A stretch of 64,000 nt of DNA from a virus. The stretch is from positions 1 to 64,000 of IMG/VR virus record IMGVR_UViG_3300027734_002590, one strand, 5' to 3'. Below, piece after piece: positions 1 to 64,000 of the stretch. A program made the position numbers and the translations under genes. The stretch's first letter is position 1. Each line of letters starts with the position of its first letter. The notes under the pieces are model-generated. The model had not been told where the DNA came from. It made no database searches and saw only the letters and a list, made by a program, of their open reading frames with translations.

Positions 1-460
1 CCCATTTTAGCTGGCTAACTCTGTCCGAAAATACGATACCTTGCAAGTGATCGTATTCATGTAGGAAACATTTACATTCATACCCGCTGAATTCGCCCTC
101 GCATAAATTGCCATCGGAGTCTTGCCACTGTGCCTTAATTGCTGTGGGACGCTTTATATTAACATAAATTCCGGGAAAACTCAAGCATCCTTCGTCAAGA
201 TCTTTAAGTTCTTTAGTGTTTGCAACGATTTTTGGATTAAAAAATGCAGTAGAATTTTCCGGCATTTGGGGATGGCCCATAACAAACACGCTAGTTTCAA
301 TACCGCATTGATTGGCAGATAGACCTAATCCGCAATTTTTAATCATAGTATCTATCATGCGTTTTTCTAATTCTTTTGGATCCATGATAGGATTGACAAA
401 ATCAAATGGGGGCATTTGATTCCTTAGTATAGGATCGGGGAATTTTACAATTTCAAACAT
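1..460 (-). CDS. def: Peptide deformylase (C-terminus cut by window edge)
   Basis: Metal-dependent hydrolase that removes the N-formyl group from new proteins. All three family motifs are visible: GLGLSANQCG at residues 44-53, EGCLS at 90-94 and HEYDHL at 134-139; Cys92, His134 and His138 are the expected metal ligands and Glu135 the catalytic base. 153 residues are visible and the C-terminus runs off the left edge. The ATG at 458-460 lies inside the last codons of dnaJ in another frame (8-nt overlap), so translation is probably coupled. Deformylases are known from T4-like marine phages. Confidence 0.95.
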   Translation of the reverse strand, partial: MFEIVKFPDPILRNQMPPFDFVNPIMDPKELEKRMIDTMIKNCGLGLSANQCGIETSVFVMGHPQMPENSTAFFNPKIVANTKELKDLDEGCLSFPGIYVNIKRPTAIKAQWQDSDGNLCEGEFSGYECKCFLHEYDHLQGIVFSDRVSQLKW

Positions 461-1268
461 TATATAATTTACTCAAGTGGTCTCGCTGACTAGTATTTAA
501 ATTAGGTACAGTCATCTTTATCTGCAACAATAATCGACCTCTTGATGCGGGATTGTTTATATTAGGCATCCCATGACCTGAAATATTAAGAATAGATTCA
601 GGTTGTGTTCCTGGAGGAATATTACCTGTTAAGTTTTTGCCGTCTATTGTAGATATTTCTATTTCTTTTCCTAGCATAGCATCTATGCAATCGATAGTGA
701 TATCTTTAATTAGATCGTCACCCTGTCTAGTAAATTCTGGATGGGGGAAAATTTCTATAGTTACTAAAACGTCTCCTGTCGGAACATGGGGCATACTATC
801 ATCCCCAACTCCGGAAAGTCGTAAAGTCATTCCGTTTTGTATACCTGCCGGTATTTTAACGTTTAATATTTTTTCCTGCCCATTTGCTTTGTAAAAATTT
901 ACCATTAGTTCTCGACCATAAAATGCGTCTTCGAGAGATATTCTAGTATGAAAATTTAAATCTCTATTACGAGGCCTCTGTGGCCTAAAAAGGTCTGAAA
1001 AGTTGCCGCCAAATTGGCCAAAGAATCCTTCAAACCCGGGCGGTACGTCAAATCCTCCGCCCATATGGCGACTTTGTTGTTTTGGTTGATCGTATTCAGC
1101 TTTACTATTAGGATCACCTAAAACACGATATGCTTCTTCTATTTCTTTAAATTTGTTTGTGTCACCACCTCGGTCAGGGTGGTGCTTCATCGCAAGGCTA
1201 CGATAAGCCTTTTTGATATCTTCTTGAGAAGCGTTTCTCGGTACACCTAATGTAGAATAATAGTCCAT
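453..1268 (-). CDS. dnaJ: DnaJ-family co-chaperone without zinc finger
   Basis: J-domain co-chaperone of 271 residues that stimulates Hsp70 ATPase activity; a phage DnaK is encoded at 45194-47122. The J domain occupies residues about 1-65 with HPD at 30-32, followed by a Gly/Phe-rich linker and a C-terminal substrate-binding region. The four CxxCxGxG zinc motifs of classical DnaJ are absent, as in CbpA-type proteins. The ATG at 1268 is chosen; a TTG four codons upstream is less likely. A near-consensus sigma70 promoter with a palindrome lies directly upstream. Confidence 0.95.
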   Translation of the reverse strand: MDYYSTLGVPRNASQEDIKKAYRSLAMKHHPDRGGDTNKFKEIEEAYRVLGDPNSKAEYDQPKQQSRHMGGGFDVPPGFEGFFGQFGGNFSDLFRPQRPRNRDLNFHTRISLEDAFYGRELMVNFYKANGQEKILNVKIPAGIQNGMTLRLSGVGDDSMPHVPTGDVLVTIEIFPHPEFTRQGDDLIKDITIDCIDAMLGKEIEISTIDGKNLTGNIPPGTQPESILNISGHGMPNINNPASRGRLLLQIKMTVPNLNTSQRDHLSKLYNV

Positions 1269-1293
1269 AAAAATAAGCAAGGTTATAGTGTTA

Positions 1294-1322
1294 ATTATAC
1301 ACTATAGTCCTTGCTTTGTCAA
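1294..1322 (-). promoter_or_regulatory. Sigma70 promoter of dnaJ with overlapping palindrome
   Basis: On the minus strand TTGACA (1317-1322), a 17-bp spacer and TATAAT (1294-1299). An inverted repeat, TATAGTGT at 1284-1291 and ACACTATA at 1299-1306 with a 7-bp spacer, straddles the -10 box. Its position suits a repressor operator. Start codon is 25 nt beyond the -10 box. Confidence 0.8.
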
Positions 1323-1331
1323 AAAGTTGGA

Positions 1332-1556
1332 TTACTTTTTCTTACCGTCTGGGACCTTGTCGCCTTCTACTTTCTTATGTGTCTTAATTTTCTTACAGTC
1401 TTCGGCTTGCTTACCAGTTTTCTTATCCATTACAGCTTTACCTGCTTTGTCTACTTTTGGTGTGCAAACTTCTTTAACTACTGCTTCGGCATGTGATAGT
1501 TGTACACATACAACAGACCAAATTACAATGTTTAGTGCAATTAAAAACTTTTTCAT
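1332..1556 (-). CDS. Small secreted lysine-rich protein
   Basis: 74 residues. An N-terminal signal peptide is clear (MKK, hydrophobic core to about residue 21, cleavage likely after SHA), followed by a Lys/Asp-rich mature part with two Cys and a KKK end. No family recognised. It lies at the end of the lysis region with a good ribosome site (AAGGAAG) 5 nt before its ATG. A periplasmic role during lysis is only inferred from position. Confidence 0.7.
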   Translation of the reverse strand: MKKFLIALNIVIWSVVCVQLSHAEAVVKEVCTPKVDKAGKAVMDKKTGKQAEDCKKIKTHKKVEGDKVPDGKKK

Positions 1557-1567
1557 GTTATCTTCCT

Positions 1568-2125
1568 TTATAAAACTGGATCGTCAGTTGGGACAATCTT
1601 CTTACCACTTGCTGTTACGGCTGGAGTCGCTGTCGCTCCAAATCCTGGACTGCTACCAAAGCCGCTTGGTGCTGACGCTGGAGGTGCGCTTCCAAAGCCG
1701 CTTCCGCCGCCCAGGGGTTGTGCTCCGAAGGCAGGCGACATTGGTGCTGGAGAACCGAATCCCCCTGGTGTTGTACCAAATCCTGCTGATGGTGCGCTAG
1801 GTGCTGTAAAGTTACTTGATGGTGCTGATATTTGTGCTCCGCCATTGTTTGCTCCGTTTAATTTTTCTTGTGTTCTACCAAATGCCGCAATACCAAGTAC
1901 CGCACCCATTGCAATGTGGAATAGTCCAGCGCCTTGCAATGTTAATGGATTCCATTGTGTAATAGCTGTGTGAGTTACCGCTTGTAAAATACTCCATAGC
2001 ACTGGGAATACTACCATGTCCATTAGACATATTAGCATATACATCCAGCCCATCATTGGACGCCATTTGCTGTTCATCCAATCTTCTTTTTTCTTTTCGC
2101 TTTCGCTTTTTAATTCTTCGCTCAT
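1568..2125 (-). CDS. Holin-like membrane protein with Gly/Pro-rich tail
   Basis: 185 residues. A charged N-terminus (1-20) is followed by two or three hydrophobic segments at about 24-50 and 62-84; the pattern WRPMMGWMY...FPVLW resembles 3-TM phage holins. Residues about 95-185 are low-complexity Gly/Ala/Pro/Ser/Phe with repeated GFG and APS units. It sits in a cluster with an endolysin and spanin-like genes, so a holin role (inner-membrane pore that times lysis) is likely but not proven. Confidence 0.6.
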   Translation of the reverse strand: MSEELKSESEKKKEDWMNSKWRPMMGWMYMLICLMDMVVFPVLWSILQAVTHTAITQWNPLTLQGAGLFHIAMGAVLGIAAFGRTQEKLNGANNGGAQISAPSSNFTAPSAPSAGFGTTPGGFGSPAPMSPAFGAQPLGGGSGFGSAPPASAPSGFGSSPGFGATATPAVTASGKKIVPTDDPVL

Positions 2126-2135
2126 ATAGTGTCCT

Positions 2136-2699
2136 TTAAAACCATAAGAATAAGCCGTTTAGGCTTAATAGTATTCCAACTCCTGCTACAGCAAAACTGC
2201 CCCAGAACATTGCCATGCTAACTGCAAGAATACTTGCTGATAGCACAACGATTGCTAACTGATATGCTGTACTTGCATAACCAATCCATGGACTAGATTT
2301 TTTAGCTTCTTCACGTAGAGCTTCCATAGCTCTTGCCTTTTCGGCAATTTCTTTCTTGTCAGAATCCATGCGTTCTTTTTCAGCCATGAACTCTGCTTTA
2401 ATTTTTGGATCACTAGTTGTCTTAGCCGCGATCTCGTAGCTAACGCCACGACCTGCTTTGGCTTGATACTGTGCCCATGTATTGTTAGCACCTAATGTAT
2501 TGTTTAATACTGTGCTACCTAACTTGCCGCCGTACCATGCGTTGACTGCTAACAACAGAGCAAAGATAGAGATAACCATACCTGCTTTGTCTTTTAATTT
2601 TGCTTCACGCTCTGAACGTGATCCTACCGGAGGCTTCGGTGCATCCGGATCTTTTGGTTGTTTGTTTACTAAATTTAATACTGAATCGATTAGTGCCAT
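2136..2699 (-). CDS. Three-segment membrane protein resembling DUF4337
   Basis: 187 residues. Hydrophobic segments at about 41-58, 146-166 and 169-187 flank a polar helical middle (95-135) rich in Lys/Glu. The core TWAQYQAK at 74-81 and the overall plan fit DUF4337 proteins, whose function is unknown. Next to the holin-like gene with an 10-nt gap. It could be part of the lysis control or a membrane-remodelling factor; neither is shown. Confidence 0.6.
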   Translation of the reverse strand: MALIDSVLNLVNKQPKDPDAPKPPVGSRSEREAKLKDKAGMVISIFALLLAVNAWYGGKLGSTVLNNTLGANNTWAQYQAKAGRGVSYEIAAKTTSDPKIKAEFMAEKERMDSDKKEIAEKARAMEALREEAKKSSPWIGYASTAYQLAIVVLSASILAVSMAMFWGSFAVAGVGILLSLNGLFLWF

Positions 2700-2724
2700 C
2701 GTTCGCTCCTTACTGTACTCTTAT

Positions 2725-2973
2725 TTAATACATTGATGCTAGATTTACCAGTGCGTTCATTGCTGTATTAATGTTCTCTTTTAGCTGTAAATCTTGTACG
2801 CTTTCGTTAATATTCTTCTCGTGATACAGATCATTGATCATTTCTGTATATTCCCCTGCGCTAATTTGCTGTTGTTCTAATGCTTGCTTTAATGCCATTG
2901 CACGATTAGCAAGATCTTGCATATTAGGATCACCTGTGTTAAAAATAGCTTCTAGTTGTTGTTCGATAGTCAT
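2725..2973 (-). CDS. Hypothetical small acidic protein
   Basis: 82 residues, mostly helical and polar, no signal peptide, no family recognised. Its ATG overlaps the stop of the upstream lipoprotein by 4 nt (ATGA), so it belongs to the lysis-region operon. Confidence 0.65.
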   Translation of the reverse strand: MTIEQQLEAIFNTGDPNMQDLANRAMALKQALEQQQISAGEYTEMINDLYHEKNINESVQDLQLKENINTAMNALVNLASMY

Positions 2974-3371
2974 CTTGGTTTCTTTCCTATAACATTTTGA
3001 ATGTTAACAGCATTACGCTCAATACTGCTAAACTTTGTAGTACAATACATTATACTAACTGGCTCTTTTCCGTGATATCGTTCGCTCAATCCCTTAACGA
3101 TTTCGGCTAATTCGCTGGCCATCTTAGTAGCTTCTTGATTACGTGGAATACTTTGTGTATAGTTTTTAAACTCAACAGCAGTACGCCAAACGCGATCAAC
3201 TTCTTCGATTACTTCTGGCTTGCCACATTTAGCCGCACCTAAGTTTGCTTCAGTTCTAATTTTATTAATCAGTAAGTATTCGTTATTATCAAATCGTGCC
3301 ATAAAGTATGCATCATACAATGCACACCCTTGCAACAAACTGATTACTGCAAGTATGATTAATTTTTTCAT
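2970..3371 (-). CDS. Putative lipoprotein in lysis region
   Basis: 133 residues with a signal peptide and lipobox LLQGC (Cys16), so it should be lipidated and anchored to a membrane. The remainder is helical with three further Cys. It overlaps both neighbours by 4 nt. Family not recognised; a spanin accessory or superinfection-exclusion role are possibilities. Confidence 0.7.
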   Translation of the reverse strand: MKKLIILAVISLLQGCALYDAYFMARFDNNEYLLINKIRTEANLGAAKCGKPEVIEEVDRVWRTAVEFKNYTQSIPRNQEATKMASELAEIVKGLSERYHGKEPVSIMYCTTKFSSIERNAVNIQNVIGKKPR

Positions 3372-3637
3372 TTGATTGTCTCAAATATTTTCTTTTGACT
3401 GTTATACCACTGAATCCAAGCATCTACTTTAATGCGGCATTCTTGGTATTGTCCGTAGTTATCAACTACTACTGATATAACTTCGCTAAGTTTTGTAGTA
3501 TTCGGATCAGTTTCTTTTAGATCAGGGCAAGCAACTTTTAAATCTTCAGGTACTTGTGGGAATGACATCGTTACTGGTACTGAGGTAACACATGCTGATA
3601 GTACCAAGACAGAAAGTAAAACTAATAAACGTTTCAT
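3368..3637 (-). CDS. Lipoprotein, candidate outer-membrane spanin (Rz1-like)
   Basis: 89 residues with signal peptide and lipobox LSAC (Cys16), then a Pro-containing stretch and a helical end with a CP...NYxxYxxC...WIQWY pattern seen in many phage Rz1-like lipoproteins. It overlaps the end of the upstream coiled-coil membrane protein by 4 nt, the usual arrangement of a spanin pair. Role inferred: fusing outer and inner membranes at the last step of lysis. Confidence 0.55.
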   Translation of the reverse strand: MKRLLVLLSVLVLSACVTSVPVTMSFPQVPEDLKVACPDLKETDPNTTKLSEVISVVVDNYGQYQECRIKVDAWIQWYNSQKKIFETIK

Positions 3638-4137
3638 TTCTTATCTCCCGGTAATACAGGTTCTAACGGTCCGATAGTAACTGTACCTTTACGTAGTTTG
3701 GCCGCATCATTTAAAATACTAATTGCTTCAGGAGCAACAGTACATTCTGCGTCAATGCGTTTTTCAATTTCTTTAATACGATCTTTATAAACTATTTGTA
3801 GCTCTTTAACTTTCTTTACACGATCAACGTAAACTTTCTTTATAACTACATTTGTTTCTTGTGACTTGGCTTCCGCAACAGCGACTTTAGCTTCTGCTTC
3901 TTTGACTTTATTACGCCAGGACATTTCAACGTCATAACCGCCACGTAACCAAACCCCTAATATTACTAAAGCAATGCCAACTGGTTTAATAAAACCAATA
4001 TAACGTCCGTACATAGGAATGAATTTGCCAAACCAACCAGCAAACATGCCTGTAATCCCTAGAGCAATGATAAACCAATAGACCCAGTTCAATATTGCAT
4101 CAGGTATGATGCTAAACATCCATTGTATCTGATTCAT
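3634..4137 (-). CDS. Membrane coiled-coil protein, candidate inner-membrane spanin (Rz-like)
   Basis: 167 residues. Two hydrophobic segments (about 17-36 and 48-66) are followed by a long Lys/Glu/Val coiled coil (about 74-130) and a conserved-looking end with Cys131 and a LNDAA motif, as seen near the end of Rz-type proteins. Two membrane segments are more than the single one usual for Rz. Directly downstream of the endolysin with a 1-nt gap. Confidence 0.55.
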   Translation of the reverse strand: MNQIQWMFSIIPDAILNWVYWFIIALGITGMFAGWFGKFIPMYGRYIGFIKPVGIALVILGVWLRGGYDVEMSWRNKVKEAEAKVAVAEAKSQETNVVIKKVYVDRVKKVKELQIVYKDRIKEIEKRIDAECTVAPEAISILNDAAKLRKGTVTIGPLEPVLPGDKK

Positions 4138-4138
4138 T

Positions 4139-4762
4139 TTAGCTTCCTAGTACTTGGATAGCGTGTTTATAATGTTTAATGCGATCTTCTAAGCCTAATG
4201 TGCCACCGTTAATACGTTTGGTTAATGTTAGCATGTCTCCCGAATCTGCAAACTGATTTAAATTGTTTGCTTCCCAGAACCATGCGGCACTTTGTACACA
4301 GCCTTCAAAAGTTGTTAAGTGTTCGCTTGCTTCGTCTAGACTAATTTCTAAACTTTGTGCGTAACGTGAGTAGTTGTCTTTGCCAGTTAACTGAATAAGT
4401 CCACGTCCACAAAACTTCCAACCATCGCCTGACTCTTCTGGACCGTTGCCCATACGATTAGCGTATGCTCTGTTAGCAATTTTTTCTTGCTGGTGTGCGT
4501 ACTGTGCGGCATTTCCTGCATTAAAGTAGCGTGGCCATACTTTACAAAGACTCTCTGCTTTGTAATTTAAGTTTTCTTTAATTGCACGATAGCCTCCAGA
4601 CTCGTGTGCTGTTTGAGCTAGGAAAGCCGCAACACGTTCTACGGTATGAATTTCGTAGTCGGGTAATATTTCGCTTAGTGCTTCAAACCAGTGATCAGCA
4701 TACGGTGGTTTTCCAACGCAAGATTCAAATTTTGCTTGAGTAAAATCAAATTCAAATGACAT
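4139..4762 (-). CDS. Endolysin, glycoside hydrolase family 19 (chitinase-like muramidase)
   Basis: 207 residues, the whole being one GH19 catalytic domain that cleaves peptidoglycan glycan strands. Glu54 (in HESGGY) is the likely general acid and Glu63 (in ENLNY) the second catalytic Glu; the conserved GRGLIQLTG (118-126) and RINGG motifs are present. No signal peptide, so export through the holin is expected. Ribosome site AAAGGAT 6 nt before ATG. Confidence 0.92.
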   Translation of the reverse strand: MSFEFDFTQAKFESCVGKPPYADHWFEALSEILPDYEIHTVERVAAFLAQTAHESGGYRAIKENLNYKAESLCKVWPRYFNAGNAAQYAHQQEKIANRAYANRMGNGPEESGDGWKFCGRGLIQLTGKDNYSRYAQSLEISLDEASEHLTTFEGCVQSAAWFWEANNLNQFADSGDMLTLTKRINGGTLGLEDRIKHYKHAIQVLGS

Positions 4763-4765
4763 TTT

Positions 4766-5515
4766 TTATCCTTTATGTAGTTTTATAACAGCGGCCTTGT
4801 CGCCATTGCGGACTAAGAATTCACCGTTGATTTTATGTATTTCGTAATTGCCTAAAAATTTTGATAGGAATACTGTTTGTGAAGCACTCGCTTCGTCTAC
4901 TTGTATAGCACCCGGTAAATTATTTTTAATTTCAGAATAGCTACCTAAATATTTTAATTCCGCAGTTAGCGGTGGGCTACCATACGGCTTTCTAAAAGTT
5001 ACGTTAAGATTTTCATCAACAGAAATTTCAGCAGTTCCTTGATCAAAGAATTCTTTGACATCAGTAGTGCGTTGCTCGTTTAAGGTAGTATCGTATTCGT
5101 CAGGAGTTAACGGAATATTTTCAGTAATACTTTCTTCTGAAAAATCGTTACCGTCGATTTCTTTGTGAAAGCGGAAACGCCAATCATTAATATCTGTTAA
5201 AGCAGTAAGTCCTTCGATAATATTTTTTATTTGACCCGGTAACTTTTTGCTTCTTTCAATTTCAACAAATACGGAATATCTCCCATCACGTTCTTCTCCA
5301 GAACTGATATCGGCATCTAGAACAAACGGGTACCCTTTTTCAATAAACTCCATCATATCAATTGCTGGAAATTTATCCTTAACACGGAAACGTAGTACAG
5401 CAACATCACGGTCGTTGCCCATCTTACTTGTGAATTGATCTACTGTGAATATATTCTCTACACAGTTTACTAGATCACCTTTTTGGAGTCCTTCGAACAA
5501 TTTATTGTGGGACAT
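4766..5515 (-). CDS. Conserved T4-like phage protein of unknown function
   Basis: 249 residues from the ATG at 5515, chosen because GGAG lies 7 nt upstream; a longer frame starts 57 nt earlier inside the neighbour. Overlaps the upstream gene by 14 nt. The N-terminal half contains a VLDADISSGEERDGRYSVFVE pattern that I recall from hypothetical proteins of T4-like marine phages. No catalytic motif seen. Likely co-expressed with the gene at 5502-6053. Confidence 0.75.
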   Translation of the reverse strand: MSHNKLFEGLQKGDLVNCVENIFTVDQFTSKMGNDRDVAVLRFRVKDKFPAIDMMEFIEKGYPFVLDADISSGEERDGRYSVFVEIERSKKLPGQIKNIIEGLTALTDINDWRFRFHKEIDGNDFSEESITENIPLTPDEYDTTLNEQRTTDVKEFFDQGTAEISVDENLNVTFRKPYGSPPLTAELKYLGSYSEIKNNLPGAIQVDEASASQTVFLSKFLGNYEIHKINGEFLVRNGDKAAVIKLHKG

Positions 5516-6053
5516 TAGTTGGCTCCATAGTAGTTGCATCTGGTTGTTCAACTTGTGTTGTTGGGTCATCAACTTGAGATGTTAAATTGTCTGTTGTTTG
5601 TGTACGCATACTTTCTGCATACTTCATATTATCTTTAAGTTCTTTGCCTGTAAAGATGTCCTGCATTAATTTCTTAGGCATTACGATTTCTACGACCCAA
5701 ACTGGGTGAGGATCAATTTTGCCTTTCTTTGTGCCTGGGCGGAAGTCGCTCGGCTTATATACTTTACGTGGTACTAGGATACTCGATTTTTGATACTTGA
5801 TTTGACAGCCATAATCAAGCAGACGTTCCCCACCACTTGGATCAGGCATGTCTTCACGTGGCCACATAAATTTGCAACTAACAAAATAACGACTAACGTC
5901 TGGGCCTTTTAATAGTTCACCGTTTTCCCAATTGTCAAACACATATAAATCAAGTTCGTCGAGAACTCTTTCAAAATCTTTGAGTATTTTAAAAGCAGAA
6001 TCGTCGGCCGCGAGTGTTTGTATATTTTTAATAACGTCTACTATATCATGCAT
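5502..6053 (-). CDS. Conserved T4-like phage protein of unknown function
   Basis: 183 residues. Conserved-looking body (ILKDFERVLDELD, FMWPREDMPDP, RPGTKKGK) and a Thr/Gln-rich variable tail from about 145. I recall this type from T4-like marine phages but no function is known. A possible late box (TATTTAGT on the plus strand, 6077-6084) and an AGGAA ribosome site precede the ATG at 6053. Confidence 0.75.
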   Translation of the reverse strand: MHDIVDVIKNIQTLAADDSAFKILKDFERVLDELDLYVFDNWENGELLKGPDVSRYFVSCKFMWPREDMPDPSGGERLLDYGCQIKYQKSSILVPRKVYKPSDFRPGTKKGKIDPHPVWVVEIVMPKKLMQDIFTGKELKDNMKYAESMRTQTTDNLTSQVDDPTTQVEQPDATTMEPTNVPQ

Positions 6054-6076
6054 ATAGGGTTCCTAGTAACTGATAA

Positions 6077-6084
6077 TATTTAGT
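6077..6084 (-). promoter_or_regulatory. Putative late promoter box
   Basis: ACTAAATA on the minus strand, two mismatches from the T4 late consensus TATAAATA, 23 nt before the ATG of the 5502-6053 gene, leaving room for a leader with ribosome site. Confidence 0.4.
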
Positions 6085-6181
6085 TCGATTTGCACTTAGA
6101 CAAAAAAAGCCCATTTGAGCACATTTTTTTATCAATGTCTTAAATATCTTTGCAGGTCTTCCTGAAACGGAGGAATTAGAT

Positions 6182-6937
6182 TTGTCAAGAAACAGCGCAA
6201 AAAGACGCAGTACTGCTCCTCAAAGCAATACCCGTCACGGCGAAAGCCAAAACACAATTGAAATAAACACTTATTTCAAGAAAAAACAGCAAGTTAATAT
6301 CATCCCGCGAAATAGATCGCAAGAGGCATATTTAGATTTGCTAAAAAATCCCAAGAAATTTATCACTTTCGCTATCGGTCCAGCCGGTACGGGTAAAACA
6401 ATGTTGGGTGTTCAGTGGGCCATTAAACAGTTAAAAGAGGGGGTGATTGATAGAATCGTAGTCACAAGGCCGGCTGTAAGCGTTGATGAGGAACACGGGT
6501 TTCTTCCTGGTACATTAAATCAAAAGATGGAACCATGGACTAGACCGATTATGGATGTTTTTCAAGAGTATTATCACACACGACAAATAGCAGAAATGCT
6601 AGAAGAAGGAGTAATTGAGATATCACCGCTGGCATATATGCGCGGTCGTACATTCAAGAACGCATACATCGTTGCAGATGAAATGCAGAATGCTACACCT
6701 AGCCAGATGAAGATGTTGCTAACACGTTTAGGTGAAGGCAGTCGAATGGTGGTAACAGGGGATTTGAATCAAGCAGACCGTCCTACGGAGAACGGATTGT
6801 TAGAATTTTGTCAATTATACGCCCAAGGAGGTGATTATCGTATGATTGCGATGGCAAGGTTTGAGACAAAAGACATCGAACGTCACCCTGTAGTCAAAGA
6901 AGTTTTATCTATATACAAGGAGTTAGATAACGAGTAA
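6182..6937 (+). CDS. phoH: PhoH-like P-loop ATPase
   Basis: 251 residues, PhoH-family ATPase common in marine and T4-like phages; biochemical role in phages is unsettled (RNA/ATP metabolism suggested). Walker A GPAGTGKT at 66-73, VTRPAV sensor and Walker B-type ADEMQN are intact. Start is TTG at 6182, set by an unusually strong ribosome site GGAGG 8 nt upstream; no ATG is suitably placed. It is the only plus-strand gene in the first 23 kb and ends at its own terminator. Confidence 0.92.
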   Translation: MSRNSAKRRSTAPQSNTRHGESQNTIEINTYFKKKQQVNIIPRNRSQEAYLDLLKNPKKFITFAIGPAGTGKTMLGVQWAIKQLKEGVIDRIVVTRPAVSVDEEHGFLPGTLNQKMEPWTRPIMDVFQEYYHTRQIAEMLEEGVIEISPLAYMRGRTFKNAYIVADEMQNATPSQMKMLLTRLGEGSRMVVTGDLNQADRPTENGLLEFCQLYAQGGDYRMIAMARFETKDIERHPVVKEVLSIYKELDNE

Positions 6938-6960
6938 AGCATAACAATATTCAAGAGAAA

Positions 6961-7007
6961 CCGCGTAAATCCATCAGACCTGCAAAATCCGGATTACGCG
7001 GTTTTTT
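6961..7007 (+). terminator. Rho-independent terminator after phoH
   Basis: CCGCGTAAATCC (6961-6972) pairs with GGATTACGCGG (6991-7001) with one bulge, and a run of T follows on the plus strand. It lies between the convergent ends of phoH and the 7011-7241 gene. Confidence 0.9.
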
Positions 7008-7010
7008 ATT

Positions 7011-7241
7011 TTAAGCTGACTTTATTAAATCTACTACTACTTCGCCACCCCATTTTGATAAGAACCATATCGCCTCGTAGGTATCTTCAAAGTGAATATC
7101 AAATGTTCCATCTTTGGATCTATCGTAGTTCGATGTAGCAAACCATACAGAATCTTCTTCATTGTACGGCCCAAATTTCTCCTCACACCAATCCATAACT
7201 TCTCGGCGGGTATCGTTCCCTATATGTGGATGAATAATCAT
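7011..7241 (-). CDS. Hypothetical protein
   Basis: 76 residues, acidic with several Trp, no family recognised. Overlaps the clamp-loader stop by 4 nt, so it is the last gene of that operon before the phoH terminator. Confidence 0.7.
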   Translation of the reverse strand: MIIHPHIGNDTRREVMDWCEEKFGPYNEEDSVWFATSNYDRSKDGTFDIHFEDTYEAIWFLSKWGGEVVVDLIKSA

Positions 7242-8167
7242 TGTAACCTCGCTAGTTTGGCTAATACTGCCGCTAGATTAATTTCAGCATCAGCAATCAG
7301 CGTATGATCACATAGCCCTTGCTTAATGATCAATAAAGCAGTATCCTTAGTCTCGTCATCCTTGCCAAACAAGTCTAAGTTATCGTACATCCAGCGATAG
7401 ATTTCCTCCATCTCTTCCGGACGAGCCGATCCACATAATAGTTTACGTGCGGCCTGTATTTTACCTGCCTTAAACAACTGTACCATTTCGATTTTATAGT
7501 CTGCCGTGCCTTCATCTCCCTGGCTAGGTAATCCTAACTTTCCATCGTGTACATTTTGCTGTACCATATTAATGCACTTACGCATATCTGGATATGTTGT
7601 TTTAACATAGGTATCCAATGTGTCTAGCGTAGAATCATTAAACTCAATGCCTTCTTCTGCTAAAATATATGCTACACGAGCAGTGAATTCTGTTTGATCG
7701 GTTTTCTCAACGTGAAAGCCCTGACAACGACTATGAATAGCAGGAATAATTCTATTCGGATAATTGCAAGTAAGAATGAACCTACTAGTGTTACTGTAGG
7801 TCTCCATAACTCCACGTAGGATCGCCTGTGCGTTAGGTGTGAGATAATCTGCTTCATCTAATAGTACTACTTTAAACGGACCAAAAGGAATCATTTGTAC
7901 AAAGTTAATAATCTTCTCTCGAACAGTATCAACGTTGTTGTCGCGACTTGCATTAATTTCTAAAATATCATAAGACTCTACGCCTAGCTCGTGACACAAT
8001 ACTTTAGCAAGTGTAGTTTTACCAATGCCTGCCGCACCACTAAACAACAAATGCGGAATTGATCCGTCTTTAACCCAAGATTCTACTTGTTTGCGTTGAT
8101 GATTATCTCGGAATACGTATTGATCGATACGTTGCGGACGATATTTTTCTACCCATAGTTCTTTCAT
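7238..8167 (-). CDS. Sliding-clamp loader AAA+ subunit (T4 gp44-like)
   Basis: 309 residues, RFC-small-subunit-like ATPase that loads the replication clamp. Walker A GAAGIGKT at 44-51, Walker B LLDEADYL near 104-111, Arg-finger motif SRC in IHSRCQGF, and a C-terminal helical collar domain. The opening VEKYRPQ is typical of RFC/gp44 proteins. The partner gp62-like subunit and clamp are not seen in this window. Starts 4 nt inside the upstream gene. Confidence 0.95.
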   Translation of the reverse strand: MKELWVEKYRPQRIDQYVFRDNHQRKQVESWVKDGSIPHLLFSGAAGIGKTTLAKVLCHELGVESYDILEINASRDNNVDTVREKIINFVQMIPFGPFKVVLLDEADYLTPNAQAILRGVMETYSNTSRFILTCNYPNRIIPAIHSRCQGFHVEKTDQTEFTARVAYILAEEGIEFNDSTLDTLDTYVKTTYPDMRKCINMVQQNVHDGKLGLPSQGDEGTADYKIEMVQLFKAGKIQAARKLLCGSARPEEMEEIYRWMYDNLDLFGKDDETKDTALLIIKQGLCDHTLIADAEINLAAVLAKLARLQ

Positions 8168-8337
8168 TCTTTGCCTTCTTCTTTTGGTTTATCTTCTTTC
8201 GAGTCATTTGTTGGCTCATCTGGAATCATTTTCTTTAAGTACGTCGGTACTCTCTTTCCAAAGATGCCTTCAAAGTTTGCATCTGCTTGTTCCAACGGAA
8301 TGTTTGTTGGTCTACGTCTACTTCCCTTGCCTGCCAT
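8164..8337 (-). CDS. Small conserved phage protein
   Basis: 57 residues from the ATG at 8337; longer frames upstream overlap the neighbour and lack a ribosome site. Basic N-terminus (KGSRRRPT), a NFEGIFGKR core and a charged tail. This type of small GKGSRPRP-like protein occurs in many phages; function unknown. Confidence 0.65.
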   Translation of the reverse strand: MAGKGSRRRPTNIPLEQADANFEGIFGKRVPTYLKKMIPDEPTNDSKEDKPKEEGKE

Positions 8338-8338
8338 A

Positions 8339-8533
8339 TTAGTGTTTATGACCGCAATCGCAGTCACCCTTTGTAAAAAAATTCTTGATTGCTTGTAGCA
8401 AATTGTAAAATCTAGCTTTGTAAAGACTACCATCGATCATAGCTGGCTGATGTGGGCACCGCCCTTGATACCAAGTACATGCTCGTACTGCATCTTCTGT
8501 TATTTCAATACCACATGAATTACATTTTTGCAT
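8339..8533 (-). CDS. Small zinc-ribbon-like protein
   Basis: 64 residues. CxxC near the N-terminus (CNSC) and Cys/His pairs later (C...CPHQ, CDCGHKH) suggest zinc binding. The second ATG (8533) is preferred because GGAG lies 9 nt before it. Downstream of and overlapping the nucleotidyltransferase. Function unknown. Confidence 0.65.
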   Translation of the reverse strand: MQKCNSCGIEITEDAVRACTWYQGRCPHQPAMIDGSLYKARFYNLLQAIKNFFTKGDCDCGHKH

Positions 8534-8990
8534 TTTTCTCATTCTCCGCTTGGACTACACGTTTACGTAGACTGCTTGAACTAAAACTGTGATCTCGTCC
8601 GTTATAAATTATTCCAATTCCACGTTTATTACAAATTTCTTTGCCCGTAAAATCTTTGCCTTGATACTCTACACCTAATATTCTAACATCAATTGGCAAA
8701 GTAAGCAAGATATCTTCTAGATCTTTTTCTGTGTTATAAACAACGATCTCGTCAACATACCGAACTGCGCTCAATTGTATTTGTCGTTCTACAATACTTT
8801 GAATAGGTGCGTTCTTTTCCGGACGATCCCATTGAGCATTATTTTGCAATCCTGCGATAAGATAATCGCAATGATTTTTAACTTCGGATAGCATGGCAAT
8901 GTGCCCTGCGTGTAACATATCAAATTGACTAAAAGTTATGCCAATTCGTTTACCTTCTTCTTTTAGTTGTTTTATTTTATTGAATATCAT
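8520..8990 (-). CDS. Cytidylyltransferase-like nucleotidyltransferase
   Basis: 156 residues. The HAGH signature (FDMLHAGH), RPEKN and a terminal SSSSLRKRV (ISSTxxR-like) place it in the cytidylyltransferase superfamily (TagD, HldE C-domain type), which activates sugar or polyol phosphates with CTP or ATP. Substrate cannot be told. The ATG at 8990 is 7 nt beyond a strong -10 box, so the mRNA should be leaderless; the 12-codon longer frame overlaps the promoter and is rejected. Confidence 0.85.
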   Translation of the reverse strand: MIFNKIKQLKEEGKRIGITFSQFDMLHAGHIAMLSEVKNHCDYLIAGLQNNAQWDRPEKNAPIQSIVERQIQLSAVRYVDEIVVYNTEKDLEDILLTLPIDVRILGVEYQGKDFTGKEICNKRGIGIIYNGRDHSFSSSSLRKRVVQAENEKNAKM

Positions 8991-8997
8991 ATCCCTT

Positions 8998-9026
8998 ATT
9001 ATACAGGGAAGAATAGGGCTAGTCAA
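8998..9026 (-). promoter_or_regulatory. Sigma70 promoter giving a leaderless mRNA
   Basis: TTGACT (9021-9026), 17-bp spacer, TATAAT (8998-9003), then 7 nt to the ATG at 8990. Transcription should begin at or next to the A of ATG. Confidence 0.8.
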
Positions 9027-9035
9027 GCCCTATTT

Positions 9036-9236
9036 TTATTTACGAGCGTTTATCCTGCTTTGAATAGTTTCAAAACTTGATCTAGAACGTTGATCTTGCC
9101 TTTCTAGGAAAGCAATCTTTTGATTTAAAATTTGTACCTGTTTTTCGAGATTGGTTACAGTTTCTTCTAGTTGAAGAACTTTTTCCTTATCGGTCTTGGG
9201 ATCAAATTTAAAATCTTGATGCTGATATTGTTTCAT
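9036..9236 (-). CDS. Small coiled-coil protein
   Basis: 66 residues; residues about 18-50 show a heptad pattern of Leu/Ile/Val (VLQLEETV...LNQKIAFLE). No family recognised. Its ATG overlaps the GroES stop by 1 nt. Confidence 0.7.
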   Translation of the reverse strand: MKQYQHQDFKFDPKTDKEKVLQLEETVTNLEKQVQILNQKIAFLERQDQRSRSSFETIQSRINARK

Positions 9237-9649
9237 TACGCCCCTGGAATATTAAAGTTGACATTTGAGCCAGCACCTACAGGTGTACGACGCTCAACAA
9301 CATCATCTGGTTTTTCATCAGCTGACATGATCATGGAGTCTAATTCAACCATACGTATTTCTACAATATTACCATCTGGTTCTTCATAATGAACAGTACG
9401 AGTCCATCGGCTGTGTTCGATAAGAATCCATTCTCCGACTTTTACGTCATGTTGGTCTGGACCAATCGCCCATACTCTAGCCCATCTTGGGCGAACACCT
9501 TCACTTTTACCGTTATCGCTTTTTAATACGATTCCGCTTTTAGTAATTTCTTCGCCGAACTCCATATCGGTTACAAACACTTTATCGTGTAAAGGGCGGA
9601 ATGTTCCGCTTATTTTTGTAACCGAACCTGATCTATCATAAAGTCCCAT
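9236..9649 (-). CDS. groES: GroES-like co-chaperonin (T4 gp31-type)
   Basis: 137 residues, Cpn10 fold: FRPLHDKVFV opening, TKSGIVL mobile-loop region, WARVWAIGP and DVKVGEWILIEHSRW strands. In T4, gp31 replaces host GroES so that GroEL can fold the capsid protein; the same use is likely here. About 40 residues longer than GroES, with extensions at the C-terminus. No GroEL is seen in the window. Confidence 0.9.
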   Translation of the reverse strand: MGLYDRSGSVTKISGTFRPLHDKVFVTDMEFGEEITKSGIVLKSDNGKSEGVRPRWARVWAIGPDQHDVKVGEWILIEHSRWTRTVHYEEPDGNIVEIRMVELDSMIMSADEKPDDVVERRTPVGAGSNVNFNIPGA

Positions 9650-9844
9650 TTATTCCTCACTATCTTTACTATATTGGGCTACGATTTCTTCTCGTGTACG
9701 TACAACTTTACCACCCTGGCCTAACTCATCGCCGCGAGCGTTCATTCTTACATTACCCACTGCTGGTATAGTTTCATTTTTTTGTAGCAATGAATCCATA
9801 TCAACTTCTCGTCCCTGCATTGTTCTATAAACATTTCTTGTCAT
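9650..9844 (-). CDS. Small conserved T4-like phage protein
   Basis: 64 residues with a conserved-looking MQGREVDMDSL...NVRMNARGDEL...REEIVAQY pattern seen in small proteins of T4-like phages. Function unknown. Abuts groES and overlaps the upstream stop by 4 nt. Confidence 0.65.
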   Translation of the reverse strand: MTRNVYRTMQGREVDMDSLLQKNETIPAVGNVRMNARGDELGQGGKVVRTREEIVAQYSKDSEE

Positions 9845-10371
9845 TTTAATTCTCCTTTAAGGAATTCGTGTATGTCTAACCCATACTTGATACTATCAAC
9901 TCTGTGTACTCCTAACAGATACAAACAATAACTGGCCACAGAGCTACCTCGACCTACACCCCAAACAACGTTGTTAGAGCGCATTGTATCAACCAAGTAT
10001 TTAAGATATTTTAATAGGTTGATCATATTATGTTGGCGGAATAATACTAGTTCTTGATGTAGTCGATTTAAGTTTTGTTCTGGACACGAGTCCAATAACC
10101 ATTTCTCAATATCTAAAGTTTTATATTTGTCGGGCATAAACCAGTTATTTTGATTTTGTTTATCAAACTCGTCTATGTTTTCTATCGTTTGATTAAATTG
10201 TATTAACGATGGAAACGGGTCTGCGTTTTGATTTCGTGCTTGATTGAACTGGTTAACAGTCTTACTATCATCGAGATTAATTAAATCTAACGAAGTAATT
10301 TTACCAGAATACAGTCCATTAAAGACGTCCTGTTGATCTAGTATTATTTCGTTAAAGTCAGTTATTTTCAT
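9841..10371 (-). CDS. DNA polymerase III alpha-like fragment
   Basis: 176 residues. The last 60 residues match the start of the bacterial PolIII alpha palm domain, including WGVGRGSSVASY (like the GPGRGSAAGSLV motif) and a following DSIKYGLDIHEFL. The protein ends before the three catalytic Asp would appear, so it cannot polymerise. The first 110 residues are unlike any family I know. Its ATG is 6 nt beyond a perfect-spacing sigma70 promoter (leaderless). Could be a DNA-binding accessory factor or a decoy of the host replicase. Confidence 0.75.
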   Translation of the reverse strand: MKITDFNEIILDQQDVFNGLYSGKITSLDLINLDDSKTVNQFNQARNQNADPFPSLIQFNQTIENIDEFDKQNQNNWFMPDKYKTLDIEKWLLDSCPEQNLNRLHQELVLFRQHNMINLLKYLKYLVDTMRSNNVVWGVGRGSSVASYCLYLLGVHRVDSIKYGLDIHEFLKGELK

Positions 10372-10377
10372 ATTGAC

Positions 10378-10406
10378 ATTATAGCATATTTTTAAGCTAC
10401 TGTCAA
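10378..10406 (-). promoter_or_regulatory. Sigma70 promoter giving a leaderless mRNA
   Basis: TTGACA (10401-10406), 17-bp spacer, TATAAT (10378-10383), then GTCAAT and the ATG at 10371. Confidence 0.85.
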
Positions 10407-10643
10407 CTACCGAATTAGATCGTCGAGGTCTTTATTTTGTTTTTCGGCAAAAGATTTATGTTGATCAGCTTGCCTTTTTCTCATTTCTTCTTTGTAGCTT
10501 TCCAGAACAACTAAAATTTGTTGCCCAAGCATACCATTTCCGTTACGAGCAGATATCCAGTATTTCTTAGTTAACTCGTGTATCTTAGTGTCTAACTCAG
10601 TGTCTTTTAAATTGGACAAATCATTAAGCAACGGATTGAACAT
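10407..10643 (-). CDS. Conserved small T4-like phage protein
   Basis: 78 residues, helical, starting FNPLLNDLSNLKDTELDTKI, a pattern I recall in small proteins of T4-like marine phages near tail genes. Function unknown. Follows the fibre gene with 1 nt between. Confidence 0.65.
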   Translation of the reverse strand: MFNPLLNDLSNLKDTELDTKIHELTKKYWISARNGNGMLGQQILVVLESYKEEMRKRQADQHKSFAEKQNKDLDDLIR

Positions 10644-10644
10644 A

Positions 10645-11244
10645 TTAAGAAGCCTTAAATGGGCCTGCTATAAATCTAACGTGTAACGGGCCGGAATCAC
10701 CATTTATACTCGAAACTTCGTATAGCACAGGACTAGAAGTTGTTAATGCAATAGGATTAGTTACTCCAGCACCTGATTTAGTATCGAGTAAAATGCTAGT
10801 AGTTGTACTAGCTACTAAGGTCACTGCTACAGTAGTGGTAGTATCAGTATCTCTATATAGTTGTAGTTGTACTGCACCAAAGTTAGAAACAGGAAAGTTA
10901 ACAAAACTTAGATTAGTAGCAGAAGTAATTTTCCAAACTTGATAATTGCCGGAGGTAAAATCGACTGTTTGATTTCCACCAATTGCTCCGATATTATTAC
11001 GGTACGTTTTAATGCTAGAGGATTGTAATATAGCATTTTGAATAATGCCTGTATTTGAAAAATCGTTAGTACTATTTTTAACTACTCCGATTCCTTGTAT
11101 AACAGAAACTTCGTTGGCCAGCGCCTGCATACCATTCTTGATGTTAGAATAGTTATCGCGAAATCCCTGCGTATCATTATCTTGCCCTGCTACGGGAAAG
11201 GTAGTATTGACACTATTAATAAAAGTAGTTGATGTACTTGACAT
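10645..11244 (-). CDS. Virion protein, likely short tail fibre or baseplate-attached protein
   Basis: 199 residues. The N-terminal QDNDTQGFRDNYSNIKNGMQ motif resembles the attachment domain of phage fibre proteins and is like the N-terminus of the 2471-residue neighbour. The rest is Ser/Thr/Asn-rich beta structure. A canonical T4-type late box lies upstream and AGGA precedes the ATG. Expected in the virion at the tail. Confidence 0.7.
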   Translation of the reverse strand: MSSTSTTFINSVNTTFPVAGQDNDTQGFRDNYSNIKNGMQALANEVSVIQGIGVVKNSTNDFSNTGIIQNAILQSSSIKTYRNNIGAIGGNQTVDFTSGNYQVWKITSATNLSFVNFPVSNFGAVQLQLYRDTDTTTTVAVTLVASTTTSILLDTKSGAGVTNPIALTTSSPVLYEVSSINGDSGPLHVRFIAGPFKAS

Positions 11245-11265
11245 GTTAAATCCTCATTTGTTCTA

Positions 11266-11273
11266 TATTTATA
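11266..11273 (-). promoter_or_regulatory. T4-type late promoter box
   Basis: Exact TATAAATA on the minus strand, 21 nt before the ATG of the 10645-11244 gene. It overlaps the stop codon (11269-11271) of the preceding fibre gene. Confidence 0.75.
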
Positions 11274-14013
11274 ACGATAATTCGACTGAGTCTTCAGTTA
11301 AGAGATCCTGATCGTCTTCAGTACTGATGTAGAATCCAGTATCTGCGGCCCCAGTTCCGAATAGCAAATATCGAGTTCCGTCATAATCTAGTGGATTTTC
11401 GATAGCTAAACGATCAATATCAAAATCTATAAGTTTAAAATCAAAGCCCGATCGTTTAATGCTACTAATAATCTTGCTACTTTGATTAGGTAATGTATAA
11501 CATAAAATAGATGCTTTAACAAATCCTAAAGGAATTCCGGTATCCGTTTGTAGTGTTTGCATGAATTTTGGTCTATATTCATCATCTATACTTAACGGAT
11601 GCCCGACATCAATTTCGATCTCTTTAATTGAAAATTGTTCATTGATAATACTATCTGGGTAGTATGTTACTAGCTGACCATTAACTGTTTGAGTAAATGA
11701 TTGCGCAACGCTGATTTTATTTCCGATCATTTGATCGTCGACGATATCTAAGTAAACAACGTCATATACATGCTTGCCAGTGCTGTCAACAGCCACCGCA
11801 CTCTTTAATTCTCCGAAATAATATCTTCTACGTTTAAAATAGTATGTAAGTGCAGGAACGTATTTGTCTAAGTCTATTTTCTGAACTCCGTATTGAATGG
11901 TCATTTTAATAGAATGTTGTACACCAAAATTCGGATCATCGCTTCTAAAAATTAAATTCGGGTCAAAGATAGAGAAGTTTTCAATAAGGCTTCGATAATA
12001 TGTTCTTTGTTCTCTTTTAAGCAGTGGCCTTACAAAAATATTTGTGTAAGGAATAATAGTATTTTCAAGTATATCGATTGTAAAATCTTTGCTTACTGCT
12101 GAATATAGGTAACTGTCTCTAGCAGTTACATTGAATGTATATGTTCTGTCAAATGTAGTAGCACCAACATCAAAACTTGTTGTATTAAATCCAGTTGCCG
12201 CAATATCAAAGTTTGTTTGAATATTAGTAGGAATAACTCCGGTGATGTTTCCAGTTGGAGTTAGTGTCAGACCTGGAGGTAACTTACCTCCAGTTAAGTT
12301 ATAAGTTATGTCTAGATTGGCAGAAGTATGCTCGGCTAATATTGCTAGGTCGGATGTATGTCCGGGCTTTAATGTTCCTACGACTTTGTCAGTTAGGAAC
12401 TGTATTGTAGTTTCAATATCACCTTTTAATGTTAAATTAAAAATATGATTATTTGCAACTGTTTCGCCCGAGTCTTGATCTGTTTTTGTTATGCGAACTG
12501 TGAATCTATAATTTCTACTGTAAGCTGGCTGATATGGAATACGTCCGTACAATATACCTTGTTCAGTATCTAATTCAAGTCCGGGTGGATGTACGGCTAA
12601 ACTTCCAATAAACAAAGTAGTGATATCAGGGACACTAAGTTCTAGTTGGTAGTCTACATAACCTATAGCATTAACGCCAATATCTATAAATGAATTTGGA
12701 AGTTGATTACATACAAAATAATGATTAGAAGATAGTACCTTGTACATATCTCCGGGACTATTTGATAACGGGAGATCATTTGTACTATTAACTTCGCCTT
12801 TATATGTTGTAACTACTCCTAGCCCGAGTTTATATCCATTGTCTCCGTATTGTTCCACTGAGTTAATTCGATAAACAGTTGATCCTGCATTTTTTACGTA
12901 TGGATTTAATTGTAAACTCATACCTACTGCTGGAACACCGATAGTTTGTTGTGTAATTAAATATTGAGATCCTAATAAATTAGATACTGGCAAGCCAATA
13001 GTGTTTGTTTCAGAGTTTGACAAAAATCTAATTTCAGGATTTACTTTTATCAAATCCCAATCAAATGCAATAGGTCCAACGAATGGATACGGATCGTATG
13101 CATTTAGATCAATTACTTGATTGTTGTTTGCTCGAAGTGTGCCTAAATTACTTGGGTTAGGTAAAACACTATTGTCAACCTCTAGCCAAAGAGGAGGAAT
13201 TAGATATCCAATGTTGGATAGATAGTTAGTAGTGTCGTCTGTAATCTGCGAAGTGTCAGTTCTAAATGTATTCGGATCTTCGACACGTATTTGAAATTTT
13301 CGTCTAGATACTGAAATGCCGTCAGTTACAGTAACATAAAATTGATATATTTTAGTAATGCTAACTAATCGACCTTGTACTGTATTTCCAAATAGCAACG
13401 CATGGTCATAGGGATAGCCGTCATAAAATTCAGCGTCATACCCTCCAGTCTTACTGGCCAAGAAATCGATCGATAATTGATCATTTACATAACCGCTAAT
13501 TATACCAGTCGTAGGATTTAGTCTTAGGCCTGGCGGTAGCTGTCCATCATTTTCTGCAATGTAGTATGTTATCTTTTGATTCTTTGGAACTAATAGAGTT
13601 GTTGCCTGTAGTGTAAAATCTACTCGACTTCTATTAATACAATATGGTTCGAGATTTGGACCTACTTGTAAATATCCAGTTGGAGTAATCCATTCAGGAT
13701 CTACCGGCCCAGTAATATTAATATTAAATGTCCGGTCAATACTTCCATATTGGTTAGTTGCACGAATAACAAACTCAGTGGAAATATTTTGATTAACTGC
13801 AAACGGTGTACCGGAAATAGTTAATGTAGTAACATCTGTAAATGAGGTGCCGGTGTTAATTTGGAAACTATAATAACCGACGGTACTAATATCGCCAGCA
13901 ATTAAGTCAAAGTCTCTAGCACCTATACTACTTAAAGTAAATGTAACGTTCTTTCCTTGGGGGAAAGTTCCGACAGTTCCTTGCGGAGTTATCCACTTCG
14001 GTGCTAAAGTCAT
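11269..14013 (-). CDS. Tail-fibre or baseplate protein with putative Ig-like (He_PIG-type) repeats
   Basis: 914 residues. Several repeats carry the LPPGL-x-L-x(5,7)-G-x-I-x-G signature of putative Ig (He_PIG) domains, for example near residues 155-175, 470-490 and 575-595. The C-terminal 200 residues are different and may form the attachment or tip. Starts 1 nt into the stop of the giant fibre gene, so the two are made together. Adhesion or fibre scaffolding is the likely role. Confidence 0.75.
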   Translation of the reverse strand: MTLAPKWITPQGTVGTFPQGKNVTFTLSSIGARDFDLIAGDISTVGYYSFQINTGTSFTDVTTLTISGTPFAVNQNISTEFVIRATNQYGSIDRTFNINITGPVDPEWITPTGYLQVGPNLEPYCINRSRVDFTLQATTLLVPKNQKITYYIAENDGQLPPGLRLNPTTGIISGYVNDQLSIDFLASKTGGYDAEFYDGYPYDHALLFGNTVQGRLVSITKIYQFYVTVTDGISVSRRKFQIRVEDPNTFRTDTSQITDDTTNYLSNIGYLIPPLWLEVDNSVLPNPSNLGTLRANNNQVIDLNAYDPYPFVGPIAFDWDLIKVNPEIRFLSNSETNTIGLPVSNLLGSQYLITQQTIGVPAVGMSLQLNPYVKNAGSTVYRINSVEQYGDNGYKLGLGVVTTYKGEVNSTNDLPLSNSPGDMYKVLSSNHYFVCNQLPNSFIDIGVNAIGYVDYQLELSVPDITTLFIGSLAVHPPGLELDTEQGILYGRIPYQPAYSRNYRFTVRITKTDQDSGETVANNHIFNLTLKGDIETTIQFLTDKVVGTLKPGHTSDLAILAEHTSANLDITYNLTGGKLPPGLTLTPTGNITGVIPTNIQTNFDIAATGFNTTSFDVGATTFDRTYTFNVTARDSYLYSAVSKDFTIDILENTIIPYTNIFVRPLLKREQRTYYRSLIENFSIFDPNLIFRSDDPNFGVQHSIKMTIQYGVQKIDLDKYVPALTYYFKRRRYYFGELKSAVAVDSTGKHVYDVVYLDIVDDQMIGNKISVAQSFTQTVNGQLVTYYPDSIINEQFSIKEIEIDVGHPLSIDDEYRPKFMQTLQTDTGIPLGFVKASILCYTLPNQSSKIISSIKRSGFDFKLIDFDIDRLAIENPLDYDGTRYLLFGTGAADTGFYISTEDDQDLLTEDSVELSL

Positions 14014-17000
14014 TACATGCGTCCTACAACAACTTCAATAACTCCAACTTCTGGACTATTGTAATCTTCTAATGCTTTACCTATAACAGTTCCCATCTTA
14101 GGATCGTTGTTTGCCATTGCTACTCCTGGAACATGGCTAGTTACCATTAAGTCGCCTTTCTTAACAATACCGACCACTTTACATGGTACGCGACCAGTTA
14201 GCGCCACATCGATACCTTCTAAGACGCTATTCATTAAGTGTGCTGGGTTAGTAGAAACAACACCTGCAACACGTCTATCGTTAGCTTCTGTGCTTGACGT
14301 AACTTCTTTAGCACCGCCGAACACTAGTACTGTACCAGGTTCGTAGACAATGTCGCTAGTATAACGTTCTGCCAAGTCAGCATATTGTGCCACAGTAGCA
14401 GTACCAGTCATAGTACCTGCACTAAAATTACCACTAGCGTCACGAGCAACAATAGTATTAGCGGTATTAGCATTCGTAGCATCGGAACCTAATGTGAATG
14501 TTCCTCCAGCAGTACCTGTTGCAGTAATATGGCCGCCATTTGATAATCCAACAACACCGTTATTAGTTAGTGTAACTGACCCGCCTAATCCAACGCTACC
14601 ACCTCCGCTCATTCCTGTTCCTGCGGAAACTGTTAAAGAACTGTTAACTAATGAAGAATTTGGAATAGTACTAGCATTAATAAAAGCACCGCTACCACCG
14701 ATACCAGTCTTAACATACAATGTATCCACGTACATAGTTCTGAAATATGTACTAGTAGTACCAATGTCGTAAGTATTGCTTGTACCTGCGTAATGATTTC
14801 GAGTAGTTACGTTAACCTGTGCGTCAAGAGCGGCTGTTTGTATTGTAACTCCGCCAGTAAATGTTACAGCACCTGTATAAGTTCCACCTGCTGTGTTACT
14901 TGTAACACCTAACCATGTACGAACAGTTGAGCTAGACAAATAAGTAGCGGCTACTGAGGTAGCTAAATCGGTTGCACCAAGCAAACCACCACCTGCGGCA
15001 GGCCATTGCATTTTACTTGGCGCAATGCCTGTAGTTGTATTAGTAGCAGTTAGTAGTGTAGCAAAGCCGTTAGCAGTACTAAACATTACTTGATCAAATA
15101 CCACTAGACCTAAACTTGATTGTGTAATACCTACAGAACTTGACGCAGTACCTGCCGCGCTCATTGCTAGTTTACTTTGAGCAATAGCGGCCGCATTATT
15201 AATATGGTGGTTAGTAATTGGATTTGCCGCACCTTGTCCACCAACTAATTTAATAGTTAATGAGTTTCCAGAGCGTGATAGTGTTACATCACTACCACCA
15301 CCATTTGCAGTTGATGTGTTTGTAATAGCCGCAGTATTGTTTGCAACGTTAACTACACTACGAGCCGAGTCATATAACGGAACAGATGTGTTACTGCTTG
15401 CCGTTAGTGCCCCACCAAACATTAAAATGTCTGTATCCGCTTGGCTTGTTAGCACAACATCACGTAATGCTTGGAATTGAGTCTTGCGGTCGACATATCG
15501 TTTAGTTGCAGACTGTCTTACAGGATCAAGAATAATAGTCGATGATACAGGTAAACTACCTGTAGCACCTGCAGATATTGTTATTGCTTGACTGTTGTTT
15601 ATGTCGGTAACAATAGTACCGCCAGCAAATGCAGAATTGTTTAACTGCATTCCTTTATAAATTCCTGCGCTACTTGCTAGTCGTACAACAGTATCACTTA
15701 CGCTAACTGTTCCAGTAGTTGTAACAGTAATTGTAACAGGGTCAGCACTTAACCGTAATGGACCGGCCATAATACCAGCACCCTGTCCACCGTCGTTGGT
15801 ATTTTCATCCATGCCGTCTAAACTAATTTTGCCGTCGACATATCCTTTTGTAGCACCGTCACTTGAACTTGTAGGAACAACAACGTTAATAATTTTGTTA
15901 GTACCCATGTCCAGCGAACCAGTCATTGCAAGAGCGCCGTTTAGTGACATCATGCCAGGACCAATTAGTCCAGCATCAACTGCACCAGTTTTATCAACAC
16001 CTAATCTGTGATCAATATAAGAAACAATAGCAGATTCGACCGGAACTTTACTTAGGCTCTTGGCCGCCATGGTATCGTCTTTAGAGAACTCGTCAACTTC
16101 GACGCCTTTCTTAAACGATAGTTTGCTAATGCCCGTTAAGCTAATTGGTGCGCTAATTGTAACTGTGCCGCGACCTTGGTCAACAGCAAAGTACTTACCG
16201 ACGCGGAAGTTACCGCTTTGGTCAGTAGTTACATAGTAAACTCGTCCCTTACCAATTTCTCTAACTTCCTGTGCCTGATTAGGTTGGATTGTTGGAGGTC
16301 CATATAAATCATTTGGTATTTTAGAAGTAGCGTAACCGCCAGTACCAATGTCGATCATATCATGCGCAGTCGCACGTAACGTTGAAATTTCTACAGTAAT
16401 TGAACCATTGGTATTTTTACTAACACCTGCATACAATGGATCAACAGTCATTTCTCTGGTTAATACAGAAGTTCCTGTATTGTATCCTTGTATTGAAATT
16501 TCCCCCCAGGAAAATCCTGTTTGTGTAGGAGTCTTGTATTCGGTAATTTTATATGTTTCACCTTCATAACCAAACACATAATTGTATACTGGCGAGCTTG
16601 AAAGGCCTGTAGTTATTCTAGCAGAGTCGGAATTGTTTAATGCAAGAACTTTAATAACATTAGTTCCGCTGGTACCACTTAATGTAACAGAGGCTTGTGC
16701 CAATGTCCCACCAGCAGATGCAATAGTTACTAATGGAGCAGTATCATATCCTACACCAGGATCAGTAATCTTAATACTACCAATTCCAGTAACACCGTCG
16801 TTCATTGCATAACCGGTTGCAGTTGTTCCGACAAATGTTAATGTGGCGCCCGCAGTAGACCAAATTTGAGTTTGGCTGGTCTGAATCGTTGTTCGGTCAT
16901 AGCTCACCCATGTAACATACTGATTAGCTAATGCACCACCACCAGTAACTACCATACCAGGATGAATCTGTCCGCTTGCACTTCCAACTAATACTGTCGA

Positions 17001-20000
17001 AACAGGGGCATCTATAGTTCCTTGAGCACCGTTAACAACCGCAGTCTTAGTTGGCGGAGTAGCAAATGTTACTCCATATTGTGTACTAGTTGAATTATAT
17101 CCAGTACCTGCTACATCAATAGTTGGACGACTGACACCTTGTCTGTAAAGGCCGCCTTGGCTATAAGGAGTTATTTGAACATAGTCATAAGACTGATCGC
17201 TTTCAGCTAATACATAGTCACTACCTAAATTTGTATATTCTAAAATTCTATAATTATAAGTGCTTTGTTCATTTAATGTCAGAACCGTACTTGGGCGGGT
17301 TAATGAAGATGCATTTAATCCGTACAGTCTCCATATATATTTTATTCTGATAATAATTGATGTGTTGTTTGCAACGGCCGCATATAAACCGCCGCCAGCA
17401 GTATCTAAACTTAAAGCATAAAAATTTCCAGATACTTGTCTTGCAGTTCTTAAGCTGTATGTTTTTCTAATACCATTATGATTAATTTCTATCTCACTAT
17501 TTGAGTACGGAGCATAACCTGCAATAGTAGATAGATTAACATAAAGATCTCCACCTGCTTTTTGGTTTGTATAAGGTGCCACGTTATAAACTGTAGCAAT
17601 TTGTGATAGATCATCTGGCATTGTTACAGGTAACGGAATTTCGTTAGGATTAGAACCTTCGGCAACAAGACCGTAGGTTCCGTATGCGCTCGAACCTGTA
17701 ATAGTTCTTAATATAGCACCGTTAAGCGCATAGTAAGAAGTGTAGCAGTAATAGGTAAACATCGAAACGTTTTCGATGAAGCCGCCATTGGTAGCAAAAA
17801 TACCATAACCTAAATCGTTCAACTGTGTAAAGTCGTTCGCCAACATAGAACGATTACCAGCAGTAATTAATTCAACTGTGCTCGGTAAGTTACCAATAAA
17901 CCCTTTAACAATATTTGAGCTAAACACTTGGCGCCCAAATGTAACAGTTGGAGTAGATACATATCCAGTTCCGCCTGATACTAGATTAATTGCAGTAATA
18001 GCACCATTGCCGTCTACGCTAACAATAGTTGCACTAGCAGTTAATCCAGCCCCGCCAGGTGCAGAAATATTAATTCTTGTGCCAGTAGTATATTTTTCGC
18101 CACCAGAGTTGATGGTCATTGACGTAATTTCGCCATTACCGCCGATTACAAAATTAAATGTTGCGCCACCTAAAGAAATTGTAGGTTGTGATTCATACCC
18201 CTTACCTGGGAATGTAACAACAATTGATGCAATGTTACCTTGTGCGTTAGTAGTTGCATAACCTCTCGCAGTTAAACTTCCTGCGGTACCTGGACCACTA
18301 AATGTAACAGGCAAGGTAGCAACGTTTGGAGTGAACTCATTTTGCGTGTTTCCGCTGTTAATTGAGACACCTGCAATACCGCCAGGATTATTTGGGTTTA
18401 ATACAAGTGTTCCTGTCTCAGCTACAGAATTGTATGAAAGCATATAATCTGCTTCGTACTTAATTCCGTTGACAATAAAAAATGTTGGGAATACTGGAAG
18501 TCTTCGAACTCCACTAACTGGTACATAAATTAAATTTCCGTCAGTATCAGATTGTGCTGTGGCCGACGTTGTAGTTAATGGCAAGTTACCTGTGAATCCA
18601 TCAACAAAGAAACCACCTGCAAAATGATGTCTTCCTTTACTTTGAGCAAATGACGAGCATGTTTGTGTATATGGTGATTTAGATTTGACTTGACCTTCTG
18701 GATCTAACACTTTCATAAATCCACCGTGGCCATTGGCGCCTAGGTAGCGTAACATAGTTGCATCGTTCATTAAGAAGATGTCTATCTCGCTGTTATATTT
18801 AGGAGGGTTAAAATCTGGATCTGCTAGCAAGATTCCCTGCATAGCAGTTACTAAGTCGGCAATCGTGCTTGAAGCTCCTGCTTCAGCTTCGACGGTACCG
18901 ATAACTTGGTCTACTGCACTATATGTTGTAGTTACTGTATTTTGTTGGAATAAATCTTGGGCAAGAATATTAATGTATCCAAACGCATCTGCTGTTTGTG
19001 AAAGTTCATTGTTAATAACTTCATTAACTCTTGCAGAATAATAAAAATCTGCCGCGTTGATCGATGAGTTAATGCCACCGTATTTTAAATCGTATGCTAA
19101 TGCATCTACAATAAGACCAACGTCTCTTGCACAAGTAGCTTGGTCATAAACAAATGATCCGCCGTAGACTGCATCAATATAGCCAACAACCTCTGCTTTA
19201 ATAAAATCTATGTTGTCTAAAAGAATTTTTGAAGCAAAGTCGTATCCACCTGCATTAGGACTTGCAAGATAGTTTACAGCCCTGCTAGGATCTCTTAGAT
19301 AATGATAACCAAAGTTAATAGGTGCATAAATGTTCCAGCTACCTGGGGAAATTTGATTGGTATTATTAATCCGTCTTGTGCCTAAATTATTTTCTGCAAG
19401 GTTAACCGTAAATGTAGGACCTTGTACGGAAGTAATTTCACCACGGCCGCCAGCACCAACAAACACCTTTTTAATCCACGAAGCGTTAGCGTTACCTGAG
19501 CCTAGGCTAAAAGTAACAACACCAGTAGTAGCATCGTTAGTAACACCATCAGGTGTTACAGTAGTATTAGTTGCGTAATTGGTTGTTTCGTCTAGTGAAA
19601 CAACAATCATTCCGTCTACCTGTGTATCTCTTCTAAACCAAATATCTGCCCATTTAGATGTAGAAATAGAATATCGAGTAGTTCCTCTAACATACGCCGG
19701 CTTAATAATTGTACGACGGAATTCATCTCCTTTGATAGAAATGTTGTCGCCGATACGGATCGGAAGCTGTTCGTCGTATTCACCTGATTCAACAAGAAGT
19801 GAAATTTCTAATTTATTGTATCGCTGGCCGTACCATAGTTCTTCGCCTTCTTCAAAGTATCCTGAGTAAACGTGCCAATTAGCACCGCTAATAATACTAG
19901 TGCCAATTAACGGAACATCCATCTTAACAGTAATTTCGTCATATACATTACCGTTAGGTGCATAGTACAATCCTACACTTTGAATAACACCCGATCCACC

Positions 20001-21428
20001 GCCGGCGCCTGAATCAATAACAAATTTATAACCTACCCAAAAGTCTGGAATTTCAATTAGATTAGGTTCGAACAATCTAAAAGTTACAGTTCCTGAAACT
20101 GCATCAGGTGTAATCGGTGATTCAAATGTATCAGCATAATCAACATATTGAATTTCATAATATTCAGTTACGTTACTAGATGCTTCTAAAGCCAAGTTTA
20201 AAATTTGACCAATAGCTGAGGAGTTTGTTCCTAACAAATATTGTCCAGGACGGATACTGCGTTCAATAAAACAGTCAGTTCCATTTCCGCCAATATATGT
20301 AACATCTATACGGAAGGCGTTAGGAATATTAGCCGACGGAAGAATGCTATTAATAACAACAGGGTCTGTATAATTGTTAGTTGTTATCTTGCGTTTGTAA
20401 ACACCTAGCTTAATTTGTGATGCTTTTGAATATTGTAGTGCGGCTTGTGCGGCACGGTTAATAGTTCTAAACGCCCACGCCAAACTACGACCGCGCTTAT
20501 ACGGAGGAATGTCATAGCGAGCATCATTACCGTTTAAACTTACATAAAAGTTTTGACGACTTGGAAAACCTTGATTGTCAACGTATCCTTTTGTAGCCGC
20601 CATGTTGGCAGGGTCATTTTCTGTCGGAGCTCTTGACAGATACAACGGGCCAGTCATTGCACCAAATGCAGGATTAATTTGTCCTGTCTCTGGGTCAACG
20701 GTGTCAATACCTTGTAAACTAATTTTTGTATCTACGTAATCTTTACGTGTTAGGTGACTTTCTCGCCATGCACCCAATGTTAGATCTAATGTTTTTGTTA
20801 CACCTGTAGTTGTGTAATCGTATGTTGTAATAACTTTTCCAACGTTAGTTGTAGTGTTAGTACCAGTTAGCACCATTCGAACGTTAGAGCGGAAAGTGCT
20901 TCCTTCTACAACTGTTGTAGTATTGTTTGCGCCAGTTTGCGGATTGGTGCTAGAAATGTACTCGTATTGAGCATCGCGATTAACAAAGTGATCAAAGATC
21001 CATTTCTTTGTTGTTAAGTCTTTGTCGTCAACTGGATTACCGAATATTGTTGCTCGATAATTTGCACCCTGTAGATTATTTGCTAAAATTGGTGTAGGGT
21101 CGTTGATTAAGTTTGTGATCGTGGCATTAATTTCGACTCTTTTATTGGGCTGATCGACGGTAATTTGAATACCGTTAGCACCAGTCAAGGTCATTTGTGT
21201 TACAGTTAGACCCGTAGCATCAGTTACAATGAACTTATTTGCAGTTAATACTTTCGGTCCGTCCGCTAATTTTGTGAATAACAGACCCGAACCAATACCC
21301 GCTACGTTAAAAATTGTTTCAAAATTTTGATTAACCTTGTCGAATGCTGTTCTGATAGCTTCGCCTGTTCCGTCGTTTGCTTGCGCACCAAGATTAATTA
21401 ACAGTCTATTTGATGATGTAGTTGCCAT
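14013..21428 (-). CDS. Giant tail-fibre protein
   Basis: 2471 residues, the largest gene here. The N-terminus (INLGAQANDGTGEAIRTAFD) is the fibre attachment motif found in T4-like phages. Repeated short units (DDKDLTTKKW, NMAATKGYVDNQG, DGATKGYVDGK) and long Gly/Ser/Thr/Asn-rich beta regions follow. Residues about 295-360 resemble a beta-helix start. The last 130 residues (QYADLAERYTSD...YEPGTVLVFGG...VALTGRVPCKV) form a conserved end domain common on phage fibres. Likely the main receptor-binding fibre. Confidence 0.85.
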   Translation of the reverse strand: MATTSSNRLLINLGAQANDGTGEAIRTAFDKVNQNFETIFNVAGIGSGLLFTKLADGPKVLTANKFIVTDATGLTVTQMTLTGANGIQITVDQPNKRVEINATITNLINDPTPILANNLQGANYRATIFGNPVDDKDLTTKKWIFDHFVNRDAQYEYISSTNPQTGANNTTTVVEGSTFRSNVRMVLTGTNTTTNVGKVITTYDYTTTGVTKTLDLTLGAWRESHLTRKDYVDTKISLQGIDTVDPETGQINPAFGAMTGPLYLSRAPTENDPANMAATKGYVDNQGFPSRQNFYVSLNGNDARYDIPPYKRGRSLAWAFRTINRAAQAALQYSKASQIKLGVYKRKITTNNYTDPVVINSILPSANIPNAFRIDVTYIGGNGTDCFIERSIRPGQYLLGTNSSAIGQILNLALEASSNVTEYYEIQYVDYADTFESPITPDAVSGTVTFRLFEPNLIEIPDFWVGYKFVIDSGAGGGSGVIQSVGLYYAPNGNVYDEITVKMDVPLIGTSIISGANWHVYSGYFEEGEELWYGQRYNKLEISLLVESGEYDEQLPIRIGDNISIKGDEFRRTIIKPAYVRGTTRYSISTSKWADIWFRRDTQVDGMIVVSLDETTNYATNTTVTPDGVTNDATTGVVTFSLGSGNANASWIKKVFVGAGGRGEITSVQGPTFTVNLAENNLGTRRINNTNQISPGSWNIYAPINFGYHYLRDPSRAVNYLASPNAGGYDFASKILLDNIDFIKAEVVGYIDAVYGGSFVYDQATCARDVGLIVDALAYDLKYGGINSSINAADFYYSARVNEVINNELSQTADAFGYINILAQDLFQQNTVTTTYSAVDQVIGTVEAEAGASSTIADLVTAMQGILLADPDFNPPKYNSEIDIFLMNDATMLRYLGANGHGGFMKVLDPEGQVKSKSPYTQTCSSFAQSKGRHHFAGGFFVDGFTGNLPLTTTSATAQSDTDGNLIYVPVSGVRRLPVFPTFFIVNGIKYEADYMLSYNSVAETGTLVLNPNNPGGIAGVSINSGNTQNEFTPNVATLPVTFSGPGTAGSLTARGYATTNAQGNIASIVVTFPGKGYESQPTISLGGATFNFVIGGNGEITSMTINSGGEKYTTGTRINISAPGGAGLTASATIVSVDGNGAITAINLVSGGTGYVSTPTVTFGRQVFSSNIVKGFIGNLPSTVELITAGNRSMLANDFTQLNDLGYGIFATNGGFIENVSMFTYYCYTSYYALNGAILRTITGSSAYGTYGLVAEGSNPNEIPLPVTMPDDLSQIATVYNVAPYTNQKAGGDLYVNLSTIAGYAPYSNSEIEINHNGIRKTYSLRTARQVSGNFYALSLDTAGGGLYAAVANNTSIIIRIKYIWRLYGLNASSLTRPSTVLTLNEQSTYNYRILEYTNLGSDYVLAESDQSYDYVQITPYSQGGLYRQGVSRPTIDVAGTGYNSTSTQYGVTFATPPTKTAVVNGAQGTIDAPVSTVLVGSASGQIHPGMVVTGGGALANQYVTWVSYDRTTIQTSQTQIWSTAGATLTFVGTTATGYAMNDGVTGIGSIKITDPGVGYDTAPLVTIASAGGTLAQASVTLSGTSGTNVIKVLALNNSDSARITTGLSSSPVYNYVFGYEGETYKITEYKTPTQTGFSWGEISIQGYNTGTSVLTREMTVDPLYAGVSKNTNGSITVEISTLRATAHDMIDIGTGGYATSKIPNDLYGPPTIQPNQAQEVREIGKGRVYYVTTDQSGNFRVGKYFAVDQGRGTVTISAPISLTGISKLSFKKGVEVDEFSKDDTMAAKSLSKVPVESAIVSYIDHRLGVDKTGAVDAGLIGPGMMSLNGALAMTGSLDMGTNKIINVVVPTSSSDGATKGYVDGKISLDGMDENTNDGGQGAGIMAGPLRLSADPVTITVTTTGTVSVSDTVVRLASSAGIYKGMQLNNSAFAGGTIVTDINNSQAITISAGATGSLPVSSTIILDPVRQSATKRYVDRKTQFQALRDVVLTSQADTDILMFGGALTASSNTSVPLYDSARSVVNVANNTAAITNTSTANGGGSDVTLSRSGNSLTIKLVGGQGAANPITNHHINNAAAIAQSKLAMSAAGTASSSVGITQSSLGLVVFDQVMFSTANGFATLLTATNTTTGIAPSKMQWPAAGGGLLGATDLATSVAATYLSSSTVRTWLGVTSNTAGGTYTGAVTFTGGVTIQTAALDAQVNVTTRNHYAGTSNTYDIGTTSTYFRTMYVDTLYVKTGIGGSGAFINASTIPNSSLVNSSLTVSAGTGMSGGGSVGLGGSVTLTNNGVVGLSNGGHITATGTAGGTFTLGSDATNANTANTIVARDASGNFSAGTMTGTATVAQYADLAERYTSDIVYEPGTVLVFGGAKEVTSSTEANDRRVAGVVSTNPAHLMNSVLEGIDVALTGRVPCKVVGIVKKGDLMVTSHVPGVAMANNDPKMGTVIGKALEDYNSPEVGVIEVVVGRM

Positions 21429-21447
21429 TTTTTCCCCTACGATATTA

Positions 21448-21455
21448 TATTTATT
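21448..21455 (-). promoter_or_regulatory. Late promoter box of the giant fibre gene
   Basis: AATAAATA on the minus strand (one mismatch from TATAAATA), 19 nt before the ATG, followed by an AGGGG ribosome site. A stem ATTGGG...CCCAAT (21450-21472) overlaps the box. Confidence 0.6.
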
Positions 21456-21506
21456 GGGACATAAGCGGCCCCAATTCCGTCGTTTACCGTATTATAGGGT
21501 ATTTAG

Positions 21507-22337
21507 CTATTCTTGCGGATTGAATAACTGTACAACTTCTTCTCGAATCTCATCCTTTTTAATTAGATCAAAAATGGCTTCTTGGAAACCTTTTAATACT
21601 AATTCTTGACTATCCTGCGGTGCTAGCCCCTTGCTGGCTAGATAGAATGTTATATTACTATCTAGGCATTGTGTTTGACTGCCGTACTGGACCTTAGCAG
21701 TGACATTATCACTAATAACTTCAGGACGACTGTAACAGCGGCCTCCGTTGCCTGTAACAATATTAACACTTTCTAAACTTGTTTCTGCTATTTCTGCTTC
21801 GGGGCAGACCCTTACAATGCCCTGATACACAGTCTGACTATCCTCACCGGCATGAGCCCCAATTAACTGCGTACACAATGATTGGGCTCCTTGTTGGAAA
21901 ACCTTGGTAATAATTTCAGTATCGCCACCGTCTTCATTACTCATATAACCATAACTGGCTAAACTTCCACCATCTTCGATTTCAATTTGAAAGATGTGTT
22001 TATTAAATTTCCCACCTTTTGTAAAAATACCTAGTTGTAGGCTTGCACCTTCTCGTATTTTTACATCGTATAGAAAAACCTGCTGAAGTTTGGGGCTAGA
22101 TTCATTTAAAATAATAACATCAAGGTCGGCATGTTCTCTAACGTCAATTTTTAAATGTTTGGCTAGCATGCCTTTTTCTGTAGGGTTTAATCTAAGAACT
22201 ATGCTATCTGCTTGACCATCTTTTAATTCAACAGTATTTGCATCGCTAAGTTTAAATTGTTTGCCAAAATATTCATCTGGGCTAAACAGCCAATCAGGAT
22301 CGCCCTTTTCAGCTTGTAGAAAGCTTTGAATACCCAT
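21507..22337 (-). CDS. SufD/SufB-like Fe-S cluster scaffold protein
   Basis: 276 residues from the ATG at 22337 (AAGGA 9 nt upstream); overlaps the SufC-like gene by 29 nt. The body is the right-handed beta-helix core and C-terminal part of SufB/SufD proteins (REGASLQLGIF, SLESVNIVTGNGGRCYSRPEVI, LASKGL, LVLKGFQEAI). About two thirds the length of host SufB, with a short N-terminus. With SufC it would act in Fe-S cluster assembly in the cytoplasm. Whether it is closer to SufB or SufD needs alignment. Confidence 0.8.
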   Translation of the reverse strand: MGIQSFLQAEKGDPDWLFSPDEYFGKQFKLSDANTVELKDGQADSIVLRLNPTEKGMLAKHLKIDVREHADLDVIILNESSPKLQQVFLYDVKIREGASLQLGIFTKGGKFNKHIFQIEIEDGGSLASYGYMSNEDGGDTEIITKVFQQGAQSLCTQLIGAHAGEDSQTVYQGIVRVCPEAEIAETSLESVNIVTGNGGRCYSRPEVISDNVTAKVQYGSQTQCLDSNITFYLASKGLAPQDSQELVLKGFQEAIFDLIKKDEIREEVVQLFNPQE

Positions 22338-23043
22338 CTTCTTGGATCCTTTGTAATAGTTCTTTTCCACCGCTAAGTATTAGTTTGCCATCTACCATTA
22401 CGTGGACATGTGTAGGTTTAACTGCTTCCAATACTAATTTATCTTTTGAAAAGATAATTGTTGCCCTTCCGTCAACCTGTGCCATTTTAGCAACGTGTTC
22501 GATAATTATTTTTGTATCTTCTTCTTCTAATCGTTCGTCAAAATTATCGATTAGTGCCAAGCTAGGTTCTAACATTAATAACCAAAGGAATTCGTTTTTA
22601 ATTGCTTCTTGATAGGTCATTGAATCGCTGTTAGCGTCTTTATATCCGTGGATTTCTCCTAGTCCTAAACTTTGACATAGCTCACCGTAATATTCTTTAA
22701 GTGTTGTTATATCTCGAGTATCTTTTCTATACTTTAGGACTGCTTCGATAAGACTCCAGTTCGTTTGATTTGGAACTTCAATGAGCTCGCTGAATACACC
22801 AATGATTCCATTTTGACTACGTTGATGGATAGGTTGATTGTTGATTTTTTTATTTTTGTAATGTATACTGCCTTCTGTAATTTCTATATAAGGTAGTCCT
22901 ACTAGAGAATACATAAGTGCAGTTTTTCCTGCCTTCTCAGGACCAAGTATAACGTGTATTTCATTACGCTTAACTTCTAGATTAATATCATGAAGAACTA
23001 TTTGTTCTTGTGCTATTGCTGTTAGATTTTTTATTTTTAGCAT
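22309..23043 (-). CDS. SufC-like ABC ATPase with degenerate catalytic motifs
   Basis: 244 residues, closest in plan to SufC. Walker A is intact (GPEKAGKT, 34-41). The ABC signature FSGGE is replaced by MTYQEA near 142-147. Walker B reads ALIDN, with Asn167 where the catalytic Glu should be, and the switch His is Ser199 (IIFSK). Such changes normally leave ATP binding but abolish hydrolysis. It is followed by the SufD-like gene. Role inferred: modified partner or competitor in the host SUF complex. Confidence 0.8.
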   Translation of the reverse strand: MLKIKNLTAIAQEQIVLHDINLEVKRNEIHVILGPEKAGKTALMYSLVGLPYIEITEGSIHYKNKKINNQPIHQRSQNGIIGVFSELIEVPNQTNWSLIEAVLKYRKDTRDITTLKEYYGELCQSLGLGEIHGYKDANSDSMTYQEAIKNEFLWLLMLEPSLALIDNFDERLEEEDTKIIIEHVAKMAQVDGRATIIFSKDKLVLEAVKPTHVHVMVDGKLILSGGKELLQRIQEDGYSKLSTS

Positions 23044-23061
23044 TTAATAATTATAACGTCT

Positions 23062-23619
23062 TTAGAATTTTAAATCAACTATACGTGCATTAATAATAGA
23101 CCAGTCAACAATCTTCCACTGATTTTCTAAATACTTTTTCTTATCAGCTTGATAATCCAATGCCCAAGCATGTTCCCACCAATCTATTAATACTACAATA
23201 TCGTCTTTGATTTCGTGATTAACAATAGTTTTAATCTTACCATCCTTGCTAAGATAGACCCAACCACTGCCTTGTATGCCCATAGCAGTTTTTTCAAAGT
23301 CCTCTTTGAATTTATCAAACGATTTAAAGTAATGTTCGATAAATGATAAACTTGAGTTATCTGGTTTGTTAGAACCTTTTGGCGGACAAAATTGACTAAA
23401 GTAGATTGAATGGAGATAAGCACCTGCTTCATTAAAGTTAGCATCACCTTCTCCTGCATTAAAGCGATCAACATAGGCTTTGTATAGTTTACCGTAATGG
23501 TAATCAATAGCCTGTTTGCTTAAACTGCGTCCTAGACCATCGCGAGCATAGGGCAAAGAAGCTTGTTTCAGTTCCTTTGGCGTACGACCTTCAGCAATAG
23601 TCTTTATAAAATTATACAT
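23062..23619 (-). CDS. Fe/Mn superoxide dismutase
   Basis: 185 residues. All four metal ligands are in place: His41 (DYHYGK), His70 (AYLHSIYF), Asp146 and His150 (DWWEHA). Length and plan fit Fe- or Mn-SOD; which metal cannot be decided. It would remove superoxide in the infected cell. It stands 18 nt upstream of the SufC-like gene, forming an oxidative-stress and Fe-S set. Confidence 0.92.
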   Translation of the reverse strand: MYNFIKTIAEGRTPKELKQASLPYARDGLGRSLSKQAIDYHYGKLYKAYVDRFNAGEGDANFNEAGAYLHSIYFSQFCPPKGSNKPDNSSLSFIEHYFKSFDKFKEDFEKTAMGIQGSGWVYLSKDGKIKTIVNHEIKDDIVVLIDWWEHAWALDYQADKKKYLENQWKIVDWSIINARIVDLKF

Positions 23620-23750
23620 GGTAAATATCCTGTCAAGCGGTCAATAGGGCATCCGAGGATCTGCAAGCTGAGAATTTTCCCTATTTCTTCTCTTAGCACA
23701 GCTAATGTAGCTTTACAGCAAATCGGCGCTCGACTCTTTTTTGGCTTCAT
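23604..23750 (-). CDS. Possible small protein overlapping the SOD start
   Basis: 48 residues with ATG at 23750, basic N-terminus (KPKKSRAP), two adjacent Cys and a hydrophobic end. Overlaps the SOD start by 16 nt in another frame. A CATAAATA box lies 2 nt before the ATG. No family recognised. It could instead be a non-coding leader. Confidence 0.4.
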   Translation of the reverse strand: MKPKKSRAPICCKATLAVLREEIGKILSLQILGCPIDRLTGYLPCIIL

Positions 23751-23802
23751 GGTATTTATGAAATATTAAATAGCTGTACTTTTAAAAGGAAGGTAAATTA
23801 CC

Positions 23803-24087
23803 ATGGAAATTATTTTAGTTATTATTGCAGTCGTTCTTGGTGCAGTTGTATATTACAGCCGTAAACCAAAAGATTTAGTTGAAGCTGAACAGGCGCCCTA
23901 CAAAGTAGAAGCCGCTCCTACAGCACAGGCTGAAATTAATTCAGTAGCAGATCAAGCCACTCAGGCAGTTGTTGAAAGTATTGCTCCTGCAAAGACTGCT
24001 CGTAAGCCACGTGCTCCAAAAGCACCTGCCGCTAAAAAGCCAGCCGCTAAGAAAACTACTGCGGCTAAAAAGCCTAAAGCAAAGTAA
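23803..24087 (+). CDS. Membrane-anchored protein with histone H1-like tail
   Basis: 94 residues. Residues 2-18 are a single membrane segment; residues 62-94 are a Lys/Ala/Pro-rich tail with KPRAPKAP and AAKKPAAKK units like histone H1 or phage/bacterial H1-like proteins. The likely topology puts the basic tail in the cytoplasm, where it could bind nucleic acid at the membrane. Ribosome site AAGGAAGG 9 nt before ATG. Overlaps the end of the convergent UvdE gene by 14 nt. Confidence 0.75.
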   Translation: MEIILVIIAVVLGAVVYYSRKPKDLVEAEQAPYKVEAAPTAQAEINSVADQATQAVVESIAPAKTARKPRAPKAPAAKKPAAKKTTAAKKPKAK

Positions 24088-25108
24088 GCTCTCGAGCTTG
24101 CTCGGCTAGAGCAAAGCTGGCTAAGTTTTTAGCCTTAGATTCGCACATGATATCATGTGTTTCTAAAAAGCTCAGTGCCCATTCATTCACTGGTTTATTC
24201 CAGTAGAAGTTAGAATGTGCTCTGAGCTTTTGCTTTTTGTAACCCTCTAAAAGAAGTGCCGCATGGTCAGGTGCGGTACCTGCAGGATGTCCAACAAGTA
24301 CGTCTTCGCGACTAATGCTATAATGGCAAGTAGGGCGAACACCGCGCCAACTATCAACAACTCGCTTAACACGGTCGTCTCCAGGTAGGATGTATTCTCC
24401 CTCACGGATCCAGTGATGATGAATATCAAGCACAATAGGCACAATATCAGAAATGGTAAGACAATCATTTAACCCCCATGAGTTTTCTTCGTTTTCAATT
24501 GTAATACAGTTACGAGCTTCTGGCGAGAGCTTTTTATACGCTTGCCTAATACCATCAGGGCCTTCACGACCGCTAATGTGTACATTAATTTTTAAATCTT
24601 GGAAAGATTTGCCGTAGCCCATCCAACGAGCCATATCAGTATGATACTCAAATTCTTCTATTGAACGTTGGACAATCCCTGGATTAGAACTTGCCAAAAC
24701 TGTAAACTGGCCAGGATGGAAAGACAGGCGAACATTATTAGCCCGAGCAAGATCGCCCACTCTCTTAAAGTTGGTTTCGCAGTATGATATAACAGCAGGT
24801 TGGCGCCAATAATCACGGTAAGTATCGTGAGTATAAACAGGGAGAATGTCGCTACTAATCCGAACCATACGAAGATGAGGATCAAGTGTGCTAACACGTT
24901 CTACCAGTCGATAGACTGCCTCGATATTGCCTACCATTAGGTCCCATAACTTTTGCTCCGCGACATCCCTAGTTTGTCTATTTAACCAAGCAACTGTAGT
25001 CGTACCAGTGTTGTATTGTCTAGCAGTATCAGTTTGTTTGATACCGTTGATTTGACTAGGGCCGTCGATCCATTTGCAGGCAAAGCCTATGCGTTTAGTG
25101 TGTGTCAT
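24074..25108 (-). CDS. uvsE: UV-damage endonuclease (UvdE/UvsE family)
   Basis: 344 residues, TIM-barrel metal-dependent endonuclease that nicks 5' of UV photoproducts. The family pattern is clear: GFACKWIDG start, RISSDILP, RLSFHPGQFTVLAS, INVHISGREGP, ENEENSWG, VLDIHHHWI and HAHSNFYW-like end (RAHSNFYW). His and Glu metal ligands look intact. It gives the phage light-independent repair. Confidence 0.93.
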   Translation of the reverse strand: MTHTKRIGFACKWIDGPSQINGIKQTDTARQYNTGTTTVAWLNRQTRDVAEQKLWDLMVGNIEAVYRLVERVSTLDPHLRMVRISSDILPVYTHDTYRDYWRQPAVISYCETNFKRVGDLARANNVRLSFHPGQFTVLASSNPGIVQRSIEEFEYHTDMARWMGYGKSFQDLKINVHISGREGPDGIRQAYKKLSPEARNCITIENEENSWGLNDCLTISDIVPIVLDIHHHWIREGEYILPGDDRVKRVVDSWRGVRPTCHYSISREDVLVGHPAGTAPDHAALLLEGYKKQKLRAHSNFYWNKPVNEWALSFLETHDIMCESKAKNLASFALAEQARELTLL

Positions 25109-25138
25109 AATATATTATAACACACACTTTGGTAAAGA

Positions 25139-25669
25139 TCAACCTTCGTATGTTGCCGAATTAGCATTGTGTTCAAAAACTTCTACACTTTTGACACGTA
25201 CACTTGAGTTAATTGGATAACGCATATCCCCAGATGCTAATAGTTCTGCCATTTTGTCGTATGCCATTTTGGCAAACATTTCACAGCCTACACCGGGTAC
25301 TATGCGTAAATCGCATAATGCTCCTCGTTGATACGGTTCTAATGTATCAAAGCCTTGATCGCCATTTCCACTGCTTGGGATATTTCCTAAATTAGCCATC
25401 TGTTGAAAGAATGCCAAATGGGGGTCATCTTGTGCAATAACCAAGGTGTGATCGAACATATGATCAGCCCATGCTTTGAATTCTTTAAGTCCACCGAAAT
25501 CCATACACCAGTTTTTGTCATCTAGTGTGTCGCATTCAAAAATTAATTTAATGCCAATTGAATAACCGTGTAGTGTTGAACAGTGGCTATGCGTGGCACG
25601 CCATTGTCTAAAACAGCATGATAAGCCGCGGTCGTTACCGTAAGTTTTTGTTGAGTAAAATTTTGCCAT
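25139..25669 (-). CDS. QueD-like 6-pyruvoyl-tetrahydropterin synthase family protein
   Basis: 176 residues, T-fold enzyme family (6-carboxytetrahydropterin synthase in queuosine/7-deazaguanine synthesis). FRQWRATHSHC...LHGYSI contains the metal region: His27, Cys30 and His34 are present, but the usual second His of HGH is Tyr36. WCMDFGGLK and MFDHTLV are typical. The HGY form occurs in a QueD-like subfamily, so activity is not excluded. No other que genes are seen here. Ribosome site AAGGAG before ATG. Confidence 0.8.
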   Translation of the reverse strand: MAKFYSTKTYGNDRGLSCCFRQWRATHSHCSTLHGYSIGIKLIFECDTLDDKNWCMDFGGLKEFKAWADHMFDHTLVIAQDDPHLAFFQQMANLGNIPSSGNGDQGFDTLEPYQRGALCDLRIVPGVGCEMFAKMAYDKMAELLASGDMRYPINSSVRVKSVEVFEHNANSATYEG

Positions 25670-25761
25670 CTCTAGTCTCCTTATGTATGAGCAAGTTTGA
25701 CGACATGCAGAGTTTATAAAGCGGGATGAATGACGTTGAAGACCGCTAACTGAAGTTACAG

Positions 25762-25799
25762 TATAGTATACTATAACATCAGTACTTATCTAAAGTCAA
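25762..25799 (-). promoter_or_regulatory. Promoter with perfect palindrome upstream of the QueD-like gene
   Basis: TTGACT (25794-25799) with TATAGT at 18 bp (25770-25775) on the minus strand. The -10 region is inside a perfect 14-bp palindrome TATAGTATACTATA (25762-25775), whose TATAGT half recalls the dnaJ palindrome. Leader of about 95 nt. Confidence 0.55.
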
Positions 25800-25802
25800 C
25801 CT

Positions 25803-26114
25803 CTATTCGAGATTTTTTACGTCTTGTTTGATTTCTTGAATATCTTTGATAATTTCGTGAAGTATAATATATTCACTGGTTTTTGATTCAAGTATATGGC
25901 GCACAACCATCATGGTCCAATACCACCATACTACTAATAAAGTAGCGCCACCGCTAAGGATTAACCATATTAGGTGATTTTCCACTACCAAGTTCCAGCT
26001 GTAAATAATTCCAATAACGGCGGTCACGACGAAACTGCTAAGAGCTAACCAGCCCAACCGCTCGCGATTAAATGCCTGAAGTTTTTCTAAATGAGTTTTA
26101 AGCCTATAATCCAT
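25803..26114 (-). CDS. Two-segment membrane protein
   Basis: 103 residues: hydrophobic segments at about 21-40 and 49-70, then a charged helical tail (HEIIKDIQEIKQDVKNLE) with coiled-coil character. No family recognised. GGGAGAA ribosome site before ATG. A membrane anchor or holin/antiholin are possible but unsupported. Confidence 0.7.
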   Translation of the reverse strand: MDYRLKTHLEKLQAFNRERLGWLALSSFVVTAVIGIIYSWNLVVENHLIWLILSGGATLLVVWWYWTMMVVRHILESKTSEYIILHEIIKDIQEIKQDVKNLE

Positions 26115-26140
26115 AATGTTCTCCCTAAAATGAGCCTAAG

Positions 26141-26167
26141 TTGTGTAATAGGATCACTACTACACAA
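26141..26167. repeat. Inverted repeat between genes
   Basis: TTGTGTA (26141-26147) and TACACAA (26161-26167) with a 13-nt loop, in the gap after the fibre gene stop. No T-run follows on either strand, so termination is uncertain. Confidence 0.5.
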
Positions 26168-26192
26168 TTACTTATTATGGGTTTTGGGAAAG

Positions 26193-27098
26193 TTAACTGG
26201 CGATTAAACCAAATGGTTTCCATTCGCCGGGGTTGCCGGAAGTAATGCAAATCCATCCGATATAGTCATTAGATTTAGGATTAGTATTCCATACCATGTC
26301 GCCCTTGGTATAATAACCAGAGGTTGGTATTGAATCCGCGGTGGCCATTAATTTATTGGCAAATTTAATGTTACCTGCAACTTCTAAATCTTCTTTAGGA
26401 GTTTTAACATTAACACCTACTTTACCGTAAATGCGGCTAACGGTATCGTGGTTAGTTTCGTGACCTACTGTAAAGTCACCGTTGTATTCTACGCTCACAC
26501 GAGTTTGGCTATCTGTAATGATATCCACAGAACGTGTTTGTATCGCACCAATTTTTGCACGACCATCTTCACCACCAGTAATAACAATTTCTACGTCATT
26601 TTTATTGTCGTAGACAGTGAGTATACCGGTACCTGCTTCTGTACCAATACTTAAACGTCCAGAAGTAGCATTGAAGAAAACTTGATCTGCTAGATTTACA
26701 TTGCCTACTACTGTAAGTGTTTTTAAGTTTCCTACAGTTTGAAGATTACTTTCTACTACACTTCCGCCTAATGTATGCTGGCTTAAAACTCTTGTTCCGT
26801 TAATATGGAAAGCACGGTCTGGTGCTAAGTCGATACTATCAGTAAACCAAAAACGACTTGGATCATCACGCCAAATTAGCTGACGATTGTACTCGTTGTT
26901 AGGCCATAGGAATCCGTGTCCTGAATTTGACCCGCTTTCAGTATTCTTTGAAAATTCAAAGTATGGAGCATCATAACGTGTATGTGCTACAAGTTCGTGT
27001 GTTACGACCTTGTTTACAGTTAAAACACCATAAACATTTAGGTCTGCTCTAGCAGTTAATTTGCCGTTTTCTAGGGTTAAGACGTTTTCAATAGACAT
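26193..27098 (-). CDS. Virion fibre-type protein
   Basis: 301 residues, beta-rich. Short repeats of the VGVNVKTPKEDLEVAGNI and LTVVGNVNLA type and a conserved end (GDMVWNTNP...GWICITSG...GEWKPFG) are typical of phage fibre C-termini. Probably an adhesin or accessory fibre. A large interrupted stem-loop lies just upstream. Confidence 0.7.
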   Translation of the reverse strand: MSIENVLTLENGKLTARADLNVYGVLTVNKVVTHELVAHTRYDAPYFEFSKNTESGSNSGHGFLWPNNEYNRQLIWRDDPSRFWFTDSIDLAPDRAFHINGTRVLSQHTLGGSVVESNLQTVGNLKTLTVVGNVNLADQVFFNATSGRLSIGTEAGTGILTVYDNKNDVEIVITGGEDGRAKIGAIQTRSVDIITDSQTRVSVEYNGDFTVGHETNHDTVSRIYGKVGVNVKTPKEDLEVAGNIKFANKLMATADSIPTSGYYTKGDMVWNTNPKSNDYIGWICITSGNPGEWKPFGLIAS

Positions 27099-27101
27099 TC
27101 G

Positions 27102-27159
27102 CGTATTCCAATAGTAGATAATGCCCGCTTGGGCTATACCTACTATTTAGCGGAATACG
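27102..27159 (-). repeat. Long interrupted stem-loop between clpP and the fibre gene
   Basis: Three nested arms: CGTATTCC/GGAATACG (27102-27109, 27152-27159), AATAGTAG/CTACTATT (27110-27117, 27140-27147) and GCCC/GGGC (27123-27126, 27131-27134) closing a GCTT loop. A 4-nt bulge separates the outer arms. No T-run; it may be a processing site or leader structure. Confidence 0.75.
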
Positions 27160-27166
27160 TTATAGT

Positions 27167-27757
27167 TTATTCGTGCTTGCTTACGATCTGATCAACGAGA
27201 CCGTAATCGAACGCTTCTTCTGCACTCATAAAGGTATCTCGATCCATATCGCGCTCGAAATCTTCGTAAGTTTTACCCTTACTATTGTGTTTAACATACA
27301 ATTCTGTAAGGATCTGTTTCATTTTTGTGATTTCTTTATACTGGATCTCGATGTCGCTTTGCATACCTCGAGCCCCGCCACTTGGTTGGTGAATCATGTG
27401 ACGGGCATAGGGCAACATATAGCGTTTTCCGGCACTCCCTGCCTGAGCAAGAAAACTACCCATAGAACACGCTTGCCCCATAACGTAGGTAGCAATATCG
27501 CATTTTACAAACTGCATAACATCATAAATGCTCATTCCAGCAGTGATAACTCCGCCTGGACTATTAATATAAAAATTAATGTCTTTATCAGGATCTTCGC
27601 TTTCGAGAAAAAGCATTTGTGCTACAATTAAGTTAGCACTATTATCTTCTACAGGTCCATTTAAAAATACAATTCGTTCTTTTAGCAAACGACTATAAAT
27701 GTCATAGGCACGCTCACCCTGACTAGTCTTTTCAACAACCATTGGAACTAAATTCAT
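27167..27757 (-). CDS. clpP: ClpP serine protease subunit
   Basis: 196 residues from the ATG at 27757 (GAGGAAA 9 nt upstream). Catalytic triad in place: Ser98 in GQACSMGS, His123 in HMIHQPSGG, Asp172 in MDRDTFMS. Full ClpP length, without the long propeptide. It could form mixed barrels with host ClpP or redirect ClpX/ClpA. No Clp ATPase is seen in the window. Phage ClpP proteins are known and some act as prohead-type proteases, but a virion gene cluster is not adjacent. Confidence 0.93.
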
Positions 27758-28323
27758 TATTTGATTTCCTCTTGTTCTTCTAACCATTTGTGAGCATCTT
27801 CTTTTGTAAGGCGCCCAGCTTCTACTTCTTTAATTGCTTGACGCAATGCATCTTCAACAAACTCGTTAAAGGTCATGTCACGTTCGTGTGCCATTTTCAT
27901 GTATGTTAGTAATTCTTCATCTGTAAAATTAACTGGCATACTTACTCGAGTATCGTAATCTTCACCAGCCGCAATAGCCAAACACTTTTGAATAAAGTCG
28001 TCATCTACATCTAAATCAACATAGTCGACATCGTCCCATGCCATGTTCTTATCACCACCACGACGTTTGGCTTCTTTTTTCATTTTCTTACGGAAGTCTT
28101 CATTTACCATACGATAAGCACGTTGATGTAGATAGTCGTGAGCTTGTACTTCATAAACTACCTGTGTTTTAGTGTCGAACAAAATAGTAAAGCTATGGCC
28201 ATCGTGGTCGCCGTTCCAGCTGTCTAACTGATAAGCATCGTGTCCATAACATTGCCAACCGTAGTCACTACCTTCTGTAATGCGGTAGCCAACTAGTTCC
28301 ATCCATTCTTTCATTGTAATCAT
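27757..28323 (-). CDS. Unknown protein with C-terminal ribbon-helix-helix-like region
   Basis: 188 residues. The first 110 residues have no recognised family ([12 protein letters not shown], a central Asp-rich [13 protein letters not shown]). Residues about 128-170 ([20 protein letters not shown]...[15 protein letters not shown]) look like an Arc/CopG ribbon-helix-helix DNA-binding unit. A regulator is possible. Overlaps the upstream 55-residue gene by 4 nt (ATGA). Confidence 0.7.
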
Positions 28324-28487
28324 TTTTCTTCCTTACGTTTAATAGTCCAAGTGCCGTTTTTGTTATCGATCCATTCAATGACGTCGCCTTCTTTCCACCC
28401 TAGCTCTTCACAAGCTTCACTCAAGTCGATCATCAGTTCGCCGTTATCGTCCTCAACAATAGTTTTAATCCAATGGTATCTACTCAT
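28320..28487 (-). CDS. Small AbrB-like protein
   Basis: 55 residues, start MSRYHWIKTIVEDD, with LGWKEGDVIEWIDNKNGTWTIK resembling SpoVT/AbrB swapped-hairpin DNA-binding domains of small phage proteins. Stop and next start overlap as ATGA with the ribbon-helix-helix gene, so the two may act together. Confidence 0.7.
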   Translation of the reverse strand: MSRYHWIKTIVEDDNGELMIDLSEACEELGWKEGDVIEWIDNKNGTWTIKRKEEK

Positions 28488-28495
28488 GCTAGTCC

Positions 28496-28894
28496 TTACT
28501 TTGTTCTTTCTGCTAACTCTTTATAACCTGCCCAACTTGGGTGAATTCCGTCTGCTTGCAAACGGGTCATTGGCAATACTGTGTCGCCATTTTCTGCCGC
28601 CACCTTACGAACCATTTCTTGGATGTCTGGTTTGATAGCGGGCAAAATCCAATAGACTCTATCAGCTTTGGTTAGCTCTCGAATAGTACGCAACTCTGAT
28701 AAGGTTTTAACATACTTGTGATCGTTTGATCCTAGACTGATGATAACATTCTTAGCAATGTAAGGGCTTTTGCCCACATTGGCGTTTAACCATTGGTAAC
28801 TGTTAATACCGCCTTTGGAATATGAAACACATTCCTGTCGCACTTGGGCTGTGCCTACTGCAATACTGTCACCCATAATTAAACAATCAAGCAT
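28496..28894 (-). CDS. SGNH/GDSL-type hydrolase
   Basis: 132 residues. Block I GDSIA (Ser10), block III LGSND and block V DGIHPSWAGY are all present, giving the Ser-His-Asp site. Shorter than most esterases of this family but resembling small phage SGNH proteins. Substrate (acyl ester on sugar or lipid) unknown. Overlaps the glycosylase gene by 16 nt. Confidence 0.8.
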   Translation of the reverse strand: MLDCLIMGDSIAVGTAQVRQECVSYSKGGINSYQWLNANVGKSPYIAKNVIISLGSNDHKYVKTLSELRTIRELTKADRVYWILPAIKPDIQEMVRKVAAENGDTVLPMTRLQADGIHPSWAGYKELAERTK

Positions 28895-29292
28895 ACTTCC
28901 TCCTCTAGATAACGTTTTAATTCTTTGTCAGTTGGTTCTACTGAGTAGTTCTGCTTGAAGAATATTTCGTAGCTGTCACTACCGTACTTTCCAATACCGT
29001 ATAATTCTGTAGCATCATTGCCGTTCCACGTGAGATAGTCACGACTCATACCTACTAACCGCTTGTATCTAACATTGGTCATGCCTAACGGTGCTAATAT
29101 GCTTTTAACAAATTCTTCATCAGCCGCGATTAATGCGTGTGGGGTAGGGAACCAATAGAGGAATTCTGGTAGGGTATGCTTAACTGGTTTACGTCCAGTT
29201 TGATTAAGCATAATAACCCCAACCATGTGTTCCCAACTATTATCGATCTGTTGTTGGACCATTAGGTCATCACGCAACGGTTTAAACATCAT
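28879..29292 (-). CDS. HhH-GPD DNA glycosylase, MBD4-like
   Basis: 137 residues from the ATG at 29292, which overlaps the stop of the upstream gene. The order WEHMVGVIMLNQTG, LAPLGMTNVRYKRL, ELYGIGKYGSDSYEIF (helix-hairpin-helix) and VEPTDKELKRY follows the catalytic domain of MBD4/EndoIII-type glycosylases; the Asp in PTDKEL is in the place of the catalytic Asp. It lacks the Fe-S cluster Cys of EndoIII. Expected role: removing T or U from mismatches with G. Confidence 0.8.
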   Translation of the reverse strand: MMFKPLRDDLMVQQQIDNSWEHMVGVIMLNQTGRKPVKHTLPEFLYWFPTPHALIAADEEFVKSILAPLGMTNVRYKRLVGMSRDYLTWNGNDATELYGIGKYGSDSYEIFFKQNYSVEPTDKELKRYLEEEVCLIV

Positions 29293-29542
29293 TCTTTCCC
29301 AAGTCGTATTCTTTAACCATTTTGTAAAGGGGATCAAACGCTTCCCCTCTACGTTCTATAATGTCCGGACGACTATCTGCCAACATGCTCAAATAGTATT
29401 CATCTGGAAAATGCCGCAACACTCCTAGTGCCCTGCGTCGAATGTCTTTTGGAACTCGAGGAGTTTTCCTTGAATCAAGCAAATCTTCGCATAAGCTCTT
29501 AGCATACATTATAGCACGATAACGTTCATCGGGCAATGTCAT
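29282..29542 (-). CDS. BPSL0761-family protein
   Basis: 86 residues; opening TLPDERYRAIMYAK and the middle TPRVPKDIRRRALGVLRHFPDEYYL match the BPSL0761 family of small bacterial proteins of unknown function, mostly proteobacterial. Overlaps both neighbours. May have been acquired from a host. Confidence 0.75.
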   Translation of the reverse strand: MTLPDERYRAIMYAKSLCEDLLDSRKTPRVPKDIRRRALGVLRHFPDEYYLSMLADSRPDIIERRGEAFDPLYKMVKEYDLGKNDV

Positions 29543-30105
29543 TCTTCCTCCGGAGTATTATAATCTTGTCCGCCGTGTTCTGGACAAGCAGTTTTAACCC
29601 AACTACCACCAGTACTAGTACCCGGCTTGCCGCAAGTTTCACAAGTGATGCCTGACATTGATTCAGCCATGCTAACAAGTCCGCTGATATAGTCATCACC
29701 ACCTGAGTAGTAAAAACGTAGTGTACCAAACTTTTCCTTAACCTGATCCAAGGTTACTTGCGGGATAGGTTCTGGAATTTCTCGTATCGGATCTTCAATA
29801 AGTTCTTGCTTACGCTTTTCTTTAAATTCTAAACCTATTAGATCCTTATATTCTTCATCAAACAGAGTAGAGTCGCCGGCTTTGAGTTGTTCAGCCATCT
29901 TGCGAAATTTGATAGCGACTTCACGCTGACGTTCCTTCCAATCAATGTGATGTTGGATATTACCCATAAGCTGATTTAGGATTTGAAACCAACCATCACC
30001 ACATTCAAAGCCCCAACACATACAAGTTTCTTTCATGTCCTTGTTACGGTTGACCATCATCTTTGGGTATACCTTACATAGGTATTCATCAAGTTCTTTT
30101 TTCAT
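29539..30105 (-). CDS. Conserved phage protein with CxxC pairs
   Basis: 188 residues from the ATG at 30105 (AGGAAAA upstream). Patterns CWGFECGDGWFQILNQL, VKEKFGTLRFYYSGGDD and TCETCGKPG recur in a widespread phage/prophage hypothetical family. The C-terminal Cys pairs may bind zinc. Function unknown. Confidence 0.7.
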   Translation of the reverse strand: MKKELDEYLCKVYPKMMVNRNKDMKETCMCWGFECGDGWFQILNQLMGNIQHHIDWKERQREVAIKFRKMAEQLKAGDSTLFDEEYKDLIGLEFKEKRKQELIEDPIREIPEPIPQVTLDQVKEKFGTLRFYYSGGDDYISGLVSMAESMSGITCETCGKPGTSTGGSWVKTACPEHGGQDYNTPEEE

Positions 30106-30112
30106 AATTTTC

Positions 30113-30331
30113 CTAGTCGTATGCCACACCGGGCATCTGTTTCTTACCTTCCCAATGGTCACGAGTTACACACAACCCCTTATGCCTTACGTGTAACGGA
30201 TGATCTAAATTGGGTAGTTGTACTCTAACTGATTCACATGATTTCTTAGATTCAAATTTTACAGTTTCTTTGCCTATGAAATCTCCACCCGGGCTATACA
30301 TAGCAACAATTAAAATCCAAGAATATGTCAT
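30113..30331 (-). CDS. Small hypothetical protein
   Basis: 72 residues with a hydrophobic N-terminus (MTYSWILIVAMYS) and a body with two Cys and several His. Might be membrane-associated or secreted. Overlaps the upstream stop by 4 nt. Confidence 0.65.
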   Translation of the reverse strand: MTYSWILIVAMYSPGGDFIGKETVKFESKKSCESVRVQLPNLDHPLHVRHKGLCVTRDHWEGKKQMPGVAYD

Positions 30332-30687
30332 GTTTTTACATCCCCAGTTACAAGTTTACTTTGTTTAATAGTTCGCATTAGATTTTTATTGCGTTCTTTC
30401 TGTTCTGCGGCTTCACGTTTCTTTTCATCACCTAACTTTAACATCATGTCGTAGTTGCGAGCCCATTCTACACCGTGTAGCCAAGTTTCCAAACCTTCTA
30501 GGCTACCGATAAACAGTTCAGCATCACGTGAGTAAATTGGCAAGGCATCTGCATCTTTCGGAACAAGGCTAAGGCTTTGTTCTTGGCGTTCCCAATCACC
30601 GTGCTTGGGCTGTTTGAATTTGAATCCAAGTTTGTCAACTTTTTCTTCAATCCGTTTGATTCTTTGAATAGTGTTCCAGCCGCTCAT
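30328..30687 (-). CDS. Hypothetical protein
   Basis: 119 residues, charged and helical, rich in Lys/Glu at the end. No family recognised. Overlaps both neighbours by 4 nt. Confidence 0.65.
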   Translation of the reverse strand: MSGWNTIQRIKRIEEKVDKLGFKFKQPKHGDWERQEQSLSLVPKDADALPIYSRDAELFIGSLEGLETWLHGVEWARNYDMMLKLGDEKKREAAEQKERNKNLMRTIKQSKLVTGDVKT

Positions 30688-30938
30688 TTTATTGTGTCCT
30701 CTGTTGTTATGAAATCATTGATGATTAAATTCAATGCTTCGATCCTGCGTATGTTGCCTGTTACATCTTCAGGGTGCAACCACACACCGTCTGGATTATC
30801 TTCAGTCTTGGGATTCTTCTTCCACTGTGCCAATTCTTTCTTGAGATAGGCACGATAGTCTTTTAAGTTAAGACTGGTAATACGATCAGCAGTTTCGCCG
30901 TCAATCCATTGATAGGGTTTATGCGTTGCTTTGCTCAT
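30684..30938 (-). CDS. Hypothetical protein
   Basis: 84 residues, no family recognised. Overlaps the upstream gene by 20 nt and the next by 4 nt, as part of the run of small genes at 29-33 kb. Confidence 0.65.
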   Translation of the reverse strand: MSKATHKPYQWIDGETADRITSLNLKDYRAYLKKELAQWKKNPKTEDNPDGVWLHPEDVTGNIRRIEALNLIINDFITTEDTIK

Positions 30939-31392
30939 AGTGTTCTTTCGTTAGTTCACACAACATTAAAAAGTGTTCGTAAGCCTTACGAACTGTTTCG
31001 TTTTTTAACAACTTTTCTGCTTCTACAGCCATAGCGTTAACCCCTTCTTCGGCAATCTCCCTAGCACTGGGTATTTCGATGTAGTATCGATCATTGCCAA
31101 ATGCCTTGGCTAAATTTTCCCAAGCCTTCTTTTGCTTTTCAGTAATGGGTTTATTATGCGGACGCATTTCACTAGCCTTTTGTATAGCTCTGCTCATAGC
31201 ATCTTCGGCAACACGACCTGCGGCAATCATAGGAGCGTAAGCAGGAGTAATGTTGAATCTGCGGCTAGACCCGCCTGGATACACTTGTACTAGGTGAGTG
31301 CCTTTTGAAAAGCTATCGCAAAATTCAGGACTGTAGGTACTGTGTGGTACATACCTGCGACCTTTTTTAACATAAAAAATTGTTTCACTCAC
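30919..31392 (-). CDS. Hypothetical protein
   Basis: 157 residues. The N-terminal half is beta-like (FYVKKGRRYVPHSTY), the second half helical and acidic. I recall similar proteins from T4-like phages, function unknown. Confidence 0.7.
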   Translation of the reverse strand: MSETIFYVKKGRRYVPHSTYSPEFCDSFSKGTHLVQVYPGGSSRRFNITPAYAPMIAAGRVAEDAMSRAIQKASEMRPHNKPITEKQKKAWENLAKAFGNDRYYIEIPSAREIAEEGVNAMAVEAEKLLKNETVRKAYEHFLMLCELTKEHYEQSNA

Positions 31393-31595
31393 TTTTGTTC
31401 CATTCTTTGTTTACGACACATTTCTCTCATTGCTGTGGTAAAATCTGGACTGATTTCCGCTATACTACAATTATACACTCTTTCAGATCCTTCTGCAAGG
31501 GTATTTCCAAGATAAATTAAACTAGACATTGCCAAGAATAAAAACATCAAAGACACTACCATAATCACATGTATTTTCAAATCACTTTTGGTCAT
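31389..31595 (-). CDS. Small single-span membrane protein
   Basis: 68 residues; hydrophobic segment at about 9-29, then a short polar tail with two Cys. Overlaps neighbours by 4-14 nt. No family recognised. Confidence 0.65.
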   Translation of the reverse strand: MTKSDLKIHVIMVVSLMFLFLAMSSLIYLGNTLAEGSERVYNCSIAEISPDFTTAMREMCRKQRMEQK

Positions 31596-31860
31596 AAATT
31601 TCCCATCCGTCTTTTTCGTAATTCCAATGTCTAGTATCGTAAATTTGGAACTCTACAGCATATCCGAATAAGCCGATTGTTAAAAGAAAGCCAGCATGGT
31701 CGCCTTTGAAGGTTAAGTGGGTCTCAACATCAACTAGATAATGTGTACGATATCCGTTGAATTCCCAAGCCTTGTGTTTTGGTAACAGGCCGTTTTTGAA
31801 CCAAATGATACTCCACCGATCACTCCATGGATTGTTAATTGTAAAATTAAAGTTAATCAT
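31582..31860 (-). CDS. Hypothetical protein, aromatic-rich
   Basis: 92 residues, beta-type with many Trp, Tyr and Phe (NNPWSDRWSIIWFKNG...LTIGLFGYAVEFQIYD). No family recognised. ATGA overlap with the next upstream gene. Confidence 0.65.
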   Translation of the reverse strand: MINFNFTINNPWSDRWSIIWFKNGLLPKHKAWEFNGYRTHYLVDVETHLTFKGDHAGFLLTIGLFGYAVEFQIYDTRHWNYEKDGWEIYDQK

Positions 31861-32105
31861 TCTTCAACTCCTAGATAAAAAGGCACTATGCCATATTTGC
31901 CAATGCTTTCAGGATAGTGATAAAATATACCAATGGCGGGAACAACACCACCCCATGGTTCTTGTCCTGGATATTGTAGCTCAAGATAAAACGGAAACAA
32001 TGGAAAGAGTTTGTCTGCGTCCTTTTCGTCATCACGAGGCATTTCAAAGTTGCCGGGACCAAAGATGAATCTATATCGCTTGCTAATATATCCGTATGGT
32101 GTCAT
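31857..32105 (-). CDS. Hypothetical protein
   Basis: 82 residues, rich in Pro, Gly and aromatics. Overlaps both neighbours by 4 nt. Ends GVEE as does the next upstream gene product, though the rest is unrelated. Confidence 0.6.
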   Translation of the reverse strand: MTPYGYISKRYRFIFGPGNFEMPRDDEKDADKLFPLFPFYLELQYPGQEPWGGVVPAIGIFYHYPESIGKYGIVPFYLGVEE

Positions 32106-32365
32106 TCTTCAACTCCGAAAAATTGTTTGATACCCTTGCTGGCATCGTTCACTGCCAACGCATATCCATAGTCTCGATCATGCCAATATTTCTGTTCTTC
32201 GTGTAGGCATTCTTTCTGCTCGTCCACAATAGTGATACATTCCCGCACAATCAACTCGGCGAACTTTTCTATATCAAAGTTGTGATCGTGCATGAACCTT
32301 TTTGACTCATACACCTGATGCCATGCCCCGCATTCAAGTGCAAGTTTTTCAATTTGGGAGTTCAT
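32102..32365 (-). CDS. Hypothetical protein
   Basis: 87 residues, helical, with KFAELIVRECITIVDEQ, a pattern common in small phage proteins. Function unknown. Confidence 0.65.
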   Translation of the reverse strand: MNSQIEKLALECGAWHQVYESKRFMHDHNFDIEKFAELIVRECITIVDEQKECLHEEQKYWHDRDYGYALAVNDASKGIKQFFGVEE

Positions 32366-32489
32366 GTTGTACCTTCACTAATGGTCCTCTTACTTCACGG
32401 GACGGATGTGGTCTAGGAAAACCAGTCAAGTTAATGTACAATGCTATCATCATACAGATGATGACTATTGCATCAACTTTAGATTTCAT
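32349..32489 (-). CDS. Small membrane protein
   Basis: 46 residues from the ATG at 32489, which overlaps the previous stop as ATGA. One hydrophobic segment (about 5-20) and a basic tail. Overlaps the next gene by 17 nt. Confidence 0.55.
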   Translation of the reverse strand: MKSKVDAIVIICMMIALYINLTGFPRPHPSREVRGPLVKVQHELPN

Positions 32490-32587
32490 TCTTCGTGCTT
32501 TCTGATTAAAATAGAAATGGTCGAAATAATAAGCACAGCACCTGCTATCCAGCAAAGTCCTTTTACTATTTCAATTATCACTATCAT
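32486..32587 (-). CDS. Very small membrane protein
   Basis: 33 residues, almost entirely hydrophobic (IVIIEIVKGLCWIAGAVLIIS) with a short RKHEE tail. Starts inside the end of the upstream gene and overlaps the next by 4 nt; the tight coupling supports it being real. Confidence 0.5.
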   Translation of the reverse strand: MIVIIEIVKGLCWIAGAVLIISTISILIRKHEE

Positions 32588-32768
32588 CCTCTAGATTGAT
32601 ATCAGCATCGCCTGCCTTAGTAGCCGGCGGTCTGCCTGCCTTTTTAGCACCCCATGGGCTTGTAGGAACAGCACCTTCAACACGACCGCTTTCACGATAT
32701 GCGGCGTACTGTATCTTTCCGCCGTTGGCCAGGAACTCTGCCACAGCCTTATTATGTTCTTCGCTCAT
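32571..32768 (-). CDS. Hypothetical protein
   Basis: 65 residues with an AVAEFLANGGKIQ opening and an AGRPP motif (AT-hook-like core GRP) near residue 46. Similar small proteins are common in phages. Acidic end. Function unknown. Confidence 0.65.
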   Translation of the reverse strand: MSEEHNKAVAEFLANGGKIQYAAYRESGRVEGAVPTSPWGAKKAGRPPATKAGDADINLEDDSDN

Positions 32769-33973
32769 TTAAACACCTTTAAAATCATTGTCTCTGCATT
32801 AAGGCGGCCGTTAAGATTAACTTCGGTTGCCTTAATGTTCTTAAACCAAGTTTCGACTCGCTTGTTAGTATTTTGCTCTTTGAACTCACGCAGTTGGAGT
32901 TCGGGTTTACGTAAAGTTTTCTGCGTAGACTTGTCTGTAAAGTTAGTAATAGTCGTACCCTTAACAGCAAGACCAGCACTACTAAGTGAAGTATAAATGC
33001 CAATCTTACGAGTCTTAGTGTTATAGACAACAGCACCTTGAGCTCCAACAATCTGCGCAGGAGGCACTGACGTTACACCCAATTTATCATCAGTTGCTTT
33101 AAACTTGAGCTTCTTAACCAAGTCCTCTGCGGGCTTAACTTTCTTAGCACGGGGAGCCTTGTTCAACTTAGCTTCGCCTACAATTTGATCACAGGCACTC
33201 ATGATACCTAACAAGAAATCATGCAATTTCTTAATGTTCTTTTTGCTAACGTGTTCATATGCTTCTGCCAACTGTTCATCACAGTCTTTAGTTTGCACTT
33301 CTTCAATCTCTGCAAGCATACGTTCATAAAAACTTTTAACCATACGTGAATGGGCGGGCTTAACACCTTTGCCACGTAACAGGCTAATTGTTTTAAATGC
33401 TTTTGGGTCAAATGCATCTGGATCCATGATCCATTCGTCGATAGCATAGTCCAATTCTTCGCACATCTGTCCAGCCGCATCACGCAGACGCTCTTGGATA
33501 GTTGGAACATAAACAACGGGCTTTGCGGCCACTACTGCTTTTACGTCGTCCTCGTCCTCGTCGTCTTTGCCTTCGTTGATAATCTTAGCAATAGAATCTT
33601 TAAGCCACGCTACGGTGTCACGACCTTCATTCCAGTCTGCACGTTGTCCTGGCATGCCTTTGAGCAAACTGGCCGCAATAGCACCCACTGTAGGTGAGCA
33701 ACGATTATCTTTGGTTTTCTTAAAACTTTGGATTTGTGCTTTGGTGTAATCATTACGAGCCATCCAATCGATAACCTTTGGCTTTAGTTCCTTACCAGAA
33801 CTTTCCAAACGATACCAAGTCATTGCATCACGGAACGCTTTGGCAAACTCGTCACCATTCATGGTTTCGACACCGTCCCATTTTGGACTGTGATCCTTTT
33901 TAGCGTTTGTGCGATGTGCAGTAACCTGTGCTTTGGTTACACGGGTCTTTTTTACTGGTGCTTTTGTTACCAT
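32765..33973 (-). CDS. Conserved phage protein of unknown function, basic N-terminus
   Basis: 402 residues. Lys/Thr/Ala-rich N-terminus (KAPVKKTRVTKA), a helical body with an acidic linker (EGKDDEDEDD) and a second half with a KAPRAKKVKPAEDL stretch. The composition suggests nucleic-acid contact. No catalytic motif seen. It has its own sigma70 promoter and an AAGGAG ribosome site, so it heads the 29-34 kb operon. Confidence 0.7.
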   Translation of the reverse strand: MVTKAPVKKTRVTKAQVTAHRTNAKKDHSPKWDGVETMNGDEFAKAFRDAMTWYRLESSGKELKPKVIDWMARNDYTKAQIQSFKKTKDNRCSPTVGAIAASLLKGMPGQRADWNEGRDTVAWLKDSIAKIINEGKDDEDEDDVKAVVAAKPVVYVPTIQERLRDAAGQMCEELDYAIDEWIMDPDAFDPKAFKTISLLRGKGVKPAHSRMVKSFYERMLAEIEEVQTKDCDEQLAEAYEHVSKKNIKKLHDFLLGIMSACDQIVGEAKLNKAPRAKKVKPAEDLVKKLKFKATDDKLGVTSVPPAQIVGAQGAVVYNTKTRKIGIYTSLSSAGLAVKGTTITNFTDKSTQKTLRKPELQLREFKEQNTNKRVETWFKNIKATEVNLNGRLNAETMILKVFK

Positions 33974-34004
33974 TTACCACTCCTTAGTGTTTCAATATGT
34001 ATAT

Positions 34005-34033
34005 ATTGTACAGTCTTTATTTGGTTTTGTCAA
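34005..34033 (-). promoter_or_regulatory. Sigma70 promoter of the 29-34 kb operon
   Basis: TTGACA (34028-34033), 17-bp spacer, TACAAT (34005-34010) on the minus strand; leader of about 25 nt with AAGGAG before the ATG at 33973. Confidence 0.8.
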
Positions 34034-34049
34034 TACCTTTTTTACCAAA

Positions 34050-34571
34050 TTATACAGATTTTTTGATTGACTGTAGGTATTCCAAAAATTGAATTTGTGT
34101 TTCGGCGCTCATATCGTTGAATTGATCCGCCGCTACTGCCCAACGCTCTTCATCTGTGTTTATGTTGCTTTTGCTAGTGTTCAACCTATGACAACGAATC
34201 CGCATATTTTCCGGAATGTTTTCGCCACCTTGCTCTTTTGGAATAATATGATCAAGATGTGGAAAATGCAACACCGCATCTGTTATGTTGTTTTTTCCAC
34301 GACCCCAATCATAATAGTACTCATTTATCCCGTCAGGAGACCATTTTACAGATTCCTGAAGATTATGTTCGATAAACCAATCTGCTTGTTCTTTCGTCCA
34401 TTTATATTTTGATTTGTAGTAACCATAAATTTCTAATTTGAACAACAGATAGGGGTCATCGTAGTTGTCGCAAAAATAATTATAAAGCTCTTGATTAAAA
34501 TAGGTGCCCTCTTCTTGTCCAGAAAAGAGCTCCCTACTTAAAATTGCCTTATTGATTTCCTCGCGGGTCAT
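34050..34571 (-). CDS. HNH-type nuclease-like protein
   Basis: 173 residues. The motif LDHIIPKEQGGEN...NMRIRCHRLNTSKSN at about 105-140 matches the beta-beta-alpha metal core of HNH endonucleases (DH, N, H). It overlaps the stop of the ParB-like gene by 4 nt, so both are translated together. May cut DNA or be a homing nuclease; target unknown. Confidence 0.75.
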   Translation of the reverse strand: MTREEINKAILSRELFSGQEEGTYFNQELYNYFCDNYDDPYLLFKLEIYGYYKSKYKWTKEQADWFIEHNLQESVKWSPDGINEYYYDWGRGKNNITDAVLHFPHLDHIIPKEQGGENIPENMRIRCHRLNTSKSNINTDEERWAVAADQFNDMSAETQIQFLEYLQSIKKSV

Positions 34572-35797
34572 GCTACCTTCAATGGTTTGCGTTTTGGAGG
34601 AGCCTTAAAGTCACCTAGGGTTTTTTCAATGTCTTCACCGCGATAATTGATTGGTGCCCAATTCTTTTCTGGATAACTTATCTTACAAAGTTTACCTATA
34701 CCTGCCGCTATTTTCCGAGGCTCTGGACATTCTAAGAAATGAGCGCCACGACCGCTTTCTAGATAATCTGTAAAAGCGGCTTTGATGTCAAGGTGCATTC
34801 CTGTTTTTTTAGGATCAGTGTACTTGTACAATAACGATTCCTGTATCGCCCAATCAAGTTCCATTGGATCGGTAAATGTACCGTTGTTTTCTTGTTCTTT
34901 CAAGAATTCAAAAACACCCCAACAATTACCAGTAGCTAGCGCCGCCTTAGGAAATACATTACAAATAATAGCAACACCTCGCTCATAAATGTCTTCGCCG
35001 TAGTGGCCGTAGTATGTTATCATATTACCGACGCCTGTACATTCCTTTGCTCCAACGTCTTTAGCAGGGACCTTCTCAATAAAGCGACTGCCGTATCGTG
35101 CATGGATATCAAAGATAGCTTCGCATCTAATATCAGAGTCAATTAAGTCTGTACGGTTTTCTGCTTTACGAACCTGATTACGTCTTACTTGAATGCGGAA
35201 CTCGTCAAACGGACTAGCTGATAATGTATGCAAGTTATCAGTGGCATACAAGTCTACGTCAACACTTTCTAATTCACTTTCTTGTCCTTCAAACGGAATC
35301 TCTGTAATGCCGATAATAATACAGGCAACAGTCCTATGTTGTGCATTATTAACATTAATTGTTCCGTCTTTAAGATATCTTGCTAGACCCATTAATACAT
35401 GATCTGGATTAAACGGAAATAAAATATCAGCTAACAAGTGTTGAAGTTTAATACCACGCTGAACAGAATTATTTTTGTAGAGTTTACTTACATGAAAATA
35501 ATGTGATGCATGACGACGCATTGCTCGATTTTGAATAGTTGTACACCAATCCAAGTCAACACCATTAAGTGCTTTCGACCGCTCAAGGATTAATAGGATC
35601 TTATTAACAATTTGATAAAAACTAGGACGAGGACCTAGATCGTCGGTAGAAACATATTCCGGAACCTGTGCAATAATTGCCTCAATTTCCTGTGTCGTAA
35701 ATTTGGAGATGTGTTTCCTTGAGCTTGTTGGGCCAAAAACTTTAATTAAGTCCTGTCCAAAATTAGCTCTAGGATCTGCGTGTTGATTAAATGCCAT
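34568..35797 (-). CDS. ParB-like domain protein paired with an HNH nuclease
   Basis: 409 residues. The segment GTINVNNAQHRTVACIIIGITEIP (about 150-175) resembles the nucleotide-binding core of ParB-like/Srx domains (DGxHRxxA). The remainder is helical with no recognised family. It heads a two-gene operon with its own sigma70 promoter and AGAAAGG ribosome site. Possibly a regulator or a CTP-dependent DNA-binding partner of the HNH protein. Confidence 0.6.
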   Translation of the reverse strand: MAFNQHADPRANFGQDLIKVFGPTSSRKHISKFTTQEIEAIIAQVPEYVSTDDLGPRPSFYQIVNKILLILERSKALNGVDLDWCTTIQNRAMRRHASHYFHVSKLYKNNSVQRGIKLQHLLADILFPFNPDHVLMGLARYLKDGTINVNNAQHRTVACIIIGITEIPFEGQESELESVDVDLYATDNLHTLSASPFDEFRIQVRRNQVRKAENRTDLIDSDIRCEAIFDIHARYGSRFIEKVPAKDVGAKECTGVGNMITYYGHYGEDIYERGVAIICNVFPKAALATGNCWGVFEFLKEQENNGTFTDPMELDWAIQESLLYKYTDPKKTGMHLDIKAAFTDYLESGRGAHFLECPEPRKIAAGIGKLCKISYPEKNWAPINYRGEDIEKTLGDFKAPPKRKPLKVA

Positions 35798-35832
35798 ACA
35801 AAATACCTTTCTGTGTGTTAATGTATGTATAT

Positions 35833-35861
35833 ATTATACAACCATTAAGTGGTTTTGTCAA
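35833..35861 (-). promoter_or_regulatory. Sigma70 promoter of the ParB-like/HNH pair
   Basis: TTGACA (35856-35861), 17-bp spacer, TATAAT (35833-35838), leader of about 30 nt. The layout and nearby bases closely match the promoter at 34005-34033. Confidence 0.85.
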
Positions 35862-36403
35862 GAGTCATCTTCAGGCCACTCTGAAGGAATCCAACCAATT
35901 TTTTGGAAGTCTGCTCGAATTTCTTCAGTAACTGTGGCTTCTGGAACATACTTAGTACGGTTTTGCCATTCTTCAAATGACTCGCTATCTTTGTCCCAAT
36001 CTCCAGCAAGTCCGCCCATGCCACTACAGTACCAATCTACGTAGTCACCTTTTTGTAGCATATCTGCCACAATGCCGCCAGCTGAACGCCACGAGCACGA
36101 CCAGTGCTCATCTTTTAGAATTGGAAAGGTATCTAACTTTTGCCAGCGCATATTACACATAGCGGCATAGATGTTTTGGGCATAGTCATCTCGAGTGCGA
36201 GCTTTTTCCAAAATCCAATCAGTAGTACGCAGATCGTACTCTAAATCATTGTCTGGACGATTCTCGTATTCTGATTCTTCTGCCCAACTTTCGTACATTT
36301 GAATAATAGAAGCGTCGGGCTCTTTTCCCTCTTTCTTACACCGTTCAATGTATCCGTTTTTTTGAAAAGTGTGCCGTTCAGGGCTTTTGGAAATTTTCGA
36401 CAT
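35858..36403 (-). CDS. Conserved phage protein
   Basis: 181 residues; HWSCSWRSAGGIVADMLQKGDYVDWYCSGMGG is a block I recall from several large-phage hypothetical proteins. Acidic ends. Function unknown. Confidence 0.7.
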   Translation of the reverse strand: MSKISKSPERHTFQKNGYIERCKKEGKEPDASIIQMYESWAEESEYENRPDNDLEYDLRTTDWILEKARTRDDYAQNIYAAMCNMRWQKLDTFPILKDEHWSCSWRSAGGIVADMLQKGDYVDWYCSGMGGLAGDWDKDSESFEEWQNRTKYVPEATVTEEIRADFQKIGWIPSEWPEDDS

Positions 36404-36707
36404 CCTGTACTGCTTTCTTTAAAGTTTCAGCATAGTTAAGGGCTTGTTGCTTGGTCATAATAATATTGGCTTCGTATTCCACGTGACCTTTGGTAAGCAA
36501 GATCCAAATAGTTTGCCAACGATTGAGACTCCACCATTTAGATTTTTGTGTTGTATATGTTGTAACAGTAACACGATGATCGTCTGCTTCAACCCAAACA
36601 TTATGATCGTGATTAGCGTCCTGACATTCGCATACTACTTGATAGGCAATAGCATCACCCCAGTTGTTGCGTTTCAGGATGCCTTCTGCTGGAACCTGTG
36701 ATTTCAT
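36378..36707 (-). CDS. Hypothetical protein
   Basis: 109 residues, beta then helix, aromatic-rich middle (KWWSLNRWQTIWILLTKG). Overlaps upstream stop by 4 nt and the next gene by 26 nt. Confidence 0.65.
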   Translation of the reverse strand: MKSQVPAEGILKRNNWGDAIAYQVVCECQDANHDHNVWVEADDHRVTVTTYTTQKSKWWSLNRWQTIWILLTKGHVEYEANIIMTKQQALNYAETLKKAVQDVENFQKP

Positions 36708-36931
36708 TGTAGTGTTTCGCCAGGTGCTAATTTTTTAACTTTATGTCTAGTATCAGAAATACTATCAACCATTGAATCAAAATCATCTTCTGATAAAATA
36801 GTTTTATAAATTATTAATGCGTGAGCAGTAAGAATTCCTGCAATCTCAATAGGATTAGAACCAGATGCCATCAGTTCAGAATGCATTTCCCAATACTTGT
36901 GATAAAGTTTTTCTAATTGATCATCCATCAT
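36704..36931 (-). CDS. Small helical phage protein
   Basis: 75 residues, opening DDQLEKLYHKYWEMHSELM, a type seen in T4-like phages. Function unknown. Overlaps neighbours by 4 nt. Confidence 0.65.
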   Translation of the reverse strand: MMDDQLEKLYHKYWEMHSELMASGSNPIEIAGILTAHALIIYKTILSEDDFDSMVDSISDTRHKVKKLAPGETLQ

Positions 36932-37182
36932 TGTAATTTCCTTGGGGTTATTTCTTTTTCATATGCACGAGTTAAAATTTCAATTTCCTCTTCGCTTAAA
37001 TCATCTAGGTCGAGAGGTCTTGATTTTTCTTGGGCTTCACCACTTTGGACCATTCGAGTAATTTCCTCGACTAAGCTGTCGAGCTCTTCTTGAGTTCCGT
37101 CAAAATTGTCAAAGCATCCCGGGGCAAATTCAATTTTAACTTCTTCCGGTACAGCGTTATCGGGTGTTTTACTACTTGTCAT
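36928..37182 (-). CDS. Conserved small T4-like phage protein
   Basis: 84 residues with VKIEFAPGCFDNFDGTQEELD and SRPLDLDDLSEEE, a pattern I recall in many T4-like phages. Acidic. Function unknown. Confidence 0.7.
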   Translation of the reverse strand: MTSSKTPDNAVPEEVKIEFAPGCFDNFDGTQEELDSLVEEITRMVQSGEAQEKSRPLDLDDLSEEEIEILTRAYEKEITPRKLQ

Positions 37183-37345
37183 GATCTACTTTCAGTTTGT
37201 GTTGATATTCACGTTTAAGCCAATATTTGTATTTGTTCCAATACTCGTGTTGAAGCAAGGGATCTTCACCGTATATACGATGTTCTTCGCAGTTTTCCTG
37301 CCAAAGATCATGTACCCATTTTCTGAACGGCGTCCACTTTTTCAT
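37172..37345 (-). CDS. Small basic aromatic protein
   Basis: 57 residues (KKWTPFRKWVHDLW...YWNKYKYWLKREYQHK), with its stop 11 nt inside the next gene and its start inside the upstream gene. Similar short proteins occur in related phages. Confidence 0.6.
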   Translation of the reverse strand: MKKWTPFRKWVHDLWQENCEEHRIYGEDPLLQHEYWNKYKYWLKREYQHKLKVDHDK

Positions 37346-37496
37346 CTTCAACCCCTTTCCTGATTATACCATATTGATTATACAGCCAGTTGATAAAAAG
37401 TTCAACCTGAATTTCATTTGAAATGCCCATTTCTTGATAATAAACTTTGAGAGCAATTTCGATTCTCTCAAACATTTCCTGTTCAGTTAGTTTCAT
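37308..37496 (-). CDS. Small hypothetical protein
   Basis: 62 residues, acidic and helical. Overlaps the next gene by 38 nt in another frame and the upstream gene by 14 nt. No family recognised. Confidence 0.55.
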   Translation of the reverse strand: MKLTEQEMFERIEIALKVYYQEMGISNEIQVELFINWLYNQYGIIRKGVEDEKVDAVQKMGT

Positions 37497-37839
37497 AATG
37501 CTTTTTACGTATTTCTAAATCTATACGATCTGCAATCTTCCACTCTGGAGCATTTAAAATACCTTTATCTTTTAGAATAAAAATGTGGTCTGGAAATCTA
37601 GATTTTAAATGATCTACAACATCTTCGAGTGTTTTACCCTGTCCGAGAAATTCTTTAGTGTCTGCATCATACCAATATTCAACTTCACCGACTGTTTCGA
37701 TTTCAACATTGTGGATTAACTCGTCGAGTCGTATTCTAAGATTGTCACGCATATCCTTAATTGTAGATATTTTTGCAAGGAATCTTATTACCTGAATCGA
37801 CCCATAAATTATAAATCCCCAGATGATAATATCAATCAT
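37483..37839 (-). CDS. Membrane-anchored hypothetical protein
   Basis: 118 residues: N-terminal hydrophobic segment (about 3-22), then a soluble part with VEYWYDADTKEFLGQGKTLEDVVDHLKSRFPDHIF, a block recalling small phage proteins of unknown role. Overlaps the upstream stop by 4 nt. Confidence 0.65.
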   Translation of the reverse strand: MIDIIIWGFIIYGSIQVIRFLAKISTIKDMRDNLRIRLDELIHNVEIETVGEVEYWYDADTKEFLGQGKTLEDVVDHLKSRFPDHIFILKDKGILNAPEWKIADRIDLEIRKKHYETN

Positions 37840-38615
37840 TTCTTACTCCAATGAAAAGGACACCGTTTCTTTTTTGGCAACCATGTTTTATTTTTGATCC
37901 AATCATGCGCCATTTCGTATAACTTATTTAATTTAACATTCTTTACATAGTTCTTTAATACTACCATTCCGTACATTGTTTTAAGCAATTCGTCATTCTG
38001 GTCGACTCGCTCGAGTTCGACTTTACGATCCTTTGGATCTATAAATCGTATATAAAATATAGGGTCTCCTCTTTTAAATACCAATGGTTGGCTAGGATCT
38101 AAGACTTCAAAGGTAAAGTCAACAGGTCGAACCCATCGATGAATATTATAAGTTCCCGGAATAACACGCAGATTTCGTAATGCCGGAGTATCGTGCATCA
38201 TCGCAGGAAGTGCTTCTAGTATTACATCTTCATCTGCTACAAAAACTAGTTTAGGTCCAAGAGTTACAATAGGTTTGTTTGGGTTGGCAAAGTCGTTGGG
38301 CCTTCGTATAACCCATTCTTTATAAAACTTTTGATCATATCCTGCCCCCTCAAGTGTAACAGTTTTGATATCAGTTTTGACTGTTATTGTAATATCGATA
38401 GGACTGCGTATAAGAAAAGTATTTTTAAAGTATCCAGTGATACCCGGACATGGTAATATGTCACTATTTGGCCTATCAGCCGCAATGCTTTTATATGCAG
38501 GCTCGGGCGGTTGTACTGCTAAATGTTGCCATTCTGAAAAGTAACCAAAACTTTCGCTAGGATTACCCTCATTATGGACAAAAGGAGTCCAACCAACTTT
38601 TAATATATCGTTCAT
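37836..38615 (-). CDS. Conserved hypothetical protein
   Basis: 259 residues, beta-rich, with PLVFKRGDPIFYIRF near 185-200 and a basic, Trp-containing end (KKKRCPFHWSKK). The RGDPIFYIRF-type core recalls a DUF6065-like family, but I cannot confirm it. No catalytic motif. Confidence 0.65.
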   Translation of the reverse strand: MNDILKVGWTPFVHNEGNPSESFGYFSEWQHLAVQPPEPAYKSIAADRPNSDILPCPGITGYFKNTFLIRSPIDITITVKTDIKTVTLEGAGYDQKFYKEWVIRRPNDFANPNKPIVTLGPKLVFVADEDVILEALPAMMHDTPALRNLRVIPGTYNIHRWVRPVDFTFEVLDPSQPLVFKRGDPIFYIRFIDPKDRKVELERVDQNDELLKTMYGMVVLKNYVKNVKLNKLYEMAHDWIKNKTWLPKKKRCPFHWSKK

Positions 38616-39448
38616 GTCCAGAGGCTTCCGCGGATTTTGATAAGACGAATCATCATTTGTTCTTCTTCTTTTTCGTAGTCTGCCTCCATCTTACGAAGTT
38701 TCTTCATAGCAATATCACTAGCCTTTTTAAGTTCAGGAGTCTTATCTCCGCTAAAACTCAAACGGCCACCATTAGCTAAACGACTTGCTTCGCAATAAGC
38801 AGTCCATCCACTTGCGTCATATGGATCAGGACGATTACGATAGGTAACAGTCCACCAAGTGTAAAGCTCGATAATTTCCTTAGCGGCCTTTGCTTGATAA
38901 GTTGGCTCACCGAATCCTTTGCTACCTGGTTCGGCACCCATGTCTTCACCTACAGTAAGACCGCTAGCCCATTTTAAGTATTCCATGCCAGCTTCTGGGC
39001 AACGCCAAGTACGCCAACGTAGCCAACCGCTACGATACCAAGGCACGTTGAACTTGGTCTTAGCTTCATCACTCCAAATACAGTGATGCCATGCTTGTTC
39101 TATTTCAACGAAGTCCACAAGTTCGTTAAACATACATGGCAAAAACCTATTACCAACGTCATTCCAACTGCCAGGAGCGATATCACGAGGGTGAGCGGTA
39201 AGACGATGACTGTGACTAACCCAACGATTATTAATATAGTATCTAATATCATTGAGTTTATCAGGGATATAATACACAACTTTTTGAGCATAATCTAATC
39301 CTTCTTCAGCAATCCACCAACGGATAGGATGTGCGACTTTGGCTTTATCTTCCCAGTCGTTCCACTCTTCGCTAGTGCCGCACTTGAGCTTAGGTGTGCC
39401 ACGAAGCCAATCTGCAAACTTACTAATGGTCCAATAATGACTACGCAT
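38612..39448 (-). CDS. Conserved hypothetical protein, Trp-rich
   Basis: 278 residues with many Trp and Tyr (HPIRWWIAEEG, VPWYRSGWLRWRTWRC) and a charged helical end. I recall homologues in large marine phages. Function unknown. Overlaps the next gene by 4 nt. Confidence 0.7.
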   Translation of the reverse strand: MRSHYWTISKFADWLRGTPKLKCGTSEEWNDWEDKAKVAHPIRWWIAEEGLDYAQKVVYYIPDKLNDIRYYINNRWVSHSHRLTAHPRDIAPGSWNDVGNRFLPCMFNELVDFVEIEQAWHHCIWSDEAKTKFNVPWYRSGWLRWRTWRCPEAGMEYLKWASGLTVGEDMGAEPGSKGFGEPTYQAKAAKEIIELYTWWTVTYRNRPDPYDASGWTAYCEASRLANGGRLSFSGDKTPELKKASDIAMKKLRKMEADYEKEEEQMMIRLIKIRGSLWT

Positions 39449-39461
39449 TTGTATTCCTTAA

Positions 39462-40157
39462 TTATTTTCTATCACCAAATAACTGCAACAAGTTAATGAA
39501 CAAGTTGATAAAGTCCATGTACAATGTTAGTGCTCCACGAACTTCTGCGGCGGGCGTAGTATCTACACTTAGTTCTTCACGGATCTGTTGCGTATCGTAT
39601 GCTGTTAATCCTAAGAAGATGATAATTGCTAACGCACTGATAACCATAGCCATGACACTTGATCCAATAAAGATATTGACAATGCTAGCAATTACAATAG
39701 CAACCAAGCCAATAAACATAAACTGCCCAAGGCTGTCTAGACTACGTTTGGTAAAATAGCCATAAAAGCTCATAGTACCAAATAGAATTGCCGCGCCCAT
39801 AAATGCTGATACAATACTCCCCATAGTGAACACAGCAAAGATTGTGGCAAAGCTCAAGCCCATAAGTGCCGCAAATCCGTGCAAACATAACTGTGCTACA
39901 CCTTTACTAGGATTGTTAGCCAATACTGCAGAAATACCAAATATTGCTAATAGCGGTGAAAAGATTACAATCCATTTTGTTACGCCTGTAAAAAAGAACT
40001 GCAATAATTCTGGGCTAGTACCAACAAAGTAACTAACCAACATTGATACGATGACAGCTAGACTCATGTGTCCATATACACGACCCATAGCTGAATTAAT
40101 TTCTCCGGCGGAACGATAGTTCATTACGCCATTATCCATATAATTAGAACCAAACAT
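39462..40157 (-). CDS. Bax inhibitor-1/YccA-like membrane protein
   Basis: 231 residues, seven hydrophobic segments, and the family end GLTAYDTQQIREEL...ALTLYMDFINLFINLLQLFGDRK. In bacteria YccA modulates the FtsH protease and BI-1 proteins act as pH-sensitive calcium leaks. In the inner membrane it could protect phage proteins from FtsH or affect membrane physiology during infection (inference). Confidence 0.9.
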   Translation of the reverse strand: MFGSNYMDNGVMNYRSAGEINSAMGRVYGHMSLAVIVSMLVSYFVGTSPELLQFFFTGVTKWIVIFSPLLAIFGISAVLANNPSKGVAQLCLHGFAALMGLSFATIFAVFTMGSIVSAFMGAAILFGTMSFYGYFTKRSLDSLGQFMFIGLVAIVIASIVNIFIGSSVMAMVISALAIIIFLGLTAYDTQQIREELSVDTTPAAEVRGALTLYMDFINLFINLLQLFGDRK

Positions 40158-40158
40158 T

Positions 40159-40530
40159 TTATTCTCCTTTAATAAATGGTTTGAGATCGGGCGATACCCA
40201 GCCCACGGGTTTTAACACCTTACCATCTTCACGCTTACGCACCTTACCATCTTCACCAATCTTGGCAAAGTTCGTACTCATTACTTCTTTCCAAGCACCT
40301 TCGGCATCACTGCCCATACTATGAATTGCTCCAATGGTAACAACTAAAATGTCAATAAGAGCATCGAGTGTTTCTACTTGGTCGTGTGCTCGAATAGCAT
40401 CGGCAAGTTCATTAGCTTCTTCTTCAATCAATGTAACATACAAATTAAATTGATCTTCGTCAAACTTGCCACCGACTGTTTGATCGCAGGCTCGCATAAA
40501 TTTTTCTTGATCACGAAACGGGTTTGTCAT
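40159..40530 (-). CDS. MazG-like nucleotide pyrophosphohydrolase
   Basis: 123 residues, all-alpha NTP-PPase type: EEEANELADAI supplies the acidic metal ligands and DALIDILVVTIGA the second helix. The end (TNFAKIGEDGKVRKREDGKVLKPVGW) is typical of phage members. It would hydrolyse (d)NTPs or (p)ppGpp-like nucleotides. 1-nt gap to the Bax-inhibitor-like gene. Confidence 0.85.
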   Translation of the reverse strand: MTNPFRDQEKFMRACDQTVGGKFDEDQFNLYVTLIEEEANELADAIRAHDQVETLDALIDILVVTIGAIHSMGSDAEGAWKEVMSTNFAKIGEDGKVRKREDGKVLKPVGWVSPDLKPFIKGE

Positions 40531-41067
40531 TTACTTGTTCCTTATTATCAATAACATTTCTTTATATAGTCTAAAAGTATTTTCAGCATCATCTAATGCA
40601 TCATGCTTTTTTCCCTGAAACTTCAAATTATACTTAGTCATTACCTTGCTGAGGCCACCTTGAACGGGAAGCCCTTTAGCAATACATTCACTAACATAAA
40701 GTGTTTTTGCATCAATCCATCTGCGACCAAACGGCCAATCCATTCGATCCTCTACGGGTAGCTGATCAAAAATTTCCTGACTATCGCCGCCACCCCATGT
40801 TAATGGATTCATGAATGTTGAATGTCTTAGATGAAATTCTTTAAGTTGTAGATACGCTTCGGTTAGTGTTACGCCTTCTTTGTCAATAACTGATTGAGTG
40901 ATTCCAGTAAGGTCAATAATGAATTGGGATAGCGGTTCTTGGGGATTTACATAAACTTTTAAGCGGTGAGTGATATCACCAGTATTAGTGTCTCCAACAA
41001 CTGCGCCAATTTGGATTATTTTACCACTGGGTTGATTTAATTCTAAATCGATACAAGTTAGTTTCAT
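40531..41067 (-). CDS. DnaQ-like 3'-5' exonuclease
   Basis: 178 residues, DEDDh family: Exo I DLELN (Asp7, Glu9), Exo II region with the WGGGDSQ stretch and Exo III HDALDDAENT (His and Asp). Could trim RNA or DNA 3' ends, for example in tRNA maturation or turnover. The ATG is 6 nt beyond a sigma70 -10 box, so the mRNA should be leaderless. Confidence 0.88.
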   Translation of the reverse strand: MKLTCIDLELNQPSGKIIQIGAVVGDTNTGDITHRLKVYVNPQEPLSQFIIDLTGITQSVIDKEGVTLTEAYLQLKEFHLRHSTFMNPLTWGGGDSQEIFDQLPVEDRMDWPFGRRWIDAKTLYVSECIAKGLPVQGGLSKVMTKYNLKFQGKKHDALDDAENTFRLYKEMLLIIRNK

Positions 41068-41073
41068 GCTGTT

Positions 41074-41102
41074 AGTATAGCATGTAATTTAGGTTTTGTC
41101 AA
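41074..41102 (-). promoter_or_regulatory. Sigma70 promoter giving a leaderless mRNA
   Basis: TTGACA (41097-41102), 17-bp spacer, TATACT (41074-41079), AACAGC, ATG at 41067. Same TATAMT-N3-AGC-ATG form as at 43785 and 55924. Confidence 0.85.
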
Positions 41103-41386
41103 GTTATTCTTTCAACAGGATTACCAAATTTTAGATAATATTCTGTAATATGCTTTTCTTGGAATGTAGCAGTTATCAAATACTTGTGACCCCAATTTAT
41201 AGGGTCAGCCATCCTATGCCACACTGGAGTTTCTATAGCACGTTCCATAACCCATTGTCCAATAGGACTTTGTTGCCAATTATACAATGGTTCGGCCGCA
41301 TACAAATCGGGGTCCTCGACATCTCCCATAATAAAGCTATGTACAACAATTTCTTTAGTAGTCACGACCACTTCATTAAGAACCAT
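41099..41386 (-). CDS. Hypothetical protein
   Basis: 95 residues from the ATG at 41386 (GGGGAG 3-4 nt upstream); longer frames run through the upstream gene. Pattern SPIGQWVMERAIETPVWHR...GHKYLITATFQEKHITEYYLKFG is seen in a phage family of unknown role. Confidence 0.6.
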   Translation of the reverse strand: MVLNEVVVTTKEIVVHSFIMGDVEDPDLYAAEPLYNWQQSPIGQWVMERAIETPVWHRMADPINWGHKYLITATFQEKHITEYYLKFGNPVERIT

Positions 41387-41658
41387 ATACTCCCCGGGCT
41401 TTCTAGCTCGATGCCTGTGGGATACGATGTTCTGGAAATCCAATCGCCAATCATTCTCCGATCTTGCCAGCCTTGACAGGGGCACCCTTGCTTGGAAATC
41501 CATTCCGTGAGATCCGATTGCCATGTTTCTAACCTCTCATAATATCCGTCGTAATGCCTAGGCCAATATCCATGATCAGCGTAAAAGGCCTGCATTAAGT
41601 CGTTAAACACTCTAGTGCCGTGCTCCCCATCATGAAAATTTATACGTATTCTGCCCAT
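41362..41658 (-). CDS. Hypothetical protein
   Basis: 98 residues, aromatic- and Arg-rich, two close Cys (GCPCQG). Overlaps the upstream gene by 19 nt and the next by 25 nt. No family recognised. Confidence 0.6.
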   Translation of the reverse strand: MGRIRINFHDGEHGTRVFNDLMQAFYADHGYWPRHYDGYYERLETWQSDLTEWISKQGCPCQGWQDRRMIGDWISRTSYPTGIELESPGSIWFLMKWS

Positions 41659-41843
41659 CTTAATGCAAATATTGTTGCGTCTTGTTTGCGCTTGAACTCA
41701 AACGTATAAATGGCAAAACCGATATGATCCATCCACAAGTCCCAATGGTCGAGATCGATATGGTCACGGCACCATTCGCCTGCTTCGTAGCCAGCCCGTG
41801 CTCCTTTGATCTTAATCCTGATCGGGTTCTTGTTCACCGTCAT
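41640..41843 (-). CDS. Small hypothetical protein
   Basis: 67 residues, with KGARAGYEAGEWCRDHI and TFEFKRKQDATIFALRW. This and the next product both start KIRIN/IRIK-like and have a FxFxxxxDAxxFxLRW-type end, so they may be distantly related. Function unknown. Confidence 0.6.
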   Translation of the reverse strand: MTVNKNPIRIKIKGARAGYEAGEWCRDHIDLDHWDLWMDHIGFAIYTFEFKRKQDATIFALRWAEYV

Positions 41844-42147
41844 TGTCAGGAGTTTCAGTTAGTCCAATTCCCGCTCTAGCTAAAAACTTTCTAGCCGCGG
41901 CGGGATTTTGTAAAGCTTCACGAATAGATCCTACATGCCCGTCTTTAGTCTGACTAATGTTGTGCCAAGTTCTAACTTCTAACAGCGGTTCTATCTCTGT
42001 TGGAACAGCAACAATGTAATGTTCATCTGCAAAGTTTTCAATCATGCAGGTATGAACTACCTTGCCTTTGACGCTGACATTAAAACGACTGTCGATACCG
42101 TATATCCATACTGTATCGCCGATGCTGTATTGTTTTTTTACTTTCAT
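41812..42147 (-). CDS. Hypothetical protein
   Basis: 111 residues from the ATG at 42147, which overlaps the DUF3307-like stop as ATGA. Beta-type N-terminus (YSIGDTVWIYGIDSRFNVSVKGKVVH) and an acidic end. Function unknown. Confidence 0.65.
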   Translation of the reverse strand: MKVKKQYSIGDTVWIYGIDSRFNVSVKGKVVHTCMIENFADEHYIVAVPTEIEPLLEVRTWHNISQTKDGHVGSIREALQNPAAARKFLARAGIGLTETPDNDGEQEPDQD

Positions 42148-42512
42148 GCAAACACTAACCAAGCTAAACAAATATACACAATCTGATGTGACATTTGATC
42201 TAATCCTAAATGACTCCAAAAAGCAGGAGTTTGGATATCTCTATTACCGTAATTCATTTTTAGCCAATCAATATGATAATGAGTGGTAAAATCTAAAAAT
42301 GCAACAACTGCCGCAAATAATACATACGGCCATCCAGTTATGATTAACACAACTATGAAGGTGCCTAATCCGTGCTTAATGCTGTGCCAGGCACCCAGTT
42401 TATCACCGTAAATGCCTTTACTAGCAACTTCTTCAGTTGTTTGATTAACAAAGTCAATGTACCAATGCTTAATTTGAATTAGTACAAGGAACCAAAAAAG
42501 ACTACTCAGCAT
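42144..42512 (-). CDS. DUF3307-like membrane protein
   Basis: 122 residues from the ATG at 42512 overlapping the previous stop. Several hydrophobic segments and the LIQIKHWYIDFVNQT...HSIKHGLGTF pattern resemble DUF3307 phage/bacterial membrane proteins, function unknown. Conserved His/Asp could bind metal. Confidence 0.65.
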   Translation of the reverse strand: MLSSLFWFLVLIQIKHWYIDFVNQTTEEVASKGIYGDKLGAWHSIKHGLGTFIVVLIITGWPYVLFAAVVAFLDFTTHYHIDWLKMNYGNRDIQTPAFWSHLGLDQMSHQIVYICLAWLVFA

Positions 42513-42663
42513 TAACCGTACCCTTGGCTTCAAGCATATCTTTAATAAACTTTAAAGCCTTTCGGTTAGTGTCGAAAATATATTCTTCGTCAAGGTCTGC
42601 GGTACGTAGTAATACGATTACACCGTTTTTAACTTTACGTAACTCAATTGCTTCAAAGTCCAT
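42502..42663 (-). CDS. Small conserved phage protein
   Basis: 53 residues (DFEAIELRKVKNGVIVLLRT...EYIFDTNRKALKFIKDML), a small protein type I recall in many T4-like phages. Overlaps the next gene by 11 nt. Confidence 0.65.
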   Translation of the reverse strand: MDFEAIELRKVKNGVIVLLRTADLDEEYIFDTNRKALKFIKDMLEAKGTVNAE

Positions 42664-42672
42664 GGGATCCCC

Positions 42673-43416
42673 TTATTGTGGAACTGAAAGATTATAATTA
42701 AAATGGAAGATACCGATATGAGAAATTTCTTTACTCAATTCGTGATCACACCATACATCGAAACCTGCTTCTTTTGCTTTGTTGCAGAAGTAGATATCTT
42801 CACCAATTTCAAGATTAATTTCTGGAATGTAATCTTGTAGGTAATGTGGTTGCGGAATTTTTTCGTAAACAGAACGATGAACCATAACGCAACCATGTGG
42901 TAGGACATCTACCTTTTGCATTGCTGGACTGTTGTCTTCTGTTACTAATTCAGTGTACTTGCCAGCAGTACCCATCATACCAGTAAATCCTGGATTTGGA
43001 AAACGGCGTCTACGATAGTTAGCACCGACTAGTGCTACTTGACGCTTGAGCAATTTGATAGGTGCATCGATTGGAAACTTCATGTCTGAGTCAACCCACC
43101 ATGCATAATCAAAATCACTCTTAAGGAAGATGTCAGTTAGGTTGCGTCGAGCAATAGTAATAACACTACCAATGTTAAATGCACAATTAATTTTAATACC
43201 ATTAGCAACCATATTAGCCGCGGCCATTGCTAGGTGTTGTGCAAATTCTGCATTAACCATTTCCATTGCTGGAACAAGGATCATAACACTAGGGTTTTTC
43301 TTATCGCCCTGTTGGGCAGGTGCTGAAGATTGTTGTGGCGGACTAGCAGGTTTTGCTTGCTGTGCAGGTTGTTGCGGAACCTGCGGCTTAACATTAATGT
43401 TTAGTTTCTTTTTCAT
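42673..43416 (-). CDS. GT-A type glycosyltransferase-like protein
   Basis: 247 residues. Pro/Gln-rich N-terminus (about 10-38), then a Rossmann-like core with WWVDSDMKFP (DxD metal/nucleotide-sugar motif near 106) and LVGANYRRR, CVMVHRSVYEKI, GEDIYFCNKAKEAG later. Probably transfers a sugar to DNA, virion or surface glycan; acceptor unknown. Confidence 0.8.
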   Translation of the reverse strand: MKKKLNINVKPQVPQQPAQQAKPASPPQQSSAPAQQGDKKNPSVMILVPAMEMVNAEFAQHLAMAAANMVANGIKINCAFNIGSVITIARRNLTDIFLKSDFDYAWWVDSDMKFPIDAPIKLLKRQVALVGANYRRRRFPNPGFTGMMGTAGKYTELVTEDNSPAMQKVDVLPHGCVMVHRSVYEKIPQPHYLQDYIPEINLEIGEDIYFCNKAKEAGFDVWCDHELSKEISHIGIFHFNYNLSVPQ

Positions 43417-43555
43417 TCTTTACCTTTTTTTTTAATGATTGTTGGCTTAGTCTTTTTGACTGTGATTCACTCCACAGCGCAGGACCTGTACTATCTAATT
43501 TATCTGAAAAAATTTCCTCAAGAGGCAAGTGTGAGTGTTGTGTGCTAGTTGTCAC
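43394..43555 (-). CDS. Possible small protein with GTG start
   Basis: 53 residues, starting at a GTG that overlaps the upstream stop (translational coupling) and ending 23 nt inside the glycosyltransferase gene. Polar with a Lys-rich end. No family recognised; it fills the 128-nt gap between the two genes. Confidence 0.4.
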   Translation of the reverse strand: MTTSTQHSHLPLEEIFSDKLDSTGPALWSESQSKRLSQQSLKKKVKNEKETKH

Positions 43556-43778
43556 TACTTAATCCCATAAAAATTAATTCACGTTCGTGAACATGAGCAA
43601 TAGGTTTGAGCCACCCGTGATTAATACATTCAGCAATAAGATTTCGATAATTTTCCGGGCATCGTTGAGTAATTTCAAAACCAGCTCGTTGGGCGGTGAC
43701 AAAATCATCCACAATGGTAAATCGTGGATCACCTGGTTTGATAGTGCGGATCTTACTTTGATGTATTTTAATACTCAT
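43545..43778 (-). CDS. Small conserved phage protein
   Basis: 77 residues (FVTAQRAGFEITQRCPENYRNLIAECINHGWLKPIAHV). Similar short proteins occur in T4-like phages. The ATG lies 6 nt beyond a sigma70 -10 box (leaderless). Function unknown. Confidence 0.7.
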   Translation of the reverse strand: MSIKIHQSKIRTIKPGDPRFTIVDDFVTAQRAGFEITQRCPENYRNLIAECINHGWLKPIAHVHERELIFMGLSSDN

Positions 43779-43784
43779 GCTAAT

Positions 43785-43813
43785 ATTATAGCACCAGTAT
43801 TATTAAAAGTCAA
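43785..43813 (-). promoter_or_regulatory. Sigma70 promoter giving a leaderless mRNA
   Basis: TTGACT (43808-43813), 17-bp spacer ending GGTGC, TATAAT (43785-43790), ATTAGC, ATG at 43778. Confidence 0.85.
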
Positions 43814-44545
43814 TTATCGATGTATCCAATCTTTACATTGGTACGGTTTTGACACTTGAGTTCTGCTCAAGTAATAGATGGAACGCTTTTTGATACGTTT
43901 AATAATTCGATGATTTTGGTCCCAATTGAACGCTTTTAAGTAAGTACGCCACGTATCGTAATTGCGTCTTTTACCTTTTTGATCTTCGTTCAAATAGTTC
44001 ACAATACATCTCATATCTCCGTGGAACTTTTCGTCAAGCTCACAAGCCATATTAAATGCGTATGCGTCAATTTCATCGTTGTCGCCCAAGTACTCTTGCT
44101 CGTGACGCTGTTTAGTAGATTCAGCAGTTGAGCTATATCCCGGAAGAGCTTTAAAATTGCGCTTACGTGCCTGTCTCATATGGATTATTTCATGCAGTAG
44201 AACGTCTGCAATACGACTACACAAACGGTTAAACCGTCTGCCGGTATATGTTAATTTGGTATCTGCTAGGCTATAAGCAAAACAAAGCTCAATAGCCTTT
44301 TGCTTATTCATATCGTATTCTGTATGGTAAACGCCCCCTACCCATACAAATGTTGGATCTACCTGTAATTCTTGGCTTTTTCTAACTCTAACAGGCATCC
44401 ATTTTTTAATATGCTTTGTAATGATATTATGGAAATCACTGATGGTTAAAGTTTTGTTCACAAGATCATCACGCACCATGTAAACCATGTCTACAATAGT
44501 GTTTTTATCCCACTCACTCCAGTTATATGAAGAAACTTTGGACAT
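43814..44545 (-). CDS. Zinc-metallopeptidase-like protein
   Basis: 243 residues. LLHEIIHMRQ (HExxH) near residue 125 is a zinc-protease core, followed by EYLGDNDEIDAYA, whose acidic residues could supply the third ligand. The family is known to me only as hypothetical phage proteins. Preceded by an AATAAATA late-type box and a GGAGA ribosome site. Confidence 0.7.
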   Translation of the reverse strand: MSKVSSYNWSEWDKNTIVDMVYMVRDDLVNKTLTISDFHNIITKHIKKWMPVRVRKSQELQVDPTFVWVGGVYHTEYDMNKQKAIELCFAYSLADTKLTYTGRRFNRLCSRIADVLLHEIIHMRQARKRNFKALPGYSSTAESTKQRHEQEYLGDNDEIDAYAFNMACELDEKFHGDMRCIVNYLNEDQKGKRRNYDTWRTYLKAFNWDQNHRIIKRIKKRSIYYLSRTQVSKPYQCKDWIHR

Positions 44546-44607
44546 TGTAGTCTCCGATTGCTTTGTATTTATTCAGCAATAGAAAAACACATTATATACC
44601 TACTTAA

Positions 44608-44766
44608 CTACCAATGTCGGATTACTCCCGCTATAATAAACAAATTGGTAATAATGTAAACTAGAACTATTGCTGTTCTAATTATAGCAACTAAATCGGC
44701 CTCTGTGTTAGTCCTTCCGGACTTCTCTCCAAGAGCTTTTGCCCATAACCGCCACTTCTTGCCCAT
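44608..44766 (-). CDS. Small single-span membrane protein
   Basis: 52 residues: basic N-terminus (GKKWRLWAKALGEKSGR) and one membrane segment (about 27-48) with IRTAIVLVYIITNLFIIAG. Starts 2 nt after the dCMP deaminase stop. This type is widespread in T4-like marine phages; function unknown. Confidence 0.75.
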   Translation of the reverse strand: MGKKWRLWAKALGEKSGRTNTEADLVAIIRTAIVLVYIITNLFIIAGVIRHW

Positions 44767-44768
44767 GG

Positions 44769-45197
44769 TTAAACCTGATTTACTTCTACTCCGGATTTTT
44801 CCAGAAACGAGACACCGCTAGTATCCCGATAAGAGTTGCGATATAAAACGTGCCCAATACCACTTTGGTAGATAAGTTTGGCACAGTCCAAACATGGAGC
44901 ATGGGTAATAAACATAGTAGCACCCATACCAGATTCGTTAGACTTAGCCAGTTTCGCGATGGCGTTAGTTTCTGCATGTAATACCTCTGGCTTACTTTTA
45001 AGTGTTACAGTATCGTCGCTATGTTGAACAACATCTTCGCAGTTGTTATCCCATCCACTTGGCATACCGTTATAACCAATTGAAATGATGCGATCGTCTT
45101 TTACAACAATCGCACCAACGTGCAGTCTACGGGCATGGCTGAGTTGTGCAAATCTCTCAGCCGTGTCCATATAAGCTTCAATCAGCTTTTGTTTCAA
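44769..45197 (-). CDS. Deoxycytidylate deaminase
   Basis: 142 residues. Zinc site: His-Ala-Glu in VLHAETNA and [13 protein letters not shown] is typical of dCMP deaminases. Converts dCMP to dUMP for thymidylate supply. Overlaps the DnaK stop by 4 nt, so it is in the same operon. Confidence 0.93.
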
Positions 45198-47122
45198 GTT
45201 GTTTCCTTGAACTCTGCATCAATGGTAGTACTTTCATCTCGATTTTCATCTCGACCGGGTTTGGCTCCTCGATCCATACTAGTTTCTTGTTTATTAGCTT
45301 CTTGAGCTTCAACCATTTTTTGCATGAATGTTTTATGCCATTCTTTTAGTTCGTCTTGAATTTTTTCGATTGATGCCTTATTGCTACCTTTGCAAACTTC
45401 TTTGGCACGTTCAATTGCTGATCTTGCATCGCCTTCTTCGTCGAGAGCAACACCCTTCTCGCCTAGTTCTTTGATTTGTTTTTCAATCATACCAGACAAT
45501 ACATCAGTTTCGTTACGTAAGTTGATAAGCTCAATTTGTTTCTTATCTTCTTCTGCATTGGCTTCAGCATCTTGTACCATTTTCTCGATCTCGTCATCGC
45601 TAAGACCTGAGCTAGCTTTGATTGTAATCTTTTTCTCTTTGCCTGTTTTCTTATCCTTAGCATTTACGTCAAGGATACCGTTGGCATCAATATCAAAAGA
45701 AACTTCAATCTGTGCCATACCTCGTGGTGCAGGATCGATACCTTCTAGATTAAATTCACCTAGTAATTTATTACCAGAAACTAAATCACGTTCACCCTGG
45801 TACACCTTAATAGTTACAGCTGGCTGGTTGTCCTCAGCAGTACTAAACGATTGGCTATGCTTAGTTGGAATAGTTGTATTCTTCTTAATCATTTTAGTCA
45901 TTACACCGCCTTGGGTTTCGATACCCAATGATAGTGGAGTAACGTCTAGTAGTAAAACGTCTGTACGTCCACCACTGAGTACTTGTCCCTGGATAGCGGC
46001 CCCAACGGCAACTGCCTCGTCTGGGTTAACATCTTTACGTGGTGCTTTACCAAATAGTTTTTCAACTTCTTCTTGCACCTTTGGCATGCGAGTCTGTCCG
46101 CCAACCAAAATTACTTCGTCAATATCTGAAGGACCAACATTTGCATCTTTCATAGCAGTCATGCATGGCTTTAGTGAACGCTGGATTAAATCATCTACTA
46201 AATTTTCTAACTTGGCACGAGTCAACTTAACGTTCAAGTGTTTAGGACCAGTTGCATCTGCGGTGATGTATGGCAGGTTAACATCTGTTTGTGCTGAACT
46301 TGAAAGTTCGATCTTAGCCTTTTCGGCGGCTTCTTTTAAACGCTGGAGTGCCAAAACATCTTTCTTAAGATCAACGCCGTTGTCTTTCTTAAATTCATCG
46401 ACTAGGTAATCCATAATGCGTTGGTCAAAGTCTTCACCACCTAAAAACGTATCGCCATTGGTGCTGAGAACTTCAATTTGTTTATCACCGTCGACTGAAG
46501 CAATTTCAATGATAGACACATCAAAAGTACCACCACCAAGGTCATACACAGCAATCTTACGATCTCTTTTATCATTTTTATCTACTCCATAAGCTAACGC
46601 GGCCGCAGTTGGCTCGTTAATAATACGTAGTACTTCTAGGCCTGCAATCTTGCCAGCATCTTTAGTTGCTTGACGCTGACTATCATTAAAGTAAGCTGGT
46701 ACAGTAATAACTGCCTGTGTTACTTCTTCGCCAAGATAGTCTTCAGCGGTCTTTTTCATCTTGCGCAGAATTTCAGCTGAAATTTGCGGTGGTGCTAATT
46801 TTTGTCCATTAGCCTCAACCCAAGCATCACCGTTCTCTGCTTGAATGATTGTGTAGGGCATCAGGTCAATATCTTTTTGAACTTCTTTTTCACTGAACTT
46901 GCGACCAATAAGGCGCTTAACAGCATAAAGAGTATTTTTCGGATTTGTTACTGCTTGACGTTTGGCTGTTGCGCCAACTAACACTTCATCGTTAGTGTAA
47001 GCAATAATTGAGGGGGTTGTTCTTGCGCCTTCGCTATTTTCTAAAACTTTAGAATTTGCACCATCAATAATGGCTACACAAGAGTTGGTTGTACCTAAAT
47101 CGATACCTATAATTTTTGACAT
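45194..47122 (-). CDS. dnaK: DnaK/Hsp70 chaperone
   Basis: 642 residues, full length. [12 protein letters not shown] start, phosphate motifs [11 protein letters not shown] and GGQTRMP, linker [13 protein letters not shown] and a complete substrate-binding domain. All ATPase residues look intact. It can work with the phage DnaJ; no GrpE is seen. Ribosome site AAAGGAG 8 nt before ATG, behind overlapping sigma70-like and late boxes. Few phages carry a full DnaK. Confidence 0.97.
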
Positions 47123-47179
47123 ATTTTTCTCCTTTAATAAGCAAGTCTATCAACGACCCTTACGGCGCCATCGATAATA

Positions 47180-47215
47180 TATTTATATTATACAATCTTG
47201 CAGTTTTTAATACAA
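47180..47215 (-). promoter_or_regulatory. Overlapping late box and sigma70-like promoter upstream of dnaK
   Basis: Exact TATAAATA (47180-47187) overlaps TATAAT (47087-type spacing: 47187-47192), which has TTGTAT at 17 bp (47210-47215). dnaK could thus be expressed early and late. Leader is about 60 nt. Confidence 0.55.
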
Positions 47216-47232
47216 GTATGTATCATATTTTT

Positions 47233-47307
47233 TGGCGGGCCCTGCAGGAATTGAACCCACATCGCATGGTTCGAAGCCACGTATTCTATCCATTGAACTA
47301 AGGGCCC
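47233..47307 (-). tRNA. tRNA-Arg(TCG)
   Basis: 75 nt with encoded CCA. Acceptor GGGCCCT, anticodon arm CGTGG-CTTCGAA-CCATG, standard T arm. Its 5' ten nucleotides contain the stop codon of the gene at 47298-48155. Confidence 0.95.
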
Positions 47308-48155
47308 GTATAACCGTAAACAGTTATCATTTTTTGCAATTCCCAAATGTCGACATCTGGGTGAGCTAGCGGAATTCTCCATCGGCATTGATCCCAACAT
47401 GCATCGGTCCAGCCGTGACTAACTTTGTTGGCCTGTATCATAAATTCTCGCAAACGATCGAGTTCTCCCCAGGCCCAAAGGTGGTATGGAAATGTGTACA
47501 TGTTTCGATGATACACACTAAACTCGTTATCTATACTATCCAACCAACGAAGTGTTTCTTCTTTACTAAGGTATTCGGGGATCATACTATGACCGTGGAA
47601 TCCAAAACTAGGATGTTTTTTAACTGGTTCAGTTACTGAAAATTGTGCCGCAAGATCCACGGGCGGGTACTTAATGCCTTGACTTTCTAAATACGCACGA
47701 CTACTGAGACTAATAACTTGATCTTCCAACATACCTATATCGCCGTCATCGACTTGCGGGCAGTTAGGAGTAAGGTCTAGTAGTTTTTTACTGCGCAAAC
47801 TAAATCCGCCATTACCGATAGTCCACACATCATTTTTAAGCCAAGGCGCACCTATATAATCATATTGTAAAAATTCATCTGTCCAGTATTCAGAATTAAC
47901 TGGAAAGCCGTCGTACTGAACAAATAGAGCCCAACTGGTTGTAACATATTTGCCAACTTCTTGTAAACAGATGCGGGAATGTTCTATTCCATTAAATTTG
48001 TTTACCTTTACAAATGTATCACACGGATAAAAATCTTGATCGCTAAAGATTAGAATTTTGGCTTCGGGGAATATTTTTTTAGTGTAATCTAAGGCTATAG
48101 ATGTTGCATTGTAGTTAAGACTATCTATTGCAACAATCGTTAAATCTTTTAACAT
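47298..48155 (-). CDS. DUF5672-type glycosyltransferase-like protein
   Basis: 285 residues. FVQYDGFPVNSEYWTDEFLQYDYIGAPW and GNGGFSLRSKKLLD are diagnostic of DUF5672, a GT-A-like family. The YDG may replace DxD. The end of the gene overlaps tRNA-Arg(TCG) by 10 nt, with TAG inside the tRNA. Likely acts on surface or virion glycans. Confidence 0.85.
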   Translation of the reverse strand: MLKDLTIVAIDSLNYNATSIALDYTKKIFPEAKILIFSDQDFYPCDTFVKVNKFNGIEHSRICLQEVGKYVTTSWALFVQYDGFPVNSEYWTDEFLQYDYIGAPWLKNDVWTIGNGGFSLRSKKLLDLTPNCPQVDDGDIGMLEDQVISLSSRAYLESQGIKYPPVDLAAQFSVTEPVKKHPSFGFHGHSMIPEYLSKEETLRWLDSIDNEFSVYHRNMYTFPYHLWAWGELDRLREFMIQANKVSHGWTDACWDQCRWRIPLAHPDVDIWELQKMITVYGYTGP

Positions 48156-48727
48156 CTTTCAATAACAAGTAAACCGTGATTGTTGTCATACTGTTCTTTA
48201 ATACGCCAGTTTGAATTCTGTTTTAAAAAATTACGAATTGCTTCCATAATTCCTGGCAAGGAGTCATCAAACTCTCCGCGTTCATCACCGCCGCGCTCTC
48301 CGTACTTTTCAGTATCATGAAATACAATATACTTTTTAACAAGGTTTCCGTTGTTCTTAAGTTCTTGTCCCACAGCGTTTCCGTTATGTAATGCATCAAT
48401 AAACAACATATCGCATTCGGGGATATAAAACTCCGGGTCAGTAGTATTTTGAATTGTTAAGGTCCAATCCCATTTTAAATTTTTTACTGTATTAATTAAC
48501 GGATCAAGTTCTGGATATTGTAAAATATCAAAGCTTCTCATCCACTTAGGTTCTGTAGATAAAAATGCCCAGGTGCTAGTTCCTGTAGCAACTCCAAACT
48601 CGCAAATGCTTTCGCACTCGCTTCCTAATCGTTGTAGTGTTGCTAAGTGTTCATTAATTTCGTACGGTGGAGCATTTTTAAGATACTCTACGTGTTGTTT
48701 TACTTCTTCAATTGTATTAAATGACAT
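48149..48727 (-). CDS. Class I SAM-dependent methyltransferase
   Basis: 192 residues from the ATG at 48727. CEFGVATGTSTW is motif I, FIDALHNGNAVGQEL a later acidic motif as in MT24-type enzymes, and IVFHDTEKYG follows. Likely modifies a sugar. Overlaps the next gene by 7 nt. Confidence 0.78.
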   Translation of the reverse strand: MSFNTIEEVKQHVEYLKNAPPYEINEHLATLQRLGSECESICEFGVATGTSTWAFLSTEPKWMRSFDILQYPELDPLINTVKNLKWDWTLTIQNTTDPEFYIPECDMLFIDALHNGNAVGQELKNNGNLVKKYIVFHDTEKYGERGGDERGEFDDSLPGIMEAIRNFLKQNSNWRIKEQYDNNHGLLVIERC

Positions 48728-48735
48728 TGTTGTTC

Positions 48736-49260
48736 TCACTGTTTAATTCCGTCATCCTTGCCCCATGTAAACACTTGTTGAGGAGGAGTAAACAAAGTTT
48801 GATGACTTATTTTTCTTGCCACGTGCCATAGTAACGTACTATCGCTTTTCCATGTTTCGACAATTTCAAAACCGTTTAGTTTAAAAAAAGAAAGTATAGC
48901 ATCAGCATTAGTTACATGGATTCCGTGATTATTATAATTTTCTACAGGAGCATGGCCTATAAAATACCCACCGACTTTAACCATCCTTGCGGCATTACTA
49001 TATGCCTTGTGTGCATCCCAGACATGCTCGATTGTGCCTAAATTAAAAACAGTATCCCATTGTTGATCCATATGACTTAAATCATCTTGTAGGTCAACAT
49101 TATAATCACCGTTGTCTAGGTCGAGCGTTTTGTATTCAGTGGAACCAAATACTGTCTGGGCATCACCTATTTCACTATCTTGGCGCCCTAACATGAGCAT
49201 CTTGCCCTTGCAATATGGTCTTAATTTTGTATAAAATAAATGATGCTCTTTAATTAACAT
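48736..49260 (-). CDS. Class I SAM-dependent methyltransferase (second)
   Basis: 174 residues from the ATG at 49260; the longer frame runs into tRNA-Thr. Motifs LMLGRQDSEIG, DLDNGDYNVDL and VFNLGTIEHVWD...MVKVGGYFIGHAP fit methyltransferases. Together with its neighbours it forms a sugar-modification block. Confidence 0.78.
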   Translation of the reverse strand: MLIKEHHLFYTKLRPYCKGKMLMLGRQDSEIGDAQTVFGSTEYKTLDLDNGDYNVDLQDDLSHMDQQWDTVFNLGTIEHVWDAHKAYSNAARMVKVGGYFIGHAPVENYNNHGIHVTNADAILSFFKLNGFEIVETWKSDSTLLWHVARKISHQTLFTPPQQVFTWGKDDGIKQ

Positions 49261-49281
49261 AATAACCTTAAATGAAAATGC

Positions 49282-49357
49282 TGGTGCCCCCACACGGACT
49301 CGAACCGCGGACCTACGGTTTACAAAACCGTTGCTCTACCAACTGAGCTATAAGGGC
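49282..49357 (-). tRNA. tRNA-Thr(TGT), copy 1
   Basis: 76 nt with CCA. Anticodon arm ACGGT-TTTGTAA-ACCGT, acceptor GCCCTTA/TGGGGGC, discriminator A. Confidence 0.95.
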
Positions 49358-49380
49358 GCATCTTTACTTATTTCTAAATA

Positions 49381-49477
49381 TGGTACGGCTGGGAGGTTTC
49401 GAACCTCCAAAGGCGATGACTAAGTCGATGCCCCGTCCTGCTTAACGCAGAGGTCTGCCTATTCCACTTACAGCCGC
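49381..49477 (-). tRNA. Class II tRNA with abnormal anticodon loop (identity uncertain)
   Basis: 97 nt with CCA, a 7-bp acceptor, good T arm (GGAGG-TTCGAAA-CCTCC) and a variable arm of more than 20 nt. The anticodon hairpin reads CTCTG-CGTTAAG-CAGGA, which puts G instead of T at position 33 and TTA at 34-36. If shifted to the usual T33-TAA, the stem breaks. Leu(TAA), an ochre-type reading (TTA) or a decayed tRNA are possible; a normal Leu(TAA) exists at 54268. Confidence 0.7.
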
Positions 49478-49527
49478 ATATATAATTATACGTAATTCTA
49501 AAAATATAAGCAACCATTGACTAGACT

Positions 49528-49535
49528 ATTAAATA
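49528..49535 (+). promoter_or_regulatory. Late box giving a leaderless mRNA
   Basis: ATTAAATA followed by 5 nt (TTCAC) and the ATG at 49541. Confidence 0.65.
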
Positions 49536-49540
49536 TTCAC

Positions 49541-50161
49541 ATGAAAACATTACACGAAATCAACAACGAACTAAAAGCTCTATACGGTGAAACCAGTTTA
49601 GATTTTACCGATAAGAGTGCAGATTCCGGGCATAGCTACTTGTCTTTTTATGAAAAATACTTCCAACCAAAACGAACTGACGAAATCCGTATGTTAGAAA
49701 TTGGCATCAGTATTGGCGGAAGTGCCTACTTGTGGGGGCAGTATTTTACTAATTTTGATTATTATAGTTTTGACATTGCTGGAGGTTATGCTGTATTAAG
49801 ACCTTTCCAAGCGGAAATTGAAGCTGACGAGCGTATTAGTTTGTATTGGGGGTGTAGTGCGTTTGATCCAGAACTGGCAAAGCAGTTTGGTGAAGAGACA
49901 ATGGACTTCATTATTGATGACGGTGACCACAGAGCAAATAGCCAGTGGCAAACGTTTCAAAACTATTGGCCTCGATTAGCCAAAGGTGGAGTCTATTTTG
50001 TTGAAGATGTTGTAAACACCGAAACAGCCAAAAACTTTATTCCCCATTTAGAGAACTATCTTAAAGGCCGAGGTGATCAGTTTGAGATTGATACCTATTA
50101 TGGTACACGTATCGCCGAAGGTAGACTTGACGATATTATTATTGCTATTACAAAAAATTAA
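49541..50161 (+). CDS. SAM-dependent methyltransferase (cephalosporin-hydroxylase/TylF-like)
   Basis: 206 residues from the ATG at 49541; an earlier TTG frame contains the promoter and is rejected. MLEIGISIGGSAYLWGQYF is motif I; FIIDDGDHRANSQWQTFQNYWPRLAKGGVYFVED is typical of macrocin-O-methyltransferase/cephalosporin hydroxylase proteins, which modify sugars. Plus-strand island inside a minus-strand tRNA array; overlaps the convergent stop by 4 nt. Confidence 0.8.
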   Translation: MKTLHEINNELKALYGETSLDFTDKSADSGHSYLSFYEKYFQPKRTDEIRMLEIGISIGGSAYLWGQYFTNFDYYSFDIAGGYAVLRPFQAEIEADERISLYWGCSAFDPELAKQFGEETMDFIIDDGDHRANSQWQTFQNYWPRLAKGGVYFVEDVVNTETAKNFIPHLENYLKGRGDQFEIDTYYGTRIAEGRLDDIIIAITKN

Positions 50162-50760
50162 ATAACATCAAAGTTTATAATGCATCGGATGTCGCTAGTC
50201 GGCCCCGAGCTTGAATGATAGTATCTGCCATCAAATAAGACACATCGACCTTTCTTAGGACTAATGCGCTGTTTTACAGGCCATTGTACTCGAGAATAAT
50301 CACTTCCAATTGGGACGTCATTGAACGTCTTATCAAAAATAAATGTATCTCCGTCTGTGTCGTTGACGTAGTAAAGACACACTAGATGATCCTTGCCAAA
50401 GTCCACATGAACGTTATCGTACTCTTTACGTAGTTTATCTGCTAGTGGGATATGCATAAAACTACGGGCTTGTATAATCATTTTTGGAGTGACATTAATC
50501 TTAGCAAACGCTTCAAACATTAAAGGTAGCGTGAGATTATAAAGCGGACTTCGGATGCCACCAGAATCAACATCAAAAAAGATATGGCTTAACCCTGGGG
50601 TTAAGCCATTGATGTTTTTCATAGCCTTTGGGTCATTAACATCCAGCGCAATATCACGCTGGAAATGCCAAGGAGCATTTTGGTTAGTTAGTTCGTGTTC
50701 AATAAGGTCTTGATACCCTTTGCTGATCACATCGTCAATTACGTATATTTGATTTAGCAT
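50158..50760 (-). CDS. 2-oxoglutarate/Fe(II) oxygenase-like protein
   Basis: 200 residues. HVDFGKDHLVCLYYVN (HxD), LFDGRYYHSS (distal His) and IRCIINFD (Arg) give the usual HxD...H...R set. Probably hydroxylates a protein or sugar. Expressed from a late box directly before the ATG (leaderless). Confidence 0.8.
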   Translation of the reverse strand: MLNQIYVIDDVISKGYQDLIEHELTNQNAPWHFQRDIALDVNDPKAMKNINGLTPGLSHIFFDVDSGGIRSPLYNLTLPLMFEAFAKINVTPKMIIQARSFMHIPLADKLRKEYDNVHVDFGKDHLVCLYYVNDTDGDTFIFDKTFNDVPIGSDYSRVQWPVKQRISPKKGRCVLFDGRYYHSSSGPTSDIRCIINFDVI

Positions 50761-50765
50761 AAGGG

Positions 50766-50773
50766 TATTTACG
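50766..50773 (-). promoter_or_regulatory. Late box giving a leaderless mRNA
   Basis: CGTAAATA on the minus strand, then 5 nt (CCCTT) and the ATG at 50760. Confidence 0.6.
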
Positions 50774-50778
50774 GACTG

Positions 50779-51357
50779 TTAGATTAGGCCTTCTTGATTT
50801 AGAACAATCTCAACTTCGGTTGGAAGTTCAATCTCAGTTCTAACATTCAACTCAAGAATCTCATCGTTGATTCTTTGTTTGGATTTTTTCAAATCCAATA
50901 CTTGAGCTTTGAAACCACTAATCTGTTCTTGTGTCAAGACACCTGTGCTAACGGTATCGCTATAGCCATAAAGGCTACGACGGCTGTTCTCGCCTTTTTC
51001 GGCTTTAAGTTTTTCAACTTTACCGTTGATAACCACCATGCTGTCTTGCACAGCATCTGCCTGTACAAGGGTAGCCAGTTGACCTAAACGCTTATCAATG
51101 TAAGCGGCCTTGGCCAGTCGATCGTTAATACCACTCATGGCATTAGCAGAGCCCACTAGGCTACGGATGTCATACAGACATGCTGTTAGACTTGCACGAC
51201 GATTGTCGCTATTGATTGTGTTGGCATTTGCTTTAGCCAATACTTCTGCTGTATCTTCAAACTCGTTAAGTTCTGCCTTAACAGTTACCTCAACAGCCTT
51301 GATTGCATCTTGGATGCCAGACTGGAGTGCGGATGCTTTACGTAGGGTTACTTTCAT
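50779..51357 (-). CDS. Helical phage protein of unknown function
   Basis: 192 residues from the ATG at 51357 (AAAGGA 8 nt upstream). Mostly Ala/Lys/Glu helices with coiled-coil character (KVEKLKAEKG, ILELNVRTEIE). I recall related proteins in T4-like phages without known role. The gene-free structured segment starts directly upstream. Confidence 0.65.
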   Translation of the reverse strand: MKVTLRKASALQSGIQDAIKAVEVTVKAELNEFEDTAEVLAKANANTINSDNRRASLTACLYDIRSLVGSANAMSGINDRLAKAAYIDKRLGQLATLVQADAVQDSMVVINGKVEKLKAEKGENSRRSLYGYSDTVSTGVLTQEQISGFKAQVLDLKKSKQRINDEILELNVRTEIELPTEVEIVLNQEGLI

Positions 51358-51993
51358 TTCTTTTCCTTTACAATTAACAAACAATAAAAACGGTAAGATA
51401 AACAGCAAGCGAATAGCTGGACAATATGCAACTGTCAAGCGATCCAGCGATTAACCTTCACTTACAACTATCAACAAACAGAGAACCTAATATTGCCGGG
51501 TGACAATGGACAGAGCTTTCGCTGATTGGTCCCGGAGCACTAAGTTACGGAGGCTATCAAGCCAATTGTTCAGTAAAAGATTTCAAGTCTTTAACTGTTG
51601 TGCTACTCCTCATCTCCGTCTACCTTACCGGAAAACCGAGCAAGCTCGATTTTCAAAACCTTATAGGTGCTCTCTGTGGCGCTTGAATCCGCGGTAGCCC
51701 AACTCTTCATGGCCGGTCCTTGTACATGGTCGACATTGACAAGTATTTCGGTGTTCCATTGTAGCTACTCAGAAAGCACGTATAAAGTGTCTAGCTACTC
51801 ACACCACATGAGCCCTAGACTGAGTTGTTACCCTGTCCACACGTTTTAGTCTTCTGGAAGGACTGTAGTTGTCCACCTAATGCGTTCCCGCCACTCCACC
51901 ACAGAGTACGGATGGTCATAGCACTACATACCCAGCACTCTTTATGGTGACTGCCCCACCCTCCTTCAGTAACGGGCAGGAGTGCCCGGGTTA
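51358..51993 (-). ncRNA. 636-nt structured non-coding RNA candidate (GOLLD-like?)
   Basis: No convincing gene in 636 nt, unlike the rest of the window, and GC is higher than around it. Minus-strand structures: stem CGGGCA-CTCC-TGCCCG (51974-51990 region); AAAATCGAG-CTTG-CTCGGTTTT (51632-51653), paired fully only with a G.U on the minus strand; CCGGG...CCCGG (51496-51535) enclosing AGC-GAAA-GCT; and GCG-GGAA-CGC, both GNRA loops only on the minus strand. GOLLD RNAs are giant phage RNAs often near or containing tRNAs; identity here is inference. Confidence 0.6.
51547..51619 (-). other. tRNA-sized domain inside the structured RNA
   Basis: 73 nt closed by ACGGAG/CTCCGT on the minus strand. The middle is an anticodon-like arm AAAGA-CTTGAAA-TCTTT (same loop as the phage tRNA-Ser(TGA)), followed by GGC-TTGATA-GCC. 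The T loop is not canonical and CCA is absent, so it is a tRNA-like fold rather than a tRNA. Confidence 0.5.
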
Positions 51994-52878
51994 TTACAAG
52001 TATGTTCCGTCTTTTAAGAACTGAACATAATCTTCTATTCCTTCGCTAACTGTTCTACATAGTGTAACGTCAAAACCTGATTTTGTCAATGCCGTTGTGT
52101 CTGCTTTGGTATCTATTTGATACTGTTTGGACAAATCACTTGGCATATCGATGTAATCAAAATAAACTTCTTGGTCGACATGTTTTGCCAATTCTCTAGC
52201 AACACGTTCGAAACTCTCACTTCGGCCTGTGCCCAAATCGTAAGTACCCGGTTTAAAGTCTTCAATAAAATGCCAACAAGCACGACACACATCTTCAACA
52301 TAGATAAAATCTCTATAGTATTGATCGCTATCTTTAAAGATCTTGATGCTACCTGTTTCTTGTATTTGGTTATACCAATTTAGCATGGTAGATGCCATTC
52401 GACCTTTATGATATTCATTAGGACCATATACGTTAAAGAAACGTAGTACCGCTACAGAATTATCTAATTCGTTTTCGCTCATTTGTTTGCTAAACGCATA
52501 TTGGTTTAGCGGGCCGTTTCCGTTACCATACACAGCCGCAGAGCTTGCAAACACAAACGGAATCTGAACTCTCCGTGCAAAGTTAGCCCATTGGCGTGTG
52601 CTTAGTACATTGGTCTTGTAAACGCTTGCCCAGTCATTAGCCAACGTGTTACTGTTAGCACCTAGGTGAATGATACCTTGTATACTACCAGGACTAAATG
52701 CCTCTACTATTTCCATTTCGTTAGTAGATATGATCCCACAACTTTTACCAACTAGGTTCTTATATTGTTCTGGGTGTGGCATATCATCGACAGCAAGAAT
52801 GTCTGTAATCCCAATGCTGTTGAGATGGCCTACCATTGCGCTACCAATAAAACCACCTGCTCCTGTAACAACTATCAT
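51994..52878 (-). CDS. NAD-dependent sugar epimerase, HldD/RfaD-like
   Basis: 294 residues, short-chain dehydrogenase fold: GAGGFIGS at 6-13, SSAAVYG, YAFSK (catalytic Tyr and Lys), LRFFNVYGPNEYHKGRMAS, which resembles ADP-heptose epimerase HldD. May make or alter a heptose-type sugar, possibly with the cytidylyltransferase-like gene at 8.5 kb (inference). Confidence 0.85.
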   Translation of the reverse strand: MIVVTGAGGFIGSAMVGHLNSIGITDILAVDDMPHPEQYKNLVGKSCGIISTNEMEIVEAFSPGSIQGIIHLGANSNTLANDWASVYKTNVLSTRQWANFARRVQIPFVFASSAAVYGNGNGPLNQYAFSKQMSENELDNSVAVLRFFNVYGPNEYHKGRMASTMLNWYNQIQETGSIKIFKDSDQYYRDFIYVEDVCRACWHFIEDFKPGTYDLGTGRSESFERVARELAKHVDQEVYFDYIDMPSDLSKQYQIDTKADTTALTKSGFDVTLCRTVSEGIEDYVQFLKDGTYL

Positions 52879-52900
52879 GCTATCTCCTGAATTTTTATAT

Positions 52901-52929
52901 AGTATAACATCTTTGTTTAAATATGTCTA
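52901..52929 (-). promoter_or_regulatory. Sigma70 promoter of the HldD-like gene
   Basis: TAGACA (52924-52929), 17-bp spacer, TATACT (52901-52906) on the minus strand. It is interleaved with the divergent late box at 52916-52923. Confidence 0.65.
52916..52923 (+). promoter_or_regulatory. Late box of the divergent oxygenase gene
   Basis: TTTAAATA with 8 nt to the ATG at 52932; no room for a ribosome site. Confidence 0.5.
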
Positions 52930-52931
52930 CT

Positions 52932-53558
52932 ATGAAAACAGACAATATCGGTGTATTTCCACTCTTTGCTTGGCCATTAATGCGCCATACCTTAGAACAG
53001 GATCAATCAAATTCAGCTATAGATTATATTGCTAATAACGAAGAACTAAGATCAAATCAGGGTAATTTAATACATCCAAGTATTGAAATACTTGAGCGTC
53101 CAGAATTAGCTCTTCTAAAACAAGACATACTAGAACATGTTGACTTTTTTGCTAAACAAGTTTTATGCTATGTTGATGTCGAAGTTGAATTACTGCAAAG
53201 CTGGATTAACGTGACTCCACCTGGGATGATTCATCATGTCCATAGTCATCGAAACTCGATTATATCAGGTACTTACTATCCGTTTGGTACAGATAAAAGT
53301 CCTATTGTATTTCACAATCCCAACAACTTTCAATTCCAACCAAACACAGATGATTCTAATCAAAGTCCATTAGGAATGATCAGTAGAAACTGCATATTTG
53401 TTAATCCGGGCCCTGGCGAATTAATGCTGTGGCTAAGTCCTCTCAGCCACGAAGTGCGTGAAAACAAAAGCGATAAAGACCGACTTAGTCTTAGCTTTAA
53501 TGTGATGATTAGAGGGTTTGTTGGCCACAAAGAAAGTCTAAGCGGGGTCAGTCTTTAA
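52932..53558 (+). CDS. Putative 2OG-Fe(II) oxygenase (TIGR02466-like)
   Basis: 208 residues from the ATG at 52932. LLQSWINVTPPGMIHHVHSHRNSIISGTYYPFG holds the HxH/HxN metal region; GELMLWLSPLSHEV the distal His; SLSFNV with nearby Arg the 2OG-binding part. Its stop overlaps the convergent gene by 21 nt. Substrate unknown. Confidence 0.75.
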   Translation: MKTDNIGVFPLFAWPLMRHTLEQDQSNSAIDYIANNEELRSNQGNLIHPSIEILERPELALLKQDILEHVDFFAKQVLCYVDVEVELLQSWINVTPPGMIHHVHSHRNSIISGTYYPFGTDKSPIVFHNPNNFQFQPNTDDSNQSPLGMISRNCIFVNPGPGELMLWLSPLSHEVRENKSDKDRLSLSFNVMIRGFVGHKESLSGVSL

Positions 53559-53990
53559 TACCTGATACTCGTAGTTAATACTTTCATCATTTTCGCGAAA
53601 AATCTCGGCGCCGTTCTTAAGATGGAATCTACGTGCCATTTCTGATTTAGGACTGAGTGTTACAAAACGTGTAACATTAGGGAATTGTTCTTTGATTTGG
53701 TCAACTGTTTGCATTAACAGTTCTTTGCCCGCACCCGGAGCATAACTCCAAATAGTATAAAATATAGCAGTTGTCGGAGCAAGTGCTTCTTGTGTTAGTT
53801 CTGCTACACTACTCGGAACTTGGTCGCATAGGCTTACGCACACCATAGCTTGGGGATCTTCTCCTTCGATCAGGCCACTAACAAAACGATTTGGACTTAC
53901 TCTAAAATCAACAGGAATTTCTGGACGTACAGGATCATCCTTAATGAATTCAAGTAACGGATCAGTAATGTCTGTAATAAATTTTAGCAT
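53538..53990 (-). CDS. GNAT-like protein of unknown substrate
   Basis: 150 residues from the ATG at 53990. VCVSLCDQVP, AIFYTIWSYAPGAGKELLMQ and the MARRFHLKNGAEIF end resemble the acetyltransferase (GNAT) fold. The ATG lies 5 nt after a perfect late box, so no leader. Earlier ATG codons overlap the promoter. Confidence 0.6.
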   Translation of the reverse strand: MLKFITDITDPLLEFIKDDPVRPEIPVDFRVSPNRFVSGLIEGEDPQAMVCVSLCDQVPSSVAELTQEALAPTTAIFYTIWSYAPGAGKELLMQTVDQIKEQFPNVTRFVTLSPKSEMARRFHLKNGAEIFRENDESINYEYQVLKTDPA

Positions 53991-53995
53991 ATACA

Positions 53996-54003
53996 TATTT
54001 ATA
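53996..54003 (-). promoter_or_regulatory. T4-type late box giving a leaderless mRNA
   Basis: Exact TATAAATA on the minus strand, then 5 nt (TGTAT) and the ATG at 53990. Confidence 0.75.
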
Positions 54004-54019
54004 TACCCACTTAAAAAAA

Positions 54020-54172
54020 TTAAAGATTTCTCCAAAATTTTCTGATGATCCACTTTAACCAAAAATATTTTATTGGCCGAGATGGAATAAAGTCAAACAT
54101 GTTTGCATTCATGCCAACTTCTTTAGGCACGTTACCGTATGCCCGATTCAGTGTATCATTTGAATTACTCAT
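54020..54172 (-). CDS. Small hypothetical protein
   Basis: 50 residues with an AAGGAAG ribosome site 5 nt upstream. Polar N-terminus, then IPSRPIKYFWLKWIIRKFWRN, a basic aromatic helix that may be amphipathic. No family recognised. Directly downstream of tRNA-Gly. Confidence 0.6.
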   Translation of the reverse strand: MSNSNDTLNRAYGNVPKEVGMNANMFDFIPSRPIKYFWLKWIIRKFWRNL

Positions 54173-54188
54173 ACGGCTTCCTTAATTA

Positions 54189-54262
54189 TGGAGCGGGATG
54201 GGAGAATCGAACTCCCAACAACAGATTGGAAATCTGTAGTTTTACCATTAAACTAATCCCGC
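54189..54262 (-). tRNA. tRNA-Gly(TCC)
   Basis: 74 nt with CCA. Anticodon arm ACAGA-TTTCCAA-TCTGT; acceptor GCGGGAT. Confidence 0.95.
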
Positions 54263-54267
54263 ATATT

Positions 54268-54354
54268 TGGTGCTCGAGGCCGGAATCGAACCGGCATGCC
54301 CTTTCGAGCGAGAGATTTTAAGTCTCTTGTGTCTACCTATTTCACCACCCGAGC
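54268..54354 (-). tRNA. tRNA-Leu(TAA)
   Basis: 87 nt with CCA and a normal class II variable arm. Anticodon arm AGAGA-CTTAAAA-TCTCT. Confidence 0.95.
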
Positions 54355-54378
54355 AAAATCTTTCTAGTCTATATTATA

Positions 54379-54840
54379 CTACACTCGCCATATTTCTGCA
54401 AACCCTTCGGCAGTATCAGGCATCTCAAAATGGTCCAACATACCTTGTACAACTTCCCAAGGAATAATTTTGCCTGGACGACTTGCTAATCTTCTATTTA
54501 ATTCTTCTATTGTCGGGGTACTAAAAACTACGGCAATATGATAATAGTCTGGGAGCATAGCAAACTTGCGAGCACGACTTTTAACAGTAGTGCTGGTCTG
54601 ATCCCAGACTATATCACGTCCTACTGTACGTGCTTCTATAACCTCGGCGGCCATTAGTTCAACGGCCTTAGGCATATATTCTGTAAACACTTCGGAATAG
54701 GTCTTGCCTTGTTGTTCAGCATATACTTCTACATGATGATCAGTGGACACATATTCCATACCCTCAATCCAATTTTGATTCCAGAACCAGGTACTTTTAC
54801 CCGAACCCGGCACTCCAATCAATTGATAGCATTTTGGCAT
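54379..54840 (-). CDS. P-loop kinase, polynucleotide-kinase-like
   Basis: 153 residues. Walker A GVPGSGKST (9-17), WDQTSTTVKSR middle motif and a C-terminal region like the kinase half of T4 Pnk. Probably phosphorylates 5' ends of nucleic acid or a nucleotide. Its stop is followed by the next gene start overlapping by 1 nt, so it is paired with a metallophosphatase. Confidence 0.8.
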   Translation of the reverse strand: MPKCYQLIGVPGSGKSTWFWNQNWIEGMEYVSTDHHVEVYAEQQGKTYSEVFTEYMPKAVELMAAEVIEARTVGRDIVWDQTSTTVKSRARKFAMLPDYYHIAVVFSTPTIEELNRRLASRPGKIIPWEVVQGMLDHFEMPDTAEGFAEIWRV

Positions 54841-55430
54841 TACATCTCCACCTTTCCGTTACCGTTCTTAAATCCTACACTTCCGCCTTCTTCTTCGATG
54901 CGTTTAATAACATCTTCAAACAAGATAGGAGCAAAGTCTGGTGTTTGTTCTACACAAACACAGTGATAACGGGTATCTACTATGTCGGTGATCTTACCAC
55001 CAAACCCAGGTAACATAACACGATTAGCATGAGTGTGTCCGTGAATGTTAACTCCAAACCGACCCAAACTTTCTGGATGCAGTGGAATATGACTCAAGAT
55101 CATTCCGTTCATAACGTGATATGCACGTAACTCTCTAAAGTGTTCGCGATATTCGTCATCCCTAAAGATGTCGTGGTTACCACGGATCAACACTTTGTCA
55201 CCATTCAACCTACGCATGATACCTAAAGCCTTGCGGTTAATAACAACGTCACCTAAGTGGTAGACTTTGTCTGTTGGCTTGACTCTTTCGTTCCAAGCCT
55301 TGACCATAGCTTCGTCCATTTCTTCAGGACTATTCCACGGCCTTAACTTTGTTACACCGTCGTTGCGAGTAAAATTACATACGCCAACGTGTCCAAAGTG
55401 CGTGTCACTTACTAAAAAAACACTTGGCAT
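54840..55430 (-). CDS. Calcineurin-like metallophosphoesterase
   Basis: 196 residues. All blocks are present: SDTHFGH, HLGDVV, RGNHD, LSHIPLH and HGHTHAN, giving a two-metal site. Coupled to the kinase gene by a 1-nt overlap; together they could repair nucleic acid ends, as T4 Pnkp does with its two domains (inference). Confidence 0.88.
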   Translation of the reverse strand: MPSVFLVSDTHFGHVGVCNFTRNDGVTKLRPWNSPEEMDEAMVKAWNERVKPTDKVYHLGDVVINRKALGIMRRLNGDKVLIRGNHDIFRDDEYREHFRELRAYHVMNGMILSHIPLHPESLGRFGVNIHGHTHANRVMLPGFGGKITDIVDTRYHCVCVEQTPDFAPILFEDVIKRIEEEGGSVGFKNGNGKVEM

Positions 55431-55440
55431 ATCTTTCTCC

Positions 55441-55917
55441 TTAGTTTAATCGAGCCTGGAAAAGTTCGCCCAAGGATGGCTCTGGCTCTTTAGCCACTGT
55501 TACTCCTGACACAAACAATTCTACAGACTCGCTGTAATAACCGTTACTTTCACCTAACCAGCGAACGTCCACATAGCCCTTGCGGGTAGCAAACTTATAG
55601 AAGGTATAAGTGTAGCTCTCATGGTACTCTGGCTCTGGGCCAACGTATCCAGATACTTCTTCTGCCATTAACAATGGCTCGCCTACCAAGTCCTGCAGGT
55701 CACCAACGATGTCGTTGATAGCCACAGACTCACAGCAGTCTTGCATATGAGCAAAGAGGAATCGCTCGCCTTCTGCGGTTACGAACAGCATCTCTCCATC
55801 ATTTACATCACCAGTAACCTTAACAAAGGTCTTGCCCTTCATTAGTTCCATACCCTTTTGTGTGTCTACTATGTTATTGTAATCCATCTCAATTTCCTCA
55901 ATTTCTTTGTTTCTCAT
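55441..55917 (-). CDS. DUF7448-type phage protein
   Basis: 158 residues. FAHMQDCCESVAINDIVGDLQDLVGEPLLMAEEVS and FYKFATRKGYVDVRWLGESNGYYSE are the family blocks. Function unknown. Its ATG is 6 nt beyond a sigma70 -10 box (leaderless). Confidence 0.8.
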   Translation of the reverse strand: MRNKEIEEIEMDYNNIVDTQKGMELMKGKTFVKVTGDVNDGEMLFVTAEGERFLFAHMQDCCESVAINDIVGDLQDLVGEPLLMAEEVSGYVGPEPEYHESYTYTFYKFATRKGYVDVRWLGESNGYYSESVELFVSGVTVAKEPEPSLGELFQARLN

Positions 55918-55923
55918 GCTATA

Positions 55924-55952
55924 AGTATAGCACCGGTTTTACCATTTGTCAA
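55924..55952 (-). promoter_or_regulatory. Sigma70 promoter giving a leaderless mRNA
   Basis: TTGACA (55947-55952), 17-bp spacer ending GGTGC, TATACT (55924-55929), TATAGC, ATG at 55917. Confidence 0.85.
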
Positions 55953-55990
55953 CAAACGATTTGTCCAAAATAGGTAAACTTTAGTATTAA

Positions 55991-56067
55991 TGGAGCATAG
56001 GGTGGGACTCAAACCCACGAATCAACGGATTTGCAATCCGCGCCATTAGTCGCTCTGGTACCTATGC
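55991..56067 (-). tRNA. tRNA-Cys(GCA)
   Basis: 77 nt with CCA. Anticodon loop TTGCAAA in a 5-bp stem. Preceded by its own sigma70 promoter. Confidence 0.93.
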
Positions 56068-56074
56068 ATATATA

Positions 56075-56087
56075 GCGGTAACACCGC
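56075..56087 (-). other. Hairpin in the tRNA-Cys leader
   Basis: GCGGT-3 nt-ACCGC between promoter and tRNA; may guide processing. Confidence 0.5.
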
Positions 56088-56116
56088 CATTTTGATTTCT
56101 TTGTTGCTAAGTGTGT

Positions 56117-56145
56117 ATTATAGCAAGGTTTAGGGAAGTTGTCAA
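56117..56145 (-). promoter_or_regulatory. Sigma70 promoter upstream of tRNA-Cys
   Basis: TTGACA (56140-56145), 17-bp spacer, TATAAT (56117-56122) on the minus strand, about 50 nt before the tRNA. Confidence 0.85.
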
Positions 56146-56152
56146 CTTACCA

Positions 56153-56692
56153 CTAATCGAGCAAATACGATAAATCTTTGTTAGGTTCCATTGTACAGGA
56201 AATTCTAACAGTTGAAGGATTATTAAAACGTATGATATTATGTGGGACCCCTACTCTAAACAATACTGGTCTAGTCAAATAAAATTGATCGACTTGAACA
56301 CACATAGTCTCATCAATTTTTTCGAATCTCATTCCGTTAGGTTGAACGCCAGGCATGGGTATACCAGAGCATTTATAGAACCTAGTTTCAGAATTTTCGC
56401 AATTAAATAATGGTATATTGATTCTACAAGGAACAACATTTTCATCAGTGTGTATTTGTCCTATTTCTCTACAGGTACTGAAAATTGCCAAGTTTTCAAT
56501 TTGAAAATCTAATCCAGTCGTCATATTATCTAGTTCAGCAGAAGCGTACTTTAATAAGTCTTCTTTATCGATTCGAAGAACCGGGTCATACGGATCGACC
56601 CTTGACATTTCAGGTCTTATTTGTGTAATGTAATGCCCTAGCTTTTCTGCAAATGGCTTCCAATCTAATTCTAAATATTTGAAATATTTCAT
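56153..56692 (-). CDS. 2OG-Fe(II) oxygenase-fold protein
   Basis: 179 residues from the ATG at 56692; six earlier codons overlap the late box. GQIHTDE (HxD), RINIPLFNCENSETRFYK, RVGVPHNIIRF (distal His) and RISCTME fit the double-stranded beta-helix oxygenases. Substrate unknown. Leaderless late transcript expected. Confidence 0.7.
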   Translation of the reverse strand: MKYFKYLELDWKPFAEKLGHYITQIRPEMSRVDPYDPVLRIDKEDLLKYASAELDNMTTGLDFQIENLAIFSTCREIGQIHTDENVVPCRINIPLFNCENSETRFYKCSGIPMPGVQPNGMRFEKIDETMCVQVDQFYLTRPVLFRVGVPHNIIRFNNPSTVRISCTMEPNKDLSYLLD

Positions 56693-56697
56693 GAATT

Positions 56698-56705
56698 TAT
56701 TTACA
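56698..56705 (-). promoter_or_regulatory. Late box giving a leaderless mRNA
   Basis: TGTAAATA on the minus strand, then 5 nt (AATTC) and the ATG at 56692. It lies within 10 nt of the 3' end of tRNA-Ser(TGA). Confidence 0.65.
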
Positions 56706-56713
56706 CTCATTAT

Positions 56714-56803
56714 TGGCGGAAGCGGTGAGATTCGAACTCACGGACCCTTTCGAGCCTTTAGTTTTCAAGACTAACGCATTAAGCCGGGCTCTGCCACGCT
56801 TCC
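56714..56803 (-). tRNA. tRNA-Ser(TGA)
   Basis: 90 nt with CCA and long variable arm. Anticodon arm TTAGT-CTTGAAA-ACTAA. Confidence 0.95.
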
Positions 56804-56808
56804 TAAAT

Positions 56809-57291
56809 TTAAATGTCGCCCTCGTGTGTCTTATTGGGGGTTATTAATCCCCATTCATTCACCGTACCGTTAACATCGTATGATTTTTCTTGTTCATCGT
56901 AGGTCCATCCTAGCACCCGCATCATTTTATGTTTGACCAACAAGTTAGGTGCTCGGAAACGCTCGCAATCATTGAAGCCCATCATAACACCGACTTCGCA
57001 AACTGCACCACTGCGACAAATACCTGCGTGGCAATGTACAACAACGTTCATGCGATTTTCCTGGGCATGTTGTAACAGACGAACAAGCTGTTCTGCCTGC
57101 GCATCGGTAATGGCAAAATCGCTTTCTTCTTCAATGTCTAAGAATATAAATTGATGAACTTCTTTGAACTTGTGTTTTGGAGTTGGGAATGCCATGTCGT
57201 GATCCGAAATTTGGATCAGCATACTGTTCTCACCACATGCGTGATGCTTTCCTTTTGCTACATTTTCCAATGGAATATTTTCAATCCACAT
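56809..57291 (-). CDS. Dual-specificity/tyrosine phosphatase-like protein
   Basis: 160 residues. The HCHAGICRSG loop holds Cys87 and Arg93 (CX5R). It could remove phosphate from host or phage proteins, or from RNA 5' ends as some family members do. No regulatory domains. GGAGA ribosome site upstream. Confidence 0.85.
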   Translation of the reverse strand: MWIENIPLENVAKGKHHACGENSMLIQISDHDMAFPTPKHKFKEVHQFIFLDIEEESDFAITDAQAEQLVRLLQHAQENRMNVVVHCHAGICRSGAVCEVGVMMGFNDCERFRAPNLLVKHKMMRVLGWTYDEQEKSYDVNGTVNEWGLITPNKTHEGDI

Positions 57292-57310
57292 GATACTCTC
57301 CTTAAAAATT

Positions 57311-57386
57311 TGGGGTGTCTTACGAGTATCGATCTCGTACTACCAGTTTCACAGACTAGGGTGCAGGCCACTACACTAAAGACACC
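57311..57386 (-). tRNA. tRNA-His(GTG)
   Basis: 76 nt with CCA and the extra G at -1 paired with C73, a His identity feature. Anticodon loop CTGTGAA. Confidence 0.95.
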
Positions 57387-57537
57387 ATTGTTGAATTTGC
57401 TTACCGTTATTCAATGTCCAAGTCAAACACGGAGCCCGGCATGGAGCCAGGCCTGCTACGGGCTTCAGGTACATTAACAAGTGTCTTGGGCGACTCGCTA
57501 ATCACATATGGGTAACCGTACACACGTAAGCAAAACT
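57387..57537 (-). other. Gap with a weak GTG-started frame and a GC-rich inverted repeat
   Basis: A 38-codon frame starts at GTG 57523 and ends at 57407. The same bases hold an AGCCCG/CGGGCT inverted repeat (57432-57464 region). I cannot decide between a tiny gene and a structured RNA. Confidence 0.3.
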
Positions 57538-57711
57538 TTAAAAAGGTCGCCACTCTACACGACCGTGTTGGTCTATTTTGGCGACACTTTGTTGTCTCTT
57601 AATTTCTACAAAATCTTTTTTCACAGTAATCACTTCTCCGCCACGCTTGACAAGATCGGTGATCATTTGCTTTGCCAAAATATTAATAGGCTCAAAACGT
57701 TTTAGTTCCAT
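57538..57711 (-). CDS. Small hypothetical protein
   Basis: 57 residues from the ATG at 57711, with AAAGGAG 8 nt upstream. Mixed charge (RFEPINILAKQMITDLVKRGGEVITVKKDF). No family recognised. Sits between tRNAs. Confidence 0.6.
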   Translation of the reverse strand: MELKRFEPINILAKQMITDLVKRGGEVITVKKDFVEIKRQQSVAKIDQHGRVEWRPF

Positions 57712-57726
57712 GACATTCTCCTTTAA

Positions 57727-57801
57727 TGGTCCGGCCAGCAAGAATCGAACTCACATTCAAGAGGTAGAAGCTCTTTGTATTATCCATTATACTATGGCCG
57801 G
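57727..57801 (-). tRNA. tRNA-Arg(TCT)
   Basis: 75 nt with CCA. Anticodon arm AAGAG-CTTCTAC-CTCTT, acceptor CCGGCCA/TGGCCGG. Confidence 0.95.
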
Positions 57802-57807
57802 ATTGTT

Positions 57808-57887
57808 TGGTACCCCAGGCGGGAGTTGAACCCGCATTAAATTTCTCCTTTTGAGAGAGACGACTTTGCCAATTTGTCCACTGGGGC
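57808..57887 (-). tRNA. tRNA-Leu(CAA) with short variable region
   Basis: 80 nt with CCA. Anticodon arm TCTCT-CTCAAAA-GGAGA. The 3-bp D stem is class II-like but the variable region is only 8 nt, unlike normal Leu tRNAs. Confidence 0.88.
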
Positions 57888-57889
57888 AT

Positions 57890-57967
57890 TGGCGCGACTT
57901 AAGAGATTCGAACTCCTGACCCCCTGCTTCGTAGGCAAGTGCTCTGATCCAGCTGAGCTAAAGTCGC
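57890..57967 (-). tRNA. tRNA-Arg(ACG)
   Basis: 78 nt with CCA. Anticodon arm CTTGC-CTACGAA-GCAGG; A34 would need deamination to inosine by host TadA. Confidence 0.94.
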
Positions 57968-57973
57968 ATTGTA

Positions 57974-58049
57974 TGGTGGGTCGTGACAGTCTCGAACTGC
58001 CGACATTCTGCGTGTAAGGCAGACGCTCTACCAACTGAGCTAACGACCC
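57974..58049 (-). tRNA. tRNA-Val(TAC)
   Basis: 76 nt with CCA. Anticodon arm TCTGC-CTTACAC-GCAGA. Confidence 0.95.
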
Positions 58050-58099
58050 GAAAAGAAAAACTTCTAGCAGTATCTACGATACACCTAAAAGCCGTAATA

Positions 58100-58178
58100 T
58101 GGTCTCGGAAGTGGGATTCGAACTCACGATCTCCTGCTCCCAAAGCAGGCGCTTTAAACCGGACTAAGCTACACCGAG
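58100..58178 (-). tRNA. tRNA-Pro(TGG)
   Basis: 79 nt with CCA. Anticodon arm CCTGC-TTTGGGA-GCAGG; one T.T mismatch in the acceptor. Confidence 0.93.
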
Positions 58179-58205
58179 AAATATTTTTTGGTAAATCTAG
58201 ATTAT

Positions 58206-58213
58206 TTTAAATA
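58206..58213 (+). promoter_or_regulatory. Late box giving a leaderless mRNA
   Basis: TTTAAATA, 5 nt (CTAAA), then the ATG at 58219. Confidence 0.65.
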
Positions 58214-58218
58214 CTAAA

Positions 58219-59103
58219 ATGTATATAAAACTAATATATGATCTTGACCAATTTATAACAATAAGATTATTCGATAATACTGCTGTAACCAAATGGTTTA
58301 CAAAATTCTCTGAGATTGAGTATCGACAGCATTATATAAATTCAAACACGACTAAACTTTTTGTACGTTTAAAACATCCTAAACTTAAAGTTAACAACTG
58401 GAATATCATACTTTCTACAATTAAAGATCTAAAATCTTTAGGCTACGTGTTCCCTTTTGAACTTCCAAATAAGTTTACCAACGATCAAGAATTATTGAAT
58501 AATCTACACAGGTTTTTTACGTATAACATTATGTGGGATCAGTCTAATGAAGTTAATCCGTACGATACACAATTTCAAACTGATTTAAGTTTTGAACAAT
58601 GGCACGATTTGCTTGATAAAATTAATCATGCTGTACACTGGTTAGAAGTTATCACTACTAATCCGAATAAAAAAATATTAAACAAACTGCCTATGAAGTT
58701 CTTACATATACTACCAAAGCAAGGATCTCCTAAAACAGTATTAGGATTTGATCAAAATGATCAACTTCAAAACTTTACCTACTTTGACTATGACCAAAAA
58801 CCACTAGTACTTTTAAGTGGATCGATCACAGGCAAAAGTATACTTGAAAGTTTTTTGACTAACGATAATCCCACACTAAAAGATTGCACTGGAAGAACTA
58901 TATCACACGGAGGATTTGTAATAGATCTAAATAATTCAAGATCCAAAATATATCAAAGCACCGAGTTTAGATCTTGGTATAATAAATTTAGTTTAACATC
59001 TCCTCTACCTTTAGAATTTCCTATAGGTCATGTAATAAATCCGGAGAAACTATCTTTAGTCAAACTATTACGTTTAAGAAAAGTACTGTTTTTAAATATC
59101 TAA
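58219..59103 (+). CDS. Orphan protein, AT-rich gene
   Basis: 294 residues, no family recognised, no signal peptide or membrane segment. Basic, rich in Asn, Leu, Lys and Phe; base composition is clearly more AT-rich than the flanking genes, a sign of recent acquisition. Some blocks (HAVHWLEVI, HGGFVIDLNNSRSKI, PLEFPIGHVINPE) look like a conserved fold. Plus-strand island between two minus-strand tRNA runs, with its own late box. Confidence 0.7.
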   Translation: MYIKLIYDLDQFITIRLFDNTAVTKWFTKFSEIEYRQHYINSNTTKLFVRLKHPKLKVNNWNIILSTIKDLKSLGYVFPFELPNKFTNDQELLNNLHRFFTYNIMWDQSNEVNPYDTQFQTDLSFEQWHDLLDKINHAVHWLEVITTNPNKKILNKLPMKFLHILPKQGSPKTVLGFDQNDQLQNFTYFDYDQKPLVLLSGSITGKSILESFLTNDNPTLKDCTGRTISHGGFVIDLNNSRSKIYQSTEFRSWYNKFSLTSPLPLEFPIGHVINPEKLSLVKLLRLRKVLFLNI

Positions 59104-59104
59104 T

Positions 59105-59178
59105 TGGTTGCGGGAGGCGGAATCGAACCACCATCTGAAGCTTATGAGACTTCTGAATTACCGTTACTCTATCCCGCT
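59105..59178 (-). tRNA. tRNA-Met(CAT) with A1.A72 mismatch
   Basis: 74 nt with CCA. Anticodon arm GAAGT-CTCATAA-GCTTC. The first acceptor pair is A.A, unpaired as in bacterial initiators, but the three G-C pairs of initiator anticodon stems are missing. Initiator-like, elongator or Ile(CAT, lysidine) cannot be separated. Confidence 0.88.
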
Positions 59179-59184
59179 ATTAAA

Positions 59185-59261
59185 TGGTGCCCCAGAGGAG
59201 ACTCGAACTCCTAAAATTTGGCTTCTAAGACCAACACGTATACCAATTCCGTCACCGGGGC
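59185..59261 (-). tRNA. tRNA-Leu(TAG) with short variable region
   Basis: 77 nt with CCA. Anticodon arm TTGGT-CTTAGAA-GCCAA; class II-type 3-bp D stem but a 5-nt variable region. Confidence 0.9.
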
Positions 59262-59275
59262 ATAAACTTACTATT

Positions 59276-59432
59276 AAAAAATAACATTACCCCTTACAGG
59301 ACGGAGCGGATTTCTGAGTGGAGTTCGATTTTCCTCATCAGCCATTGCCCACGGTTTTATCAGAGGAGTAAGATGGCCCTATTCCTCATGAGCCTATGCG
59401 TCCATAAGCGATACCCGTTAATGCTATTTTTT
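59276..59432 (-). ncRNA. Structured inter-tRNA RNA element E
   Basis: 157 nt exactly filling the gap between tRNA-Glu and tRNA-Leu(TAG). Ends pair over 14 bp (59276-59289 with 59419-59432) with one position that is a mismatch on the plus strand but G.U on the minus strand. Internal pairs include GAGGA/TCCTC and GCCAT/ATGGC. No reading frame. Confidence 0.6.
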
Positions 59433-59434
59433 AA

Positions 59435-59510
59435 TGGTACTCGGTAGGGGAATCGAACCCCTCTTCCCGCCGTGAAAGGGCGGTGTCCTAGACCGATAGA
59501 CGAACCGAGC
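59435..59510 (-). tRNA. tRNA-Glu(TTC), copy 1
   Basis: 76 nt with CCA. Anticodon arm CCGCC-CTTTCAC-GGCGG. Mature 5' end is 8 nt beyond a -10 box, so it may start without a leader. Confidence 0.95.
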
Positions 59511-59518
59511 AAAAACTT

Positions 59519-59547
59519 ATTATACAATAAGAATTTAATTTTGTCAA
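59519..59547 (-). promoter_or_regulatory. Sigma70 promoter inside the tRNA array
   Basis: TTGACA (59542-59547), 17-bp spacer, TATAAT (59519-59524); 8 nt to the tRNA-Glu 5' end. Confidence 0.85.
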
Positions 59548-59553
59548 CTATTT

Positions 59554-59627
59554 TGGCACGGGAACTAGGGCTCGAACCTAGAATGACAGAGTCAAAGTCT
59601 GTAGTGTTACCATTACACTATTCCCGA
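59554..59627 (-). tRNA. tRNA-Gln(TTG)
   Basis: 74 nt with CCA. Anticodon arm ACAGA-CTTTGAC-TCTGT; weak first acceptor pair (T.T), common in Gln tRNAs. Confidence 0.94.
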
Positions 59628-59637
59628 ACAGATTGAA

Positions 59638-59860
59638 TTTGTAAGCCTACGCCGCTTTTATCGTAGATTTATTCAGGACTTACCGGCCGCCTAGCCTGAC
59701 CTCGAGCACGATGGATATCACTTGGGTACCTGTCCAGTTTAGTCGCCTCAATGGACCCCTGCAGTTCCCCGCAGGGTGGGTGTCGAACCCATCGCCTTCT
59801 ACTGTTTCGGTCCTTCGAAGAAACCTAGACAGCGTGACTGTACTTGCTGACACTTACAAA
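59638..59860 (-). ncRNA. Structured inter-tRNA RNA element F
   Basis: 223 nt filling the gap between tRNA-Met and tRNA-Gln, closed by TTTGTAAG (59638-59645) and CTTACAAA (59853-59860). Contains an anticodon-like arm GGTTT-CTTCGAA-GGACC on the minus strand (59809-59825), a nearby T-arm-like GGGTTCGACACCC, a CCCTGC/GCAGGG hairpin and a GTCCA/TGGAC stem (59732-59756) shared with element B. It may descend from a tRNA-Arg(TCG) plus insertions. Confidence 0.6.
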
Positions 59861-59863
59861 ACT

Positions 59864-59939
59864 TGGTAGTAACGGTCGGACTCGAACCGACGATAAACAC
59901 CGTATGAAGGTGGTGCATTAGCCACTATGCTACGTTACC
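59864..59939 (-). tRNA. tRNA-Met(CAT), copy 2
   Basis: 76 nt with CCA. Anticodon loop TTCATAC in CCACC/GGTGT stem; acceptor GGTAACG/CGTTACT. Elongator Met or Ile(CAT) possible. Confidence 0.9.
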
Positions 59940-60033
59940 ATATGTAAACACACTTCATGAGCATGAGCTCACTTGTCTCCTTGCCCTAACTCTTGTGTTA
60001 AGGATCCGAAGGATAGAGTGTGTTTACATATGG
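59938..60033 (-). ncRNA. Structured inter-tRNA RNA element A (17-bp terminal inverted repeat)
   Basis: Perfect 17-bp arms (59938-59954 and 60017-60033) that include the last bases of tRNA-Met's 5' end and the CCA of tRNA-Lys. Inside: ATCC-TTCG-GAT, TAAC/GTTA and GAGC-TCAT-GCTC hairpins on the minus strand. The two tRNAs are separated exactly by this fold. Confidence 0.7.
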
Positions 60034-60106
60034 TAGGACCGCCCGGACTCGAACCGGGAATTGGCAGATTAAAAGTCTGCTGTGATAACCATTTCACTAC
60101 GATCCC
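60031..60106 (-). tRNA. tRNA-Lys(TTT)
   Basis: 76 nt with CCA. Anticodon arm GCAGA-CTTTTAA-TCTGC. Confidence 0.95.
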
Positions 60107-60204
60107 ATATACAGTACTAAGTTGATTTAATGTGCCAACCTTAGACCGTACATGGGATCTAAGGAGACACTAACGTTTACTACGTTTCATGTCATTCTCC
60201 TTTG
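60107..60204 (-). other. Gap with a 7-bp hairpin
   Basis: Between RpoZ and tRNA-Lys. CCTTAGA (60139-60145) pairs with TCTAAGG (60158-60164). A ribosome site followed by a 6-codon frame occurs near 60180; not called a gene. Confidence 0.4.
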
Positions 60205-60432
60205 TTAAACTACTTTCTTAAGATACTCTGTACCTACCTTACCTTCTTGAATTTCAAGCAATGCAGTTACATTTGGATGCAAATGCTCAAACTTCAAACT
60301 TTCTTTGTTACGTCGACTAATCTCACGTGAACGAACCGCGGCCATCAATACTAAATCATATCGATTGCCACCTGCAAGCTCAACACATTTATCGGTGTCG
60401 ATTTCCGAACTACGACTGATACCTTTTTTCAT
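60205..60432 (-). CDS. rpoZ: RNA polymerase omega subunit-like protein
   Basis: 75 residues. GGNRYDLVLMAAVRSREIS and VTALLEIQEGKV match the omega fold core (GNRFDLVLVAARRAR...ALREIEEG). Host omega binds beta' and helps assembly; a phage copy could enter host RNA polymerase and shift promoter choice or ppGpp response. Lies between tRNA-Phe and tRNA-Lys, probably on the same transcript. Confidence 0.85.
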   Translation of the reverse strand: MKKGISRSSEIDTDKCVELAGGNRYDLVLMAAVRSREISRRNKESLKFEHLHPNVTALLEIQEGKVGTEYLKKVV

Positions 60433-60451
60433 ATATTACCTTTTTAAAACT

Positions 60452-60527
60452 TGGTGCTACCTCCAGGGATCGAACCTGGTTCCTCGGTTCTTCAGACCGG
60501 TGCTATGACCACATCAGCTAAAGTAGC
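60452..60527 (-). tRNA. tRNA-Phe(GAA)
   Basis: 76 nt with CCA. Anticodon loop CTGAAGA; acceptor GCTACTT. Confidence 0.94.
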
Positions 60528-60528
60528 A

Positions 60529-60604
60529 TGGCGTACCCTCAGGGCCTCGAACCCCGAACCTCTGGTTTTGGAGACCAGCACTCTGCCAATTGAGCTAAGG
60601 ATAC
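60529..60604 (-). tRNA. tRNA-Trp(CCA)
   Basis: 76 nt with CCA. Anticodon arm CTGGT-CTCCAAA-ACCAG. Confidence 0.95.
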
Positions 60605-60610
60605 ATAATT

Positions 60611-60700
60611 TGGTCCCCCAGTGTGGAATCGAACCACATCCTGGACCTTATCTAGATTAATCGCTTATAAAACGACCTGCTCTCCTTGAGCTACTGGGGG
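60611..60700 (-). tRNA. tRNA with long variable arm, anticodon probably TAT (Ile)
   Basis: 90 nt with CCA. Anticodon arm best read as GTCGT-TTTATAA-GCGAT, so TAT. It has a 5-nt D loop and a long variable arm with a CTAGA/TCCAG-type stem, both abnormal for Ile. Identity uncertain. Confidence 0.7.
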
Positions 60701-60706
60701 AGCGTT

Positions 60707-60781
60707 TGGTATAGCGTACGGGGATCGAACCCGCCTAGTCACCTTGAAAGGGTGATGACCTCCCCAGAAGTCGAACGCTAT
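60707..60781 (-). tRNA. tRNA-Glu(TTC), copy 2
   Basis: 75 nt with CCA. Anticodon arm TCACC-CTTTCAA-GGTGA; sequence differs widely from copy 1, so it is not a recent duplicate. Confidence 0.92.
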
Positions 60782-60787
60782 ATAATT

Positions 60788-60861
60788 TGGAGCGGGATAG
60801 GAGAATCGAACTCCTGACTAAACCTTGGCAAGGTTTCGTTTGACCATTAAACTAATCCCGC
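60788..60861 (-). tRNA. tRNA-Gly(GCC)
   Basis: 74 nt with CCA. Anticodon arm AAACC-TTGCCAA-GGTTT; acceptor identical to tRNA-Gly(TCC). Confidence 0.95.
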
Positions 60862-60866
60862 ATACT

Positions 60867-60941
60867 TGGTGGAGGATGGGAGGATCGAACTCCCACTTCA
60901 TGCTTGCAAAGCACATGTGCTCCCATTATCACTAATCCCCC
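60867..60941 (-). tRNA. tRNA-Ala(TGC)
   Basis: 75 nt with CCA. Anticodon loop TTTGCAA; acceptor GGGGGAT/ATCCTCC with G3.T70, the Ala identity wobble pair. Confidence 0.95.
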
Positions 60942-60948
60942 AATAAAC

Positions 60949-61025
60949 TGGCTCCCCGTCGTGGGCTCGAACCACGGACATCGACATTAACAGTGTCGCG
61001 CAACTACCAACTGTGCTAACGGGGA
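60949..61025 (-). tRNA. tRNA-Asn(GTT)
   Basis: 77 nt with CCA. Anticodon arm CGACA-CTGTTAA-TGTCG. Confidence 0.95.
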
Positions 61026-61032
61026 ATAAACT

Positions 61033-61107
61033 TGGTGCCCCAGGAAGGAATCGAACCTCCACACCCTGATTACAAAACAGGACCTCTACCACTAAGGATA
61101 CAAGGGC
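61033..61107 (-). tRNA. tRNA-Thr(TGT), copy 2
   Basis: 75 nt with CCA. Anticodon loop TTTGTAA with one mismatch next to the loop; different body from copy 1. Confidence 0.9.
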
Positions 61108-61115
61108 GTAAAACT

Positions 61116-61190
61116 TGGTAGCCTATCTTGGGAACGATCCAAGGACCCCCGCCTTATCAAGACGGTGCTCTACCACTGAGCTAATAGGCT
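61116..61190 (-). tRNA. tRNA-Ile(GAT) with unusual T loop
   Basis: 75 nt with CCA. Anticodon arm CCGTC-TTGATAA-GGCGG. T loop reads ATCGTTC instead of TTCGANT, so T54 is replaced. Confidence 0.9.
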
Positions 61191-61195
61191 ATATA

Positions 61196-61283
61196 TGGCG
61201 GAGGATATAGGAATCGAACCTATCCACCCATTACTGAATGACAGTTTAGCAAACTGTTGCCTTAACCGCTCGGCCAATCCTCC
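61196..61283 (-). tRNA. tRNA-Ser(GCT)
   Basis: 88 nt with CCA and long variable arm. Anticodon arm ACAGT-TTGCTAA-ACTGT. Confidence 0.95.
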
Positions 61284-61289
61284 ATAACT

Positions 61290-61364
61290 TGGCGATCCTG
61301 CGGGGAATCGAACCCCGATATCCGACTAGACAGGCCGGTATAATAACCACTATATGACAGGACC
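61290..61364 (-). tRNA. tRNA-Asp(GTC)
   Basis: 75 nt with CCA. Anticodon arm CCGGC-CTGTCTA-GTCGG. Confidence 0.94.
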
Positions 61365-61369
61365 AAATT

Positions 61370-61458
61370 TGGTGGAGATGATAGGATTCGAACCTATTGC
61401 GTTTCTTAAGTACCGGATTTACAGTCCGGGGCCACTCCACCATCGTAGCCGCATCTCC
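61370..61458 (-). tRNA. tRNA-Tyr(GTA)
   Basis: 89 nt with CCA and class II variable arm. Anticodon arm CCGGA-CTGTAAA-TCCGG. First tRNA of the array in transcription order. Confidence 0.95.
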
Positions 61459-61464
61459 AAATTT

Positions 61465-61530
61465 ATTAACACTCTCCGGCTATGCCTGTCCAGGGCCCGA
61501 ATGGACGTCCCTAAGGAGAGTGTGTATTAA
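61465..61530 (-). ncRNA. Structured RNA element B (pseudoknot type)
   Basis: Closed by ACACTCTCC (61469-61477) and GGAGAGTGT (61515-61523). On the minus strand the order is GGG, GTCCA, CCC, TGGAC (H-type pseudoknot) followed by hairpin GGC-ATA-GCC. The same order with different bases is found in element C. Confidence 0.65.
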
Positions 61531-61599
61531 AACATACTGATAACGCCTGCTATGCAGTACCAGACTATGGGTTTGGCCGTCCCTTTCAATATGCTTTAA
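61527..61599 (-). ncRNA. Structured RNA element C (pseudoknot type)
   Basis: Closed by a 13-bp stem (61527-61539 with 61587-61599) with two positions that are mismatches on the plus strand but G.U on the minus. Minus-strand order GGG, GCCA, CCC, TGGT, then hairpin CTGC-ATA-GCAG. Homologous in plan to element B. Confidence 0.65.
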
Positions 61600-61600
61600 T

Positions 61601-61669
61601 ACGCTGTAATTTTTCATCTCACAAAAGAGACTTCATCCTACAGGCCGCCCGTTTACTACTGTTTAGCGT
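61601..61669 (-). ncRNA. Structured RNA element D
   Basis: Closed by ACGCT (61601-61605) and AGCGT (61665-61669) with added pairs inside; contains ACAG/CTGT and a TCTC-6 nt-GAGA hairpin (61617-61630). Third unit of a tandem row with B and C but without a clear pseudoknot. Confidence 0.45.
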
Positions 61670-61707
61670 GTGTAGCGAGGACCTCGTTTCCCCTACCACG
61701 TTGTACT

Positions 61708-61872
61708 TTAGTTTACACTAAACGTTGGACATTTGTTCAACGATTCACTGTAAATTTTAGCACGTTCAAACTTATTTTGAATAAGTTTTTGAAATTGTTC
61801 TTTAGTTAGAACACTTTCATAAGCCTGTTCAACAATTCGTTCATTCAATTTTTCGTAATCTATCTCTGTCAT
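61708..61872 (-). CDS. Small helical protein
   Basis: 54 residues from the ATG at 61872 (AAAGGAAA upstream), helical and charged (DYEKLNERIVEQAYESVLTKEQFQKLIQ). No family recognised. Directly downstream of a terminator and upstream of the RNA elements and tRNA array. Confidence 0.6.
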   Translation of the reverse strand: MTEIDYEKLNERIVEQAYESVLTKEQFQKLIQNKFERAKIYSESLNKCPTFSVN

Positions 61873-61891
61873 TTTTTCCTTTTGTAAAAAC

Positions 61892-61919
61892 AAAAAACCC
61901 TGGGTTTTTAATCCAGGGT
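61892..61919 (-). terminator. Rho-independent terminator
   Basis: On the minus strand ACCCTGG, 9-nt loop, CCAGGGT and a T-run. It follows the 61949 gene; partial read-through would feed the tRNA array. Confidence 0.85.
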
Positions 61920-61948
61920 CCTTGAAGTTTTGAAATGTAATTAAGTTG

Positions 61949-62098
61949 TTACTTAACCATCCCAGCCCCCCGGACCCTTGTAATCTCTACTGGTAAACGA
62001 TCTGAATGTAGACTATTGATCGCTAACCAATAAGAGGGCATTACGCCGCCTTGTTTGGCTATCGTATTCAGTTGTCTAAAATTACAGGTTGCTTTCAT
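61949..62098 (-). CDS. Small hypothetical protein
   Basis: 49 residues from the ATG at 62098 (GGAAA upstream); a longer frame from 62185 includes the promoter and is rejected. Basic (FRQLNTIAKQGG...LPVEITRVRG). No family recognised. Confidence 0.5.
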   Translation of the reverse strand: MKATCNFRQLNTIAKQGGVMPSYWLAINSLHSDRLPVEITRVRGAGMVK

Positions 62099-62156
62099 TT
62101 CTGTTTCCAGTTCTCTTTCTTTAAAAATTACATCGTTATCTCTAACGTATGTGTAT

Positions 62157-62185
62157 ATTGTATGATCTTTTGCACTTGCTGTCAA
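62157..62185 (-). promoter_or_regulatory. Sigma70 promoter (proximal)
   Basis: TTGACA (62180-62185), 17-bp spacer, TACAAT (62157-62162) on the minus strand. Confidence 0.8.
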
Positions 62186-62205
62186 CCCCTACTTGCATCT
62201 TTTTT

Positions 62206-62221
62206 GTTGTATTTTTACAAC
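62206..62221. repeat. Palindromic element, copy 1
   Basis: GTTGTATTTTTACAAC, followed by GGTGATTT; matches copy 2 over 24 bp with few changes. Lies 20 bp upstream of the proximal minus promoter. Confidence 0.7.
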
Positions 62222-62259
62222 GGTGATTTGCCTGTAGACAGTTTCTAGCGTATGTCTAT

Positions 62260-62288
62260 ATTATGTACTTATTTATCTCTCTTGTCAA
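62260..62288 (-). promoter_or_regulatory. Sigma70 promoter (distal)
   Basis: TTGACA (62283-62288), 17-bp spacer, CATAAT (62260-62265) on the minus strand. Its transcript would contain a TAGACA/TGTCTA hairpin and palindrome copy 1. Confidence 0.75.
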
Positions 62289-62316
62289 CCCCTATATAAT
62301 AGGCCGATTTTGAATC

Positions 62317-62332
62317 GTTGTAAATTTACAAC
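62317..62332. repeat. Palindromic element, copy 2
   Basis: Perfect 16-bp palindrome GTTGTAAATTTACAAC followed by AGTGATGT. It covers the -35 box of the plus-strand promoter. Confidence 0.75.
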
Positions 62333-62346
62333 AGTGATGTTATAAT
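62318..62346 (+). promoter_or_regulatory. Sigma70-like promoter of the sugar operon
   Basis: TTGTAA (62318-62323), 17-bp spacer, TATAAT (62341-62346). The palindrome over the -35 suggests repression. Confidence 0.6.
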
Positions 62347-62387
62347 TTATATTAGCATCAAGAACGCGGCCTGTCAATCTGAGCCGC

Positions 62388-62395
62388 TGTAAATA
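62388..62395 (+). promoter_or_regulatory. Late box of the sugar operon
   Basis: TGTAAATA, 20 nt before the ATG at 62416, with an AAAGGAA ribosome site between. Confidence 0.5.
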
Positions 62396-62415
62396 ATAAC
62401 AACAAAGGAACTTAT

Positions 62416-62961
62416 ATGCAAATCTACAGACTCGAATCAGATGCCTTTGTAGTCACGTTCAACCAATTCAAAGACAACCGAGGATGGTTTTCTGAAACAT
62501 GGTCAGACAAGTGGCTACCAGACCTAGGCATTCCATCTCCCTTCGTCCAACAGAACACAGTTTGGACAGAAAATAAAAATACCATTAGAGGATTACATGC
62601 ACAATCTGCACCAGCAGAGGTTGCAAAATTTATCCGAGTGATTAAAGGCAGTATCTTAGATGTGTTTGTCGATGCTCGTCAACAAAGTCCAACATTTGGT
62701 AAATGGTTTAGTTATGAACTGAACGAATCTACTCCACAGATACTTTACATTCCAACTGGTTTTTATCACGGGTATATGACTTTAACAGATGATGTTATTG
62801 TTCACTATCAACAAGATGCATTCTTTGAGCCTGCATATGAGCAAGGTTTGATATGGAATGACCCAACACTACAAATTGATTGGCAGTTAAACGGTGCAGT
62901 ACCCGTTGTTTCAACAAAAGATGCACAACAACAGACTTGGGATCAAGTCCACAAATTTTAA
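62416..62961 (+). CDS. dTDP-4-dehydrorhamnose 3,5-epimerase-like protein
   Basis: 181 residues, RmlC cupin: DNRGWFSETW, QQNTVWTENKNTIRGLHAQ, KFIRVIKGSILDVFVDAR, LYIPTGFYHGYMTLTDDV, YEQGLIWNDPTLQIDW. The catalytic His in RGLH and Tyr in GFYHGY region are present. Makes the dTDP-6-deoxysugar or a related sugar nucleotide. Confidence 0.9.
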   Translation: MQIYRLESDAFVVTFNQFKDNRGWFSETWSDKWLPDLGIPSPFVQQNTVWTENKNTIRGLHAQSAPAEVAKFIRVIKGSILDVFVDARQQSPTFGKWFSYELNESTPQILYIPTGFYHGYMTLTDDVIVHYQQDAFFEPAYEQGLIWNDPTLQIDWQLNGAVPVVSTKDAQQQTWDQVHKF

Positions 62962-62970
62962 GAGGCAAAA

Positions 62971-63639
62971 ATGGCAAGCAAAATAGCAATGACAGCAATT
63001 CACACTCATCACATTAAGCCGATGAGTGATATGACTTGGGAAGGCAACAAACTTCAATACGCTGAAAAATGGGGATATGATACGTATGTTCGCACAGAAA
63101 GCACAATGGAATGGCATCCAAGTTACGAAAAAATATTCTTTCAACTGCAATTATTAGAAGAGCATCCAGAACACGAATGGTTGTACTGGAGTGGTGCTGA
63201 CAGTATCATCACTAACTTTAACATTCCGTTAGAAACGTTTGTTGATGATGACTACCATATTATTATGGCTACTGACCGTTTGAATATTAATGCAGACAGT
63301 TATTTGATTAAGAATAGTCCAGAAGCTCGTGCATATTGGAAACACATTTGTGATCTAGCACCTCAATATAATGCTCATCCTAGTGGAACTTGGGAACAGC
63401 AGGCTCTTATTGATACTATTGCAGAATATAGACACTTGTGGAAATTTATGCCACAGCGTCATATGAACGCCTATCTATACAGAGAAGTTTATCCACAACA
63501 CTATATTACAGGCACACATGACTATCTCGGCTATGACGGACAGTGGCAACCGGGCGATTTCCTATTACATTGGCCCGGTACACCTATGCAATTACGTATG
63601 CAGATGATTCCTCATTTTATGCAAATGGTGGTTAGATGA
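62971..63639 (+). CDS. Glycosyltransferase-like protein (GT34/GMA12-type)
   Basis: 222 residues. YAEKWGYDTYVRTE, HPSYEKIFFQLQLLEEHPEHEWLYWSGADSIITNF (D-x-D-like GADS) and SGTWEQQALID resemble galactosyl-transferase GMA12/MNN10 proteins. Follows the RmlC-like gene with 9 nt between; stop overlaps the next start as ATGA. Confidence 0.75.
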   Translation: MASKIAMTAIHTHHIKPMSDMTWEGNKLQYAEKWGYDTYVRTESTMEWHPSYEKIFFQLQLLEEHPEHEWLYWSGADSIITNFNIPLETFVDDDYHIIMATDRLNINADSYLIKNSPEARAYWKHICDLAPQYNAHPSGTWEQQALIDTIAEYRHLWKFMPQRHMNAYLYREVYPQHYITGTHDYLGYDGQWQPGDFLLHWPGTPMQLRMQMIPHFMQMVVR

Positions 63640-64000
63640 AGGTATTTGTTACCGGGAGTGCCGGATTTATTGGTAGCAAACTAGTAACTTACTTTAAGTC
63701 TCAAGGACACGAGGTTGTACATCCTATACGTCAAGAACTTGATCTAGCTAACTTTCAACAAGTAGATAAGTTTTTTAATGAACAGAGTATAGATGCAGTA
63801 GTTCATTGTGCTGTTGCAGGCCGTACTAACATGGTCGGACAGGATAATGCCATCTCAGGTGAGATCGTTAACATGATCAGTAACTTGTATAGAAACAAGG
63901 GCAAGTTTAATCGATTGATTAACGTAGCTAGTGGATACGAGTTTGATCACTTTCGTCCAAATAATTTAGTTAGCGAAGCAACTATTGAATCGGTGTTGCC
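63636..64000 (+). CDS. NAD-dependent epimerase/reductase, GDP-fucose-synthase-like (cut by window edge)
   Basis: First 121 residues only. GSAGFIGS at 7-14 is the NAD(P) motif; ELDLANFQQVDKFFNEQSIDAVVHCAVAGR fits the WcaG/RmlD group. Third gene of the sugar operon; the substrate cannot be told from the N-terminus. Confidence 0.85.
   Translation, partial: MKVFVTGSAGFIGSKLVTYFKSQGHEVVHPIRQELDLANFQQVDKFFNEQSIDAVVHCAVAGRTNMVGQDNAISGEIVNMISNLYRNKGKFNRLINVASGYEFDHFRPNNLVSEATIESVL

Follow-up and report, generated by a model that had tools for sequence, protein, structure and literature searches.

A gene-free gap in a phage genome holds three structured RNAs, one of which accompanies the gene for a predicted coiled-coil protein

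Results

The locus lies in what we call the window, the whole stretch of viral DNA analysed here (64,000 nt, positions 1 to 64,000 of IMG/VR record IMGVR_UViG_3300027734_002590), and consists of a gap between an NAD-epimerase gene and the gene of a protein that we refer to as P192 (Table 1). An earlier, sequence-only reading of this DNA had found no credible gene in the gap, and this held: the longest ORF fully within it is 65 aa (plus strand), and among the matches listed a fully open forward frame occurs in 0 of 115 homologues of RNA A, 1 of 93 of RNA B and 8 of 43 of RNA C (short), the three elements described below. The lengths of A and B homologues scatter across all residues modulo three, and a hidden protein gene in the gap is ruled out because the homologues keep no conserved open frame. 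Also borne out were the high GC content of the gap (46.4% versus 39.6% in the window) and its tRNA-rich setting, with 30 tRNA genes in the window, the closest ~2 kb from the gap, and with the relatives' modules directly adjoining tRNAs.

Single-sequence folding gave −201 kcal/mol for the minus strand of the gap (z −1.8, 1 of 20 shuffles being equally good) and z +0.06 for the plus strand. This bias toward the minus strand is real and small; since it is modest, the case for RNA had to rest on comparison of homologues, which is convincing where folding alone is not.

Table 1. Features of the locus. Models R1 and R2 were built including the window copies, and covariance-model E-values are rough.
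Feature	Position	Strand	Basis or remark
P192 gene	50779..51357	-	192 aa; all-helical coiled coil predicted; constant neighbour of B
Purine-rich ribosome-binding site of P192 gene, AAAGGAAAAG	51360..51369	-	sequence
Gap	51358..51993		flanked by NAD-epimerase gene and P192 gene (start 51357)
RNA B (~273 nt)	~51385..51657	-	covariance model R2, 176 bits, E 1e-52
Second heptad track of B	51418..51431	-	UUGCAUA UUGUCCA
First heptad track of B	51461..51481	-	CUGUUUG UUGAUAG UUGUAAG
-10-like box of B, TATAAG	51660..51665	-	sequence; overlaps 3' end of C
RNA C (~128 nt)	51657..51784	-	covariance model R1, 131.8 bits, E 1.6e-30, at 51784-51655
RNA A (~209 nt)	51784..51992	-	starts just past epimerase stop codon; profile match 51992-51777, E 5e-48
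NAD-epimerase gene	52878..51994	-	flanks gap
Omega (RpoZ/Rpb6 family) match	60235..60369	-	PF01192, E 3e-9; within the window's tRNA array

Comparison with relatives was carried out using P192 as bait, which yielded 71 viral contigs with a P192 relative. Searching the gap against these contigs revealed two differently placed blocks, A (the first ~215 nt) and B (the last ~270 nt), and the middle block of the gap is a third element, C. Scanning of viral contigs by DNA pattern for the A and B cores added further relatives, giving at least 144 distinct sequences of A, 112 of B and 46 of C over at least 293 loci; the contigs overlap, those with B are not fully independent, and these counts overstate the number of independent lineages. 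On the minus strand of the window the order is A-C-B-P192. In most relatives B lies upstream of P192 and A right behind the P192 stop codon, and an omega-subunit gene (rpoZ-like; PF01192, 1e-10 and 3e-8 in relatives) often stands between B and P192. Elsewhere C occurs alone between tRNAs and A alone after tRNAs.

Covariation was scored by a G-test statistic with average-product correction against structure-free alignments simulated on each tree (60 simulations). At E≤0.05, ten pairs covary in A, two in B and two in C, with many more canonical pairs just under the cut-off. Compensatory changes were thus found in all three RNAs, which upholds the earlier proposal of structured RNA on the minus strand. 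Because A, C and B are placed separately in relatives, the gap is not the single giant RNA that had been suggested; it comprises three distinct structured minus-strand RNAs. In two contigs modules were seen twice, namely B with P192 in L037 (604-876 and 3133-3405) and A in L045 (4575-4792 and 6708-6925).

RNA A opens at its 5' end with an H-type pseudoknot, in which CGGGC pairs with GCCCG and the loop CUCCU pairs with AGGAG, followed by further helices; its conserved core reads GGACAGGGUA-AC-AACUCAGUCUAGGGC...GUAGCUAGACACU. The covarying pairs include the pseudoknot positions 14-33 and 15-32 (E=0 against the phylogenetic null). One of the ten A pairs, in the core at columns 184-192 of alignment A1, shows strong AG/GA covariation, which is non-Watson-Crick and likely marks a conserved non-canonical pair. 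Among the matches listed, A lies behind P192 (110) or a tRNA (mostly ≤60 nt away), and the next element after it is a tRNA or C.

RNA C is closed by an 8-bp terminal helix, GCUUUCUG/CAGAGAGC. Among the matches listed it is preceded by A or a tRNA and followed by a tRNA, with spacers mostly of 2-4 nt, and a T arm resembling that of tRNA (a bulged 5-bp stem with a UUCRANY loop) is present in 16 of 43 distinct homologues. Such arms, for example GUUUGGUUCGAUUCCAAC and GUCGGGUUCGAUUCCCGC, have a stem with a one-base bulge and with compensatory changes, and sit directly 5' of the terminal-helix strand AGAGAGC. The window copy belongs to another subtype with a shortened arm, in which the full T arm is absent, and ARAGORN and Rfam call it neither tRNA nor tmRNA. 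Like tmRNA and tRNA-like structures, C combines an 8-bp terminal helix with a T arm (in those 16 homologues) and a long arm replacing the D and anticodon arms; unlike them, it has no ORF, no CCA and no ARAGORN or Rfam match. We propose that C may be tRNA-like by descent, the T arm being reduced to a remnant in the window copy. A and C lie 2-8 nt from tRNAs or stop codons, which suggests that they would be separate RNAs cut from tRNA-array transcripts by tRNA processing. Both are only loosely linked to P192. A tmRNA gene with a tag peptide was called by ARAGORN at L061:5243-5688 and at L049:5522-5966.

RNA B comprises a 5' hairpin (GAAAAUCGAGC/GCUCGGUUUUC), a long-range closing helix (about 51630-51594 with 51415-51391), inner helices and a 3' U-run. 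RNAalifold analysis of 40 sequences gave 43 pairs, with double compensatory changes in 36 of them. The segment that separates the inner helices from the closing helix carries YUGY motifs at an exact spacing of 7 nt. In 93 distinct B sequences among the matches listed, YTGY recurred at lag 7 in 365 cases, compared with 7.6 expected from mononucleotide shuffles, and at lags 14 and 21 in 172 and 96 cases. A period of 7 nt is not divisible by three, which shows that the heptads are not coding. The window copy has weaker heptads than most, with tracks of three and two units, one of which is UUGA. Among the matches listed, B is preceded by tRNAs, and TATAAT was found within 45 nt upstream in 38 of 58 distinct sequences, with another TATA in 5 of 58.

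The pairing of B with P192 was checked by three routes, none of which started from both, as a guard against circularity. When B was sought by DNA pattern only, all 64 distinct copies with enough flank lay within 900 nt of P192 among the matches listed. A five-heptad TTGYNNN pattern returned at least 120 stretches, seven of which match the B profile or model; among the matches listed all seven adjoin a P192 gene (hmmsearch 1e-49 to 1e-64), four of them with P192 downstream of B and three with it upstream. The motif by itself does not identify B, as most of the five-heptad stretches are heptad repeats of unrelated kinds. Finally, a search for P192 across 84,980 genomes of bacteria and archaea gave one relative, in a metagenome-assembled bin, where P192 is followed immediately by B (R2, 84 bits, E 1e-25) and, next, by a tRNA. 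B therefore accompanies P192 almost everywhere that flanks could be checked, even in very distant cultured phages.

Homologues of P192 occur in cultured phages, among them the Caulobacter phages CcrColossus and CcrPW and Brevundimonas phages. All seven cultured Dolichocephalovirinae examined have a gap of 285-315 nt right behind the P192 homologue; in CcrColossus it occupies 201298-201583 of the record, behind gp272. Each of these gaps has a long closing helix and a row of 5-6 TGY heptads, which none of 5000 mononucleotide shuffles per gap reproduced. The B covariance model reported CcrColossus (E 2e-5) and CcrPW (E 2e-4) in a 131-kb search; the five Brevundimonas gaps were not reported by it, and the case for them consists of position, closing helix and heptads. 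In the CcrColossus genome paper, Rfam analysis gave no functional RNA besides tRNAs (PMC3556154).

The Vibrio phages Vp_R1 and SJSY21 carry a P192 homologue (E 2e-16) followed by a closed structure of ~215 nt (L426:42454-42672 and L429:2022-2236), whose closing helix shows a compensatory change from AACUGGUAC/GUACCAGUU to GACUGGUAC/GUACCAGUC. Here TGY recurs every 8 nt in a run of four, in contrast to the period of 7 elsewhere, and the B profile found no match in Vp_R1, so that the evidence for a relative of B is suggestive only. In PG07 the longest period-8 run is three, and the B model gave only E 0.2.

P192 itself matches nothing in Pfam or PHROG at E≤0.001. Its AlphaFold2 model is a helical coiled coil (pLDDT 88, pTM 0.67), a type of fold that matches many unrelated ones, and comparison with the PDB gave no confident fold match, none that points to a function, and no trustworthy relative by sequence. 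The best PDB fold, 3kdq, a Corynebacterium protein whose function is not known (Z 10.9, rmsd 5.2, 142 aligned), was rejected as lying in the chance range for helical models. Viral fold relatives include CcrColossus gp272, proteins of Vibrio and Erwinia phages and of the giant viruses Catovirus and Yasminevirus; the giant-virus matches, in Catovirus CTV1 and Yasminevirus, have E-values of 2e-5 and 6e-5. P192 lacks a recognisable RNA-binding domain, and its invariant basic residues (R6, K7, R54, R65, K89, R90, K116 and K160) would suit binding to nucleic acid.

Comparison of A, B and C with Rfam 15 (4227 families) gave no match even at E≤10, in keeping with the earlier suggestion of a possible new class, and we regard all three as previously uncatalogued as judged against Rfam 15 and the open-access literature. 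RNase P, 6S, 5S and an HDV-like ribozyme were likewise rejected as identities for A or B by the lack of any Rfam match. A blastn search for homologues of A, C or B in named phages found none, and one search matched tRNA genes only. A survey from 2017 reportedly described 224 candidate RNAs.

The GOLLD model RF02032 (gathering threshold 150 bits) matched nothing in the window, in the gap at E≤10 or in the rest of the 101.7-kb record, yet it scored 185-229 bits on GOLLD RNAs in 6 of 36 sister records, where they form elements of their own within similar tRNA arrays. True GOLLD RNAs with an internal tRNA lie in arrays of the A/B/C kind at L021:123-583, L029:828-1290, L004:2155-2619 and L181:3805-4269, and in L021 C comes directly after GOLLD.

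Discussion

We lean toward the explanation that the gap encodes the three RNAs A, C and B beside P192, and that B and P192 form a phage ribonucleoprotein. The two are associated at the loci, and from this we infer binding and a shared function, B probably being one half of an RNA-protein machine with P192. B would be transcribed from its own -10-type promoter, and several P192 protomers may line up along the single-stranded YUGY motifs 7 nt apart to give the ribonucleoprotein. Whether B acts in this way as a free non-coding RNA, a multi-site platform for P192, we put at roughly even odds. The likeliest roles would be control of P192 by a sponge or scaffold, or a combined effect of B and P192 on transcription or RNA stability in the host. 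Control by a multi-site sponge and an effect on transcription are the guesses that we favour; an omega-subunit gene often shares the operon.

Regularly spaced copies of a short motif are familiar from CsrB/RsmZ sponge RNAs, which present GGA in hairpin loops, and from TRAP-binding leaders with their (G/U)AG repeats. B resembles both in having many short motif copies that could load several protomers, and differs in that its motif is YUGY every 7 nt in single-stranded RNA and that P192, the putative ligand, is unrelated in sequence.

An unlikely alternative is that B is a cis-acting 5' leader (a riboswitch, attenuator or autoregulatory site) of the rpoZ-like or P192 gene and not a free RNA. Among the matches listed B mostly runs up to the ribosome-binding site of rpoZ (103) or P192 (88), and its own -10-like box and the U-run behind its closing helix would fit such a leader; in most contigs B could still be one. 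However, B comes after P192 in L390, L398, L332, L433 and the Dolichocephalovirinae, and the next element behind B is a terminator in L398 and a tRNA in L433, or else unrelated genes. The intrinsic terminator stands just behind B in L398, L420 and L424, and is strong in L398 and its sisters. Since P192 lies downstream of B in most cases and upstream in others, B appears to be more than a P192 leader; it is not always upstream of one fixed gene, as a riboswitch or leader would be, and the gene behind it varies while its partner P192 is constant.

We also consider it unlikely that a factor from the host (Hfq, Rho or a translation protein, for instance) binds the heptads and that P192 is linked to them for another reason. 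Short pyrimidine-rich motifs at periodic spacing are typical of multimeric RNA-binding proteins, and the wide differences among the hosts can be counted for this reading, but across phage groups P192 is the sole constant gene beside the heptads.

Very improbable is the idea that A-C-B in this genome is one fused RNA of ~630 nt acting as a unit. The three abut here without a gap, and the order A-C-B-P192 or A-B-P192 recurs in L071, L170 and L003. Against this, A and B lie on opposite sides of P192 in most relatives, C stands between tRNAs with no adjacent A in several arrays (e.g. L083, L172 and L262), A follows tRNAs without C, and none of the covarying pairs tested joins two modules.

That the gap is a divergent GOLLD or ROOL cage RNA, as its phage origin, tRNA-rich setting and pseudoknots and the presence of GOLLD in sister phages might suggest, we regard as next to excluded, since neither model matches in the Rfam scan down to E≤10 and GOLLD is a separate element in the sisters; the sequence-only proposal of GOLLD membership, and its suggested search with GOLLD and other large-RNA models, thus came to nothing on the gap. 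Like A, B and C, GOLLD is a large, structured RNA that phages carry within or close to tRNA arrays, but it is one RNA, often longer than 800 nt with a conserved 3' domain, in contrast to separable RNAs of ~209, ~128 and ~273 nt, and it assembles RNA-only cages (PMC12286853) whereas B has a protein gene as its neighbour. ROOL is similarly phage-borne, pseudoknotted and found near tRNA islands (PMC12286853), whereas the gap RNAs, which have no Rfam match, are smaller and modular, and B carries a heptad array.

Taken at even chances, B and P192 may constitute a widespread and undescribed ribonucleoprotein, with a coiled-coil protein on an RNA track of 7-nt repeats, ranging from metagenomic freshwater phages to jumbo phages of Caulobacter and Brevundimonas and perhaps to phages of Vibrio, and A and C would be two more new classes in the same tRNA arrays. 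The analysis adds three structured RNA classes missing from Rfam 15 and draws attention to a phage protein accompanied by an RNA of its own. Because Caulobacter crescentus is a laboratory bacterium and its phage CcrColossus is in culture, the prediction lends itself to immediate testing. These results indicate that phage tRNA arrays carry several classes of large RNA beyond GOLLD and ROOL.
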